From contig JAITMP010000003.1 of assembly GCA_031277315.1 (NCBI GenBank), positions 1 to 50,096 of the forward strand: a stretch of DNA of 50,096 nucleotides, read 5' to 3'. The notes under the pieces are model-generated. The model was not told the origin of the DNA and did no database searches. It worked only from the letters and a program-made list of their open reading frames with translations. Both the position numbers and the translations under genes were made by a program. Below are positions 1 to 50,096 of the stretch, piece after piece (position 1 is the first letter of the stretch; each line of letters begins with the position of its first letter). The stretch is from Zoogloeaceae bacterium (GTDB taxonomy: Bacteria; Pseudomonadota; Gammaproteobacteria; Burkholderiales; Rhodocyclaceae).

Positions 1-3
1 GAC

Positions 4-1194
4 ATGGCCAAGGGCAAATTTGAGCGTACGAAGCCTCACGTGAACGTTGGTACGGTAGGGCACGTTGATCATGGCAAGACGACCTTGACGGCGGCGATCA
101 CGACGGTGCTATCGGGCAAGTTTGGAGGAGAAGCGCGCGGTTACGACCAGATTGACAACGCGCCCGAAGAAAAGGCGCGCGGCATCACCATCAACACCTC
201 GCACGTTGAATACGAGACTGAAAAGCGTCACTACGCCCACGTAGACTGTCCCGGGCACGCCGACTACGTCAAAAACATGATCACTGGCGCTGCCCAGATG
301 GACGGCGCCATCCTGGTCGTCTCCGCAGCAGACGGCCCGATGCCCCAAACGCGCGAACACATCCTCCTTGCCCGCCAGGTTGGTGTTCCCTACATCATTG
401 TATTCATGAACAAATGCGACATGGTCGATGATGCCGAACTGCTCGAACTCGTTGAAATGGAAGTTCGCGAACTCCTCTCCAAATACGAATTTCCTGGTGA
501 CGACATCCCCATCATCAAAGGCTCCGCCCTCAAAGCCCTCGAAGGCGACAAAACCGACCTTGGCGAAGGCGCCATCCTCAAACTTGCTGCCGCGCTCGAC
601 TCCTACATCCCGGACCCCAAGCGCGCCATTGACGGCCCCTTCCTCATGCCCATTGAAGACGTCTTCTCCATCTCCGGGCGCGGCACCGTCGTCACCGGCC
701 GGGTAGAACGCGGCATCGTCAAAGTCGGCGAAGAAATCGAAATTGTTGGACTACGCCCCACCGTCAAGACCACCTGCACCGGCGTCGAAATGTTCAGGAA
801 ACTCCTCGACCAAGGGCAGGCTGGCGACAACGTTGGCGTCCTCCTGCGCGGCACCAAACGCGAAGAAGTCGAACGCGGCCAAGTGCTCGCCAAGCCCGGC
901 TCGATCACCCCGCACACCCACTTCACGGCCGAGATCTACGTACTTGGCAAAGACGAAGGCGGCCGCCACACCCCCTTCTTCAACGGCTACCGTCCCCAGT
1001 TCTACTTCCGCACGACGGACGTTACTGGCAGCATTGATCTTCCGGCCGGCACCGAGATGGTGATGCCTGGAGACAACATCACGATCACGGTGAAGCTGAT
1101 TGCCCCGATTGCGATGGAGGACGGACTGCGCTTTGCCATCCGCGAAGGCGGCCGCACAGTGGGCGCAGGCGTCGTGGCAAAAGTAATCGAGTAA
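4..1194 (+). CDS. tuf: Elongation factor Tu
   Basis: GTPase that delivers aminoacyl-tRNA to the ribosomal A site in the cytoplasm. The 396-residue length is the usual bacterial one. The P-loop GHVDHGKT is at residues 19–26, DCPGH is near 81, and the guanine-specificity motif NKCD is near 136. Domains 2 and 3 follow without a gap. The gene starts three bases into the window, so its own ribosome site and any rpsL-rpsG-fusA genes upstream cannot be seen. It lies 49 bases before rpsJ, the usual str/S10 junction in betaproteobacteria. Many bacteria of this class have two tuf copies, and only one is in view. Confidence 0.99.
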
Positions 1195-1243
1195 ATAATT
1201 TTTGGCCGGCATCGTGCCGGCCATCGCTCTTTGGGAAATTGAC

Positions 1244-1555
1244 ATGCAAAACCAGAAAATCCGTCTCCGCCTCAAGGCGTTCGACTACCGGCTGATTGAC
1301 CAGTCCGCCCTTGAGATCGTGGATACGGCGAAGCGCACCGGCGCCGTCGTGCGCGGCCCCGTGCCGCTGCCGACCCGCATCGAGCGCTTCAACGTGCTGC
1401 GCAGCCCGCACGTGAACAAGACTTCGCGCGACCAGTTCGAGATCCGCACCCACCTGCGGTTGATGGACATCATTGATCCGACCGACAAGACGGTGGATGC
1501 GTTGATGAAACTCGATCTGCCGGCGGGAGTCGATGTCGAGATCAAGTTGCAGTAA
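1244..1555 (+). CDS. rpsJ: 30S ribosomal protein S10
   Basis: Small-subunit head protein that also acts as NusE in antitermination. The 103-residue product beginning [14 protein letters not shown] is full length. The frame is open further upstream, to 1202, but only the ATG at 1244 gives the family's N-terminus. First gene of the S10 operon. A 104-base gap follows before rplC, larger than any other gap inside this operon. Confidence 0.98.
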
Positions 1556-1659
1556 GAGATTCGCGCCGCGGCTGGGAAATACAAGGCTGCGGAATTTTCA
1601 GCGTGTTGTTTGTTGTTAAATTGGCTCCGGTCAATCGTAACCGGGGATAGGAGAACAAA

Positions 1660-2298
1660 ATGAGTTTGGGCCTTGTCGGACGCAAGGTCGGCATGACGCG
1701 CATCTTCACCGATGATGGCGAGACCATCCCGGTGACGGTGATCGACGTGTCGAACAACCGCGTCACGCAAATCAAAACGCCTGAAGCCGATGGCTACGCC
1801 GCGGTGCAGGTGACCTATGGCAAGCGCCGCCCCAGCCGCGTGAACAAAGCGGCAGCGGGGCATCTTGCCAAGGCCGGTGTCGAAGCCGGTCATGTCCTCA
1901 AGGAATTCCCCGTCGCTGCCGGCGATTTGGCGAATTACAAGCCGGGCGACGTCATCGCCGCGACGATTTTCCAGGCGGGCCAGAAAGTCGATGTGACCGG
2001 CACCTCGCAGGGCAAGGGCTTCACCGGCACCATCAAACGGCATAACTTTTCGTCCAACCGCGCCAGCCACGGCAACTCCGTGTCGCACAACAAGCCCGGT
2101 TCGATCGGCCAGAACCAGGATCCGGGCCGTGTTTTTCCCGGCAAGCGCATGGCCGGCCACATGGGTGACGTGCGGCGGACAACGCAGAATCTGGTCGTTG
2201 TGCGCATTGACGAGACACGTCAATTGCTGCTCGTCAAAGGCGCTGTTCCCGGCAGCCGTGGCGCCGACGTCGTGGTCCATCCGGCGATCAAGGGTTAA
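1660..2298 (+). CDS. rplC: 50S ribosomal protein L3
   Basis: Large-subunit protein reaching towards the peptidyl-transferase centre and needed early in assembly. The 212-residue product begins [16 protein letters not shown]. The central loop around residues 125–160 ([18 protein letters not shown], then [20 protein letters not shown]) is the conserved extension that includes the glutamine methylated by PrmB in E. coli. A clear AGGAG site lies just upstream. rplD follows after 9 bases. Confidence 0.98.
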
Positions 2299-2307
2299 GG
2301 GGGCGCG

Positions 2308-2928
2308 ATGGAACTCAAACTGATCAATGAACAAGGCAAGGCCGCGTCGACCTTGCAGGCTTCCGACACGCTGTTCGGCCGCGACTACAACGAGGCGCTG
2401 GTGCACCAGATCGTCGTCGCTTATCAGGCCAATGCCCGCGCCGGCAACCGCGCGCAGAAAGATCGCGGCGAAGTTCGGCACACCACCAAGAAGCCGTGGC
2501 GTCAGAAAGGCACGGGCCGCGCCCGTTCCGGCTCCTCGGCCAGCCCGCTGTGGCGTGGCGGTGGCCGTATTTTCCCGAATCGGCCGGATGAGAATTTCAG
2601 CCACAAGGTGAATCGCAAGATGTACCGCGCCGGCTTGGCGGCCATCCTGTCGCAACTGGCCCGTGAAGACCGCTTGGCGGTGATCGAGAATTTCTCCGTC
2701 GAATCGCCGAAGACGAAGCTGCTGGCCCAGAAAATCAAGGGCATGGGACTGGAGTCGGTTCTGCTCATCACCGACAGCCTGGACGAAAATCTTTATCTGT
2801 CATCGCGCAACCTGCCCAACGTGCTGGTGCTGGAAGTCAATGAAACCGATCCGCTTTCGCTGGTCCGCTTCAAGAACGTGCTGCTGACCAAGGGCGCCGT
2901 GGCCAAGATGGAGGAGATGCTGGGATGA
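2308..2928 (+). CDS. rplD: 50S ribosomal protein L4
   Basis: Large-subunit protein lining the exit tunnel. In E. coli it also represses the S10 operon. At 206 residues it is the usual length. The basic tunnel loop (about residues 55–95: [14 protein letters not shown], then [13 protein letters not shown]) is intact. The stop overlaps the rplW start as ATGA, which implies translational coupling. I did not find a leader resembling the E. coli L4 target, which would lie upstream of rpsJ. Confidence 0.98.
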
Positions 2929-3230
2929 AAAACTTCAACCAGGAACGCCTGATGCAGGTTCTCGTCGCGCCGCAGATTTCCGAGAAGGCGACTTATGTGG
3001 CTGACAAGAACGAGCAGGTGATCTTCATCGTCACGCCGGATGCAACCAAGCCGGAAATCAAGGCGGCGGTCGAGTTGCTTTTCAAGGTGCAAGTCGAATC
3101 GGTGCAGGTGTCGAACCTGAAGGGCAAGGAAAAGCGCCACGGCCGCTATGTGGGCCGGCGCAACGATGTCAGGAAGGCTTACGTCTGCCTGAAGCCCGGC
3201 CAGGAAATCAATTTCGCGGTGGGGGAATAA
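2925..3230 (+). CDS. rplW: 50S ribosomal protein L23
   Basis: Protein at the exit-tunnel rim that docks trigger factor and SRP. It is 101 residues long. The family core is present: [13 protein letters not shown] near the N-terminus, the [12 protein letters not shown] strand and the basic loop [15 protein letters not shown]. It overlaps rplD by 4 bases and lies 3 bases before rplB, so the three genes are probably translated in a coupled way. Confidence 0.97.
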
Positions 3231-3233
3231 GTC

Positions 3234-4061
3234 ATGGCGCTCGTTAAAGTCAAACCCACTTCCGCCGGTCGCCGCGCGGTCATCAAGGTCGTCAATCCGA
3301 ACCTGCACAAAGGCGCGCCGGTCGCTTCGCTGACCGAAAAGAAAAGCAAGAAAGCGGGCCGCAACAACCACGGACACATTACCACCCGTCACAAGGGCGG
3401 CGGCCACAAGCAGCACTACCGGGTTGTCGATTTCCGCCGCAACAAGGATGGCATTCCGGCCAAGGTTGAACGCTTCGAGTACGATCCGAACCGCAGCGCC
3501 AACCTGGCCCTGCTGTGCTATGCCGACGGCGAGCGCCGTTACATCGTGGCGCCGAAAGGCCTGGCGGTGGGTGCGCAGATCGTCAGCGGCTCCGAAGCCC
3601 CGATCAAACCGGGCAACGCGCTGCCGCTGCGCAACATCCCGGTCGGCACCACGATTCACTGCATCGAGATGGTGCCGGGCAAGGGCGCACAACTGGCGCG
3701 CGCCGCCGGCACGTCGGTTCAGTTGCTGGCGCGCGAAGGCAGCTACGCCCAGTTGCGTCTTCGCTCTGGCGAGATTCGCCGCGTGCATGTCGAATGCCGC
3801 GCGACGATCGGCGAGGTCGGCAACGAGGAAAACAACCTTCGCTCGATCGGCAAGGCGGGCGCCCAGCGTTGGCGCGGTATTCGTCCGACGGTGCGGGGCG
3901 TCGCCATGAACCCGATCGACCATCCGCATGGCGGCGGCGAGGGCAAGACGGCCGCCGGCCGCGATCCGGTCAGTCCGTGGGGCACGCCGACCAAAGGTTA
4001 TCGCACGCGCCGCAACAAGCGCACGGACAGCATGATCGTCCAGCGCCGGCACAAGAAATAA
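3234..4061 (+). CDS. rplB: 50S ribosomal protein L2
   Basis: Large-subunit core protein needed for subunit association and peptidyl-transferase activity. The 275-residue length is typical. The C-terminal signature [14 protein letters not shown] (around residue 223) contains the conserved histidine cluster, and the [18 protein letters not shown] tail is normal. Several antisense open frames over this gene are by-products of its base composition. rpsS follows after 10 bases with an AGAGGTG ribosome site. Confidence 0.99.
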
Positions 4062-4071
4062 GAGGTGATAC

Positions 4072-4353
4072 ATGCGTTCAGTTAAAAAAGGCCCGTTCGT
4101 CGACGCCCATCTGGAAAAGAAGGTGGAAGCGGCGCGCGCAACCAACGACAAGCGTCCGATCAAAACCTGGTCGCGGCGCTCCACCGTCCTGCCGGATTTT
4201 GTCGGCCTGACCATTGCCGTGCATAACGGCAAGCAGCACATTCCGGTGTATATCTCGGAAAACATGGTTGGCCACAAGCTCGGCGAATTCGCCCTGACGC
4301 GCACGTTCAAGGGCCATACCGCCGGCACTAAAAAAGCCGTGGCCAAGAAGTAA
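4072..4353 (+). CDS. rpsS: 30S ribosomal protein S19
   Basis: Small-subunit head protein near the A site that pairs with S13. The 93-residue product begins [14 protein letters not shown]. The conserved middle and C-terminus ([27 protein letters not shown]) are intact. Six bases separate it from rplV. Confidence 0.98.
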
Positions 4354-4359
4354 GGAGAG

Positions 4360-4719
4360 ATGATGGAAACCAATGCGACTTTGCGTGGCGTCCGCCTCTC
4401 GGCGCAGAAAGGACGGCTCGTCGCCGACCAGATTCGCGGCCTGCCGGTCGACCGGGCGCTCGACATCCTGATGTTCTCGCCCAAGAAGGGCGCGAAAATC
4501 ATCAAGAAGGTGCTCGAATCGGCCATCGCCAACGCCGAACACAACGATGGCGCTGACATTGACACGCTCCAGGTCAGGACGATCCATGTCGAGCGCGGCA
4601 CGACGCTGAAGCGTTTCAGGCCCCGCGCCAAGGGCCGCGGCTTCAAGATTCTCAAGCCGACCTGCCATATTTACGTGACCGTCGGCGATGCGCCGGCGAA
4701 GAAATCGGGAAGGAAGTAA
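4360..4719 (+). CDS. rplV: 50S ribosomal protein L22
   Basis: Exit-tunnel protein with a long beta-hairpin. The translated frame is 119 residues and two adjacent ATG codons (4360, 4363) could start it. The ribosome site AAGGAGAG fits either. The hairpin end [20 protein letters not shown] is the conserved part. The C-terminus runs about ten residues beyond the usual 110 with a basic [11 protein letters not shown] tail. Confidence 0.97.
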
Positions 4720-4728
4720 GGAGAGACT

Positions 4729-5619
4729 ATGGGACAGAAGATTCATCCGACCGGTTTCCGCCTCTCGGTCACGCGCAACTGGGGTTCGCGCTGGTATGCC
4801 AACAGCAAATCGTTCCCGCAGATGCTGAACGAAGACATCGAGGTGCGCGACTACCTGAAAAAGAAGCTGTCGCACGCTTTCGTCAGCCGCGTGGTCATCG
4901 AGCGCCCGGCCAAGAATGCCCGCATCACGGTGTATTCGGCCCGCCCCGGCGTGGTGATCGGCAGAAAAGGCGAGGACATCGAGCATCTGAAGGCCGATCT
5001 GCAAAAGATCATGGGCGTTCAGGTGCACGTCAATATCGAGGAGATTCGCAAGCCGGAAGTCGATGCGCAACTGATCGCCGATTCGATCGCCCAGCAGCTC
5101 GAAAAGCGCATCATGTTCCGCCGCGCCATGAAGCGCGCCATGCAGAGCGCGATGCGCCTCGGCGCCCAGGGCATCAAGATCATGAGCTCCGGTCGCCTGA
5201 ACGGCGCCGAGATTGCCCGCCGCGAATGGTATCGTGAAGGGCGCGTGCCATTGCACACGTTGCGCGCCGACATCGACTACGGCACTTCGGAAGCGCAGAC
5301 CACTTACGGCATCATCGGTATCAAGGTGTGGGTGTTCAAGGGTGAGACGATGGCGCGTGGCGAGCAGCCAGCCGTGGCGCCGGATGCTGTGCCCGCCGAG
5401 GAGCCGAAGAAACTGCGCCGGCCCGCCCGTCCGGCGGCCAGGAGCGAAGGGGAGGGCGAAGCGAAGTCCTCCGCCAAGCCCCGAACCACGCGCAAGCCTG
5501 CCGCGAAATCTACTGAAACCGCCCCCGCCGCTGCTGCGGATGCCGCCCCCGCGCCGGCCAAGGCGCCCGCCAAGCGCGTGCGCAAGCCCGCCGCGCCGAA
5601 AGCGGAAGGCAAGGAGTAA
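4729..5619 (+). CDS. rpsC: 30S ribosomal protein S3 with a long Ala/Pro/Lys-rich tail
   Basis: Small-subunit protein at the mRNA entry channel with helicase activity. Residues 1 to about 210 are a normal S3: [17 protein letters not shown] at the start, a KH domain with VIGRKGEDI near residue 75, and the S3 C-terminal domain ending [10 protein letters not shown]. The gene then continues for about 85 residues of low-complexity Ala, Pro, Lys, Arg and Glu. This brings it to 296 residues, against about 233 in E. coli. The reading frame is clean through the tail and rplP begins 5 bases after the stop, so the extension appears genuine and not a frameshift artefact. Confidence 0.97.
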
Positions 5620-5624
5620 GAATC

Positions 5625-6038
5625 ATGCTGCAACCCTCACGCAGAAAATATCGCAAGGAACACAAGGGCCGCAACAAGGGCGTTGCCACGCGCGGCGCCA
5701 AGGTTAGCTTCGGCGAATATGGCCTCAAGGCGATTGGCCGCGGCCGCCTTACCGCGCGGCAGATTGAGGCTGCCCGCCGCGCCATGACCCGGCACATCAA
5801 GCGCGGTGGCCGGATCTGGATCCGGATTTTTCCGGACAAGCCGGTTTCCCAGAAACCCGCCGAAGTCCGGATGGGCAACGGCAAGGGCAACCCCGAGTAC
5901 TACGTCGCCGAGATTCAGCCGGGGAAAGTAATTTACGAAATGGACGGGGTGGATGAGGCGCTGGCCCGCGAAGCTTTCGCGCTCGCGGCGGCCAAGCTGC
6001 CGATCGAGACCACCTTCATCGTGCGTCAGGTGGGGTAA
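5625..6038 (+). CDS. rplP: 50S ribosomal protein L16
   Basis: Late-assembling large-subunit protein near the A-site tRNA elbow. The 137 residues are standard, beginning [19 protein letters not shown] and containing the conserved [23 protein letters not shown] stretch in two halves around residue 50. A GGAG ribosome site overlaps the rpsC stop. rpmC starts 2 bases after it. Confidence 0.98.
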
Positions 6039-6040
6039 TC

Positions 6041-6235
6041 ATGAAAGCGAAAGAACTCAGAGCCAAGGATAGCGACGGGTTGAACAAGGAACTGCTGGAA
6101 TTGCGCAAGGCGCAGTTCTCGTTGCGCATGCAAGTGGCGACCCAGCAGTTGCAAAACACCAGCGAGATCGGCAAGGTGCGCAAGAACATTGCGCGCGTCA
6201 AAACCATCCTGCGTGAAAAGGCGGCGGCAAAATGA
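6041..6235 (+). CDS. rpmC: 50S ribosomal protein L29
   Basis: Small helical protein near the exit tunnel, a neighbour of L23. The 64 residues ([20 protein letters not shown]) form the expected two-helix hairpin. The stop overlaps the rpsQ start as ATGA, a coupled junction. Confidence 0.97.
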
Positions 6236-6498
6236 GCGAGGCAACCCAGAAAACACGGCGCACCCTGACTGGTCGCGTCGTCAGCGACAAGATGCAGAAA
6301 ACCGTCACGGTTCTGATCGAACGCCGGGTCAAGCATCCGATCGGGAAGATTGTGACCCGTTCGCGCAAATATGCCGCCCACATCGAAGGGCTTGAGGCGG
6401 GCGCCGGGGATGTCGTGGAGATCCAGGAGTGCGCGCCGATTTCCAAGACCAAGGCTTGGCGCGTGACGCGCGTCGTGGAAAAGGCGCGGGGAATTTAA
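6232..6498 (+). CDS. rpsQ: 30S ribosomal protein S17
   Basis: Primary 16S rRNA-binding OB-fold protein. The 88-residue product contains the family block [21 protein letters not shown] and the RSRKYAAH loop. Last gene of the S10 operon. It is followed by a 179-base gap that carries the spc promoter, with no clear terminator between. Confidence 0.97.
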
Positions 6499-6511
6499 TT
6501 CGCTCAAGTTG

Positions 6512-6540
6512 TTTACTTGGGCGGCGGATTTCAATAGAAT
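6512..6540 (+). promoter_or_regulatory. Sigma70-like promoter for the spc operon
   Basis: TTTACT (6512–6517) and TAGAAT (6535–6540) are separated by exactly 17 bases, in the 179-base gap before rplN. Both hexamers differ from consensus, but the spacing and position suit an operon promoter. The transcript leader would be about 130 bases. It contains an 8-bp stem (6557–6564 with 6575–6582) and a smaller hairpin next to it, which could be a control structure. Confidence 0.6.
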
Positions 6541-6677
6541 AGCGGACTCTTTTCTTCGTCCGGCTGTCTTTGGCGCCGGACGGGTGTTACGCCCGGCTGG
6601 ATGAACCGCCGGGTCCAACCCGAACGGGTTCCAAGACTGACCGCGGCGCTTGCCGCGATTAAGTTGGAGATTGAAAA

Positions 6678-7046
6678 ATGATTCAAATGCAGACGGTGCT
6701 GAATGTCGCCGATAACACCGGCGCGCGTTCTGTCATGTGCATCAAGGTGCTGGGCGGATCGAAACGCCGCTATGCCGGCATCGGCGATGTAATCAAGGTC
6801 AGCGTCAAGGATGCCGCGCCGCGCGGCCGCGTCAAGAAGGGCGAGGTCTATAGCGCCGTGGTGGTGCGCACGGCCAAAGGCATCCGCCGCCCGGACGGCT
6901 CGGTCGTCAAGTTCGACGGCAATGCCGCGGTGCTGCTCAACAACAAGCTGGAGCCGATCGGCACGCGCATTTTCGGGCCGGTCACGCGCGAACTGCGTAG
7001 CGAGCGGTTCATGAAGATCGTGTCCCTCGCGCCCGAAGTTCTCTGA
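6678..7046 (+). CDS. rplN: 50S ribosomal protein L14
   Basis: Large-subunit protein at the subunit interface. The 122-residue length is standard, beginning [18 protein letters not shown], with the [15 protein letters not shown] motif and the C-terminal [18 protein letters not shown]. First gene of the spc operon. The start has a GTTGGAG ribosome site. Confidence 0.98.
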
Positions 7047-7057
7047 GGATTCTAGCC

Positions 7058-7375
7058 ATGAACAAGATTCGCAAGGGCGATAACGTTGTCATCATCGCCG
7101 GCAAGGACAAGGGCAAGCGCGGCGCCGTGCTGCGCAGCCTTGAGGAAGACCGCGTTCTCGTCGAGGGCGTGAACAAAGTGAAACGGCATACCCGCCCGAA
7201 CCCGGTGAAAGGGCAGCCCGGCGGCATTCTTGAAAAAGAAATGCCGATTCATGTTTCAAATGTGGCGCTGGTCAATCCGGCGACGCAAAAAGCCGACCGG
7301 GTCGGCTTCAAGATGCTGGAGGACGGCCGCAAGGTCCGCGTCTTCAAGTCAAACGGCGAAACCGTGGAAGCGTAA
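7058..7375 (+). CDS. rplX: 50S ribosomal protein L24
   Basis: Assembly-initiating large-subunit protein with a KOW motif near the N-terminus ([20 protein letters not shown], about residues 6–25). It is 105 residues long. [13 protein letters not shown] and the [15 protein letters not shown] strand are conserved. rplE begins 10 bases downstream. Confidence 0.97.
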
Positions 7376-7385
7376 GGAAGAATTT

Positions 7386-7925
7386 ATGGCGCGCTTGCAG
7401 GAATATTACAAACAGACCGTCGCGGCTGAACTGAGCAAAAAGTTCGGTTACAAGTCGGTCATGGAGGTGCCCCGCATCACCAAGATCACGCTGAACATGG
7501 GCGTGGGCGAGGCGGTCGGCGACAAGAAGGTGCTTGAGCACGCGGTGGGCGACATGGCGAAGATCGCGGGTCAGAAACCCGTCACCACCAAGTCGAAGAA
7601 GTCGATCGCCGGCTTCAAGATTCGCGAAGGCTATCCGATCGGCTGCATGGTCACGCTGCGCGGCAGCCGGATGTACGAATTCCTTGACCGTCTGGTGAGC
7701 ATCGCGCTGCCGCGCATCCGCGATTTTCGCGGCATTTCCGGCAAAGCCTTTGATGGCCGCGGCAACTACAACCTGGGCGTCAAGGAACAGATCATCTTTT
7801 CGGAAATCGAGTACGACAAGATTGATGCCCTGCGCGGGATGAACATCAGCATCACGACAACCGCGAAGTCCGACGAGGAAGCCAAGGCGCTTCTGGCGGC
7901 CTTCAAATTCCCTTTCAAGAACTGA
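7386..7925 (+). CDS. rplE: 50S ribosomal protein L5
   Basis: Central-protuberance protein that binds 5S rRNA. The frame is open back to 7230, inside rplX, but the real start is the ATG at 7386, which gives [16 protein letters not shown] and 179 residues and follows a GGAAGAA ribosome site. Family blocks [34 protein letters not shown] and the C-terminal [15 protein letters not shown] are intact. Confidence 0.98.
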
Positions 7926-7932
7926 GGGACTC

Positions 7933-8238
7933 ATGGCGAAACTTGCACTCAAGAACCGCGAAGCCAAGCGCGCCAAGGTGGTGGCCAAATACGCCGCCAA
8001 GCGCGCCGAGCTGCTCGCCATCATCAACAATGCCAAGCTTTCCGACGAGGAGCGCATGGCGGCGCGGCTGACGTTCCAGCAACTGCCCCGCAATGCCAGC
8101 CCGGTGCGCCAGCGCAACCGCTGCGAACTGACGGGCCGTCCGCGCGGCTATTTCCGCAAATTCGGTCTGTGCCGCAACAAGCTGCGCGAAGTGGCGATGC
8201 GCGGCGAAGTGCCGGGCATGATCAAGGCCAGCTGGTAA
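7933..8238 (+). CDS. rpsN: 30S ribosomal protein S14, long zinc-free form
   Basis: Small-subunit head protein. The 101 residues match the long form that lacks a zinc ribbon: the [23 protein letters not shown] segment has two isolated cysteines, not paired CXXC motifs. The C-terminus [14 protein letters not shown] is normal. It sits between rplE and rpsH as expected. Confidence 0.97.
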
Positions 8239-8251
8239 AAGGAGATCGAGA

Positions 8252-8647
8252 ATGAGCATGACTGATCCGGTCGCCGACATGCTGACGCGCATCCGTAATG
8301 CGCAACTGGCCCAGAAGAATTCCGTTGCCATGCCTTCCTCGAAGCTCAAGGCGGCGATTGCCGCCGTGCTGAAGGATGAAGGCTATATCGACGATTTCGC
8401 CGTCCGCGATGCCGATGGCAAATCGCAGCTGGACATCGCCCTCAAGTATTACGCGGGCCGTCCGGTGATCGAGCGCATCGAGCGCATTTCCCGCCCCGGC
8501 CTGCGCGTCTACAGAGGGTCGGGCGATCTGCCCCGCGTCATGAACGGCTTGGGGATTGCCATCGTTTCGACGCCGAAAGGCGTCATGACCGACCGCCGCG
8601 CCCGCGCCACGAATGTTGGCGGCGAAGTGCTGTGCATCGTGGCGTAA
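8252..8647 (+). CDS. rpsH: 30S ribosomal protein S8
   Basis: Primary 16S rRNA-binding protein and, in E. coli, translational repressor of the spc operon. It is 131 residues long, beginning [18 protein letters not shown]. The C-terminal [20 protein letters not shown] block with the RNA-binding serine is present. I could not confirm an S8 target hairpin near rplE by eye. Confidence 0.98.
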
Positions 8648-8657
8648 GGAGCGAATG

Positions 8658-9191
8658 ATGTCACGTATTGCGAAATATCCGATCGAACTGCCCAAAGGTG
8701 TCGAAGTCACGCTGTCGGGAGCGGAAATCAGCGTCAAGGGTCCGCTCGGTACGCTCAAGTGGGCCGTGCATCCCTCGGTCAGCGTCGAGCGCGACGGCGA
8801 CAAGCTGCAATGCAAGGCCGTGGCCGGCGCCGAGAACGGCAACGCCCTGTCCGGCACGACCCGCGCGCTGGTCGCTAACATGGTTACCGGCGTCACCAAG
8901 GGTTTCGAGAAGAAGCTGACGCTGGTCGGCGTCGGCTATCGCGCGCAGGCGCAGGGCGCCAAGCTGAATCTGACGCTCGGCTTCTCGCACCCGGTGGCGC
9001 ACGACATGCCGGCCGGCATCAAGGTCGAGACGCCCTCGCAGACGGAGATCATCATCAAGGGCATCGACAAGCAGGTGGTCGGGCAGGTGGCGGCCGAAGT
9101 GCGCGGCTATCGTCCGCCGGAGCCTTACAAGGGCAAGGGCGTGCGTTACGCGGACGAGGTGATCGTCCTGAAAGAAACGAAGAAGAAGTAA
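8658..9191 (+). CDS. rplF: 50S ribosomal protein L6
   Basis: Protein near the sarcin-ricin loop, built of two duplicated domains. The 177-residue form begins [17 protein letters not shown]. An ATG directly before it, at 8655, would add one methionine, and the same AAGGAG site serves both. The C-terminal signature [16 protein letters not shown] is intact. Confidence 0.98.
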
Positions 9192-9203
9192 AGGTACCGG
9201 ACA

Positions 9204-9551
9204 ATGGACAAAAAGCAGGCGCGTTTGCGCAGGGCTCGCAAAACCCGAGCCAAGATTGCCGAACTCAAAGTGGTGCGCCTTTGCGTGCATCGCTCGAACA
9301 GCCACATCTATGCCCAGATCATCGATCGCGACGGCGCCCGGGTGCTGGCGTCCGCCTCGACGGTCGAAGCGGATCTGCGCAAGCAGGGCGGCGGCAACGT
9401 CAAGGCCGCGACGCTGGTCGGCAAGCTGATCGCCGAGCGGGCCAAAGCCGCCGGCATAGAAACGGTTGCGTTCGACCGCTCCGGCTTCATTTATCACGGT
9501 CGCGTCAAGGCGCTGGCCGAAGCCGCGCGCGAAGGCGGTCTCAAGTTCTAA
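9204..9551 (+). CDS. rplR: 50S ribosomal protein L18
   Basis: 5S rRNA-binding protein of the central protuberance, 115 residues long. It has the basic N-terminus, the [16 protein letters not shown] strand and the C-terminal [23 protein letters not shown] motif. Lies between rplF and rpsE with 12 bases on each side. Confidence 0.97.
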
Positions 9552-9563
9552 GCGAGGTTAGCA

Positions 9564-10085
9564 ATGGCAAAACCGACGAGAAAACCGCAAGCGTCCGAGG
9601 AGCGTGACGACGGCTTGCGCGAGAAGATGGTCTCCATCAACCGCGTCACCAAAGTCGTGAAAGGCGGCCGCATTCTCGGCTTTGCCGCGCTGACCGTGGT
9701 CGGCGACGGCGACGGCGGCATCGGCATGGGCAAGGGCAAGTCGCGTGAAGTTCCCGTTGCCGTGCAGAAAGCGATGGAGGAAGCGCGCCGCAAGATGGTC
9801 AAGGTTCCCCTCAAGAACGGCACCTTGCAGCATGCCGTGATCGGCGAACATGGCGCGTCCCGCGTGCTCATGCAGCCGGCCTCGGCCGGCACGGGCATCA
9901 TCGCCGGCGGCCCGATGCGCGCCGTCTTCGAGGTGATGGGCATGACCGACGTGTCGGCCAAGTGCCTCGGCTCGACCAATCCCTACAACGTGGTCCGCGC
10001 GACGCTCGACGGCCTCACCAAAATGAGTACGCCGTCGGAAATTGCTGCCAAGCGCGGCAAGGCGGTGGAAGAGATTCTGGAGTAA
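9564..10085 (+). CDS. rpsE: 30S ribosomal protein S5
   Basis: Small-subunit protein affecting decoding accuracy. The 173-residue product has the double-stranded-RNA-binding-like N-terminal domain ([36 protein letters not shown]) and the S5 C-terminal domain ([20 protein letters not shown]). rpmD follows after 3 bases. Confidence 0.98.
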
Positions 10086-10088
10086 GCC

Positions 10089-10271
10089 ATGGCGGAGAAA
10101 AAAATCAAAGTCACCCTGGTCAAGGGCCTCATGGGCACCAAGCAGGATCACCGCGCCACGGTGCGCGGCCTCGGCCTCAAGCGCCGCAACCATACGGTCG
10201 AGTTGATCGATACGCCGGCGGTGCGCGGCATGATCAACAAAGTCTCTTACCTCGTGAAGTGTGAGGGTTGA
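10089..10271 (+). CDS. rpmD: 50S ribosomal protein L30
   Basis: Small large-subunit protein, 60 residues, with the family core [24 protein letters not shown] and the [19 protein letters not shown] helix. Coupled to rpsE (3 bases) and to rplO (1 base). Confidence 0.97.
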
Positions 10272-10272
10272 T

Positions 10273-10710
10273 ATGGAACTGAATAATCTGAAACCCGCGG
10301 CGGGCGCCAAGCGCGCCAGACGCCGTGTCGGGCGCGGCATCGGCAGTGGCCTCGGCAAGACCGCCGGTCGTGGTCATAAGGGCCAGACCTCGCGCGCCGG
10401 CGGCTTCCACAAGGTCGGTTTTGAAGGCGGCCAGATGCCGCTTGCCCGCCGTCTGCCGAAGCGCGGATTCACTTCGTTGACGCGCGCCCGCAACGTCGAA
10501 GTGCGCTTGTCCGAGCTGGAAAAACTGCCGGTCGGCGAGATCGACCTGCTGGTGCTCAAACAGGCCGGCGTCGTGCCGAATGATGCGTTGTCCGCGAAAG
10601 TCATCCTGTCCGGCAAGCTGATGAAGAAAGTCGCGCTGAAAGGCGTCGGCGCCACCAAGGGCGCCAAGGCCGCCATCGAGGCCGCCGGCGGCAGCGTCGC
10701 GGCGGAATAA
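10273..10710 (+). CDS. rplO: 50S ribosomal protein L15
   Basis: Late-assembly large-subunit protein. The start is the ATG at 10273 ([20 protein letters not shown], 145 residues), one base after the rpmD stop. The frame opens slightly earlier, but that would add only MRVD and overlap rpmD. The glycine-rich N-terminal arm [19 protein letters not shown] is conserved. Confidence 0.97.
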
Positions 10711-10732
10711 GCGCAGTCAATCAGGAACCATC

Positions 10733-12058
10733 TTGGCCAAAGACATCGCAACCCTCGGCAAGACCGGCAAGTTCGGCGACCTCAAGCGCCGGCTGCTGTT
10801 TCTGCTCGGCGCGCTGATCGTCTATCGCATTGGCGCGCATATTCCCGTGCCGGGCATTGATCCGCTGGAGTTGAGCCGGTTTTTCCAGGATAAGCAGGGC
10901 GGCATTCTCGGCATCTTCAACCTGTTTTCCGGCGGCGCCTTGTCGCGCTTCACCATTTTTGCGCTCGGCATCATGCCTTACATCTCGGCCTCGATCATCA
11001 TGCAGTTGATGACCGTCGCGATTCCGGCGCTGGAGGCGCTGAAGAAGGAAGGCGAGGCCGGACGGCGCAAGATCACCCAATACACTCGCTACGGCACGGT
11101 GGGGCTGGCGCTGGTGCAGGGGCTGGGCATCGCCATCGCGTTTGAATCGCAAGGCGGCCTGGTGCCAGAGCCGGGCATGCTGTTCCGCGTCACCTGCGTG
11201 ACGACGCTGCTCACCGGCACCATGTTCCTGATGTGGCTGGGCGAGCAGATCACCGAACGTGGCCTCGGCAACGGCATTTCCCTCATCATTTTTGCCGGTA
11301 TCGTCGCCGGGCTGCCGAATGCCGTCGGCGGGCTGTCGGAACTGGTGCGCACCGGCTCCATGCACGCCCTGGCCGCACTTTTTATCATCGCCTTGGTGTT
11401 GCTGGTGACAGGCGGCGTTGTTTTCGTCGAGCGGGGCCAGCGCAAGATTCTGGTGAACTACGCCAAGCGCCAGGTCGGCAACAAAGTCTATGGCGGACAG
11501 AGTTCGCACCTGCCGCTCAAGCTGAACATGTCCGGCGTCATTCCGCCGATTTTCGCTTCCTCGATCATCCTGTTCCCCGCCACCGTGGCCGGCTGGTTCG
11601 GCGCCAGCGAGGGCTGGCTCTGGCTGAAGGACATTGCGGCGACGCTGTCGCCCGGCCAGCCGATTTACGTCATGTGCTATGCGGCGGCGATCATCTTTTT
11701 CTGCTTCTTCTATACCGCGCTGGTCTTCAATTCAAAGGAGACGGCGGACAACCTGAAGAAGAGCGGCGCCTTTGTGCCCGGCATCCGTCCCGGCGAACAG
11801 ACGGCGCGCTATGTCGACAAGATACTGATGCGGTTGACGCTGGTCGGCGCGATCTACATCACGCTGGTCTGCCTGCTGCCCGAATTTCTCGTCCTGAAAT
11901 GGAATGTGCCCTTTTACTTCGGCGGCACCAGCCTGCTCATCATCGTCGTCGTGACGATGGACTTCATGACCCAGGTTCAGGCCTATGTTATGTCGCATCA
12001 GTACGAGAGCCTGCTGAAGAAGGCGAATTTCAAGGGCGCCGGCATTCCCGGCAGGTAG
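10733..12058 (+). CDS. secY: Preprotein translocase channel SecY
   Basis: Central pore of the Sec translocase in the inner membrane, partner of SecE, SecG and SecA. The start codon is TTG at 10733 ([21 protein letters not shown]), with CAGGA ten bases upstream. No suitable ATG exists nearby. The 441 residues contain ten hydrophobic spans. The plug/TM2a segment [14 protein letters not shown] (about 59–72) and the cytoplasmic loop [17 protein letters not shown] (about 230) are intact. Position between rplO and infA is standard for betaproteobacteria. Confidence 0.98.
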
Positions 12059-12063
12059 GGCGC

Positions 12064-12282
12064 ATGGCCAAGGAAGATGTCATTGAAATGCAGGGCGAGG
12101 TGCAGGAAAACCTGCCCAACGCGACGTTCAAGGTGAAGCTGGAGAATGGCCACATGATTCACGCCTTCGTTTCGGGCAAGATGCGCATGCATTACATCCG
12201 CATCCTGCCGGGCGACAAGGTGACGGTGCAGATGACGCCCTACGATCTGACCAAGGGCCGCATCACCTTCCGCGCCAAGTAA
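12064..12282 (+). CDS. infA: Translation initiation factor IF-1
   Basis: OB-fold factor that occupies the A site during initiation. The 72 residues begin [20 protein letters not shown] and end with the usual [11 protein letters not shown]. It starts 5 bases after secY. The same frame is open through secY from 11233, which is not coding. Between secY and rpmJ is the common betaproteobacterial place for infA. Confidence 0.97.
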
Positions 12283-12303
12283 AGAGCATTATGGGAGAAA
12301 GAC

Positions 12304-12417
12304 ATGAAAGTTCTCGCATCGGTCAAAAAGTTGTGCCGCAACTGCAAGGTCATCCGCCGCAAGGGCGTGGTCCGCATCATATGCAAGGACCCCCGCCACA
12401 AGCAGCGTCAGGGTTGA
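12304..12417 (+). CDS. rpmJ: 50S ribosomal protein L36, zinc-binding form
   Basis: A 37-residue protein too short for most gene finders. It starts at ATG 12304 with a GGGAGAAAGAC ribosome site and ends at TGA 12417. The zinc ligands Cys11, Cys14, Cys27 and His32 are all present, so this is the zinc (C+) form. The stop codon lies inside the -35 element of the next promoter. Confidence 0.97.
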
Positions 12418-12442
12418 TCGGGCAGGGCTGCACGGTTATAAT
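12414..12442 (+). promoter_or_regulatory. Sigma70 promoter for the alpha operon
   Basis: TTGATC (12414–12419) and a perfect TATAAT (12437–12442) are 17 bases apart. The -35 box overlaps the rpmJ stop codon. Transcription would start near 12449, giving a leader of about 35 bases before rpsM. This separates the rpsM-rpsK-rpsD-rpoA-rplQ group from the spc operon, although read-through is also likely because no terminator is visible. Confidence 0.8.
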
Positions 12443-12483
12443 CTGCGGTTCCTCTTTTTCGGGGTGACGAAAGGTCTGAGCTT

Positions 12484-12846
12484 ATGGCCCGCATCGCTGG
12501 GGTAAACATTCCCAACCACCAACACGCCGCCATCGCGTTGACCGCGATCTACGGCATCGGCCGCACGCGGGCGCAGAAGATTTGCGACGCCGTCGGTATC
12601 GCGCATACAACCAAGGTCAAGGATTTGACCGACGCGCAGATGGACAAGCTGCGCGAGGAAGTCGGCAGATTCACGATCGAAGGCGATCTGCGCCGCGAAG
12701 TGAGCATGAGCATCAAGCGCCTGATGGATCTCGGCTGCTACCGTGGCGTGCGCCACCGTAAGGGCCTGCCCGTGCGCGGCCAGCGCACCCGCACCAATGC
12801 CCGCACGCGCAAGGGTCCGCGCAAGGCGATTCGCGCGACGAAGTAA
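12484..12846 (+). CDS. rpsM: 30S ribosomal protein S13
   Basis: Small-subunit head protein contacting tRNA and the 50S subunit. It is 120 residues long, beginning [24 protein letters not shown]. The H2TH-like region and the basic tail [18 protein letters not shown] are normal. First gene after the alpha promoter. Confidence 0.98.
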
Positions 12847-12860
12847 GGAAAACGAGACAG

Positions 12861-13256
12861 ATGGTTACGAAATCCACCGCCGCCAAGGCGCGCAAGAAGG
12901 TCAAGAAGAACGTCGCCGAGGGTATCGCGCACGTTCATGCCTCCTTCAACAACACGATCATTACGATTACCGACCGCCAGGGCAACGCGCTCTCGTGGGC
13001 GACCTCCGGCGGCGCCGGTTTCAAGGGTTCCCGCAAGAGCACGCCGTTTGCCGCCCAGGTCGCCGCCGAGCACGCCGGCAAGGCGGCGCAGGAATGCGGC
13101 GTGAAGAATCTGGAAGTGCGCATCATGGGCCCCGGCCCCGGCCGTGAATCGGCTGTCCGCGCGCTCAACGCCATCGGCATGAAGATATCCAGCATCACCG
13201 ATATCACGCCGATCCCCCATAACGGCTGCCGCCCGCCGAAAAAGCGCCGCGTCTGA
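12861..13256 (+). CDS. rpsK: 30S ribosomal protein S11
   Basis: Platform protein near the E site. The 131 residues contain [19 protein letters not shown] and the C-terminal signature [18 protein letters not shown]. It follows rpsM after 14 bases with an AAGGAAAAC ribosome site. Confidence 0.98.
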
Positions 13257-13281
13257 GAGCCGCAACGTCAGGAGTCAAACC

Positions 13282-13917
13282 GTGGCCCGCAATCTAGATG
13301 CCAAATGCCGCCAGTGCCGCCGGGAAGGCGAAAAGCTCTTCCTGAAAGGCGAGAAATGCTTTACCGACAAGTGCGCCTTTGAGCGCCGCGCCGATGCCGG
13401 CGCGCCCGGCCAGCATGGACAGAAGTCCGGCCAGCGCCTGTCCGGCTATGGCGTGCAACTGCGCGAGAAACAGAAAATCCGCCGCACCTACGGCGTGCTG
13501 GAGCGCCAGTTCCGCAAGGTGTATGCCGAGGCCAATCGCCGCAAGGGCCAGACCGGCGAGAACCTGCTGCAACTGCTGGAGAGCCGTCTCGACACCGTCG
13601 CCTACCGCATGGGCTTTGGCGCGTCGCGCGCCGAAGCGCGCCAACTGGTGCGCCACAACGGCGTGCTGGTGAACGGCAAGCGCGTGAACATCCCCTCGTA
13701 TGACGTGCGTCCCGGCGATACGGTTGAACTGGCCGAGAGAACGCGCGGCCATCTGCGCGTCAAGGCCGCGCTGGAAGCCGCCGAGTCGCGCGGCTTTCCC
13801 GAGTGGATCGAGGTGGATGCCAAGGCCGGCAAGGGCACGTTCAAGGCTTATCCGGCGCGCACCGATCTGTCCGCCACGATCAACGAAAGTCTGGTCGTCG
13901 AATTGTATTCGCGCTAA
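13282..13917 (+). CDS. rpsD: 30S ribosomal protein S4
   Basis: Primary 16S rRNA-binding protein, and in E. coli the repressor of the alpha operon. The start is GTG at 13282 ([20 protein letters not shown]), preceded by CAGGAG. The 211 residues are slightly longer than E. coli S4. The N-terminus has C9 and C12 followed by C27 and C32, a ligand-like pattern. The S4 RNA-binding fold ([29 protein letters not shown]) is intact. Confidence 0.97.
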
Positions 13918-13957
13918 CCCGACATCCCGCTGACGCAACGAACCTGAAGGGAACCAG

Positions 13958-14938
13958 ATGCAAGCGACTTCGCTGCTGAAACCGCGCATCATTGATGTGC
14001 AAACCCTCTCCCCGGTGCATGCCCGCGTCGTCATGGAGCCGTTCGAGCGCGGCTATGGCCACACGCTCGGCAACGCCCTGCGCCGCATTCTGCTCTCCTC
14101 GATGCCCGGCTCGGCGCCGACCGAGGTGAACATTGAAGGCGTGCTGCACGAGTATTCCACGCTGGACGGCGTGCGCGAGGATGTGGTCGATCTCATCCTC
14201 AACCTGAAAGGCGTTGTGCTGAAGATGCACAATCGCGGCGAGGCGCTGCTGACCCTGTCCAAGCAGGGCGAAGGCATCGTCACCGCCGGCGATATTCAGG
14301 CCGGCCATGACATCGAGATCATCAACCCGGATCACGTCATCGCCCATATCGCCCCCGGCGGCAAACTGGAGATGCAGATCAAGGTCGAGAGCGGGCGCGG
14401 CTACGTGCCGGCGAACACCCGTCCCGTCGGCGAGGAAACAAAGAGCATCGGCCAGATCATGATCGACGCCTTGTTCAGCCCGGTCCGCCGCGTCGCCTAT
14501 TCGGTCGAATCGGCCCGCGTCGAGCAGCGCACCGACCTCGACAAGCTCATCATGGACATCGAAACCAACGGCGCCGTCGAGCCGGAAGAAGCCATTCGCT
14601 ACGCCGCCCGGGTGCTGGTGGAGCAGCTTTCCGTCTTCGCCGATCTGGAAGGCACGCCGGTCACCATCGAAGCGCCGCGCCCGAGCCAGGTCGATCCGGT
14701 TCTGCTGCGTCCGGTCGACGATCTCGAACTGACCGTGCGTTCCGCCAACTGTCTGAAGGCCGAGAACATCTACTACATCGGCGACCTGATTCAGCGCACC
14801 GAAACGGAATTGCTGAAAACGCCGAATCTGGGCCGCAAGTCGCTCAACGAGATCAAGGAAGTGCTGGCCTCGCGCGGCCTCACTCTGGGCATGCGGCTCG
14901 AAAACTGGCCCCCGCTGGGTCTGGAAAAGCTGTCGTAA
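13958..14938 (+). CDS. rpoA: RNA polymerase alpha subunit
   Basis: Dimerises to nucleate RNA polymerase assembly and contacts activators and UP elements. The 326-residue length is typical of betaproteobacteria. The N-terminal assembly domain carries the [22 protein letters not shown] motif near residue 27. The C-terminal domain begins around residue 245 and contains [18 protein letters not shown] with the DNA-contacting arginine, then the [13 protein letters not shown] helix. Confidence 0.99.
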
Positions 14939-14971
14939 GCCGGCAGCGATAGAACAACGAGAGGTATCACA

Positions 14972-15358
14972 ATGCGTCACCGTCACGGCCTTCGCAAACT
15001 CAACCGCACCAGCAGCCATCGGCTGGCCATGCTTCGCAACATGACCAACTCCCTGCTGCTGCATGAAACGATCAAGACCACCCTGCCCAAGGCGAAGGAA
15101 CTGCGCCGCGTCGTCGAGCCGATGATCACGCTCGGCAAAAAGCCATCGCTCGCCAACCGCCGCCTGGCCTTCAACCGCCTGCGCGACCGTGACATGGTCA
15201 CCAAGCTGTTCGATGAACTGGGCCCGCGTTTTGCCAACCGCAACGGCGGCTATCTGCGCATTCTCAAATCCGGCTTTCGCCAAGGCGACAATGCCCCGAT
15301 GGCGCTGGTCGAACTGGTGGATCGCCCGGCTTCCGAGACGCCGGCAGCGGCTGAATAA
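14972..15358 (+). CDS. rplQ: 50S ribosomal protein L17
   Basis: Large-subunit protein near the tunnel exit. The 128 residues begin [17 protein letters not shown], with [22 protein letters not shown] conserved in the first half. The C-terminal ETPAAAE is a small low-complexity addition. Last gene of the operon; a strong terminator lies 22 bases beyond. Confidence 0.98.
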
Positions 15359-15380
15359 GCCTGCCTTTCCCGCACAAAAC

Positions 15381-15411
15381 AAAGCCCGCTTCGGCGGGCT
15401 TTGTCGTTTTT
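15381..15411 (+). terminator. Rho-independent terminator after rplQ, probably bidirectional
   Basis: A 9-bp perfect stem (AAAGCCCGC with GCGGGCTTT) closes a TTCG tetraloop and is followed on the plus strand by GTCGTTTTT. Read on the minus strand the stem is followed by TGTTTTGTG, so it can also end the convergent sulfite reductase transcript. Confidence 0.9.
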
Positions 15412-15429
15412 GGACACGGCGGAGCGGCG

Positions 15430-17622
15430 TTATGCCGCTGCCGGAGTGGGTTGCGCCACCCTGCCGGCGCTGACCGGCGCGGCGGGGAGCGGGGGCAGGG
15501 CGCCGCGCAGATCGAGTTGCGGATCGCGTGACTGGCACAGGGCGGCGGCATCAACGATCCAGCGGTCGATGTGGGCGAAGACCTGCTTCGCCTCGGCTTC
15601 TTCCGTGCCTTCGGCGTTGATCGCCGCCAGCGTTTCATCCAGCGCGGCGAGCCGTTCGCCGAGAGATACGGCGGTTGTCAGCCCTTTCACCACGGCGGCG
15701 GTATCGTAAAGCGCTGGCTGGTATTCACAGAAGCTGGCGGCCGTCAGCCCCCGCAATGCGGTGGCGGCATCGGTGAGCGTGCGGATTTTGCCGCCGCCGA
15801 GAAAGTTGGCGAGTTCTTCGGCGACGAGTTTCAGTTGCGCTTCGGCGCAGGCCGTGGCGTCTTCCAGTTTGCGCTGGAAGACGAAGGCTTCGCGGTAGCC
15901 GCGTTCGTGCGCGGCGTCGAAGAAAGCGCGGCCGACGGCAACATCGGTGGCTGAAGCGCATTCGCCGCCGCCGAGCGGGACAACGCGGAAATCCGCCGCT
16001 TCGCCGTGGTCGCGCGCCAGCTTCGCCAGTTCGAAGCGCGAGACTTGGGTCAGATCGGCCAGTAGCGACTGGAAGCGCCCGGCGCCCTGACGTTGCGCCC
16101 AGCCGAAGAAGCGTTCGCCCTCAACGCGCTCGGCGTCATACGTTTTCTGCACGCGCTCGATGGCTTGCGCGATGCGCGCCGAGGGAATCGACGGCCCCTT
16201 GAGAGCGATCGCGCCGCAGGCGCTGGTGCCGTCGCCGCCGAAATACATCTGATAGTGCGGGATCAGCTTGCCGTGCAGGCGCTTGCCTTCGCCGTAGATG
16301 CCGATGTCGCCGGACTCGGGCTGGGCGCAGCCGTTGTGGCAGCCGGAGACGCGGATGCGCAGATCGTGCCTGCCGCCGGAGAGTTTCGGCGCGGCGTGCA
16401 TCGAGGTGGTGATGCCGAGGCGGCAGGTCGACGCGCCGGGGCAGGCAACGACGTTGTCGCCCGCCTGCGGCGTTTTCAAGCCGAGCCGCGCCAGCCGTTC
16501 GACAAGAGCGGAAAGTCGCGCCGTCGGCACGTGCAGCACGATCAGATTCTGGTCCTGCGTCGTGCGCACTTCGTCGAGGCCGAATTCGCCGAGGAGCGCC
16601 GCCAGACCGGCAAGCTGATCCGCCGTCAGTTGGCCGAGCGGCGCTGCCACCGGCACCGCGTGCAGGCCGGGCTGCCGCTGGGCGAAGAAGAGGCGCGGCG
16701 CGCCTGTGCCGGGGATGGAACCGGACGCCGGCCCCGTTCGGCCCGCCTGCCATTCGCCACGCGGCGCCGGCTTGCCGGCGAGCGCGGCGCGAGTGCGCGC
16801 TAACTCCTCCTCGAAGCGCGCCACGAAACCTTCCTCGCCGAAGCGGTCGACCAGAAATTTCACACGCGATTTGGCGCGCTTGGTTCGGTCAGAATATTTG
16901 TTGTGCAGAGTGATGACGGCCTCCATCGCCGGCAGCAGATCGGCTTCCTCGATGAACTCGGCGACCGTGATCGCCTCGTGCGGCTTGTGGCCGAGGCCGC
17001 CGCCGGCCAGCACGGTGAAGCCGGTTTTCCCCCCGCGCCGCGTGGCGACGAGGCCGAGATCGTGAATCAAGCCCTGTGCGCAATCCGCCTCGCAGCCGGA
17101 GAAACTCACCTTCAGCTTGCGCGGCATCTGCTGGTTGAGCGGGTTGCGCAGAAAATGCACCACGGCGCCGTCGAGATGCCGCGTCACGTCGGTGTGTTCG
17201 CGCGGGCAGACGCCGGCCAGCGGGCAGGCCGTCATGTTGCGCAGCGTATTGCCGCACGCCTCGCGTGTCGTCACGCCGTCTTCCGCCAGCCGGCGCAGCA
17301 CGGCGCCGGTTTCCGCCAGCGGCACGTGATGAAGCTGGATGTCCTGCCGCGTCGTGATGTGCGCCACCTGCTGCGGCACGTGTTTTTCCACCACCTCCGC
17401 GATGACGGCCAGCCGCGCCGGATCGAGGCGTCCGCCCGGCAGCTTGACGCGCACCATGTTCACTCCCTCCTGACGCTGGCCGTACACGCCCTGCTGCAAA
17501 CGCAGGGCGGTGAAGCGTTCGGCGTCCAGTTCCAGATCCAGATAACGGGCGAGCGCCTCCTCGTAATGGGTGACCTCGTCCGCGTCGGCAAGAGATTTCA
17601 GTCGGGATTTCAGTTGGGACAT
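15430..17622 (-). CDS. Nitrite/sulfite reductase-type sirohaem Fe-S protein
   Basis: Predicted cytoplasmic sirohaem–[4Fe-4S] enzyme for six-electron reduction of sulfite or nitrite. The start is ATG 17622, with AAAGGA before it; a GTG five codons upstream lies inside that ribosome site. The 730 residues contain two NiR/SiR ferredoxin-like and haemoprotein repeats. Both halves carry a complete cysteine set: C133/C139 with C177/C181, and C394/C400 with C428/C432. Residues from about 540 onward form a helical extension of the kind found in several bacterial COG0155 proteins. No cysJ, cysH or nitrate-assimilation gene is adjacent, so assimilatory sulfite reductase is more likely than proven. Confidence 0.85.
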   Translation of the reverse strand: MSQLKSRLKSLADADEVTHYEEALARYLDLELDAERFTALRLQQGVYGQRQEGVNMVRVKLPGGRLDPARLAVIAEVVEKHVPQQVAHITTRQDIQLHHVPLAETGAVLRRLAEDGVTTREACGNTLRNMTACPLAGVCPREHTDVTRHLDGAVVHFLRNPLNQQMPRKLKVSFSGCEADCAQGLIHDLGLVATRRGGKTGFTVLAGGGLGHKPHEAITVAEFIEEADLLPAMEAVITLHNKYSDRTKRAKSRVKFLVDRFGEEGFVARFEEELARTRAALAGKPAPRGEWQAGRTGPASGSIPGTGAPRLFFAQRQPGLHAVPVAAPLGQLTADQLAGLAALLGEFGLDEVRTTQDQNLIVLHVPTARLSALVERLARLGLKTPQAGDNVVACPGASTCRLGITTSMHAAPKLSGGRHDLRIRVSGCHNGCAQPESGDIGIYGEGKRLHGKLIPHYQMYFGGDGTSACGAIALKGPSIPSARIAQAIERVQKTYDAERVEGERFFGWAQRQGAGRFQSLLADLTQVSRFELAKLARDHGEAADFRVVPLGGGECASATDVAVGRAFFDAAHERGYREAFVFQRKLEDATACAEAQLKLVAEELANFLGGGKIRTLTDAATALRGLTAASFCEYQPALYDTAAVVKGLTTAVSLGERLAALDETLAAINAEGTEEAEAKQVFAHIDRWIVDAAALCQSRDPQLDLRGALPPLPAAPVSAGRVAQPTPAAA

Positions 17623-17725
17623 CGCTTTTCCTTTCACACGCGGGCCATCAGGCCGTCCTTGAAGGAAAAGGATCGTAATCGAGATGCGCGGAGTAGAAAA
17701 ATACTTTGGAGTTAATTCCTAATAA

Positions 17726-17756
17726 CCGGCAGCTATAAGCAGCCGTCTGCTGCCGG
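17726..17756 (-). other. Inverted repeat between the YjdF-like gene and the sirohaem enzyme gene
   Basis: CCGGCAGC and GCTGCCGG form an 8-bp stem across 15 bases, just past the YjdF-like stop. There is no T-run after the stem on the minus strand (TTATTAGG follows), so it could be a weak terminator or an operator. A short imperfect palindrome (GGAGTTAATTCC, 17708–17719) lies next to it, within the likely promoter region of the reductase gene. Confidence 0.35.
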
Positions 17757-17762
17757 CTTGCG

Positions 17763-18392
17763 CTATCGGGGCAGCCGCCCGATCTGCCTGTCCTGCATCC
17801 GGCTGAACAGCGCCAGCGACAGCATCCCGCCGAACACGGCGAAGGCCATGTCTGATTGCGTATCCCAAGGGTCGCCCTGGGTGCCGAGAAATTCGTCCGC
17901 GCCCTGGCCGAGGATGAGCGCGGCGGCCCACTCGATGAGTTCATAGCTGGCGCTGATCGCCAGCACCACGCAGAGCGTGAGAAAGGCGAGCATCCCCGGC
18001 CCGCGCACATGGCCGCCGCGCAGCAGGATCTCACGGGCAATCAGCGCCGGCACAAAACCCTGCATGAAGTGGCCGAGCTTGTCGTAGGGATTGCGGGTCA
18101 AATCCAGCCAGTCCCGCACCCAGAAACCCGCCGGCACCTCGGCATAGGTGTACTGCCCGCCGATCATGAGCACGATGGCATGAAAGAAAATCAGCGTGTA
18201 AAGCAGCGTGGTCAGCGGATAGCGCCGCTGTGTCGCGGCCAGCAGCGGCAGCGCGATCAGCACCGGAAACACCTCCAGCAACCAGGTCAGACGGTCGCTG
18301 GTGTGTGCGCCCGTCCACAGCAAACCGCCGATCAGCGCCAGCGCGGCGGCGATCAGCCAGGGGCGGCGGGGGTCTGAAGTATTTGAAAGCAC
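17763..18392 (-). CDS. YjdF/DUF2238-family inner-membrane protein
   Basis: Integral membrane protein of unknown function, 209 residues with about six hydrophobic spans. It shows the family landmarks DKLGHFMQGFVPALIARE (around residue 104), ASYELIEWAAALILG (around 147) and GDPWDTQSDMAFAVFGG (around 172). It lies upstream of the sirohaem enzyme on the same strand, but a 140-base gap with a dyad separates the two, so co-transcription is uncertain. Nothing here indicates a substrate. Confidence 0.8.
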   Translation of the reverse strand: MLSNTSDPRRPWLIAAALALIGGLLWTGAHTSDRLTWLLEVFPVLIALPLLAATQRRYPLTTLLYTLIFFHAIVLMIGGQYTYAEVPAGFWVRDWLDLTRNPYDKLGHFMQGFVPALIAREILLRGGHVRGPGMLAFLTLCVVLAISASYELIEWAAALILGQGADEFLGTQGDPWDTQSDMAFAVFGGMLSLALFSRMQDRQIGRLPR

Positions 18393-18412
18393 GACGTAGT
18401 GTAAAAGGTTTC

Positions 18413-18435
18413 CGCAGGGAATGTGATTTCCTGCG
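18413..18435. promoter_or_regulatory. 23-base dyad, candidate operator
   Basis: Arms CGCAGGGAAT and ATTTCCTGCG match at 9 of 10 positions around a GTG centre. It sits 21 bases upstream of the YjdF-like start and 114 bases upstream of the RhuM start, in the shared divergent region. The symmetry suits a dimeric repressor. The protein that would bind it is unknown. Confidence 0.4.
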
Positions 18436-18548
18436 TACGCTTTGACGAAGCATTGTTATTGGCTTGGCGCGGACGCCTGCAATTGCCGATTTTTGTTAAT
18501 CTGCGCGGCATTACCCAGAGGAAAATCAGTCATGCTGGAGAGGGAAAA

Positions 18549-19556
18549 ATGAGCGAAAAACCAGGTGGTGAAGTTATTTTGTACCAACGCGATGATTCGC
18601 CCGCGATTGATGTGCGGCTGACGGGAGATACTGTTTGGCTTTCCCTGAATCAGCTTGCCGACCTGTTGGGGCGTGACAAATCCACTATTTCCCGCCACAT
18701 TGCCAACGTCTTTTCCGAAGGCGAACTGGAGCGCAAGGCAGTTGTTGCAGAATTTGCAACAACTGCCGCCGATGGCAAAACCTATCAGGTTGAGCATTTC
18801 AATCTGGATGTCATCATCTCTGTCGGCTATCGGGTGAAGTCCCGGCAAGGCACCCAATTCCGCATCTGGGCCACTCAGCGGCTGAACGAATATCTGGTCA
18901 AGGGCTTCACGATGGATGATGCCCGCTTGAAAAACCTGGGCGGCGGCACTTACTGGAAAGAACTGCTTGCCCGCATCCGCGATATCCGTTCAAGCGAGAA
19001 AGTGCTGTACCGGCAAGTGCTGGATTTGTACGCCACCAGCGTGGATTACGAGCCGAAAAGCGAAGAAAGCGCCATCTTCTTCAAAACCGTGCAGAACAAG
19101 TTGCACTATGCCGCGCACGGGCACACCGCCGCCGAAATTATCATGGCGCGCGCCGACGCGGGCAAGCCGTTCATGGGTTTGCTGTCGTTTGCTGGCAAAC
19201 TGCCTGCGAAGACTGATATTGCAGTAGCAAAGAATTATCTGAATGCCAGTGAATTACGACGGTTGAATGCACTGGTATCGGCCTATTTCGACGCCGCCGA
19301 GTTTCGCGCCGAGAACCATGAGCCGACTTACATGAAAGATTGGCTGGTTCATCTTGACCGGCTGATCGTGGCGATGGAAGCCAAAACATTGGATGGCGCG
19401 GGAAACGTCAGCCACCAAGAGGCCATCGGCAAAGCCGAGGAAGAATATGCCAAGTACCGTTCACGACAGGACGCGCTGCCTTCGGAGGTTGAAGCGGCCT
19501 ATCTGGAAACGGTGAAGAAAGTTCAACGCAAGATTGAAGGAAAGAAAAAGCGGTGA
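18549..19556 (+). CDS. rhuM: RhuM-family protein
   Basis: 335-residue member of the 'virulence protein RhuM' family, whose biochemical role is not established. The start is ATG 18549 with GGAGAGGG upstream; the frame is open to 18423, but that part is not family-like. The N-terminal half has a helix-turn-helix-like stretch (LSLNQLADLLGRDKSTISRH, about residues 35–54). This is followed by the RhuM landmarks YQVEHFNLDVIISVGYRVKS and FRIWATQRLNEYLVKGF. The C-terminal half is helical (FFKTVQNKLHYAAHGHTAAEII). Base composition is visibly less GC-rich than its neighbours, which suggests transfer. It stands alone here, although relatives are often found in mobile or restriction islands. Confidence 0.8.
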   Translation: MSEKPGGEVILYQRDDSPAIDVRLTGDTVWLSLNQLADLLGRDKSTISRHIANVFSEGELERKAVVAEFATTAADGKTYQVEHFNLDVIISVGYRVKSRQGTQFRIWATQRLNEYLVKGFTMDDARLKNLGGGTYWKELLARIRDIRSSEKVLYRQVLDLYATSVDYEPKSEESAIFFKTVQNKLHYAAHGHTAAEIIMARADAGKPFMGLLSFAGKLPAKTDIAVAKNYLNASELRRLNALVSAYFDAAEFRAENHEPTYMKDWLVHLDRLIVAMEAKTLDGAGNVSHQEAIGKAEEEYAKYRSRQDALPSEVEAAYLETVKKVQRKIEGKKKR

Positions 19557-19598
19557 GCCGGAATGCGGAAACACCTTGTTTGTCCGGTTGCGCTCTCG

Positions 19599-20270
19599 CT
19601 ACCCGCGCATGGCGCGGACGCCTTCCGGTGTGGCCAGCAGCAGCAAGTCGGCGGGGCGGCAGGCGAACAGGCCGTTGGTGACGATGCCGACGATTTGATT
19701 GAGCTTCGTTTCAAAAGCGGCGGGGTCGGCGATGCTGAGGCCATGCACGTCGAGAATGACGTTGCCATTGTCGGTAGTGAAGCCCTCGCGCAGCTTGGGT
19801 TGGCCGCCAAGTTTTGCCAGTTCGCGGGCGACCTGGGCGCGGGCCATGGGAATGACTTCGACCGGCAGCGGAAATTTGCCCATCCGCTCGACCAGCTTGC
19901 TCTGGTCGCAGACGCAGATGAAGGTATCGGCGACGGCGGCGACGATTTTTTCGCGCGTCAGCGCGCCGCCGCCGCCCTTGAGCATGGCCAGTTGAGGGGT
20001 GATTTCATCCGCGCCATCGACATACACCGGCATCCGCTCCACGTCGTTGAGATCAACGACCTTGATACCGTGGTCAAGAAGCCGCTTGCGGCTGGCTTCT
20101 GAACTGGCGACGGTGGCGGCGATACGGCTTTTGATCTTCGCCAGTTCGTCGATGAAGAAATTGGCGGTGGAGCCGGTGCCGACGCCGAGGATGCTGTTGG
20201 CGGGGACTTCCGCCGCCACGTAATCGGCGGCGGCCTTGGCGACGGCTTGCTTGAGTTCGTCCTGGGTCAT
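19599..20270 (-). CDS. rpiA: Ribose-5-phosphate isomerase A
   Basis: Interconverts ribose 5-phosphate and ribulose 5-phosphate in the pentose phosphate pathway. The 223 residues contain the phosphate-binding [16 protein letters not shown] (around 29–44), DGADEI (around 84) and the [14 protein letters not shown] motif with catalytic residues near 98–110. It follows lpdA by 31 bases with an AAGGAACG ribosome site, so it probably shares the pyruvate dehydrogenase transcript. It converges with the RhuM gene. Confidence 0.96.
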
Positions 20271-20301
20271 GATTTTGCGCGTTCCTTGGTTGGAGATATG
20301 C

Positions 20302-21765
20302 TCACCGCTTCCGCTGCGGCGGCAAGTCGGTGCAACTGCCTTCGGCGGCTTCGGCGGCCAGCCCGATGGTTTCGCCCAGCGTCGGGTGCGGGTGGATGGT
20401 CTTGCCGATGTCCAGCGCGTCCGCGCCCATTTCGATGGCCAGAGCGATTTCGCCGATCATGTCGCTGGCATTGGGGCCGACCATGCCGCCGCCGATGACG
20501 CGCCGCGTTTCCACGTCGAACACCAGCTTGGTGACGCCGTAATCCGCGCCGTTGGCGATGGCGCGGCCCGAAGCCGCCCAGGGAAATCTGGCGGCTTCAA
20601 CCTTGCGCCCGTTCTTTTTCGCTTCGTCCTCGCCGACGCCGACCCAGGCGACTTCGGGATGCGTGTAGGCGACGCCGGGAATCACTTGCGCGTCGAAATA
20701 CGCTTTATGGCCCGCTGCCACTTCAGCGGCGACGTGGGCCTCATGCACTGCCTTGTGCGCGAGCATGGGCTGGCCAACGATGTCGCCGATGGCGAAAATG
20801 TGCGCCACATTGGTGCGCATTTGCGTGTCCACCGGAATGAAGCCGCGCTCGGTAACGGCCACGCCCGCCTGCTCCGCGCCGATCTTCAGCCCGTTCGGGC
20901 TGCGCCCCGCCGATTGCAGCACGAGGTCGTAACGCTGCGCTTCGGCGGGCGCGTTGGTGGACGCGTTCTCGCCCGTGAATGTCACCCAGATGCCGTCGGC
21001 CTTGGCTTCGGCGCTGACGGTTTTTGTCTTCAGCATCACCTTGCCGAAGCGATGCGCGTTCTGTTTTTCCCAGATCTTCACCAGATCGCGGTCCGGCCCC
21101 TGCATCAGGCCGTCGAGCATTTCCACCACGTCGATTTTCGCGCCCAGCGCGGCGTAGACCGTCGCCATTTCCAGACCGATGATGCCGCCGCCGATGACCA
21201 GCATCCGTTGCGGCGTCTGGCGCAGTTCCAGCGCACCGGTGGAATCGACGATGCGCGGATCGTCCGGCAGGAAAGGCAGGCGCACGGCCTGTGAACCGGC
21301 GGCGATGATGCACTGGCCGAACTTGATGATTTTTTTCGCGCCGGTTTTTTCCTGGCCGTTGCCTGTCGTTTCCTCAACTTCCAGATGATGCGCATCGAGA
21401 AAGCGCCCCAGCCCGCGCGCGACCGTAACCTTGCGCCCTTTGGCCATGGCGGCGAGGCCGGTTGTGAGCTTACCCACTACCTGCGTTTTGTGCGCGCGCA
21501 ATTTGTCCAGATCGACTTTCGGTGCGGCGAAGCTGACGCCGTAATCTCCGGCGTGCACGGTTTCCTCAATGACGGCGGCGACATGCAGCAGCGCCTTGGA
21601 AGGGATGCAACCGACATTGAGGCAGACGCCGCCCAGCGTCGGGTAACGTTCGACGAGCACGGTTTTCATGCCCAGATCGGCGGCGCGGAAAGCGGCGGAA
21701 TAGCCGCCCGGCCCCGCGCCGAGCACCAGCATGTCGGTTTCCATATCGGCGGTGAAGGCGGTCAT
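20302..21765 (-). CDS. lpdA: Dihydrolipoamide dehydrogenase (E3)
   Basis: Flavoprotein that reoxidises dihydrolipoamide with NAD+. The start at ATG 21765 overlaps the aceF stop as ATGA; an upstream in-frame start at 21807 would lie deep in aceF. The 487 residues have the FAD site [17 protein letters not shown], the redox disulfide [13 protein letters not shown], the NAD site [19 protein letters not shown] and the C-terminal HPHPTLGET with the active-site His-Glu pair. No N-terminal lipoyl domain is present, unlike some betaproteobacterial Lpd proteins. Confidence 0.97.
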
Positions 21766-23090
21766 AGCAGCACCCGGCGCAGATCGGCCAGCGTTTGAGC
21801 GAGCCAAGCGGTGAAGCGCGCCGCCTGCGCGCCGTCGATGACGCGATGGTCATACGACAGCGACAGCGGCAGCATCAGGCGCGGCGCGAATTGCTTGCCG
21901 TCCCACAGCGGCCGGGTCTGCGCTTTCGAGACGCCGAGAATGGCGACTTCGGGCGCGTTGATGATCGGTGTGAACGCCGTGCCGCCGATGCCGCCGAGAC
22001 TGGAAATCGAGAAGCAGCCGCCCTGCATTTCGGCGGCGGACAGCTTGCCTTCGCGCGCCTTGGCGGAAAGCGCGCCGAGTTCGGCGGCGATCGCCAGCAC
22101 GCCTTTCCGGTCGGCGTCGCGGATCACCGGCACCACCAGCCCGTCGGGCGTGTCGACGGCGACGCCGATGTGGATGTATTGCTTGCAGATCAGGTTTTCT
22201 CCGTCGAGCGAGACGTTGAAGTGGGGGAATTTTCCCAGCGCGGCAGCGACGGCCTTGACGAGAAAGGCGAGCAGGGTGAGCTTGATGCCGGATGATTTGT
22301 TTTCCGCGTTCAGTTCCGCTCGCAATGCTTCCAGCGCGGTGATGTCGGCTTCGTCGAACTGCGTGACGTGGGGAATCATGGCCCAGTTGCGGGCGAGATT
22401 GGCGCCGGAAATTTTCTTGATGCGCGGCAGCGGCCGCGTTTCAATCGCGCCGAAGCGGGCGAAGTCGACGCGCGGCCAGGGCGGCAGACCGGCTCCCGCG
22501 CCGGCGGCGGGCGGCTGCGTCAGCGCGGCTTGCATGCGGCCCTTGACGTAATTCTGCACATCCTCTTGCAGAATGCGGCCCTTCGGCCCCGTGCCCTCGA
22601 CGCGGATGACATCAACGCCCAGCTCGCGTGCGAAGCGCCGCACCGATGGGCTGGCGTGGGCGGTGTTGCGGGGCGGATCGCTGGCGCTTGTATCCGCTGC
22701 TGCCGGCGGCGGGGGAATGACAGATGGAATAACAGATGGAATGACGGAGGCGTTTTCTTCCCGGCATGCTTCCGGCGCGGGCGGTGAGGCAGGCTGTGGT
22801 GCAGATGGCGCAGGTGGCGCGGCGGAAGGAATCCCGGCGGAAGCCGTCGCGGCGGCGGTGTCCAGCAGCAGCACCAGCGCGCCTTCTGAAACCCTGTCGC
22901 CGATTTTCAGCTTGATCTCTTTCACCGTGCCGGCGGCGGGGGCCGGCACGTCCATCGTCGCCTTGTCGGATTCGAGCGTGACGAGCGCGTCTTCCGCCTT
23001 CACCGCGTCGCCCGGCTTGACGCCGATCTCGATCACCGGCACGTCCTTGAAATCGCCGATGTCGGGCACCTTCACTTCGATGAGCGGCAT
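21762..23090 (-). CDS. aceF: Pyruvate dehydrogenase E2 (dihydrolipoyl acetyltransferase)
   Basis: Core acetyltransferase of the pyruvate dehydrogenase complex. The 442 residues comprise one lipoyl domain (lysine in the ESDKATM motif near residue 43), a Pro/Ala/Ser linker (about 85–150), a peripheral-subunit-binding domain (SPSVRRFARELGVD, then GPKGRILQEDV) and the catalytic domain ending with the DHRVIDGAQAARF active-site motif. A single lipoyl domain is fewer than the three of E. coli. The linker holds a short Ser-Val-Ile-Pro repeat encoded by a 12-base tandem repeat. The gene starts 9 bases after aceE, with AAGGAG overlapping the aceE stop. Confidence 0.97.
   Translation of the reverse strand: MPLIEVKVPDIGDFKDVPVIEIGVKPGDAVKAEDALVTLESDKATMDVPAPAAGTVKEIKLKIGDRVSEGALVLLLDTAAATASAGIPSAAPPAPSAPQPASPPAPEACREENASVIPSVIPSVIPPPPAAADTSASDPPRNTAHASPSVRRFARELGVDVIRVEGTGPKGRILQEDVQNYVKGRMQAALTQPPAAGAGAGLPPWPRVDFARFGAIETRPLPRIKKISGANLARNWAMIPHVTQFDEADITALEALRAELNAENKSSGIKLTLLAFLVKAVAAALGKFPHFNVSLDGENLICKQYIHIGVAVDTPDGLVVPVIRDADRKGVLAIAAELGALSAKAREGKLSAAEMQGGCFSISSLGGIGGTAFTPIINAPEVAILGVSKAQTRPLWDGKQFAPRLMLPLSLSYDHRVIDGAQAARFTAWLAQTLADLRRVLL
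22714..22749 (-). repeat. Three 12-base tandem units in the aceF linker
   Basis: On the plus strand the units GGAATGACAGAT, GGAATAACAGAT and GGAATGACGGAG follow each other. They encode repeated Ser-Val-Ile-Pro in the flexible linker between the lipoyl and E3-binding domains. The unit length keeps frame, so copy number could vary without breaking the protein. Confidence 0.8.
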
Positions 23091-23099
23091 GTCGGCTCC

Positions 23100-25775
<2,676 letters not shown>

Positions 25776-25813
25776 GGTTGTCTCCTCTCCAATGACTGCG
25801 GACGCGCCCCTTG

Positions 25814-25833
25814 TGAGGACCTTTGAGGACCTT
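25814..25833 (-). repeat. Perfect 10-base direct repeat in the aceE leader
   Basis: TGAGGACCTT (plus-strand reading) occurs twice with no spacer, 39–58 bases upstream of the aceE start codon. It could be a direct-repeat regulator site or a chance duplication. It does not resemble the palindromic E. coli PdhR operator. Confidence 0.4.
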
Positions 25834-26036
25834 TTTCGCGCCCGCCGAATCTCCCTCCCCGCCTTGTAGGGCGGAACGGGTCAAGGCTGTTTTTTGCGAA
25901 TGATAAAACACAAAGCCGCATTCTGCATTTTGCGGTGCGGCGGCATTCTGGCAGTCTTGCGGCGGAGGCGTCGCAGGTTCTGTTTTACACTTCCGGCTGG
26001 CGTGCAATCGTGCGGCAGACGAAAAAGGAGGGGCGG

Positions 26037-26807
26037 GTGAGTCGAAATGATCTGGCGGGCAAGACAGCCATCGTAACAGGGGCGGCGAGCGGCCTGGGCC
26101 GGGCGATCGCGGAGCGGTTGGCGGCGGACGGCGCGCAGGTAGTGGTGGCGGATGTCAGCGAGCGGGGCGCGGAAGTCGCTGCCGCCATCGGCGGGCATTT
26201 CGTGCCGGGCGACGCGGCGCGGCGGGCGGATTGCAAGGCGCTGGCCGAGGCCGCGCTGGCGCGCTACGGCGCGGTGCATATTCTGGTGAACAACGCCGGC
26301 TTTCAGCACGTCGCGGCAATCGAGGATTTTCCCGAGGACATCTGGGACAAGATGCAGGCGGTGATGCTGACCGCGCCGTTCCTGCTCACGCGCTATTGCT
26401 GGCCGGCGATGAAACGGCAGCGCTGGGGCCGCATCGTGAATATTTCCTCGATCCACGGCCTTGTCGCCTCGCCGAACAAGGCCGCTTACATCGCCGCCAA
26501 GCACGGGCTGATCGGCCTCACCAAAACCGCCGCGCTGGAAGGCGGCGCCTGCGGCATCACCGCCAACGCGATTTGTCCGGCATACATCCGCACGCCGTTG
26601 GTGGATAACCAGATCGCCGATCAGGCGAAGCTGCGCGGTCTGCCCGAGGCCGAGGTGATCGAAAAAGTGATGCTGGAACCGGCCGCGGTCAAGCGCCTGA
26701 TCGAACCGTCCGAGGTGGCCGATTTCGTCGCCTATCTCTGCTCGCCCGCCGCCGCCGCCATCACCGGCTCGGCGCTGACCATGGATCTAGGCTGGACGGC
26801 GCGGTAA
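26037..26807 (+). CDS. bdhA: 3-hydroxybutyrate dehydrogenase (SDR family)
   Basis: NAD-dependent oxidation of 3-hydroxybutyrate to acetoacetate, used in polyhydroxybutyrate turnover. The start is GTG at 26037 behind a strong AAGGAGGGG site. The upstream in-frame stretch from 25935 is not SDR-like. The 256 residues carry the cofactor motif TGAASGLG (14–21), NNAG (85–88) and the catalytic Ser138, Tyr151 and Lys155. Histidine and glutamine residues typical of this subgroup (FQHVAAIEDFP, SSIHG) favour 3-hydroxybutyrate over other SDR substrates. Divergent from aceE across 261 bases. Confidence 0.9.
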   Translation: MSRNDLAGKTAIVTGAASGLGRAIAERLAADGAQVVVADVSERGAEVAAAIGGHFVPGDAARRADCKALAEAALARYGAVHILVNNAGFQHVAAIEDFPEDIWDKMQAVMLTAPFLLTRYCWPAMKRQRWGRIVNISSIHGLVASPNKAAYIAAKHGLIGLTKTAALEGGACGITANAICPAYIRTPLVDNQIADQAKLRGLPEAEVIEKVMLEPAAVKRLIEPSEVADFVAYLCSPAAAAITGSALTMDLGWTAR

Positions 26808-27305
26808 ATGCCGGAACAGGCTGATTCGCTCACAGCGCGCTTCCGCGCCCGCGCCGAGGCGCTTGGCGGCAGCGTCGAGAAGGTGTCGAGCCTGCGGGCG
26901 GCGCCGGGCGCTCTGGCGCGCTATCTGGTCATGAACGGGCTGCCGACCGGCGGCGTGTGCTGGACTGGTCTGCGCAAGCTGGACTGGATCGGCGCCGGCC
27001 TCGGCATGGAAGACCGTCCGCCGCGCAACGGCGATCTGATCGGCGTCACCGGCTGCGTCTGCGCCATCGCCGACAGCGGAGAGCTGATGTTGCGCGACGG
27101 CCTCGATACGCCGGTGGCGACGAGCCGCCTGCCGGAAGCCCATATCGCCGTCGTCGAGACGGCGCGCATCGTGTCCGGCGCGGAGGAAGCTTGGGCGCTT
27201 TTTCGCGCCGAGGGCGGTGCATCGGAGGCCGCGCATTTCGTCGCCGGCCCCGCGCGCGCCGCTGCCGCACCGCGCCGCCTGCACATCATTCTGGTCGGCG
27301 CGTAG
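26808..27305 (+). CDS. lutC: LUD-domain protein, LutC-like
   Basis: 165-residue protein of the LutC/YkgG family. In Bacillus LutC works with LutA and LutB in lactate oxidation. The family motif GVTGCVCAIADSGELML (around residue 82) and the terminal RRLHIILVG are clear, but the segment just before the C-terminus is Ala/Arg-rich where relatives usually keep a conserved motif. The ATG begins directly after the 3-hydroxybutyrate dehydrogenase stop with no gap, so the genes are almost certainly co-translated. No lutA or lutB is in this window, so its partners are unknown. Confidence 0.8.
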   Translation: MPEQADSLTARFRARAEALGGSVEKVSSLRAAPGALARYLVMNGLPTGGVCWTGLRKLDWIGAGLGMEDRPPRNGDLIGVTGCVCAIADSGELMLRDGLDTPVATSRLPEAHIAVVETARIVSGAEEAWALFRAEGGASEAAHFVAGPARAAAAPRRLHIILVGA

Positions 27306-27514
27306 CATTTTCTTTGTGCCTGCCGTCCGGCGGTGGCCGGTTTCCCGGCGGCGATTTGCCCGGCGCTTGATCGAATCGTCTTTGTGAAGCGGGCAATCGC
27401 TTGTATCATCGCGGCTTTCGAGCAGCGTCCGGGGCCGGATCATGGGGAAAATGGCCGGCCCGCCGCGACATGCCCGGCTTCGAGTTGTGTCCGTTTTAAC
27501 AGGAGAACCACATC

Positions 27515-28618
27515 GTGAACGCTAACGAGACGCCCCCGGCCAATCCGGCCAAGGAGCCTTCGTCTGAATGTCTGGCGCCGCCGGCGTCGGCGGACCCCGC
27601 AGCCTATCCGGCAGCGAGCGCGCCGACAACTTCGCGCCGGAGTTTCCTCAAGGCTGGCGGTATGTTGAGCCTGTCGTCCCTGATGGGCGCCGGGGCGCTG
27701 ATGACGCAATCGGGCGAGGCGCACGCCGCCGCCGAGTGGGCTGAGCATTTCCAGAAGAATTACCGCCTGATGACGGCGGAGGAAAAAGACGAAGCGCGCA
27801 AGCGGCTGGAGCGGCGCTATTCGCGGGAATATGAAAAGCCGGTGACGGTCGACATCACCGGGCCGCAGCCGGGCGTGCTGATGGGCTACGCGCTCAACGT
27901 GCGCAAGTGCATCGGCTGCCGCCGTTGCGTCAAGGCCTGCGTGGCCGAGAACAACCAGTCGCGCGGCGAGCGCCCCGGCGAGCGCATCGAGTGGATTCAG
28001 GTGTTGCGCATGGAGCGCGGCGAATTTTCCCAGGACAAGATGGATCACGGCTACCCGGAAGGGCTGGGCATCCAGGTCGGCGGCAACGCCTACACCCCGG
28101 CCGGGCAGGTGCTCGAAGGCCAGTATCACTACGCGCCGGAAGCGGTGCCGGAGAAAGACGCCACCTACATGCCGATCGCCTGCATGCAGTGCGAGAAGCC
28201 GCCCTGCGTCAAGGTCTGCCCGGTGCGCACGACCTACCGCGAGGCCGACGGCCCGGTGGTGATCGACTACAACTGGTGCATCGGCTGCCGCATGTGCATG
28301 GGCGCCTGTCCGTACTGGGCGCGCCGCATCAACCTGACCACGCCGGTGCTGCCGAAGGCGGAGATGAACCCGGTGACGCACTATCTGGGCAACCGGCCAC
28401 GCATGCGCGGCGTCGTCGAAAAATGCCACTGGTGTTTGCAGCGCACCCGTCAGGGCCGCTATCCGGCCTGCGTCGAGGTCTGCCCGGTCGGCGCGCGCAA
28501 GTTCGGCAACCTGCTCGACCCGAACAGCGAGGTGAGCCTGATTCTGGCGCGGAAAAACGTCTTCCGCCTGAAGGCCGAACTCAACACCTTCCCGAAATTC
28601 TTCTACTTCTACGATTGA
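27515..28618 (+). CDS. Tat-exported ferredoxin-like protein with four [4Fe-4S] sites
   Basis: Periplasmic electron-transfer subunit of the DsrO/HybA/PsrB type. The start is GTG 27515 behind AGGAGAACC. A Tat signal with SRRSFLK at residues 40–46 and a hydrophobic run ends near AHA at 72. Four cysteine quartets follow: C132/135/138/142, C223/226/231/235, C255/258/261/265 and C304/307/319/323. The next gene encodes an NrfD-type membrane partner and the third a multihaem cytochrome. It should relay electrons between the membrane quinone site and the haems. A sulfur, nitrogen or metal-linked pathway cannot be told apart from this subunit. Confidence 0.88.
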   Translation: MNANETPPANPAKEPSSECLAPPASADPAAYPAASAPTTSRRSFLKAGGMLSLSSLMGAGALMTQSGEAHAAAEWAEHFQKNYRLMTAEEKDEARKRLERRYSREYEKPVTVDITGPQPGVLMGYALNVRKCIGCRRCVKACVAENNQSRGERPGERIEWIQVLRMERGEFSQDKMDHGYPEGLGIQVGGNAYTPAGQVLEGQYHYAPEAVPEKDATYMPIACMQCEKPPCVKVCPVRTTYREADGPVVIDYNWCIGCRMCMGACPYWARRINLTTPVLPKAEMNPVTHYLGNRPRMRGVVEKCHWCLQRTRQGRYPACVEVCPVGARKFGNLLDPNSEVSLILARKNVFRLKAELNTFPKFFYFYD

Positions 28619-28628
28619 GGAGCGAGCC

Positions 28629-29852
28629 GTGCAACAACTGACCCGTTTCGCTGCCGATTATGTGAGTTACGTCCTCAAGGGCGGCACCAAGTTTTATGCC
28701 TGGATGGCCTGCCTGGCGGCGCTTATCATCGGCATGATGTATGTGTTCTACCTCCAGAACACCGACGGCCTGATCGTCACCGGCATGACCAGCCAGATTC
28801 ACGATGGCCTCTACTTCGCCAATCTGGTCTTTCTGGTCGGCGTCGCCGCCGGAGCGGTGACCATCGTCTTCCCGGCTTACGTCTATCACCACGAAGGCAT
28901 GCACAAGGTGACGGTGCTGGGCGAGATGCTGGCGATTTCCGCCGTCATCATGGTGACGATGTTCGTCTTCGCCCACATGGGACGGCCCGACCGCCTCTGG
29001 CACATGATGCCGATCATCGGCATTTACAGCCTCAACGCGATGCTCGGCTGGGACGTGCTGGTGCTGATGGGCTACCTGCTCCTGAACGCCATCTGCGGTT
29101 TCTACTACCTGTGGACGAAATACACGGGCCGCGAGGTGAATAAAAAATTCTTCATGCCGCTGGTGTACATCTCGATTGTCTGGGCGCTCTCCATCCACAC
29201 CGTGACAGCCTTCCTGATCTCGACCATGCCGGCGCGCCCGATGTGGTTCCACAGCATGATGCCGATCCGCTTCATCACCACCGCCTTTGCTGCCGGCCCC
29301 TGCCTCATCATTCTGGCCTTCCTCATCATCCGCAACAACACCAAGATGTGGGTCGAGGACAGCGCCATCAAGCTGCTGACGACCATCATCACCTGGTGTC
29401 TGGGCATTGCGCTCTTTCTCACCATGTCGGAAATCGTCGTCGAGTTTTATGCCCGCACCGAGCACGCCAACGGCCTCTACTACCTGATGTTCGGCCTGCA
29501 CGGCCTGACCCGGCTGGTGCCCTGGTTCTGGGGCGCGCTGATTCTGATGGTCGGCGCGTTCGCGCTGTTCCTGATGCCGTCCGTGCGCAACAACATGAAG
29601 CTGCTGCCGATCCCCTGCGTCATGGCCTTTTGCGGCATCTGGATCGAGAAGGGCATGGGTCTGGTCGTCCCCGGCTTCATCCCCTCGCCGATCGGCGAAG
29701 TGACCGAGTACTACCCGACTTTCGTCGAAGTGCTGATGACGCTTGGCATCTGGGCCTTCGGCTTTTTCATCCTGACCATCCTGCTCAAGGGCGCCATCGG
29801 CATCCTGCAGGGCGAGATCAAATATGGCGGCGCGGCCGCCGCCGCGAAGTGA
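28629..29852 (+). CDS. NrfD/PsrC-family membrane subunit, DsrP-like
   Basis: Integral membrane protein expected to carry a quinone site and pass electrons to the Fe-S subunit encoded just before it. The start is GTG 28629 with GAGGAGCGAG upstream. The 407 residues contain about ten hydrophobic spans. MGRPDRLWHMMP (around residue 117) and the SEIVVEFYARTEHANGLYY region (around 266) are loops with charged residues as in longer, DsrP-like members. No molybdopterin subunit is encoded nearby, so this is not a standard Psr/Nrf reductase operon. Confidence 0.87.
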   Translation: MQQLTRFAADYVSYVLKGGTKFYAWMACLAALIIGMMYVFYLQNTDGLIVTGMTSQIHDGLYFANLVFLVGVAAGAVTIVFPAYVYHHEGMHKVTVLGEMLAISAVIMVTMFVFAHMGRPDRLWHMMPIIGIYSLNAMLGWDVLVLMGYLLLNAICGFYYLWTKYTGREVNKKFFMPLVYISIVWALSIHTVTAFLISTMPARPMWFHSMMPIRFITTAFAAGPCLIILAFLIIRNNTKMWVEDSAIKLLTTIITWCLGIALFLTMSEIVVEFYARTEHANGLYYLMFGLHGLTRLVPWFWGALILMVGAFALFLMPSVRNNMKLLPIPCVMAFCGIWIEKGMGLVVPGFIPSPIGEVTEYYPTFVEVLMTLGIWAFGFFILTILLKGAIGILQGEIKYGGAAAAAK

Positions 29853-29862
29853 GAGGGCGATC

Positions 29863-30702
29863 ATGAAAAAGTCCGCATTGCACACGATACTCATCGCGCT
29901 TGGCGCCATCGTCGTCCTTGGCGGCGGCGTGGCGGTCAGCGTTTTCTCCCAGGATGCCGCGCCGCAGGAAGCCGCGCCGCCGGAACCCCAGGAAGTCATT
30001 TGCTTCGAGAGCCGCAAGGGCGCGTCCGAGATCACCCAGCACGAGATCCAGCCCGGCCTGCTCAACGTCAAGTGCTCGCCGACCACCGGCGCGGCGCTCT
30101 GGTACGGCGACCCCTACGAGGGCACCGTGCCGATGGGCAAGATGCCGCTGCTGGAGAGCATCCCGGATGACAAGGCTGTCGTGCGGCCGCGCTCCGAAAA
30201 GCTGAATCTGCTTGCGATGTGCGGCACGGCCTGCCACAACAACACGCTGCCGCTGGCATCCCGCGTGCCGCCGACGCTCCCGAAGAACAACCGGCCAGTG
30301 CCGATCCCGACCATGGAAGGCATGCTGCCGGAAATCGCCAACTTGCAGCATGGCCGCGGCCGCATCTGGTGCCTTGATTGTCATCACACGACCAAGCGCA
30401 ACATGCTGGTTGATCACTTTGGCGATCCGATCAGCTTCGATCAGCCGCAACTCCTGTGCGGCAAGTGCCACGGCGACAAGCTGCGCGACTGGCGTGACGG
30501 CATTCATGGCAAGCGCATCGGCGAATTCGCCAGCACCGGCAAGAAACGCTGGTTCGTCTGCACCGAATGCCACAACCCGCACGACGTGCAGAACGGTGAC
30601 CGCAACCGCGGCTTCACCCAGTTGCAGCCCGAACTGCCGCCGCAACTCTCGCACGGCATGAAGGATGCCAACTACGAAAAGCTGCATCCCATTCCCCACT
30701 GA
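29863..30702 (+). CDS. Membrane-anchored four-haem cytochrome c with one CX3CH motif
   Basis: 279-residue exported cytochrome. The start is ATG 29863 (MKKSALHTILIALGAIVV) with AGAGGG upstream; an earlier in-frame ATG at 29824 lies inside the previous gene. An N-terminal hydrophobic segment (8–27) acts as anchor or signal. Canonical CXXCH sites are at 170–174, 199–203 and 233–237. A fourth, at 120–125, reads Cys-Gly-Thr-Ala-Cys-His, one residue longer than normal. Free cysteines at 47 and 71 could be axial ligands, as a cysteine is in DsrJ. Several spare histidines are available. Probably the periplasmic end of the Fe-S/NrfD chain. Confidence 0.83.
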   Translation: MKKSALHTILIALGAIVVLGGGVAVSVFSQDAAPQEAAPPEPQEVICFESRKGASEITQHEIQPGLLNVKCSPTTGAALWYGDPYEGTVPMGKMPLLESIPDDKAVVRPRSEKLNLLAMCGTACHNNTLPLASRVPPTLPKNNRPVPIPTMEGMLPEIANLQHGRGRIWCLDCHHTTKRNMLVDHFGDPISFDQPQLLCGKCHGDKLRDWRDGIHGKRIGEFASTGKKRWFVCTECHNPHDVQNGDRNRGFTQLQPELPPQLSHGMKDANYEKLHPIPH

Positions 30703-30710
30703 GCGCACTG

Positions 30711-31139
30711 ATGTCCGACGCGCCAGAGAAATCAAGCCCGGTCAGGGGCGATCCAAGCTGGGTCGCCCCCGCCCTGCGGCGCGAGGAGAAAACCCGCAAC
30801 GTCGGCAAGACGCCGGTCTTCTTCGGGCCGCCGCTGGCCATCCTCACCGACGGCCAGAAGAACACCATGGAAATCAGCGGCAAGCTCAACCGCACGGCAG
30901 AACGTTACCTCGACATCCTCAAACACCACGGCCTGCCGCTGACCGAGCCGGAGCGCCGCTGTCTCGCCCACATCTGCCACATCGGCTTCATGTCGCCGCT
31001 GGAAATCCGCGAACTGCCCGACGAAGTGCGCCTGACCGCTTTTGAATGCGAAGGGCTGGACAAGGCGGCGCTGGCGCAAAAACTCGATGCCGCCCGCTTC
31101 GCCGACCTCGTCGCCGCCGTCGAATCGCTCGGCTTCTGA
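30711..31139 (+). CDS. Conserved-looking protein of unknown function
   Basis: 142-residue soluble protein that I do not recognise. No signal peptide or membrane span is visible. After a polar N-terminus the body is predicted helical (MEISGKLNRTAERYLDIL, LTEPERRCLAHICHIGFMS) and ends ARFADLVAAVESLGF. Cys and His occur together in CLAHICHIGF around residue 83, which could bind metal. It starts 8 bases after the cytochrome stop and is followed 18 bases later by a hemerythrin gene, so it belongs to the same transcript and may serve assembly or regulation of the redox module. Confidence 0.6.
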   Translation: MSDAPEKSSPVRGDPSWVAPALRREEKTRNVGKTPVFFGPPLAILTDGQKNTMEISGKLNRTAERYLDILKHHGLPLTEPERRCLAHICHIGFMSPLEIRELPDEVRLTAFECEGLDKAALAQKLDAARFADLVAAVESLGF

Positions 31140-31157
31140 TTCAAGGAACGCCAATCC

Positions 31158-31553
31158 ATGCCGCAGCGTATCAACTGGGAGCCAGGCAACAGCGTCGGCA
31201 ACGCCACGCTCGACGCGCAGCATCAGGCGCTGCTCGCCCGCTGCAATCTTCTCGCCGACTGCCTCGCTATCGGCGGCGCGGCAGGCGAGCGGCGCTTTGA
31301 TGAAGCCTTTGCCGAACTGCTCGCCCTCGCCCGCCAACACTTCAGCACCGAAGAAACCCTGCTGGCGCAAAGCGGCCATGCCGGGCTGGACGTCTACCGC
31401 GACGAATGCGCCGAGTTCGATTATCTGGCGGACGACATCATCACCACCGAAAACTTCGACCGCGACGAACTGCAAACCTTCCTCGCCCTGTGGTGGACCG
31501 GCCACATCCTCGACGCCGCCAAAAACCATCGCGCCTGTCTGGAACAACCGTAG
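31158..31553 (+). CDS. Bacteriohemerythrin
   Basis: 131-residue single-domain hemerythrin, a non-haem di-iron O2-binding protein (NO is a possible ligand). The ligand pattern is readable: DAQHQALLARC (first His), RQHFSTEETLL (HXXXE) and WTGHILDAAKNH (C-terminal His with Asp). The middle SGHAGLDVYRDEC region keeps one His where many members have two, so one ligand should be checked. Last gene of the five-gene redox cluster. It may protect or supply the Fe-S/haem module. Confidence 0.78.
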   Translation: MPQRINWEPGNSVGNATLDAQHQALLARCNLLADCLAIGGAAGERRFDEAFAELLALARQHFSTEETLLAQSGHAGLDVYRDECAEFDYLADDIITTENFDRDELQTFLALWWTGHILDAAKNHRACLEQP

Positions 31554-31562
31554 GGGGCTTGT

Positions 31563-31603
31563 CCCGCCTGCAATATCCGTCTTGTGAAGATTGTGTAGGC
31601 GGG
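31563..31603. terminator. Possible shared terminator hairpin
   Basis: CCCGCCT (31563–31569) and AGGCGGG (31597–31603) form a 7-bp stem around a 27-base loop, between the hemerythrin stop and the convergent Sco1 stop. There is no T-run on either strand, so its role as terminator is only suggested by position. Confidence 0.3.
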
Positions 31604-31607
31604 CGGA

Positions 31608-32249
31608 TCAGGTGTCGCTTTCGAGTTCCCGGATCAGCCGTGTCAGCGCGGCGGGGGGTTGTCCGTGGGGGACTTTGAAGCGGAGATGTCCGGCGCGGTC
31701 GAATATGAAGACGTAGGCCGTGTGGTCGAGCGTGTAGGAATCGCCGCCGGTCGGGATTTTTTGATAGCTGACCTTGTACATGTCCGCGACGCGCCGCGTT
31801 TCTTCCGGTGTGCCGCGCAATCCGATGAATCTGGCGTTGAAGGCGGGGACATATTCGGCGAGCAATTGCTGCGTATCCCGCTCGGGGTCAATCGTCACGA
31901 ACAGCACTTGCACGCGATCGGCATCCGAGCCAAGGTCACGATAGACTTCGGCGAACGCTGCCAGAGTGGTGGGGCATACGTCCGGGCACTGGGTGAATCC
32001 GAAAAACAGGGCGACGATTTTGCCCCTGAAATCAGATAACCGCACTGTTTTTCCGTTGTGATCCGTGAGATGAAAATCGTTTGAGTAGGCTTCGCCGCTG
32101 ACATCAATGGCGTCCGGTTCCGGCGGCGGGGCATCGCGCTCGCATCCGGCAAGCGGGAGCCACAGCGCCATCATTGCCGCAAGCATGATGTGAGCATAAA
32201 TCCGATCTCCCTTCGTCAACGGATGGCCGGAGTTGCGGAAATGCGGCAT
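31608..32249 (-). CDS. Sco1/SenC-family copper protein, lipoprotein
   Basis: Thioredoxin-fold protein that binds copper in the periplasm and delivers it, or reduces cysteines, for copper enzymes. I prefer ATG 32249 (MPHFRNSGHPL, 213 residues), which has GGAAGAAAAG upstream. An in-frame opening to 32378 overlaps palindromes that look regulatory. A hydrophobic stretch ends in the lipobox LPLAGC (Cys36). The copper ligands CPDVC (Cys88, Cys92) and His176 in DHTAYVF are all present. Usually linked to cytochrome oxidase, but here it is divergent from a CuZ-type propeller gene with only 311 bases between starts, which suggests service to that protein. Confidence 0.88.
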   Translation of the reverse strand: MPHFRNSGHPLTKGDRIYAHIMLAAMMALWLPLAGCERDAPPPEPDAIDVSGEAYSNDFHLTDHNGKTVRLSDFRGKIVALFFGFTQCPDVCPTTLAAFAEVYRDLGSDADRVQVLFVTIDPERDTQQLLAEYVPAFNARFIGLRGTPEETRRVADMYKVSYQKIPTGGDSYTLDHTAYVFIFDRAGHLRFKVPHGQPPAALTRLIRELESDT

Positions 32250-32327
32250 TGGGCGCTTTTCTTCCATGACGCCAAATCTAATCCGCCTGGATTGATCGGA
32301 TGCCGTTATTTCAAATCGAAAAGACAA

Positions 32328-32360
32328 TTTCAAAATGAAACGCCGCGATGTTTCATCGCG
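32328..32360. promoter_or_regulatory. Cluster of palindromes, candidate activator (UAS) sites
   Basis: Three symmetric elements overlap here: TTTCA-N3-TGAAA (32328–32340), TGAAAC-N8-GTTTCA (32336–32355) and a perfect CGCGATG-TTT-CATCGCG (32344–32360). They lie about 90–120 bases upstream of the sigma54-type -24/-12 element, the normal distance for enhancer sites of NtrC-type activators. The regulator encoded at 41619–42992 is the obvious candidate to bind them. Confidence 0.5.
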
Positions 32361-32449
32361 TTTGCCGTGTCGCAGCAATAATCGTCAAACAGAGAAGATT
32401 TGGCAGTCATAACAATAACCTTGGCGCGGCACGACGCAGCATCAACGCC

Positions 32450-32465
32450 TGGCCTGCGATTTGCT
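32450..32465 (+). promoter_or_regulatory. Sigma54-type -24/-12 promoter
   Basis: TGGCCTGCGATTTGCT matches the pattern TGGCAC-N5-TTGCW with the essential GG and GC at the right spacing, a perfect TTGCT at -12, and two mismatches at -24. Transcription would start near 32476, about 85 bases before the propeller gene ATG. A sigma54-dependent regulator is encoded 9 kb downstream in the same cluster. Confidence 0.6.
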
Positions 32466-32560
32466 AATGGTCTGGAAGGCATCACTGGCGGCGACATAAC
32501 GGTGATTCTTGAGGGAGGGGATTTTCTACTATCAACCATCTGTTGAGTCGAGGAGGCGTC

Positions 32561-34195
32561 ATGTCAACAAGTAATGAAATTGAAAAAGCGGCCGAGGGCG
32601 CGGGGGAGGCAGCCGCTTCGGAGGATAAAGATCAAACCCCTGAAGGCGCGTCGGCAACGGAAGGCCGCCGGGGTTTTCTGAAGTCGATGGGCGTCGGCGC
32701 GGGGGCCGCGGCTGTCGGCGCGATGGGTACGACCGCGATGGTGGCCGGCGGCGCGCTGGTGGCGTCTTCTGAAGCCAAGGCGGCGACGAAATACATCAAG
32801 TTCGAGCAGGTCTTCAATCAGTTGGGCAAGTACATCATGCTCGTGCCGGGCAAATTCACCGGCACGGTTGCCGCCATTGACTTGTACACAGGGAAGACGC
32901 TCGCCTGGACGGCCTTCTGGAATTACGGCGATACAAGCCCGATCATTCACCACATGGCGGCATTTCCGGCGCCGGATCCCTACAAGGAGTTTGAATTCAT
33001 CGTCAATTCGCAAGGCGGCAAGAATCTGTTCATCTACGGCATTCCCACGACGGTGAAGAATCCCGGCGAAGGCTTCCGCATCTACCGCGTCAAATATGAC
33101 GGCACCAAACTCAACGTGGTTTCCGATGTCGCGGAGAAGACAGGGATGGGCCTCGGCGTGCACGTGACGAGCGCGCCGGATGCAAAGAGCTTCTCCGTCG
33201 GGGATGGGCAAAAGGACATCTTCGCCGTTTTCGACCGCGAAACGGAGGCGGTGAAGTCGGCATGGTATTTCGACTGGATACCCAATAACACCAAGGAGCT
33301 TGCGAAAGCCTGGACGGAGGGCGGCAAGCTGGTGATCAAACGGCTGAAGCCCACCTTGCCGAACGGCATGTATGACTACAAGGGCACCAAGGGAATCAAA
33401 ATCGACTGGGAGCTGGTGCCGGGCGGCGAACTGTTCGCGGAGCAAGGCAAGGTCACAGGCAAGCGGGTCGCCAATACCTGCGGACTGGATGCCTTCGTGT
33501 GGGATCCGCGCGGCAAATGGGCGGCCGCTTCACTGCGTCTCCAGGGCTTGTCGATCGTGTTCGATGTCGAGAACTGGGTGCCGGTGGCCGCGCTTCCGGG
33601 CGCCAAGGGCGTGCCCGATCAGGTGCCGCTGAAAAAGATCAACGATGACACTTGGGAAGTGGTCATGGATCAGGTCGTCACGCCGGCGCACCAGGCCGGA
33701 TTTTCGCCTGACGGCAAGCATTTCCTGTTCATGAATGGCGTGCGCCAGAACAACATCATGGTCTGGGATACGAACAACCATGCCGATCCAAGCACATGGA
33801 AGAAGAAGGCTGTCGTCGAGCACCCCGACTGGCGCGGCGCGTATCCCAACACCTTCCACATGGTGTTCACGCCCGATGCCAAGAAAATCTACGTCACGCT
33901 CTGGTGGCCTTCGCCGACGCCCAACGGCGTTGCGGTGATCGACGCCGTGAACTGGAAAGTGCTCAAGCAAATCGACCTAGGGCCGGATATGCACACCATC
34001 GCCGTGACCTACGACGGCAAGTTTGTCGTGGGGGTGATGAGCGGCTATCAGAAAACGGTGACCTCGATCCCCGTGATCTCGACCGAAGACGACGAGCTTC
34101 TGGGATTCTTCCCGAGCACGGGCGGCCACCATGACAACGTGATCGTGCCGAGAACCGTGCAGGATCTCCGGGTCAGCCGTTCCACGACCACCTAG
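32561..34195 (+). CDS. Tat-exported NosZ-like CuZ beta-propeller lacking the CuA domain
   Basis: 544 residues. The start is ATG 32561, directly behind AGGAGG; a TTG at 32543 would put that site inside the gene. Tat motif RRGFLK is at 36–41, with cleavage expected near residue 75. The rest resembles the N-terminal seven-bladed propeller of nitrous oxide reductase. Compared by eye with Paracoccus NosZ, histidines fall in matching contexts for all seven CuZ ligands: His130-His131 (NosZ 129/130), His201 (178), His377 (326, PHGC to PAHQ), His433 (382), His478 (433) and His524 followed by Asp (494). The 377–433 spacing, 56 residues, equals that in NosZ. The protein ends 20 residues after His524 and has one cysteine, so there is no CuA cupredoxin domain. 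N2O reduction is possible but unproven. Other copper-propeller activities remain open. Confidence 0.75.
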   Translation: MSTSNEIEKAAEGAGEAAASEDKDQTPEGASATEGRRGFLKSMGVGAGAAAVGAMGTTAMVAGGALVASSEAKAATKYIKFEQVFNQLGKYIMLVPGKFTGTVAAIDLYTGKTLAWTAFWNYGDTSPIIHHMAAFPAPDPYKEFEFIVNSQGGKNLFIYGIPTTVKNPGEGFRIYRVKYDGTKLNVVSDVAEKTGMGLGVHVTSAPDAKSFSVGDGQKDIFAVFDRETEAVKSAWYFDWIPNNTKELAKAWTEGGKLVIKRLKPTLPNGMYDYKGTKGIKIDWELVPGGELFAEQGKVTGKRVANTCGLDAFVWDPRGKWAAASLRLQGLSIVFDVENWVPVAALPGAKGVPDQVPLKKINDDTWEVVMDQVVTPAHQAGFSPDGKHFLFMNGVRQNNIMVWDTNNHADPSTWKKKAVVEHPDWRGAYPNTFHMVFTPDAKKIYVTLWWPSPTPNGVAVIDAVNWKVLKQIDLGPDMHTIAVTYDGKFVVGVMSGYQKTVTSIPVISTEDDELLGFFPSTGGHHDNVIVPRTVQDLRVSRSTTT

Positions 34196-34219
34196 GAGAG
34201 AGATCGGTATCTTGCCTCG

Positions 34220-34253
34220 CCGGGCCGCATGCTAGTATGCGGTCCGGTTTTTT
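34220..34253 (+). terminator. Strong Rho-independent terminator after the propeller gene
   Basis: An 11-bp stem with one G·U pair (CCGGGCCGCAT with ATGCGGTCCGG) and a 6-base loop is followed by six T residues. It lies 24 bases beyond the propeller stop, so the propeller is probably transcribed as a single gene and the downstream ABC genes are separately expressed or fed by read-through. Confidence 0.9.
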
Positions 34254-34307
34254 CATCAACACACGGCAGATCGCGGCGGTCTGACCGTCGGCTTACAGAG
34301 TTCCGCC

Positions 34308-35507
34308 ATGCTCGGTTTGGCCCTGAGAAATTTGCAGCGCAAGCCCTTCCGCACTTACGCTTTGGCGATTGCGGTGGCGATTGCGATTGGCGCGGTTTTC
34401 GCCACGGCAACGATTTTGTGGGGAGTCGAGCGCAGTCTGGCGCAAGGCTTCTCGAAATTCGGCGCGGACGCGCTGGTCGTTCCCAAAGGCGCTTTGGTTA
34501 ACATCAAGACGGCGCTGCTGACGGGCGAGCCTTCAACTTTTTACATGAAAGGCAGCTACGGGGAACAGATTCGCAATCTGGCCGGCGTGTCGAAGGTGAC
34601 GCCGCAATTGTTCCTGACCACGGCATCCGGTTCTCACTGCATCGTCGGCAATGCCTTTCTCGTCGGCTTCGATCCGCGCACCGATTTCACTGTCATGCCC
34701 TGGCTCTACCAGAAACAAGAGCGGGAATTCGCGCGCGGCGACGTCGTCGTCGGCGCCAATAATAATTATCAGGTCGGCGATGTCGTCTATTTCTATGGAG
34801 AAACCTTTACCGTTTTCGGCAAGCTCGACCGGACGGGAATCGGCCTCTACGACAACGCGATTTTCCTGCACATCGACCAGGCTTACGACCTGATCGACAG
34901 TTCCAAAAAATATGCCGACGTGCCGGACATGGGTTTCGCGCGCGGGGATGTGTCGGCGCTGCTGGTGCAGATCGGCAGCACGGCCAAGGCGAACCTGATC
35001 CGGTTCGCGATCGCCAAGAACCCCGAGGTGCGCGTGGTGACCGCCGGAAATATCGTGACATCGGTGCGCCAGAATCTGACGGCCCTTTTCACGGGCACGG
35101 TCGCCTTGATCGTTGTCCTCATCATCGGCAACGTCTTGATGATCAGCGCCATATTTTCGACCATTGTGAATGAACGCAAGAAGGAACTCGGACTGCTGCG
35201 CGCAATCGGCGCGCGGCGGTTTTCCGTATTCAGTCTGGTTCTGTCGGAGTCGATCATGTTGACGACGTTCGGCGGGCTTATCGGACTCGGTCTGGGCGTG
35301 ATTTTGCTGAGGATATTCGCCCGCTCAATCGGCTTTCACCTTGAAACGCTCAACATCCCCTTCCTGTGGCCCCCTTTGTACCAGGTCGCGCTGCTCGCCG
35401 TCGCCGCAGTGATTTTCGCCTTGCTGGTGGGCGCGCTGGGCGCCCTCTACCCTGCGGTCGCCGGAAGCCGCATCGAGCCTTACGACGCGATACGCGCCGG
35501 AGAATGA
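34308..35507 (+). CDS. FtsX/MacB-type ABC permease, first pair
   Basis: 399-residue inner-membrane protein. One N-terminal span (about 15–38) is followed by a large extracytoplasmic domain (40–250) and three C-terminal spans with the family loop VNERKKELGLLRAIGARR (around 285). The C-terminus GALYPAVAGSRIEPYDAIRAGE is typical. MacB-type transporters work by mechanotransmission on periplasmic substrates instead of moving solutes through a channel. An ATPase gene follows after 4 bases. Cys109 within SGSHCIVGN is in the extracytoplasmic domain next to a histidine, of interest in a copper-linked cluster. Confidence 0.88.
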   Translation: MLGLALRNLQRKPFRTYALAIAVAIAIGAVFATATILWGVERSLAQGFSKFGADALVVPKGALVNIKTALLTGEPSTFYMKGSYGEQIRNLAGVSKVTPQLFLTTASGSHCIVGNAFLVGFDPRTDFTVMPWLYQKQEREFARGDVVVGANNNYQVGDVVYFYGETFTVFGKLDRTGIGLYDNAIFLHIDQAYDLIDSSKKYADVPDMGFARGDVSALLVQIGSTAKANLIRFAIAKNPEVRVVTAGNIVTSVRQNLTALFTGTVALIVVLIIGNVLMISAIFSTIVNERKKELGLLRAIGARRFSVFSLVLSESIMLTTFGGLIGLGLGVILLRIFARSIGFHLETLNIPFLWPPLYQVALLAVAAVIFALLVGALGALYPAVAGSRIEPYDAIRAGE

Positions 35508-35511
35508 AGCC

Positions 35512-36186
35512 ATGGCCATGAAAGTCGAACTGCGTGAACTGAATCGCGCCTACCGGATCGGCGACCAGGTTATCGAGGCGGTGCGTGATGTCAGCCTCTC
35601 GATTGACGCCGGCGAATTCGCCGCGATCATCGGCCATTCGGGCAGCGGCAAATCCACCCTGCTGTCCATGATCGGCGGCCTGGCGCGCCCGACATCGGGA
35701 ACGGTGTTGATCGAGGATGTTGATATCTGGGCGCGCGATGACGCTTTCAGATCGGATTTCCGAAACGCCCGCATCGGTTTTGTGTTTCAGTTCGCGAGCC
35801 TTATTCCGACGCTGAACGCGGTCGAGAATGTCGCCTTGCCGCGCAACTTCGGCAAGGGAGGAAACCGCGCCCAGGACGAGGAGGAAGCCATCATGCTTCT
35901 GGAACGGGTTGGCCTGGGCGAGCGCTTGTTTTCCTATCCGAGCGAATTGTCGGGCGGCCAGCAACGGCGCGTCGCCATCGCGCGGGCGCTCATCAACAGC
36001 CCCGCATTGCTGCTTGCCGACGAACCCACCGGCGATCTCGACGAAGAGACGGAGGCGGAGGTGATGGAACTGCTTTTGTCGTCCTGCCGCAAGACCCATG
36101 CCGCGTTCCTGATGGTGACGCACAATCGCGCCATCGCGGAGGGCGCGGATCACGTCTTTCGTCTGAAAGGGGGCGCATTGCAATGA
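35512..36186 (+). CDS. ABC transporter ATPase, LolD/MacB type, first pair
   Basis: 224-residue nucleotide-binding protein. Walker A is GHSGSGKST (around 41), the signature is LSGGQQRR (around 142), Walker B is LLLADEPTGDLD (around 161) and the H-loop is MVTHN. ATG codons at 35512 and 35518 are both possible starts. The stop overlaps the next permease start by 4 bases. Expected to energise the permease encoded immediately upstream. Confidence 0.92.
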   Translation: MAMKVELRELNRAYRIGDQVIEAVRDVSLSIDAGEFAAIIGHSGSGKSTLLSMIGGLARPTSGTVLIEDVDIWARDDAFRSDFRNARIGFVFQFASLIPTLNAVENVALPRNFGKGGNRAQDEEEAIMLLERVGLGERLFSYPSELSGGQQRRVAIARALINSPALLLADEPTGDLDEETEAEVMELLLSSCRKTHAAFLMVTHNRAIAEGADHVFRLKGGALQ

Positions 36187-37397
36187 AGCTCTATCAGATC
36201 GCCCTGCGTGAAATCGGGCGGCGCAAGATGCGCACACTCTACACCGCCAGCAGCGTGGCCATCTCCGTCGCGCTGCTCATTGCGGCCCTGATGGTGGGCA
36301 TGGCAGGGCAGAAGGATCTGCTGCTGACGATTGCCCGTTACGGTCACAGCCTGACGATATTTCCGGCGACGTCGAATGAAACGAGTCTGCAAAACTTCGG
36401 CATCGGCACGGGTCACTACATTCCCGAAGACTCGATTCCAACCATTCAGGAAGTGTACGAAAAAGCCATCCGCATCGGCTGGGAAAAGAAGGGCGGCTTC
36501 GTGCTCGACGCCGGCGCGCCCGGCGGGGTCGACATGCTGCAACCGGCGGTGTTTACGCCGCGCCTCTATGAAGAAACCACGGTACAGGGCAAGAAAGTGG
36601 TGATTGCCGGCATACGGCCAAGCGAGGAGTACACCGCCAGATTCTGGTGGGAAGTGGATGAGGGAAGCCTGCTGCAGAAAAACGACGAGTGCATGGTCGG
36701 CAAGGTTTTTTCAAAGGTGACGGGCGTCAAGGCGGGCGACGTGCTGACCATCAACGAAAAACCGTTCAGGGTTTCCGGCGTGCTGCGCGAAACGGATTCG
36801 CCGGACGATTACATGATCTTCGCGCATCTTGGCAAAGTACAGGAAGCCTTCGGCAAGCCCAACCGGGTATCGTTGATCAATGTCCGCGCCATGTGCAACT
36901 ACTGCCCCGTCGGCGAGGCGGAACTTGCGTTGAATACGACTGTTGTCGGTATCAGGGCGACTTCCCAGCGGGAGATCGCGGAAGCGCAGCATCGCATTTT
37001 CAAGAACGTCACCAGCGTGATCGTCGGTCTGGTTCTCTTGTCGATGATCATCGCCTGTATGGCGGTGTTCAACATGGTGATGGGAAACATTCACAACCGT
37101 CTGCGCGAAGCCGGCTTGCTGAAAGTGGCCGGCGCTTCGCGGGGCCAATTGATGCGGCTGTTCATCTATGAATCGCTCATAATCGGGCTGGTGGGCGGTC
37201 TGATCGGCTATGGCCTGGGCCACGCGCTGGCGGTCACGGTCGGCCCGATGCTGCTGAGCGGCGCGGTGATCGAGCCGCAATGGGAATATCTGCCCATCGC
37301 GGTGGGTGCCGCGATGATCGCAAGCATGCTCGCCACGATTTATCCGGCTTACTACATATCCAGGATCCGCGCCTCGGAAGCCTTCCGGGCGCTCTAA
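36183..37397 (+). CDS. FtsX/MacB-type ABC permease, second pair, with a periplasmic CXXC
   Basis: 404-residue permease of the same layout: one N-terminal span (about 20–42), an extracytoplasmic domain and three C-terminal spans with NIHNRLREAGLLKVAGASRGQ. The extracytoplasmic domain contains RAMCNYCPVGE, placing a CXXC pair at Cys238/Cys241 just before the second span. This could bind a metal or exchange disulfides. Overlaps the upstream ATPase gene by 4 bases and is followed after 4 bases by the second ATPase. It is not a close duplicate of the first permease. Confidence 0.87.
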   Translation: MKLYQIALREIGRRKMRTLYTASSVAISVALLIAALMVGMAGQKDLLLTIARYGHSLTIFPATSNETSLQNFGIGTGHYIPEDSIPTIQEVYEKAIRIGWEKKGGFVLDAGAPGGVDMLQPAVFTPRLYEETTVQGKKVVIAGIRPSEEYTARFWWEVDEGSLLQKNDECMVGKVFSKVTGVKAGDVLTINEKPFRVSGVLRETDSPDDYMIFAHLGKVQEAFGKPNRVSLINVRAMCNYCPVGEAELALNTTVVGIRATSQREIAEAQHRIFKNVTSVIVGLVLLSMIIACMAVFNMVMGNIHNRLREAGLLKVAGASRGQLMRLFIYESLIIGLVGGLIGYGLGHALAVTVGPMLLSGAVIEPQWEYLPIAVGAAMIASMLATIYPAYYISRIRASEAFRAL

Positions 37398-37401
37398 TCA
37401 C

Positions 37402-38100
37402 ATGACCGAGATCGTGCGTTTGGAAGGGTTGAGCAAGACCTACGGGATGGGCGGCGCGAACGTGACGGCCCTTGCCGATATCAATCTGGTCATCACGGGC
37501 GGTGAATTCGTCGCCTTGATCGGGCCGAGCGGATCGGGCAAGTCCACGCTGCTGAACATGATCGGCGGCATCGACAAACCGAGCGGCGGCGCGGTGTACA
37601 TCGACGGCCAGCGCATCGACACGCTGAATGAACAGCATCTGCTCAAATTGCGCCGGGAAAAAATAGCCTATGTATTTCAGGAGGCGCGCTTGCTGCCCTC
37701 ATTGACGGCGCTTGAAAACGTGACGTTGTCGTCGGCCTTTAACCGCAAGCTCAACAAGAATTGCAACGAGCGCGCCATGGAACTGCTGGGCAAGGTGGGG
37801 TTGGCCGGTCGCGCCAAACACATGCCGCACCAGCTTTCCGGCGGCGAAGCGCAGCGCGTCTGCATCGCGCGCGCATTGTTCAATCAGCCGCGATTGATTC
37901 TTGCGGACGAGCCGACGGGCAACCTGGATCATCGCACCCGCATCGGGATCGTCGAGTTGTTTGAGGAACTGCACGGGGAGGGTAATGCCGTCATCATGGT
38001 GACGCATGATCCGGAGCTTGCCATGCGGGCTGGCCGCACCATTTCGCTGCACGACGGCACGCTTCAGACTGACGAAGTGCGCGCCGCGCAAGTTGGGTGA
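37402..38100 (+). CDS. ABC transporter ATPase, LolD/MacB type, second pair
   Basis: 232-residue ATPase with Walker A GPSGSGKST (around 43), signature LSGGEAQRV (around 146), Walker B LILADEPTGNLD and H-loop MVTHD. It pairs with the second permease. Its TGA stop shares one base with the ATG of the next gene, so the operon continues by coupled translation. Confidence 0.92.
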   Translation: MTEIVRLEGLSKTYGMGGANVTALADINLVITGGEFVALIGPSGSGKSTLLNMIGGIDKPSGGAVYIDGQRIDTLNEQHLLKLRREKIAYVFQEARLLPSLTALENVTLSSAFNRKLNKNCNERAMELLGKVGLAGRAKHMPHQLSGGEAQRVCIARALFNQPRLILADEPTGNLDHRTRIGIVELFEELHGEGNAVIMVTHDPELAMRAGRTISLHDGTLQTDEVRAAQVG

Positions 38101-38786
38101 TGATGTCGGGGGCAACGCCGCGCTTGAAGCGCTTGTCGCGGCCGGGCGGCCTCAAAGCCTGGAAGGCGGTGTTTTGGACAGGCGCCATGCTTGCCGTGCT
38201 GCTTGCCGCCGCCGATTGGGGCGTCGGAAGATGGCAGCAAGGGCTGGTGCAGGCGAGAAAGGATTACCGCGCCAGCCTGGATCGGCTGGCATTCCATGCC
38301 GTGCGAACCGGTATCGAGGAGATTCGGCATCAGGAAGACGGGCGCTACCGCATTCGCTTGATTGTCCAGAATGCGTTTGACGAGCCGATTTTCGTCATGA
38401 TGCCGGCTGTCGATGCCTTCATCCAGATTGGCCCGCAATGGGTCGGCGTGCAGATAGCCGAGGCACCGGAGGCGGCAATGGAAGGGAGCGTCGTTCGTCT
38501 GGTGGGCGAGAGGGCCACGGATCGGTATTTGACTGTCGAGCCAACCGACTATACGGAATCCATACCCGGCTATATTCATCTCAAGCTGAATCTTGAAATG
38601 ATTGTCTCGCCGGAACAGAATCCGCAGGAAGAAGTGGGAGAGCGCAAGGAAGACCTGATCTTGTATCTGAAGGATTATCGCTGGGCGTCAGACAAGACGC
38701 GGCATGGCAACCCCGCCTTTGACGAAAAGCCGGACTTCATTCCATTGCGCGCCTGGACGCTTGTGCCGCGCTCGCCGAAATCGTGA
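38100..38786 (+). CDS. Single-span membrane protein of unknown family, paralogue 1
   Basis: About 228 residues. ATG 38100 or 38103 starts it, within the upstream stop. After a basic N-terminus there is one hydrophobic span (about 24–42), then a probable periplasmic domain rich in beta-strands. Motifs shared with the next gene product are FVMMPAVDAFIQIGPQW, EGSVVRL and ESIPGYIHLKLNLEMIVS. No cysteines occur in the domain. I do not recognise the family. Its place between an ABC pair and a sensor system suggests a periplasmic adaptor or chaperone for the same substrate. Confidence 0.65.
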   Translation: MMSGATPRLKRLSRPGGLKAWKAVFWTGAMLAVLLAAADWGVGRWQQGLVQARKDYRASLDRLAFHAVRTGIEEIRHQEDGRYRIRLIVQNAFDEPIFVMMPAVDAFIQIGPQWVGVQIAEAPEAAMEGSVVRLVGERATDRYLTVEPTDYTESIPGYIHLKLNLEMIVSPEQNPQEEVGERKEDLILYLKDYRWASDKTRHGNPAFDEKPDFIPLRAWTLVPRSPKS

Positions 38787-38805
38787 GGGCGAGTTGAATT
38801 CCGGC

Positions 38806-39453
38806 ATGCGCCGCATGGACCCACGACGCAGGCGGCGCGGCTGGCGCCGGTGGCTATGGCCTGTCGTGATCGGGCTTGGCGTGGGCGCGATCGCCGCAAG
38901 CGACTGGGTGGTCGGCAGGTATCAAGACCATCTCGTCGAAGTCAAGCGCGAACACCGCAAGAAGCTGGAGAAAATGGCCTGGTTCTACATCCGGGCCGAT
39001 CTGGATCATGTCGAATACACGCCGGACAACAAATACCGGGTCACCACCTGGATTGAGAATGCCTTTCCGGAACATCCCGCATATGTGATGATGCCGAACG
39101 TGCGCGCCTACGTTCAGGTTGGCCCGCAATGGCAGGAAATTTCCGGCGTCGAACCCGCGGAGAGCCGGTGGGCCGAAGGCACCGTGGTCAGGCTGGATGG
39201 CCGTGTGGAGACGCAGCGTATTTTTGATATTCAAGAGAAAGATTATTTCGAATTGCTGCCCGGCTACATGCATGTCCGCTTCGACAATGTCATGTATATT
39301 TCAGACGAAGCGGAACCGAAGGACGATGTTCTGGAACGGGCCTCGGTGTATTACATACACCTGCGTCCCTTTGGGGCAGACGATGCCAAACTGAAAGCAA
39401 TGAACAATTTTCCTTCCGATGTGCCCGTGTATATCAGCATGCCGCCCCATTGA
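38806..39453 (+). CDS. Single-span membrane protein of unknown family, paralogue 2
   Basis: About 215 residues from ATG 38806 (MRRMDPRRRRRGWRR); a TTG at 38794 behind GAGGGCGAG is an alternative start. A very basic N-terminus leads into one span (about 16–33) and a periplasmic domain. It matches the preceding product along its length: YVMMPNVRAYVQVGPQW, EGTVVRL, ELLPGYMHVRFDNVMYIS. The two arose by tandem duplication and may form a heterodimer. The shared methionine pair before the GPQW strand is worth noting in a copper context, though it may be structural. Confidence 0.62.
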   Translation: MRRMDPRRRRRGWRRWLWPVVIGLGVGAIAASDWVVGRYQDHLVEVKREHRKKLEKMAWFYIRADLDHVEYTPDNKYRVTTWIENAFPEHPAYVMMPNVRAYVQVGPQWQEISGVEPAESRWAEGTVVRLDGRVETQRIFDIQEKDYFELLPGYMHVRFDNVMYISDEAEPKDDVLERASVYYIHLRPFGADDAKLKAMNNFPSDVPVYISMPPH

Positions 39454-40009
39454 CACCGGAAAAACCGGCCCCCGGACGTTTGGGCGCGGGGTGATCGTCT
39501 TCGCCTTGTCCTTGTTTTTGATAACCGGCTGCGGACTTCCCGATCCGCTGAAGATGGGTGTCGAAACTTCAGAAATCGTCGCATTGCAAGCGCTTGAGGA
39601 CTGGGGGAAACTGCTCCTCGTTCAAGTCAGCATCGAGAACAAGGGAGATGCGGCCATGCATGTCTTTACCGACATGCTCGACGTGGTCGGAGAAAACGGC
39701 AGCCGCGGCTCCGTGCGGGCCTTCCGCGACCGTTATCGTTTTGAACTGGCGAAGGCGCCTGACGCGGCCCGGCGCAAGAGCCTGACGGCCTTGTTCGCCG
39801 AAATTGGCGTCGCGGAGGAGCAGGCGCGCCAGTTATTCAGTCCGCAACTGGAAATCCTGCCCGGTGAAACGCTGCACGTCATCCTGCCTTTCATGCTCAA
39901 GGAGGATAATGCGGATTCCCGCTATGTCCTGCACTTCGCCTATCACGACGACGCCACGGACCGCGTCAGGCGGGAGAGCTTGCCGTTGATGGCAAAGCGA
40001 AAGGCCTGA
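39419..40009 (+). CDS. Predicted lipoprotein of unknown function
   Basis: 196 residues if started at ATG 39419, which overlaps the previous gene by 35 bases. A GTG at 39491 would give a shorter signal peptide. A hydrophobic segment ends in the lipobox LITGC (Cys38), so the protein should be lipid-anchored in the periplasm. The mature part has a beta-sandwich-like pattern (LLLVQVSIENKGDAAMHVFTD in the middle, LEILPGETLHVILPFML later), as in domains that present a rigid periplasmic face. Same operon as the ABC genes. Confidence 0.62.
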   Translation: MCPCISACRPIDTGKTGPRTFGRGVIVFALSLFLITGCGLPDPLKMGVETSEIVALQALEDWGKLLLVQVSIENKGDAAMHVFTDMLDVVGENGSRGSVRAFRDRYRFELAKAPDAARRKSLTALFAEIGVAEEQARQLFSPQLEILPGETLHVILPFMLKEDNADSRYVLHFAYHDDATDRVRRESLPLMAKRKA

Positions 40010-40029
40010 GACATGTCATTTCGCATATT

Positions 40030-41622
40030 TTGCGATGGGAAACACATTCCGTGACAAGCTACGCCGACGTCACCGCCGAGCAGCTGCGTCCCCACGGCCT
40101 GAATGTGCTGCCCCAGCTATTTGCGGCATCAGTTCGCGGCGCCCAGCTTCCTCCCTTGGGCTGGCGGCGGCATCTGCTGCTCGCGCTCATCCTGACGCCT
40201 CCTCTGGCGCTGACCGCCGCGCTGGGCTATGGCAGCAACATGAGTTTTCCGGGATACCCGAACAATGGCGCGCATATCCTGATCGAGGGTTTTTGCGCCC
40301 TCATGTCGCTCGTCGTGTTCTACGTGCTGCATCAGGAATACATCAGCACCGGCATTCGCTGCCTGCGCATGATGGCCTTCGCTTTTCTGATTCTTGGCAT
40401 TCTGGATGGCGTGCATGCGCTCAGTCCGCCCTATTCGGAGCTTTTTGTCTGGTTTCGCAGCGCGGCCGCTTTTATTTCCGGGGCAATGCTGGCGCTGGCT
40501 TTAAGCATGAGCGGACGTTGCCGGCGGATCGCCGATAAAGACACGGCAAAAGCCAATGTCGAAGCCGCGCTGGTGGGCGCGGCGACGCTTGTTTTTGCGG
40601 GACTCTCGTTTGTATTCCGTGATGACCTGCCCCTCATGCTGGAGGGCGCGCGTTTTTCCATTCTGGCCCTGATCGAAAAGGGATTGGCGGGACTTTTTTA
40701 TCTGATTTCGGGAATCGTCTTTCTTCATTACTATCGGCGCAGCAGGGAAAACATTCTGTTTGTGCTGGCGGTCGCCATGTTTCTGCTCGTCGAGAGCCAG
40801 TGGCTGTCTTTCTTTTCAGATCCGTGGGACATGATTTGGTGGACCTGGCACTGGATCAGGACGGCTGTCTTCATCGGCATCCTGTTCGGCATCGCCCACC
40901 AGGTTGTGCAAAGCGCCAAGGATCTCCAGATGTCCCACATGTGGCTCGTGGAAAAGGAAAAGCTTGCCTCTCTCGGCGAGATGGCCGCCAGCATCGCCCA
41001 TGAGATTCGCAATCCGCTCGGCACCCTGACAAGCTCGGTCGGCCTGCTCGGCGATGCGCGGTTATCGGGCGCCGAGCGGAGCGAGCTGATCGGCATCGTC
41101 GAACGGGAAGTCAACCGCCTCAACCATGTGGTGTCAGACACCTTGATGTTCGCGCACCCGCGCGCCGGTCAACTCCACCCGCTGAATCTGGAAACGGTAG
41201 TCCGGGACGCGGTCAAACTTCAGGCTGTGCGTTTTCCCGCAATCGAAGTGGATATCCGCTTCGAGAGCGACTTTCCCTTGATACGCGGCAATGAAATCCA
41301 GTTGCAGCAGGTGATCTGGAACCTGTTCGACAACGCCGCAGCAGCTATGGGCGGGAAGGGCCGGTTCACCATTCTGGGTTGCCGCGATGGAAATTTCCTG
41401 ACGCTGGAACTCCGTGACACCGGCCCCGGCATCGCGCCTGAAAACCTGACCGAGATTCTTAAACCTTTTTTTACAACGAAAGCGAGCGGCGTCGGTTTGG
41501 GCTTGCCCATCACGCAGCGCATGGTTCTGGAGCATGAAGGAACCATGAGCATCGACAGCGAGGCGGGCAAGGGTACTTGCGTGCGTCTTTCTTTTCCCTT
41601 GATTGCCCGCCAGATGCCATGA
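40030..41622 (+). CDS. Membrane sensor histidine kinase with a MASE3-like input domain
   Basis: 530 residues if started at TTG 40030; GTG 40051 is an alternative and no clear ribosome site decides it. About seven hydrophobic spans (residues 48–290) resemble the MASE3 class of membrane-embedded sensors. Then come the H-box ASIAHEIRNPLG with His324, the N-box NLFDNAAAAM, G1 DTGPGIA and G2 GVGLGLPI. No PAS domain is visible. The stop overlaps the response-regulator start as ATGA, so they form a two-component pair that probably senses a membrane-soluble or redox signal for this cluster. Confidence 0.88.
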   Translation: MRWETHSVTSYADVTAEQLRPHGLNVLPQLFAASVRGAQLPPLGWRRHLLLALILTPPLALTAALGYGSNMSFPGYPNNGAHILIEGFCALMSLVVFYVLHQEYISTGIRCLRMMAFAFLILGILDGVHALSPPYSELFVWFRSAAAFISGAMLALALSMSGRCRRIADKDTAKANVEAALVGAATLVFAGLSFVFRDDLPLMLEGARFSILALIEKGLAGLFYLISGIVFLHYYRRSRENILFVLAVAMFLLVESQWLSFFSDPWDMIWWTWHWIRTAVFIGILFGIAHQVVQSAKDLQMSHMWLVEKEKLASLGEMAASIAHEIRNPLGTLTSSVGLLGDARLSGAERSELIGIVEREVNRLNHVVSDTLMFAHPRAGQLHPLNLETVVRDAVKLQAVRFPAIEVDIRFESDFPLIRGNEIQLQQVIWNLFDNAAAAMGGKGRFTILGCRDGNFLTLELRDTGPGIAPENLTEILKPFFTTKASGVGLGLPITQRMVLEHEGTMSIDSEAGKGTCVRLSFPLIARQMP

Positions 41623-42992
41623 GCAAGGCCAACGCCAACGCTTCCAGTGCCTCCCCTGCCGTCCTCATCATTGACGATCAGGCCGTTATGCGGCGCACGC
41701 TGGAAATCCTTTTTCGCAAGGAAGGGTATCGCGTCACATCCAGCGACAACGGAACAAGGATTCAGGTGCTGCTGGAAGAATTCCGCCCCGATGTGATCGT
41801 CACCGATGTGCGCATGGAGCCAGTCTCGGGCATTGACGTTCTGCGCCAGGTGCGCATCCTGAGGCCGACGCTGCCGGTTATTTTCATGACGGCATTCGGC
41901 ACGATCGCCATCGCCGTTGAAGCCATGAAGCTGGGGGCGGTGGATTTTCTCACCAAGCCGTTCAAGAACGAGGATCTGCTTTTCAAGGTGGAGTGCGCCC
42001 TTGAGAGCAGCGCCTCGCGGCCCGAAGACGCGCCGACATCTCTCGAGGCCATGGCCGATGAGCGTGACATGGTTGCCTCAAGCCCGGCGCTGCGCGCGGT
42101 GCTGGAACAGGTCGGCAGGATAGCCGGCTCAAATCTGACCGTGCTTGTAACCGGCGAGACGGGAACCGGGAAGTCGATGCTCGCCCATGAGATACATCGG
42201 CGCAGTCCGCGCGCCACCGGCCCATTCATTCCCATCAACGGCGCGGCGCTTCCCGAGCCGCTGCTTGAAAGCGAACTCTTCGGTTATGAAAAAGGCGCAT
42301 TTACCGGCGCGACAGCCAGCCGCGCGGGGCTTTTTGAAGTCGCCGAAGGCGGGACCATTTTTCTCGATGAGATCGGGACGCTTCCGGCCAATCTTCAAGC
42401 GAAGTTGCTGGGGGTTCTGCAAGACCGGCAGATCCGCCGCGTCGGAGGCCATCGCATCATCTCCGTCAATACCCGGTTTATCGCCGCCACGAACATCGAC
42501 CTGGAGCAATCGGTGCGGCGGGGCGAGTTCCGCCAGGACCTGTATTACCGGCTGAATGTCGCGCGCATCCGGATGCCTCCGCTGAGGGAACACCGGGAGG
42601 ATATTCCCTACATATTGCGGGAGATGTTGTCCGAACTGAGCGTCGGGCGCCCGTTCCGCTACGCCGTTTCCCCGGAGGCGCTGGAACTGATTAACCGCTA
42701 CCCCTTTCCCGGCAATGTCCGGGAATTACGCAATGCCATTGAATGGGCGGTGACAGTGGCCAAGGGCAGCATGATCGAAGCGGGCGATCTTCCCCAGGTC
42801 ATGCGCTTCGATAATGCGCCGATGTCCCTGGAGTCTGCCGCAGGCGGGCGCAGTCTGGCCGAAATGGAACGCAACCAGATTGCCAGCGCCATCGAAGCGC
42901 AGGGAGGCAACCTGACGGAGGTGGCGCGCACGCTGGGCATTGGCCGCACGACCTTGTGGCGCAAAATGCGTGAATATGGTTTAAAGAAGTGA
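41619..42992 (+). CDS. Sigma54-dependent NtrC-type response regulator
   Basis: 457 residues from ATG 41619, overlapping the kinase stop. The receiver domain has the acidic pair at 19–20, phospho-acceptor Asp63 and Lys113. The AAA+ domain has Walker A GETGTGKS (179–186), the sigma54-contact loop GAFTGA (226–231), Walker B GGTIFLDE (244–251) and the PGNVREL region near 373. A Fis-type helix-turn-helix (LTEVARTLGIGRTTLWRKM) ends the protein. All residues for sigma54 activation are present. The likely target is the -24/-12 promoter before the CuZ-type propeller gene. Confidence 0.95.
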   Translation: MSKANANASSASPAVLIIDDQAVMRRTLEILFRKEGYRVTSSDNGTRIQVLLEEFRPDVIVTDVRMEPVSGIDVLRQVRILRPTLPVIFMTAFGTIAIAVEAMKLGAVDFLTKPFKNEDLLFKVECALESSASRPEDAPTSLEAMADERDMVASSPALRAVLEQVGRIAGSNLTVLVTGETGTGKSMLAHEIHRRSPRATGPFIPINGAALPEPLLESELFGYEKGAFTGATASRAGLFEVAEGGTIFLDEIGTLPANLQAKLLGVLQDRQIRRVGGHRIISVNTRFIAATNIDLEQSVRRGEFRQDLYYRLNVARIRMPPLREHREDIPYILREMLSELSVGRPFRYAVSPEALELINRYPFPGNVRELRNAIEWAVTVAKGSMIEAGDLPQVMRFDNAPMSLESAAGGRSLAEMERNQIASAIEAQGGNLTEVARTLGIGRTTLWRKMREYGLKK

Positions 42993-42993
42993 A

Positions 42994-43048
42994 GCATGCG
43001 CGCGCCGGACGGATGCGGTGAATCGAATTTCACCCTTCCCGCGCATGC
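42994..43048. other. Nested inverted repeats between convergent genes
   Basis: GCATGCGCG (42994–43002) pairs with CGCGCATGC (43040–43048), and inside the loop GGTGAA (43017–43022) pairs with TTCACC (43029–43034). The outer right arm falls within the last codons of the Doc gene. No T-run follows, but the place suits a shared transcription stop. Confidence 0.4.
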
Positions 43049-43434
43049 AGGCGGAACCAGTCCGCCAGATGCGCCTCTGACAGTTCGCCGGCGGCAAGCG
43101 CGAGGACAGTGTTGATCGCTTCGCTGGGCGTGAAAGTGATGGTTACGCCATTCAGCGCAAGGAAGAGACGCGCGATCACCCAGGCCGTGCGCTTGTTGCC
43201 ATCGGCAAACGGATGATTGCGTGCGATGCCGAAGGCATAAGCAGCCGCAAGCGCGCAGCGATCCTCTTCGCCATAGCTCCACTGGTTGACGGGGCGCGCG
43301 AGGGCGGAATCCAGCATCGCGATGGAACGCACGCCGGCAGCGCCGCCATGCTCTGCAAGCTGCCTGTCATGGATCGCCGTCGCATCGGTCGCATCGAGCC
43401 AAACCGGCTCGATGCGGTCTGTCCGTTCCGTCAT
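43030..43434 (-). CDS. doc: Doc/Fic-type toxin
   Basis: 134-residue death-on-curing family protein. The Fic active motif HPFADGNKRT is at residues 74–83, in the kinase-type Doc form HXFXDGNKR. Doc proteins phosphorylate EF-Tu, and a tuf gene lies at the other end of this window. The start is ATG 43434, one base after the antitoxin stop, so translation is coupled. The frame opens earlier, but that region encodes the antitoxin. Confidence 0.9.
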   Translation of the reverse strand: MTERTDRIEPVWLDATDATAIHDRQLAEHGGAAGVRSIAMLDSALARPVNQWSYGEEDRCALAAAYAFGIARNHPFADGNKRTAWVIARLFLALNGVTITFTPSEAINTVLALAAGELSEAHLADWFRLHAREG

Positions 43435-43435
43435 G

Positions 43436-43663
43436 CTATTTTGCGAGAACGCGGAGAATGTCCCGATCTTCCCGCATGATCTGTTCGGCGAGTTCCATCT
43501 TCGCGGCAAACTCGGGGTTGGCCGGAGTCAGGCGGATGCCGTCGGGCGATTCGGTCGCATAGAGGCTGTCGCCCAGTCCGACGCGCAGACGCGCCAGCAA
43601 CTCCTTGGGCAGGATGACGCCGGCGCTGTTGCCGATCTTGGTTACTTTGAGGGTGGTGTTCAT
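43436..43663 (-). CDS. AbrB/MazE-type antitoxin
   Basis: 75 residues beginning MNTTLKVTKIGNSAGVILPKE, a swapped-hairpin AbrB DNA-binding domain, followed by a short acidic toxin-binding tail (KMELAEQIMREDRDILRVLAK). It precedes doc with a one-base gap. The partner is AbrB-like and not Phd-like, a known alternative for Doc toxins. It probably represses its own promoter, whose -10 box lies only 6 bases before the ATG. Confidence 0.9.
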   Translation of the reverse strand: MNTTLKVTKIGNSAGVILPKELLARLRVGLGDSLYATESPDGIRLTPANPEFAAKMELAEQIMREDRDILRVLAK

Positions 43664-43669
43664 ACGGGA

Positions 43670-43698
43670 ATTATAACTTCGGCGCTGGCGCGGGGCAA
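43670..43698 (-). promoter_or_regulatory. Promoter of the antitoxin-toxin pair, apparently leaderless
   Basis: On the minus strand TTGCCC (43698–43693) and a perfect TATAAT (43675–43670) are 17 bases apart. The -10 box is followed by only six bases (TCCCGT) before the antitoxin ATG, so the transcript should start at or next to the A of the start codon. No ribosome site exists in that space. Confidence 0.7.
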
Positions 43699-43872
43699 GG
43701 CGGGCTTGCCGTGGGGCGCCGGCATCCATCGCTGAAAGCGCGGTGTGGCGGCGGGGTTTCCTGATACACTTCCTTGGCCCAGGATACCTTCGATGCGTAT
43801 CAAGGGCGAAACGTCGGCGCCCAAGCAGTTTCGGCGCTCTTTTTTTCCGATTTTTTCAACGGGGTGGAGCAG

Positions 43873-45744
43873 ATGGCAGCAGTCATGCCGGCGCCGGCGG
43901 CGAGCCGGCTTTTGATGTCGGGCAACGAGGCCGTGGCGCGCGCGGTGTGGGAGGCGGGGGTGAGAGTCGCCGCCGGTTATCCGGGTACGCCGGCAACCGA
44001 GATGCTGGAGCAGTTGTCCACCTATCCTGATCTGTACACCGAATGGTCGGTGAACGAGAAGGTGTCGCTGGAAGTTTCCATCGGCGCTTCGATGATGGGT
44101 TCGCGCGCTTTCTGCGCCATGAAGCACGTGGGCCTTAACGTCGCTTCCGACGCCTTGATGACGCTCACGCTGGTCGGCGCCGAGGGCGGTTTGGTGATCG
44201 CCGTGGCTGACGACGTTGGCATGTCGTCCTCCCAGAACGAGCAGGATTCGCGTTTCTGGGGCCGCTTCGCGCATCTGCCCGTTCTCGAACCGTCGGATTC
44301 GCAGGAAGCCTACGACATGACGCGCCAGGCCTTCGATCTGTCGGAGGAGTACCGGACGCCGGTGCTCCTGCGCCTGACCGCGCGCATTTGTCACGTCAAG
44401 GGCCTGATCGAGGTCGGCGAGCGCGTCGAGCATCAGCCGAAGGGTTTTGCCAGAAATCCGGAACGCTGGGTGATGGTGCCGGGCCACGCCAAGCGTCGCA
44501 TCCCGCTCATGCTTCAGCGCGAGGAAGAATTGAAGCGCCTGTCCGACCAGACGCCGCTCAACGTGCTGGAGCCGGGTTCGGATCGCCGCGTCGCTTTCAT
44601 CACCAGCGGCCCGACCTATATGCACGTGCGCGAGGCGTTTCCCGACGCGCCGATATTGAAACTCGGCCTGTCGCATCCGCTGCCGCTCGAAAAGGCGAAG
44701 GCGCTGGCCGCGATGGCCGACACGCTGGTGGTGGTGGAAGAAGTCGAGCCGCTGCTGGAGAACGAATTGAAAGCCGCCGGCCTCGCCGCGCACGGCAAGG
44801 ATTTTCTGCCGCGCATCGGCGAACTCGCGCCGGAGATCATCAAGCCGGCCATCGAGCGCCTGCTGCGCAAGGAAGCCGCGCCGCCCGAACCGCAGGCGGT
44901 GCCGCTCTTCCCGCGTCCGCCGACGCTGTGCGCCTCCTGCCCCCACATGGGCGTCTACTACACGCTGTCGCAGTTGAAGAACCTGACCATCTCCGGCGAC
45001 ATCGGCTGCTACACGCTGGGCGCCGGCCATCCGTGGAATTCGCTCGACGCGACCATCTGCATGGGCGCCTCGATGGGCATCGCGCTCGGCATGGACAAGG
45101 GCCGTGGCGAGGCGGACAAGAACAAGAAAGTGCTCGCCGTCATCGGCGATTCCACTTTCATGCACATGGGCATGCAGGGCCTGCTCGACATCACCTGGAA
45201 TCGCGGCAATATCACTGTCCTGCTGCTCGACAACGGCACGGTCGGCATGACCGGCGGCCAGAACACGCCCGCCAACGGGCGCGACATCCACGGTCAGGGC
45301 GCGCCGCGCATTGATTTCCGCAGGCTGGTCGAGGCGCTCGGCGTCAAGCCGGAACGCATTCACGAAGTCGATCCCTACCAGTTGCCGGTGCTGTTCAAGG
45401 CCGTGCGCGAGGAAACCAAGATCGACGATGTCTCCGTCATCATCACCAACCGCCCCTGTGTGCTGATCGACGAATTCAAGCCGTTCAAGCCGTATGCCGT
45501 GCTGGAAGACAAATGCACCGGCTGCGGTAATTGCGTCGAGGTCGGCTGCCCGGCCATCCATGTCACGCGGCGCGACAAGGTGGTGAAACCTTCGGGCAAG
45601 GAAGTTGATCTGGCGTTCACGCGCATCGACACCGTGGCCTGCACCGGCTGCGGCCTGTGCGTGCAGCCGTGCGCGCCGGAAGCGATCGTGCATTTCGCGC
45701 CCGCCGGCACTGTCGTTCCCATCGTTCCCGTTCAGCCGGTCTGA
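43873..45744 (+). CDS. iorA: Indolepyruvate ferredoxin oxidoreductase, alpha subunit
   Basis: Thiamine-diphosphate enzyme that oxidatively decarboxylates aryl pyruvates to aryl-CoA with ferredoxin reduction. The start is ATG 43873 (MAAVMPAPAASRLLMSGNEAVA, 623 residues) behind GGAG; upstream in-frame sequence to 43774 is not family-like. The pyruvate-binding domain has GYPGTPATEM. The thiamine domain includes CPHMGVYYTL, IGDSTFMHMG and LDNGTVGMTGGQ. Two ferredoxin clusters close the protein: CTGCGNCVEVGCP and CTGCGLCVQPC. Paired with iorB 8 bases downstream. Confidence 0.95.
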   Translation: MAAVMPAPAASRLLMSGNEAVARAVWEAGVRVAAGYPGTPATEMLEQLSTYPDLYTEWSVNEKVSLEVSIGASMMGSRAFCAMKHVGLNVASDALMTLTLVGAEGGLVIAVADDVGMSSSQNEQDSRFWGRFAHLPVLEPSDSQEAYDMTRQAFDLSEEYRTPVLLRLTARICHVKGLIEVGERVEHQPKGFARNPERWVMVPGHAKRRIPLMLQREEELKRLSDQTPLNVLEPGSDRRVAFITSGPTYMHVREAFPDAPILKLGLSHPLPLEKAKALAAMADTLVVVEEVEPLLENELKAAGLAAHGKDFLPRIGELAPEIIKPAIERLLRKEAAPPEPQAVPLFPRPPTLCASCPHMGVYYTLSQLKNLTISGDIGCYTLGAGHPWNSLDATICMGASMGIALGMDKGRGEADKNKKVLAVIGDSTFMHMGMQGLLDITWNRGNITVLLLDNGTVGMTGGQNTPANGRDIHGQGAPRIDFRRLVEALGVKPERIHEVDPYQLPVLFKAVREETKIDDVSVIITNRPCVLIDEFKPFKPYAVLEDKCTGCGNCVEVGCPAIHVTRRDKVVKPSGKEVDLAFTRIDTVACTGCGLCVQPCAPEAIVHFAPAGTVVPIVPVQPV

Positions 45745-45752
45745 GGATCATC

Positions 45753-46358
45753 ATGTCCGACACTACCAACATTCTCGTTTGCGGCATCGGCGGTCAGGGC
45801 GTCATGACGGCGACCGAAATCCTCTCGGAAGCCGCCATTGCCGAAGGCCACGATGTCAAGAAAACCGAAGTCGCCGGCATGAGCCAGCGCGGCGGCGTCG
45901 TCACCTCTCACCTGCGCTTCGGCGCGAAAGTGCTCTCGCCGCAGATCACGCCCGGCACCGCCGACGTGCTGCTCGGCTTCGAGGCGGCCGAGGCGCTGCG
46001 CTGGGCGCATTACCTGAAGCCCGGCGCGCTGGCGCTGGTCAATGACGCGCGCATGGTGCCGCCGGTGGTCGAACTGGGCCTGTTCACGTATCCCGACGAC
46101 CCCATCGGCGACATGAAAGCGCGCGGCGTGCGCACGGTGTCCTTCGATGCCGCCAGCATCGCGCGCGAACTGGGCGAACTGCGCCTCGGCAACACCGTCA
46201 TGCTCGGCGCCATCGCCGATCAGTTGCCGTTCTCCGCCGGCGTGCTGCTCGACTGCATCGTCAAACGCTTCGCGCGCAAGGGCGAACAAGCGGTCGAAAT
46301 GAACCGCAAGGCTTTCGCCGCCGGCCGTGCCGCCGCCTTGCAGGCTGTGCCGGCTTGA
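45753..46358 (+). CDS. iorB: Indolepyruvate ferredoxin oxidoreductase, beta subunit
   Basis: 201-residue gamma-domain-like subunit completing the enzyme with IorA. The start is ATG 45753 with TGAGGATC before it. Family landmarks: NILVCGIGGQGVMTATEIL near the N-terminus and KKTEVAGMSQRGGVVTSHLRFG (around 40–61). The operon appears to end here; a 120-base gap precedes folD. Confidence 0.94.
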   Translation: MSDTTNILVCGIGGQGVMTATEILSEAAIAEGHDVKKTEVAGMSQRGGVVTSHLRFGAKVLSPQITPGTADVLLGFEAAEALRWAHYLKPGALALVNDARMVPPVVELGLFTYPDDPIGDMKARGVRTVSFDAASIARELGELRLGNTVMLGAIADQLPFSAGVLLDCIVKRFARKGEQAVEMNRKAFAAGRAAALQAVPA

Positions 46359-46478
46359 GTTGCTTCCGCAGGGATGGCGGGGCGGGTAAAATGATGCCGT
46401 TTCGCGGCGCCGTGAATGAACGCAATGAATGATGTTCGGCGCCGCGCTTTTCGTTTTCACGCGGGTTTCTGAATTTCC

Positions 46479-47345
46479 ATGACTGCAAAAATTCTCGACG
46501 GCAACGCCCTGTCGGCGACACTTCGTCAATCCCTGCATGAGCGCGCGGCGGCGCTCGCCGCCCAAGGCTGCCGTCCGGGGCTGGCCGTGATTCTGGTCGG
46601 CGAGAATCCGGCTTCGCAGGTTTACGTGCGCAACAAGATCAAGGCTTGCGAAGCGGTCGGCGTGCATTCGGAAAAATACGAATTTCCCGCCGATACGCCG
46701 CCGGAAAAAGTGTTGAGCAGAATCGCCGCGCTCAACGCCGACCCGAAGATCCACGGCATTCTGGTGCAATTGCCGCTGCCGCCCCAGTTCGACGAGAACG
46801 CAGTGCTGGAAGCGGTTTCGCCTGAAAAAGATGTCGACGGCTTCCATGCCGAAAACGTCGGCCTGCTGGCGCAAGGCAATCCGCGCTTCATTTCGTGCAC
46901 GCCTTACGGCGTGATGGAAATGCTGCGCGCCGAGGGCGTTTCGCTGCGCGGCAAGGAAGCGGTGGTAGTGGGCCGCAGCAACATCGTCGGCAAGCCGATG
47001 GCCCTGCTGCTGATCGGCGCCAGCGCCACCGTCACGGTCTGCCACTCGCAGACGCGGGATCTGGCCTTTCACACCCGCCGCGCCGACGTGCTGATCTGCG
47101 CGATCGGCAAACCGAAAATGATTACCGGCGACATGATCAAACCGGGCGCGGTCGTCATTGATGTCGGCATCAACCGTTTGCAGACCGGGCCGGACGCGGG
47201 CAAGTTGTGCGGCGATGTGGATTTCGCCTCGGCGCGGGAAGTCGCATCGCTCATCACGCCGGTGCCGGGCGGCGTCGGGCCGATGACCATCACCATGCTG
47301 CTCGCCAACACCATCGAGAGCGCGGATCGCGCCGCTGGAAAATAA
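46479..47345 (+). CDS. folD: Bifunctional methylenetetrahydrofolate dehydrogenase/cyclohydrolase
   Basis: Makes 10-formyl-tetrahydrofolate for purine synthesis. The 288 residues show the catalytic [10 protein letters not shown] segment (Tyr and Lys four apart, around 49–53), the QLPLPPQF motif and the nucleotide-binding [15 protein letters not shown] (around 164), and end with [16 protein letters not shown]. purE lies 12 bases downstream, a sensible partner in one-carbon and purine metabolism. Confidence 0.97.
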
Positions 47346-47357
47346 GGAGACACGACC

Positions 47358-47858
47358 GTGACCGCAGTCAAGCATCCCGTCGTCGGCATCGTCATGGGTT
47401 CGGATTCCGATTGGCCGATCATGAAAGCCTGCGCTGAAACACTGAAACGGTTCGGCGTTCCTCACGAAGCCAAAGTGCTGTCCGCTCACCGTACGCCGGA
47501 CGCCGCCCTCGATTACGCCAGCGCGGCGGCCGGGCGCGGCCTCAAGGTGCTGATCGGCGCCGCCGGCGGTGCGGCGCACCTGGCCGGTGTGCTGGCGGCG
47601 AAAACCGAACTGCCGGTGCTTGCCGTGCCGATGCCTTCCAAACATCTGCAAGGACTCGATTCCCTGCTCGCCATGGTGCAGATGCCGGGCGGCATTCCCG
47701 TCGCCACTTTCGCCATCGGCGAGGCCGGCGCCACCAACGCGGCGCTGTTCGCCGTCTCCCTGCTGGCGCTCTCCGACAGCACGTTGGCGCGGAAGCTGGG
47801 CGATTTCCGCGCCAGCCAGACCGGGAAGGTGCTGTCAAAAACGCTGCCGGAAGTTTGA
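47358..47858 (+). CDS. purE: N5-carboxyaminoimidazole ribonucleotide mutase
   Basis: Class I PurE of purine biosynthesis, 166 residues, starting at GTG 47358 behind AAGGAGACACGACC. The active-site motif GSDSDWPIMKA (around 14) and the catalytic histidine in SAHRTPD (around 44) are present. The GAAGGAAHLAGVLAAKT loop and MPGGIPVATFAIG are intact. No purK is seen next to it in this window. Confidence 0.97.
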   Translation: MTAVKHPVVGIVMGSDSDWPIMKACAETLKRFGVPHEAKVLSAHRTPDAALDYASAAAGRGLKVLIGAAGGAAHLAGVLAAKTELPVLAVPMPSKHLQGLDSLLAMVQMPGGIPVATFAIGEAGATNAALFAVSLLALSDSTLARKLGDFRASQTGKVLSKTLPEV

Positions 47859-47933
47859 ACGCCGTCGTGCCGCGCCGCCTGATTTTTCTTGCCGCTTTCA
47901 TTGACAAACCGCGCGGCGCGAAAGAGGTGCGCG

Positions 47934-48914
47934 TTGGCGGCTGAAATCGCGCGCGCCGCCGCGCTGCTGCGCGCCGGCGAACTGGTCGCCTTTCCCACCG
48001 AAACCGTGTATGGCCTCGGCGCCAACGCCGCCGACGCGACGGCGGTAGCGAAAATCTTTGCCGCCAAGGGTCGCCCGGCTGACCATCCGCTGATCGTGCA
48101 TCTGCCTTCGGCGGCGCATCTGCCGCGCTGGGCGCGTGAAGCGCCGGCCGAGGCCGAGCGGCTCGCGGCGGCTTTCTGGCCCGGCCCGCTCACCCTCATC
48201 CTCAAGCGGCAGGCAAACGTTCCGGATGCCGTCACCGGCGGGCAGGACACCGTCGGCCTGCGTGTGCCGGATCATCCGCTGGCGCTCGCCTTGCTCGCCG
48301 TTTTCGACGGCGGCGTCGCCGCGCCCTCGGCCAACCGCTTTGGCCGCATCAGCCCGACCACCGCCGCGCACGTGCGGGAAGAATTCGGCGATCGCGCGCC
48401 GCTGGTGCTCGACGGCGGCCCCTGCCCGGTCGGCATCGAATCGACCATTCTCGATCTTTCATCCGGCGCGCCCCGGCTGCTACGCCCCGGCGCGATCAGC
48501 GCCGCAGACATCGCCCGCGTGCTTGGCCGCACCCCCGCAATCGCCGCGCCGCATGCGGACGCGCCGCGCGCGTCGGGCATGCTCGCGGCCCACTACGCGC
48601 CGCGCACGCCGCTGCAACAGGTGTCGTCGGACGGCCTTCTCTTCGCCCTGCGCGACGCGCTTGTGGCGGGCGAGCGCGTCGCGGTGCTGGCGCCGACGGC
48701 GCAAGCCATCAGCCATGATCTCGTCATCTGGAAGCAAGCCCCCGCCGAACCCGCCGGTTTCGCCCGCGCCCTCTACGCCAGCCTGCGCGAACTGGACGCG
48801 CTCGGCTGCGCCCGCATCCTCGTCCAGCAACCGCCGTCCAGCGAAGCCTGGCTCGCCATCAACGACCGCCTGCGCCGCGCCGCCGCCGGTTCCGGCGCGG
48901 ACGACGAAACCTGA
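47934..48914 (+). CDS. tsaC: Threonylcarbamoyl-AMP synthase, Sua5 type
   Basis: Makes threonylcarbamoyl-adenylate for the t6A37 tRNA modification. I choose TTG 47934 (MAAEIARAAALLRAGELVAFPTETVYGLGANA) because AAGAGG lies 7 bases upstream; another TTG at 47889 lacks a site. The 326 residues comprise the YrdC domain (KGRPADHPL, PSANRFGRISPT) and a C-terminal Sua5 domain after the linker SGMLAAHYAPRTPL, so this is the long form and not the short TsaC of E. coli. Confidence 0.93.
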   Translation: MAAEIARAAALLRAGELVAFPTETVYGLGANAADATAVAKIFAAKGRPADHPLIVHLPSAAHLPRWAREAPAEAERLAAAFWPGPLTLILKRQANVPDAVTGGQDTVGLRVPDHPLALALLAVFDGGVAAPSANRFGRISPTTAAHVREEFGDRAPLVLDGGPCPVGIESTILDLSSGAPRLLRPGAISAADIARVLGRTPAIAAPHADAPRASGMLAAHYAPRTPLQQVSSDGLLFALRDALVAGERVAVLAPTAQAISHDLVIWKQAPAEPAGFARALYASLRELDALGCARILVQQPPSSEAWLAINDRLRRAAAGSGADDET

Positions 48915-49030
48915 GCGCGCGCCGAAGCCGCGCGCTCCCGATTTTTGAGCGTCCGTACTTTATACTTACCAGAAATTTGACGCTTACCGGGAGAGCAAGA
49001 TTTCCGGGATGACGGCTATCTGCCTCGCAT

Positions 49031-49061
49031 GTTGGGCTTCGCTGCGCTCAGCCCAACCTAT
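49031..49061 (+). repeat. 31-base palindromic repeat, copy 1
   Basis: A REP-like element with its own dyad: GTTGGGCT at the left and AGCCCAAC at the right, then CTAT. It is an exact match, in opposite orientation, to 49657–49687. Sequences of this general kind are scattered in many proteobacterial genomes. Confidence 0.85.
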
Positions 49062-49141
49062 CGTGCTATCAAGCAAATTTTAGGGTTTTTGGCCAGGCCC
49101 TTGGAAGAAAACAGCGAGATACAGCAGTGTAGAGGGAATAA

Positions 49142-49630
49142 ATGAAAAATCTTTTAATCATCCTTTTGCTCGTAGCAGGTGGCATATTTTTCTCCGGCTA
49201 CACTATGTTTTCTCAAAGCCGGGTATTTGCTTACCTAGATCGCCTGGAAGATGAAATTAACAAAGGGCATACCGTAGCAGCGTGTAATCGGCTGGCTGAT
49301 TCGATGGTGTTTTCAATTCGGGGTACAAGCACTAATCCGACATTTGCACTATCAGGCGGGAAGGCGGAACTTTGCGAACACTTTGCACAAACCGCTCACA
49401 TGTATGAAACAGCACTTATTGCTGATCGGCATTACATGGCAGATTTGTCTGTCAGGCGAAATTTATTGAACTGGAATTCGGCCACTGTTTCGTACGCTAT
49501 ATATCATGAGGTCGAATATTTTCCATCTCGAGAAAAAGTCAGATCAAAAAGTAAAGAACGGCTCGTTATTGATAGGGCAGACGATGCCTTCATCATAAAA
49601 AAATGGGATACTGAGGTTTTATTTGAATGA
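49142..49630 (+). CDS. Hypothetical exported protein in an AT-rich island
   Basis: 162 residues of unknown function. The N-terminus is a signal peptide or anchor (MKNLLIILLLVAGGIFFSGY). The remainder is mixed alpha/beta (FAYLDRLEDEINKGHTVAAC, YAIYHEVEYFPSREK) and shows no catalytic motif I know. Codon use and base composition are much less GC-rich than all its neighbours, indicating recent acquisition. A GAGGG ribosome site precedes the ATG. It lies between two inverted copies of a 31-base palindromic repeat. Confidence 0.7.
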   Translation: MKNLLIILLLVAGGIFFSGYTMFSQSRVFAYLDRLEDEINKGHTVAACNRLADSMVFSIRGTSTNPTFALSGGKAELCEHFAQTAHMYETALIADRHYMADLSVRRNLLNWNSATVSYAIYHEVEYFPSREKVRSKSKERLVIDRADDAFIIKKWDTEVLFE

Positions 49631-49656
49631 ATCTTTCCTCTCTACCGTCCAGCGCA

Positions 49657-49687
49657 ATAGGTTGGGCTGAGCGCAGCGAAGCCCAAC
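49657..49687 (-). repeat. 31-base palindromic repeat, copy 2 (inverted)
   Basis: Exact reverse complement of 49031–49061. With copy 1 it brackets the low-GC orphan gene; the outer ends are 657 bases apart. Confidence 0.85.
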
Positions 49688-49859
49688 ACCAAGTCTGACA
49701 CCACGGGACGGCCCATGTCATAACGAAAAGGCGCTGTTCTTACCTGATTTGCTTCTCCCCATCGCAACAAGCCGCTTTCCCTGCCGTCCGCCGAGGCCAG
49801 ACTCTTGGTTTCTGTCTGCGCGATGGGGCGCTCACTGGCGGTCTTTCCGCAAAACCGGC

Positions 49860-49865
49860 TATAAT
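49860..49865 (+). promoter_or_regulatory. -10 element of the tRNA-Ala gene
   Basis: A perfect TATAAT lies 13 bases before the mature tRNA 5' end. The sequence 17 bases upstream (GGCGGT) is a poor -35 box, so only the -10 is called. Confidence 0.55.
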
Positions 49866-49878
49866 CCGCCCCTCTTTC

Positions 49879-49954
<76 letters not shown>

Positions 49955-49962
49955 ATTCATTC

Positions 49963-49991
49963 CGCCCAACCCTTTCTGGTTGGGCGTTTTC
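49963..49991 (+). terminator. Terminator after tRNA-Ala
   Basis: A 9-bp stem (CGCCCAACC with GGTTGGGCG) with a 6-base loop is followed by TTTTCGTTT. It lies 8 bases after the tRNA CCA end. Confidence 0.85.
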
Positions 49992-50014
49992 GTTTCCGCA
50001 GTTATAGAAAGAAG

Positions 50015-50096
50015 TTACTCCGCGTGCGCGATGGGCGCGGCGGTGGTTGGGTGGCGTGGCGGTTTGGCGGCCCAGACGAAAATCATCAGGGCGATG
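50015..50096 (-). CDS. 3' end of a probable membrane transporter gene
   Basis: Partial frame running off the window edge. It ends with TAA at 50017–50015 and encodes about 26 residues (ALMIFVWAAKPPR, then HPTTAAPIAHAE). A final hydrophobic span followed by Lys-Pro-Pro and a short tail resembles the C-terminus of EmrB-type drug:H+ antiporters, but too little is visible for a firm family call. Confidence 0.45.
   Translation of the reverse strand, partial: IALMIFVWAAKPPRHPTTAAPIAHAE

Follow-up and report, generated by a model that had tools for sequence, protein, structure and literature searches.

Thiocyanate dehydrogenase (TcDH) is a copper enzyme with which sulfur bacteria can live on thiocyanate. 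It forms homodimers of seven-bladed propellers whose central tunnel contains three copper ions (PMC9456337). Thiocyanate coordinates Cu1 through its nitrogen and both Cu2 and Cu3 through its sulfur; with water attacking the carbon, the substrate is oxidised to cyanate and sulfur, with two electrons leaving singly to an outside acceptor, a role filled in vitro by cytochrome c552 (PMC9456337). In the sections available on Thioalkalivibrio, the TcDH Tat signal is given as [ST]-R-R-x-F-L-K, copCD flank the gene, and downstream lies a cluster of two permease/ATPase pairs, genes of unknown function, a kinase and a sigma-54 regulator (PMC5328954); according to the accessible text of a further study, expression of this cluster rises on thiocyanate in T. 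thiocyanoxidans (PMC5744179). The halophile-type TcDH of Thiohalobacter and Guyparkeria is described as having little overall resemblance to the Thioalkalivibrio enzyme; its loci lack copCD and contain Cus-type copper genes, and a thioredoxin-like protein is encoded immediately ahead of TcDH (PMC6504805).

Here, we find that the window, that is, the whole 50,096-nucleotide stretch of Zoogloeaceae DNA analysed in this work, carries an orthologue of this already described copper enzyme and not a new nitrous oxide (N2O) reductase. The gene (32543..34195, + strand) is open from a TTG at 32543 or an ATG at 32561 to a stop ending at 34195 and encodes 550 or 544 amino acids, including one cysteine (C313), 11 histidines and the Tat motif G-R-R-G-F-L-K (residues 41-47), which keeps the twin arginine and FLK of the published signal and differs from it in the first letter. 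A phmmer search of the PDB returned nine distinct solved TcDH sequences (E 1e-234 to 1e-244), a set that includes several mutants of one enzyme and in which four are named TcDH in the phmmer table and five by their Foldseek titles; the next match, an archaeal surface-layer propeller, followed at E 3.9e-5. The protein is 65% identical to T. paradoxus TcDH (5F75) over the whole aligned length (341/526), while the mature part is 69.1% identical to 5F75 and 71.7% to the Pelomicrobium methylotrophicum enzyme (8Q9X). In a tree of 14 rows, a 100/100 branch divides a TcDH group of nine from five distant homologues; the window protein is among the nine and groups there with two Sulfuritalea loci (L002 and L004; 89% identical in the mature part). 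It is the single TcDH match in its genome. A Foldseek search with an AlphaFold model that is itself weak (mean pLDDT 56.5, pTM 0.64; built with 7 related sequences) placed TcDH at all of ranks 1 to 20 (E 2.5e-52 to 1.2e-47), with other propellers from 1.4e-11. The solved TcDH structures serve as the structural reference in place of this model. The window TcDH shares fold and length with the enzymes of T. paradoxus, T. thiocyanoxidans ARh2 (L007) and P. methylotrophicum and has a twin-arginine signal as they do; about 30% of its mature residues differ from theirs.

The genes behind TcDH, all on the + strand, match those of its relatives. An FtsX/MacB-type ABC permease (34308..35507; Pfam FtsX and MacB_PCD) comes first, as it does among the cluster genes of all six relatives compared (L002-L007; 62-87% identical). 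It is followed by an ABC ATPase (35512..36186; Pfam ABC_tran, E 3.6e-35), a second FtsX/MacB-type ABC permease, likewise assigned by Pfam (36183..37397), and a second ABC ATPase (37402..38100; ABC_tran, E 3.9e-36), each found in order in 6/6 relatives. Two proteins of unknown function come next, one with no NCBIfam match and no Pfam match over the cut-off (38097..38786) and one with no Pfam match at E 0.01, whose annotated start may be too early (38704..39453); both have tblastn matches in all six relatives, which in L007 fall in one region. The cluster continues with a small protein that is probably a lipoprotein, judged by eye from a lipobox-like start (39419..40009; no Pfam match at E 0.01; homologues in L002, L003, L004 and L007), a histidine kinase (40030..41622; Pfam HATPase_c, E 4e-23, and HisKA) and a sigma-54-type response regulator (41577..42992; Pfam Sigma54_activat, E 7.7e-68, Response_reg and HTH_8), the last two with homologues in every relative except L006. 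The kinase occupies the position of the two-component system described in the available portions of earlier work (PMC5744179, PMC5328954). The full order after TcDH is kept in L002, L003, L004 and L007 (T. thiocyanoxidans); L005 has no match to the lipoprotein, and L006, in which 1.7 kb separate TcDH from the first permease, has none to the lipoprotein, kinase or regulator. By analogy with T. thiocyanoxidans, in which induction is known, the ABC, unknown-function, kinase and sigma-54 regulator genes would form the thiocyanate-induced cluster of the window TcDH.

Upstream of TcDH, a possible sigma-54 promoter element, TGGCCTGCGATTTGCT (32450..32465, + strand), matches the consensus at 9 of 11 positions, a score that was also reached by 18/500 single-base shuffles of the window. 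The best matches upstream of TcDH score 9-10 of 11 in five of the six relatives and 7 in L006, with 16, 2, 33, 14, 463 and 24 of 500 shuffles reaching the best score in L002 to L007, respectively, so that each element is weak singly. Divergent from TcDH lies a gene for an SCO1/SenC copper chaperone-like protein (31608..32378, - strand; Pfam SCO1-SenC, E 1.2e-46); homologues were found near TcDH in L002, L004, L005 and L006 and none near TcDH in L003 and L007. Since CopC has no match in the whole genome of the window, the SCO protein may replace the copCD of Thioalkalivibrio. The adjoining SCO gene, the lack of a genomic copC and the placement of a flavocytochrome c domain gene on another contig distinguish this locus from those of the T. 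paradoxus, T. thiocyanoxidans and P. methylotrophicum enzymes. We also observed a PCu(A)C copper chaperone gene upstream of TcDH in L002 (9170-9655), L004 (9162-9680) and L005 (1042-1584; Pfam E 3e-36 to 4.5e-33 for the three), and in L005 a flavocytochrome c flavoprotein gene in addition.

The active site of T. paradoxus TcDH, as listed in the available text, comprises Lys103, His135, His136, Gln156, His206, Glu288, Asp314, His381, His437, His482, His528, Asp529 and Arg544 (PMC6504805). All 13 residues are identical in the window protein and in L002-L007, and hence common to the T. paradoxus and T. thiocyanoxidans enzymes and our protein. They are also identical in 5/5 distant homologues (L008-L012; 33-38% identity) and therefore mark a wider family and do not by themselves fix the substrate, which is why active-site conservation was dropped as a discriminating test. 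Conservation of this breadth would also suit a copper enzyme of the TcDH fold that has come to act physiologically on some other small sulfur or pseudohalide compound in place of thiocyanate, as would the fact that cyanase has no match in the window's genome; cyanase activity is reported absent also in thiocyanate-oxidising Thioalkalivibrio in the excerpt consulted (PMC6504805). However, the protein falls among characterised TcDH enzymes, to which it is 69-72% identical, and keeps the cluster that thiocyanate induces in T. thiocyanoxidans, and we consider such a shift very improbable. We regard it as nearly certain that the window protein is a TcDH acting as it does in its relatives, with the downstream genes as its thiocyanate-induced cluster.

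N2O reductase (NosZ) likewise has a propeller fold, which carries a four-copper sulfide cluster (CuZ), and the earlier note on this gene had drawn attention to its histidines. In agreement with that observation, H136, H137, H207, H383, H439, H484 and H530 occur in the same order as the CuZ ligands and in similar contexts, a likeness to NosZ of clades I and II. We compared a profile of 12 TcDH-type rows (the window and L002-L012) with one of 21 NosZ rows, namely two from the window's genome and 19 of 24 further loci (left out were L051, with a match of fewer than 500 columns, and L059-L062). In this hhalign alignment, five of the seven histidines lie exactly on NosZ ligands, H484 is off by 3 residues and H207 falls in a gap, so that for two of the seven the correspondence comes from local context rather than from the alignment. 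An earlier run, in which one NosZ row (L046) was misframed, gave the same 5/7, with residue 200 standing opposite the ligand that H207 should match, 7 residues off; the hypergeometric P of 1e-6 that it yielded for the histidine pairing is not an independent figure, since the aligner favours His-His columns. Histidine occupies all seven ligand positions in 20/20 full-length NosZ rows. The noted spacing of 56 residues between H383 and H439 also holds and recurs in 8/20 of these rows, the others having 55 (4/20) or 67 (8/20), whereas the remaining spacings of the window protein (71, 176, 45 and 46) differ from those of NosZ. The profile match as a whole is weak (E 0.0035, probability 9%), which leaves it plausible but unproved that the two copper sites share an ancestor. 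The seven-histidine layout common to TcDH and CuZ is real, but the relation is distant and, at the level of sequence, at the edge of detection.

The same seven histidines are common to TcDH enzymes and are hence non-discriminating, and other evidence has to decide whether the protein is a CuZ-only N2O reductase or belongs to the lactonase-type (clade III) L-NosZ enzymes, in either case with an external electron donor. Apart from the histidine order and the five exact pairings, this proposal draws on weak matches to the L-NosZ and TAT NosZ models. With L-NosZ, the shared ground is a weak partial match to the NCBIfam model NF052460 over residues 461-536 (19.8-20.2 bits, where the cut-off is 700), and T. 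thiocyanoxidans TcDH gives a similarly weak one (12.7 bits); the TAT NosZ model TIGR04244 scores 13.1 bits against a cut-off of 625, and TIGR04246 is not among the matches listed. By comparison, a NosZ of the same genome (L024) reaches 173 bits on the L-NosZ model and 897.5 bits on the Sec-dependent NosZ model TIGR04246. Among the best 50 of 1604 Foldseek matches there is no NosZ, the gene is located in a TcDH cluster and the genome carries NosZ genes of its own. Taken with scores so far below the cut-offs, these points leave the N2O reductase proposal with next to no probability. The distinct N2O-reducing enzyme that had been envisaged is instead a TcDH: phmmer, the tree and Foldseek all place the protein in this propeller family, which has crystal structures, a three-copper cofactor and a known substrate, the kind of placement that the earlier note had itself named as counting against its reading.

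Other parts of that description stood up. The CuA domain is indeed absent, as the window protein has a single cysteine and no C-x3-C, a clear difference from NosZ of clades I and II, in which the CuA motif C-x3-C-x3-H-x2-M is present in 21/21 rows. Without a CuA domain an outside electron partner is called for, and a Tat-exported copper propeller dependent on such a partner is what TcDH proves to be. The partner had been taken for an external donor, however, and in this respect the direction was reversed, since the electrons of TcDH flow out to an acceptor. More generally, a seven-histidine propeller can pass for a new N2O reductase, and annotation of such proteins calls for caution.

The copper, chemistry, acceptor and induction of TcDH are taken from the papers on its relatives, and by orthology the window copy would act in the same way. 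The protein would be exported in folded form by the Tat system, and its conserved histidines would bind three copper ions inside the propeller's central channel. Thiocyanate would span the coppers, water would attack its carbon and cyanate would depart, while the sulfur would be oxidised to S0 and two electrons would go singly to a c-type cytochrome outside the enzyme; no gene for such an acceptor was identified beside TcDH. Both dsrA and FCSD-flav_bind, the flavoprotein domain of flavocytochrome c, score above cut-off in the window's genome, the latter on a contig other than that of TcDH. Together with the homology, conserved site and cluster, these two genes are demonstrated by our analysis, and they suggest a likely onward route for thiocyanate sulfur in which S0 would enter a reverse Dsr pathway, if the dsr genes work in the oxidative direction as we infer. 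The genome also contains two NosZ genes on other contigs, the Sec-dependent L024 and L025, which is 84% identical to L024 and has the seven histidines and the CuA motif, so that N2O reduction needs no help from the window TcDH. It is speculative, and in our view rather unlikely, that a single bacterium links the oxidation of thiocyanate by TcDH with the reduction of N2O through its own Sec-type NosZ and completes the oxidation of the sulfur by reverse Dsr; if true, thiocyanate would serve as an electron donor for N2O removal.

The TcDH tree and the cluster identities indicate that the host is probably a relative of Sulfuritalea, a pattern that transfer could also produce. No paper with both TcDH and Sulfuritalea was among the matches listed for the literature on TcDH, Sulfuritalea and Pelomicrobium. 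Full-length TcDH relatives occur in 6 of 369 genomes of the class, the window's own included, with short partial matches in ten further genomes; the other five full-length proteins are L008-L012, and their 33-38% identity refers to the mature part. Four of these distant loci were examined. In all four, the gene for a small protein (AhpC-TSA/Redoxin fold in both scanned, one below cut-off) immediately precedes the TcDH-like gene and a large protein of 874-1053 amino acids (Pfam ACR_tran in both scanned) is encoded as well; in three, a kinase and a sigma-54 regulator lie nearby. With an RND pump and thioredoxin-fold neighbours, they look like the halophile-type TcDH locus, with which the window shares the active-site residues and a sigma-54 regulator in the cluster, as described in the available passages (PMC6504805). 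Our results place a known thiocyanate-oxidising enzyme, together with its cluster, in a genome in which NosZ and dsrA are also present, which by itself does not change the general picture. The original observation is sound and its answer is ordinary, namely that a bacterium with genes for sulfur oxidation carries the orthologue of an established enzyme within its known cluster. Separately, a protein annotated as hypothetical on two Methylocella tundrae plasmids (NZ_LR536451.1 and NZ_CP139088.1) shares about 50% identity with the window TcDH across 83% of its length.

Further upstream in the window (27515-30702, + strand), genes for a Tat-signal iron-sulfur protein, an NrfD-family protein and a 292-amino-acid cytochrome with four CXXCH motifs lie side by side. 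The iron-sulfur protein is DsrO-like (169 bits, below the cut-off of 200), and the NrfD-family protein exceeds the DsrP cut-off (374 against 350 bits), the genome's other DsrP match, on the dsrA contig, being much weaker (46 bits). As an electron route for TcDH these genes were rejected and are excluded from the TcDH system, because tblastn at E 1e-5 matched none of them in the loci of six relatives, a comparison that covers only 7.7 kb before TcDH in L003 and 4.3 kb in L005 and does not demonstrate absence farther out. Between this DsrOP-like module and the SCO gene lies a bacteriohemerythrin-like gene (31158-31553, + strand; Pfam Hemerythrin, E 4.5e-9).
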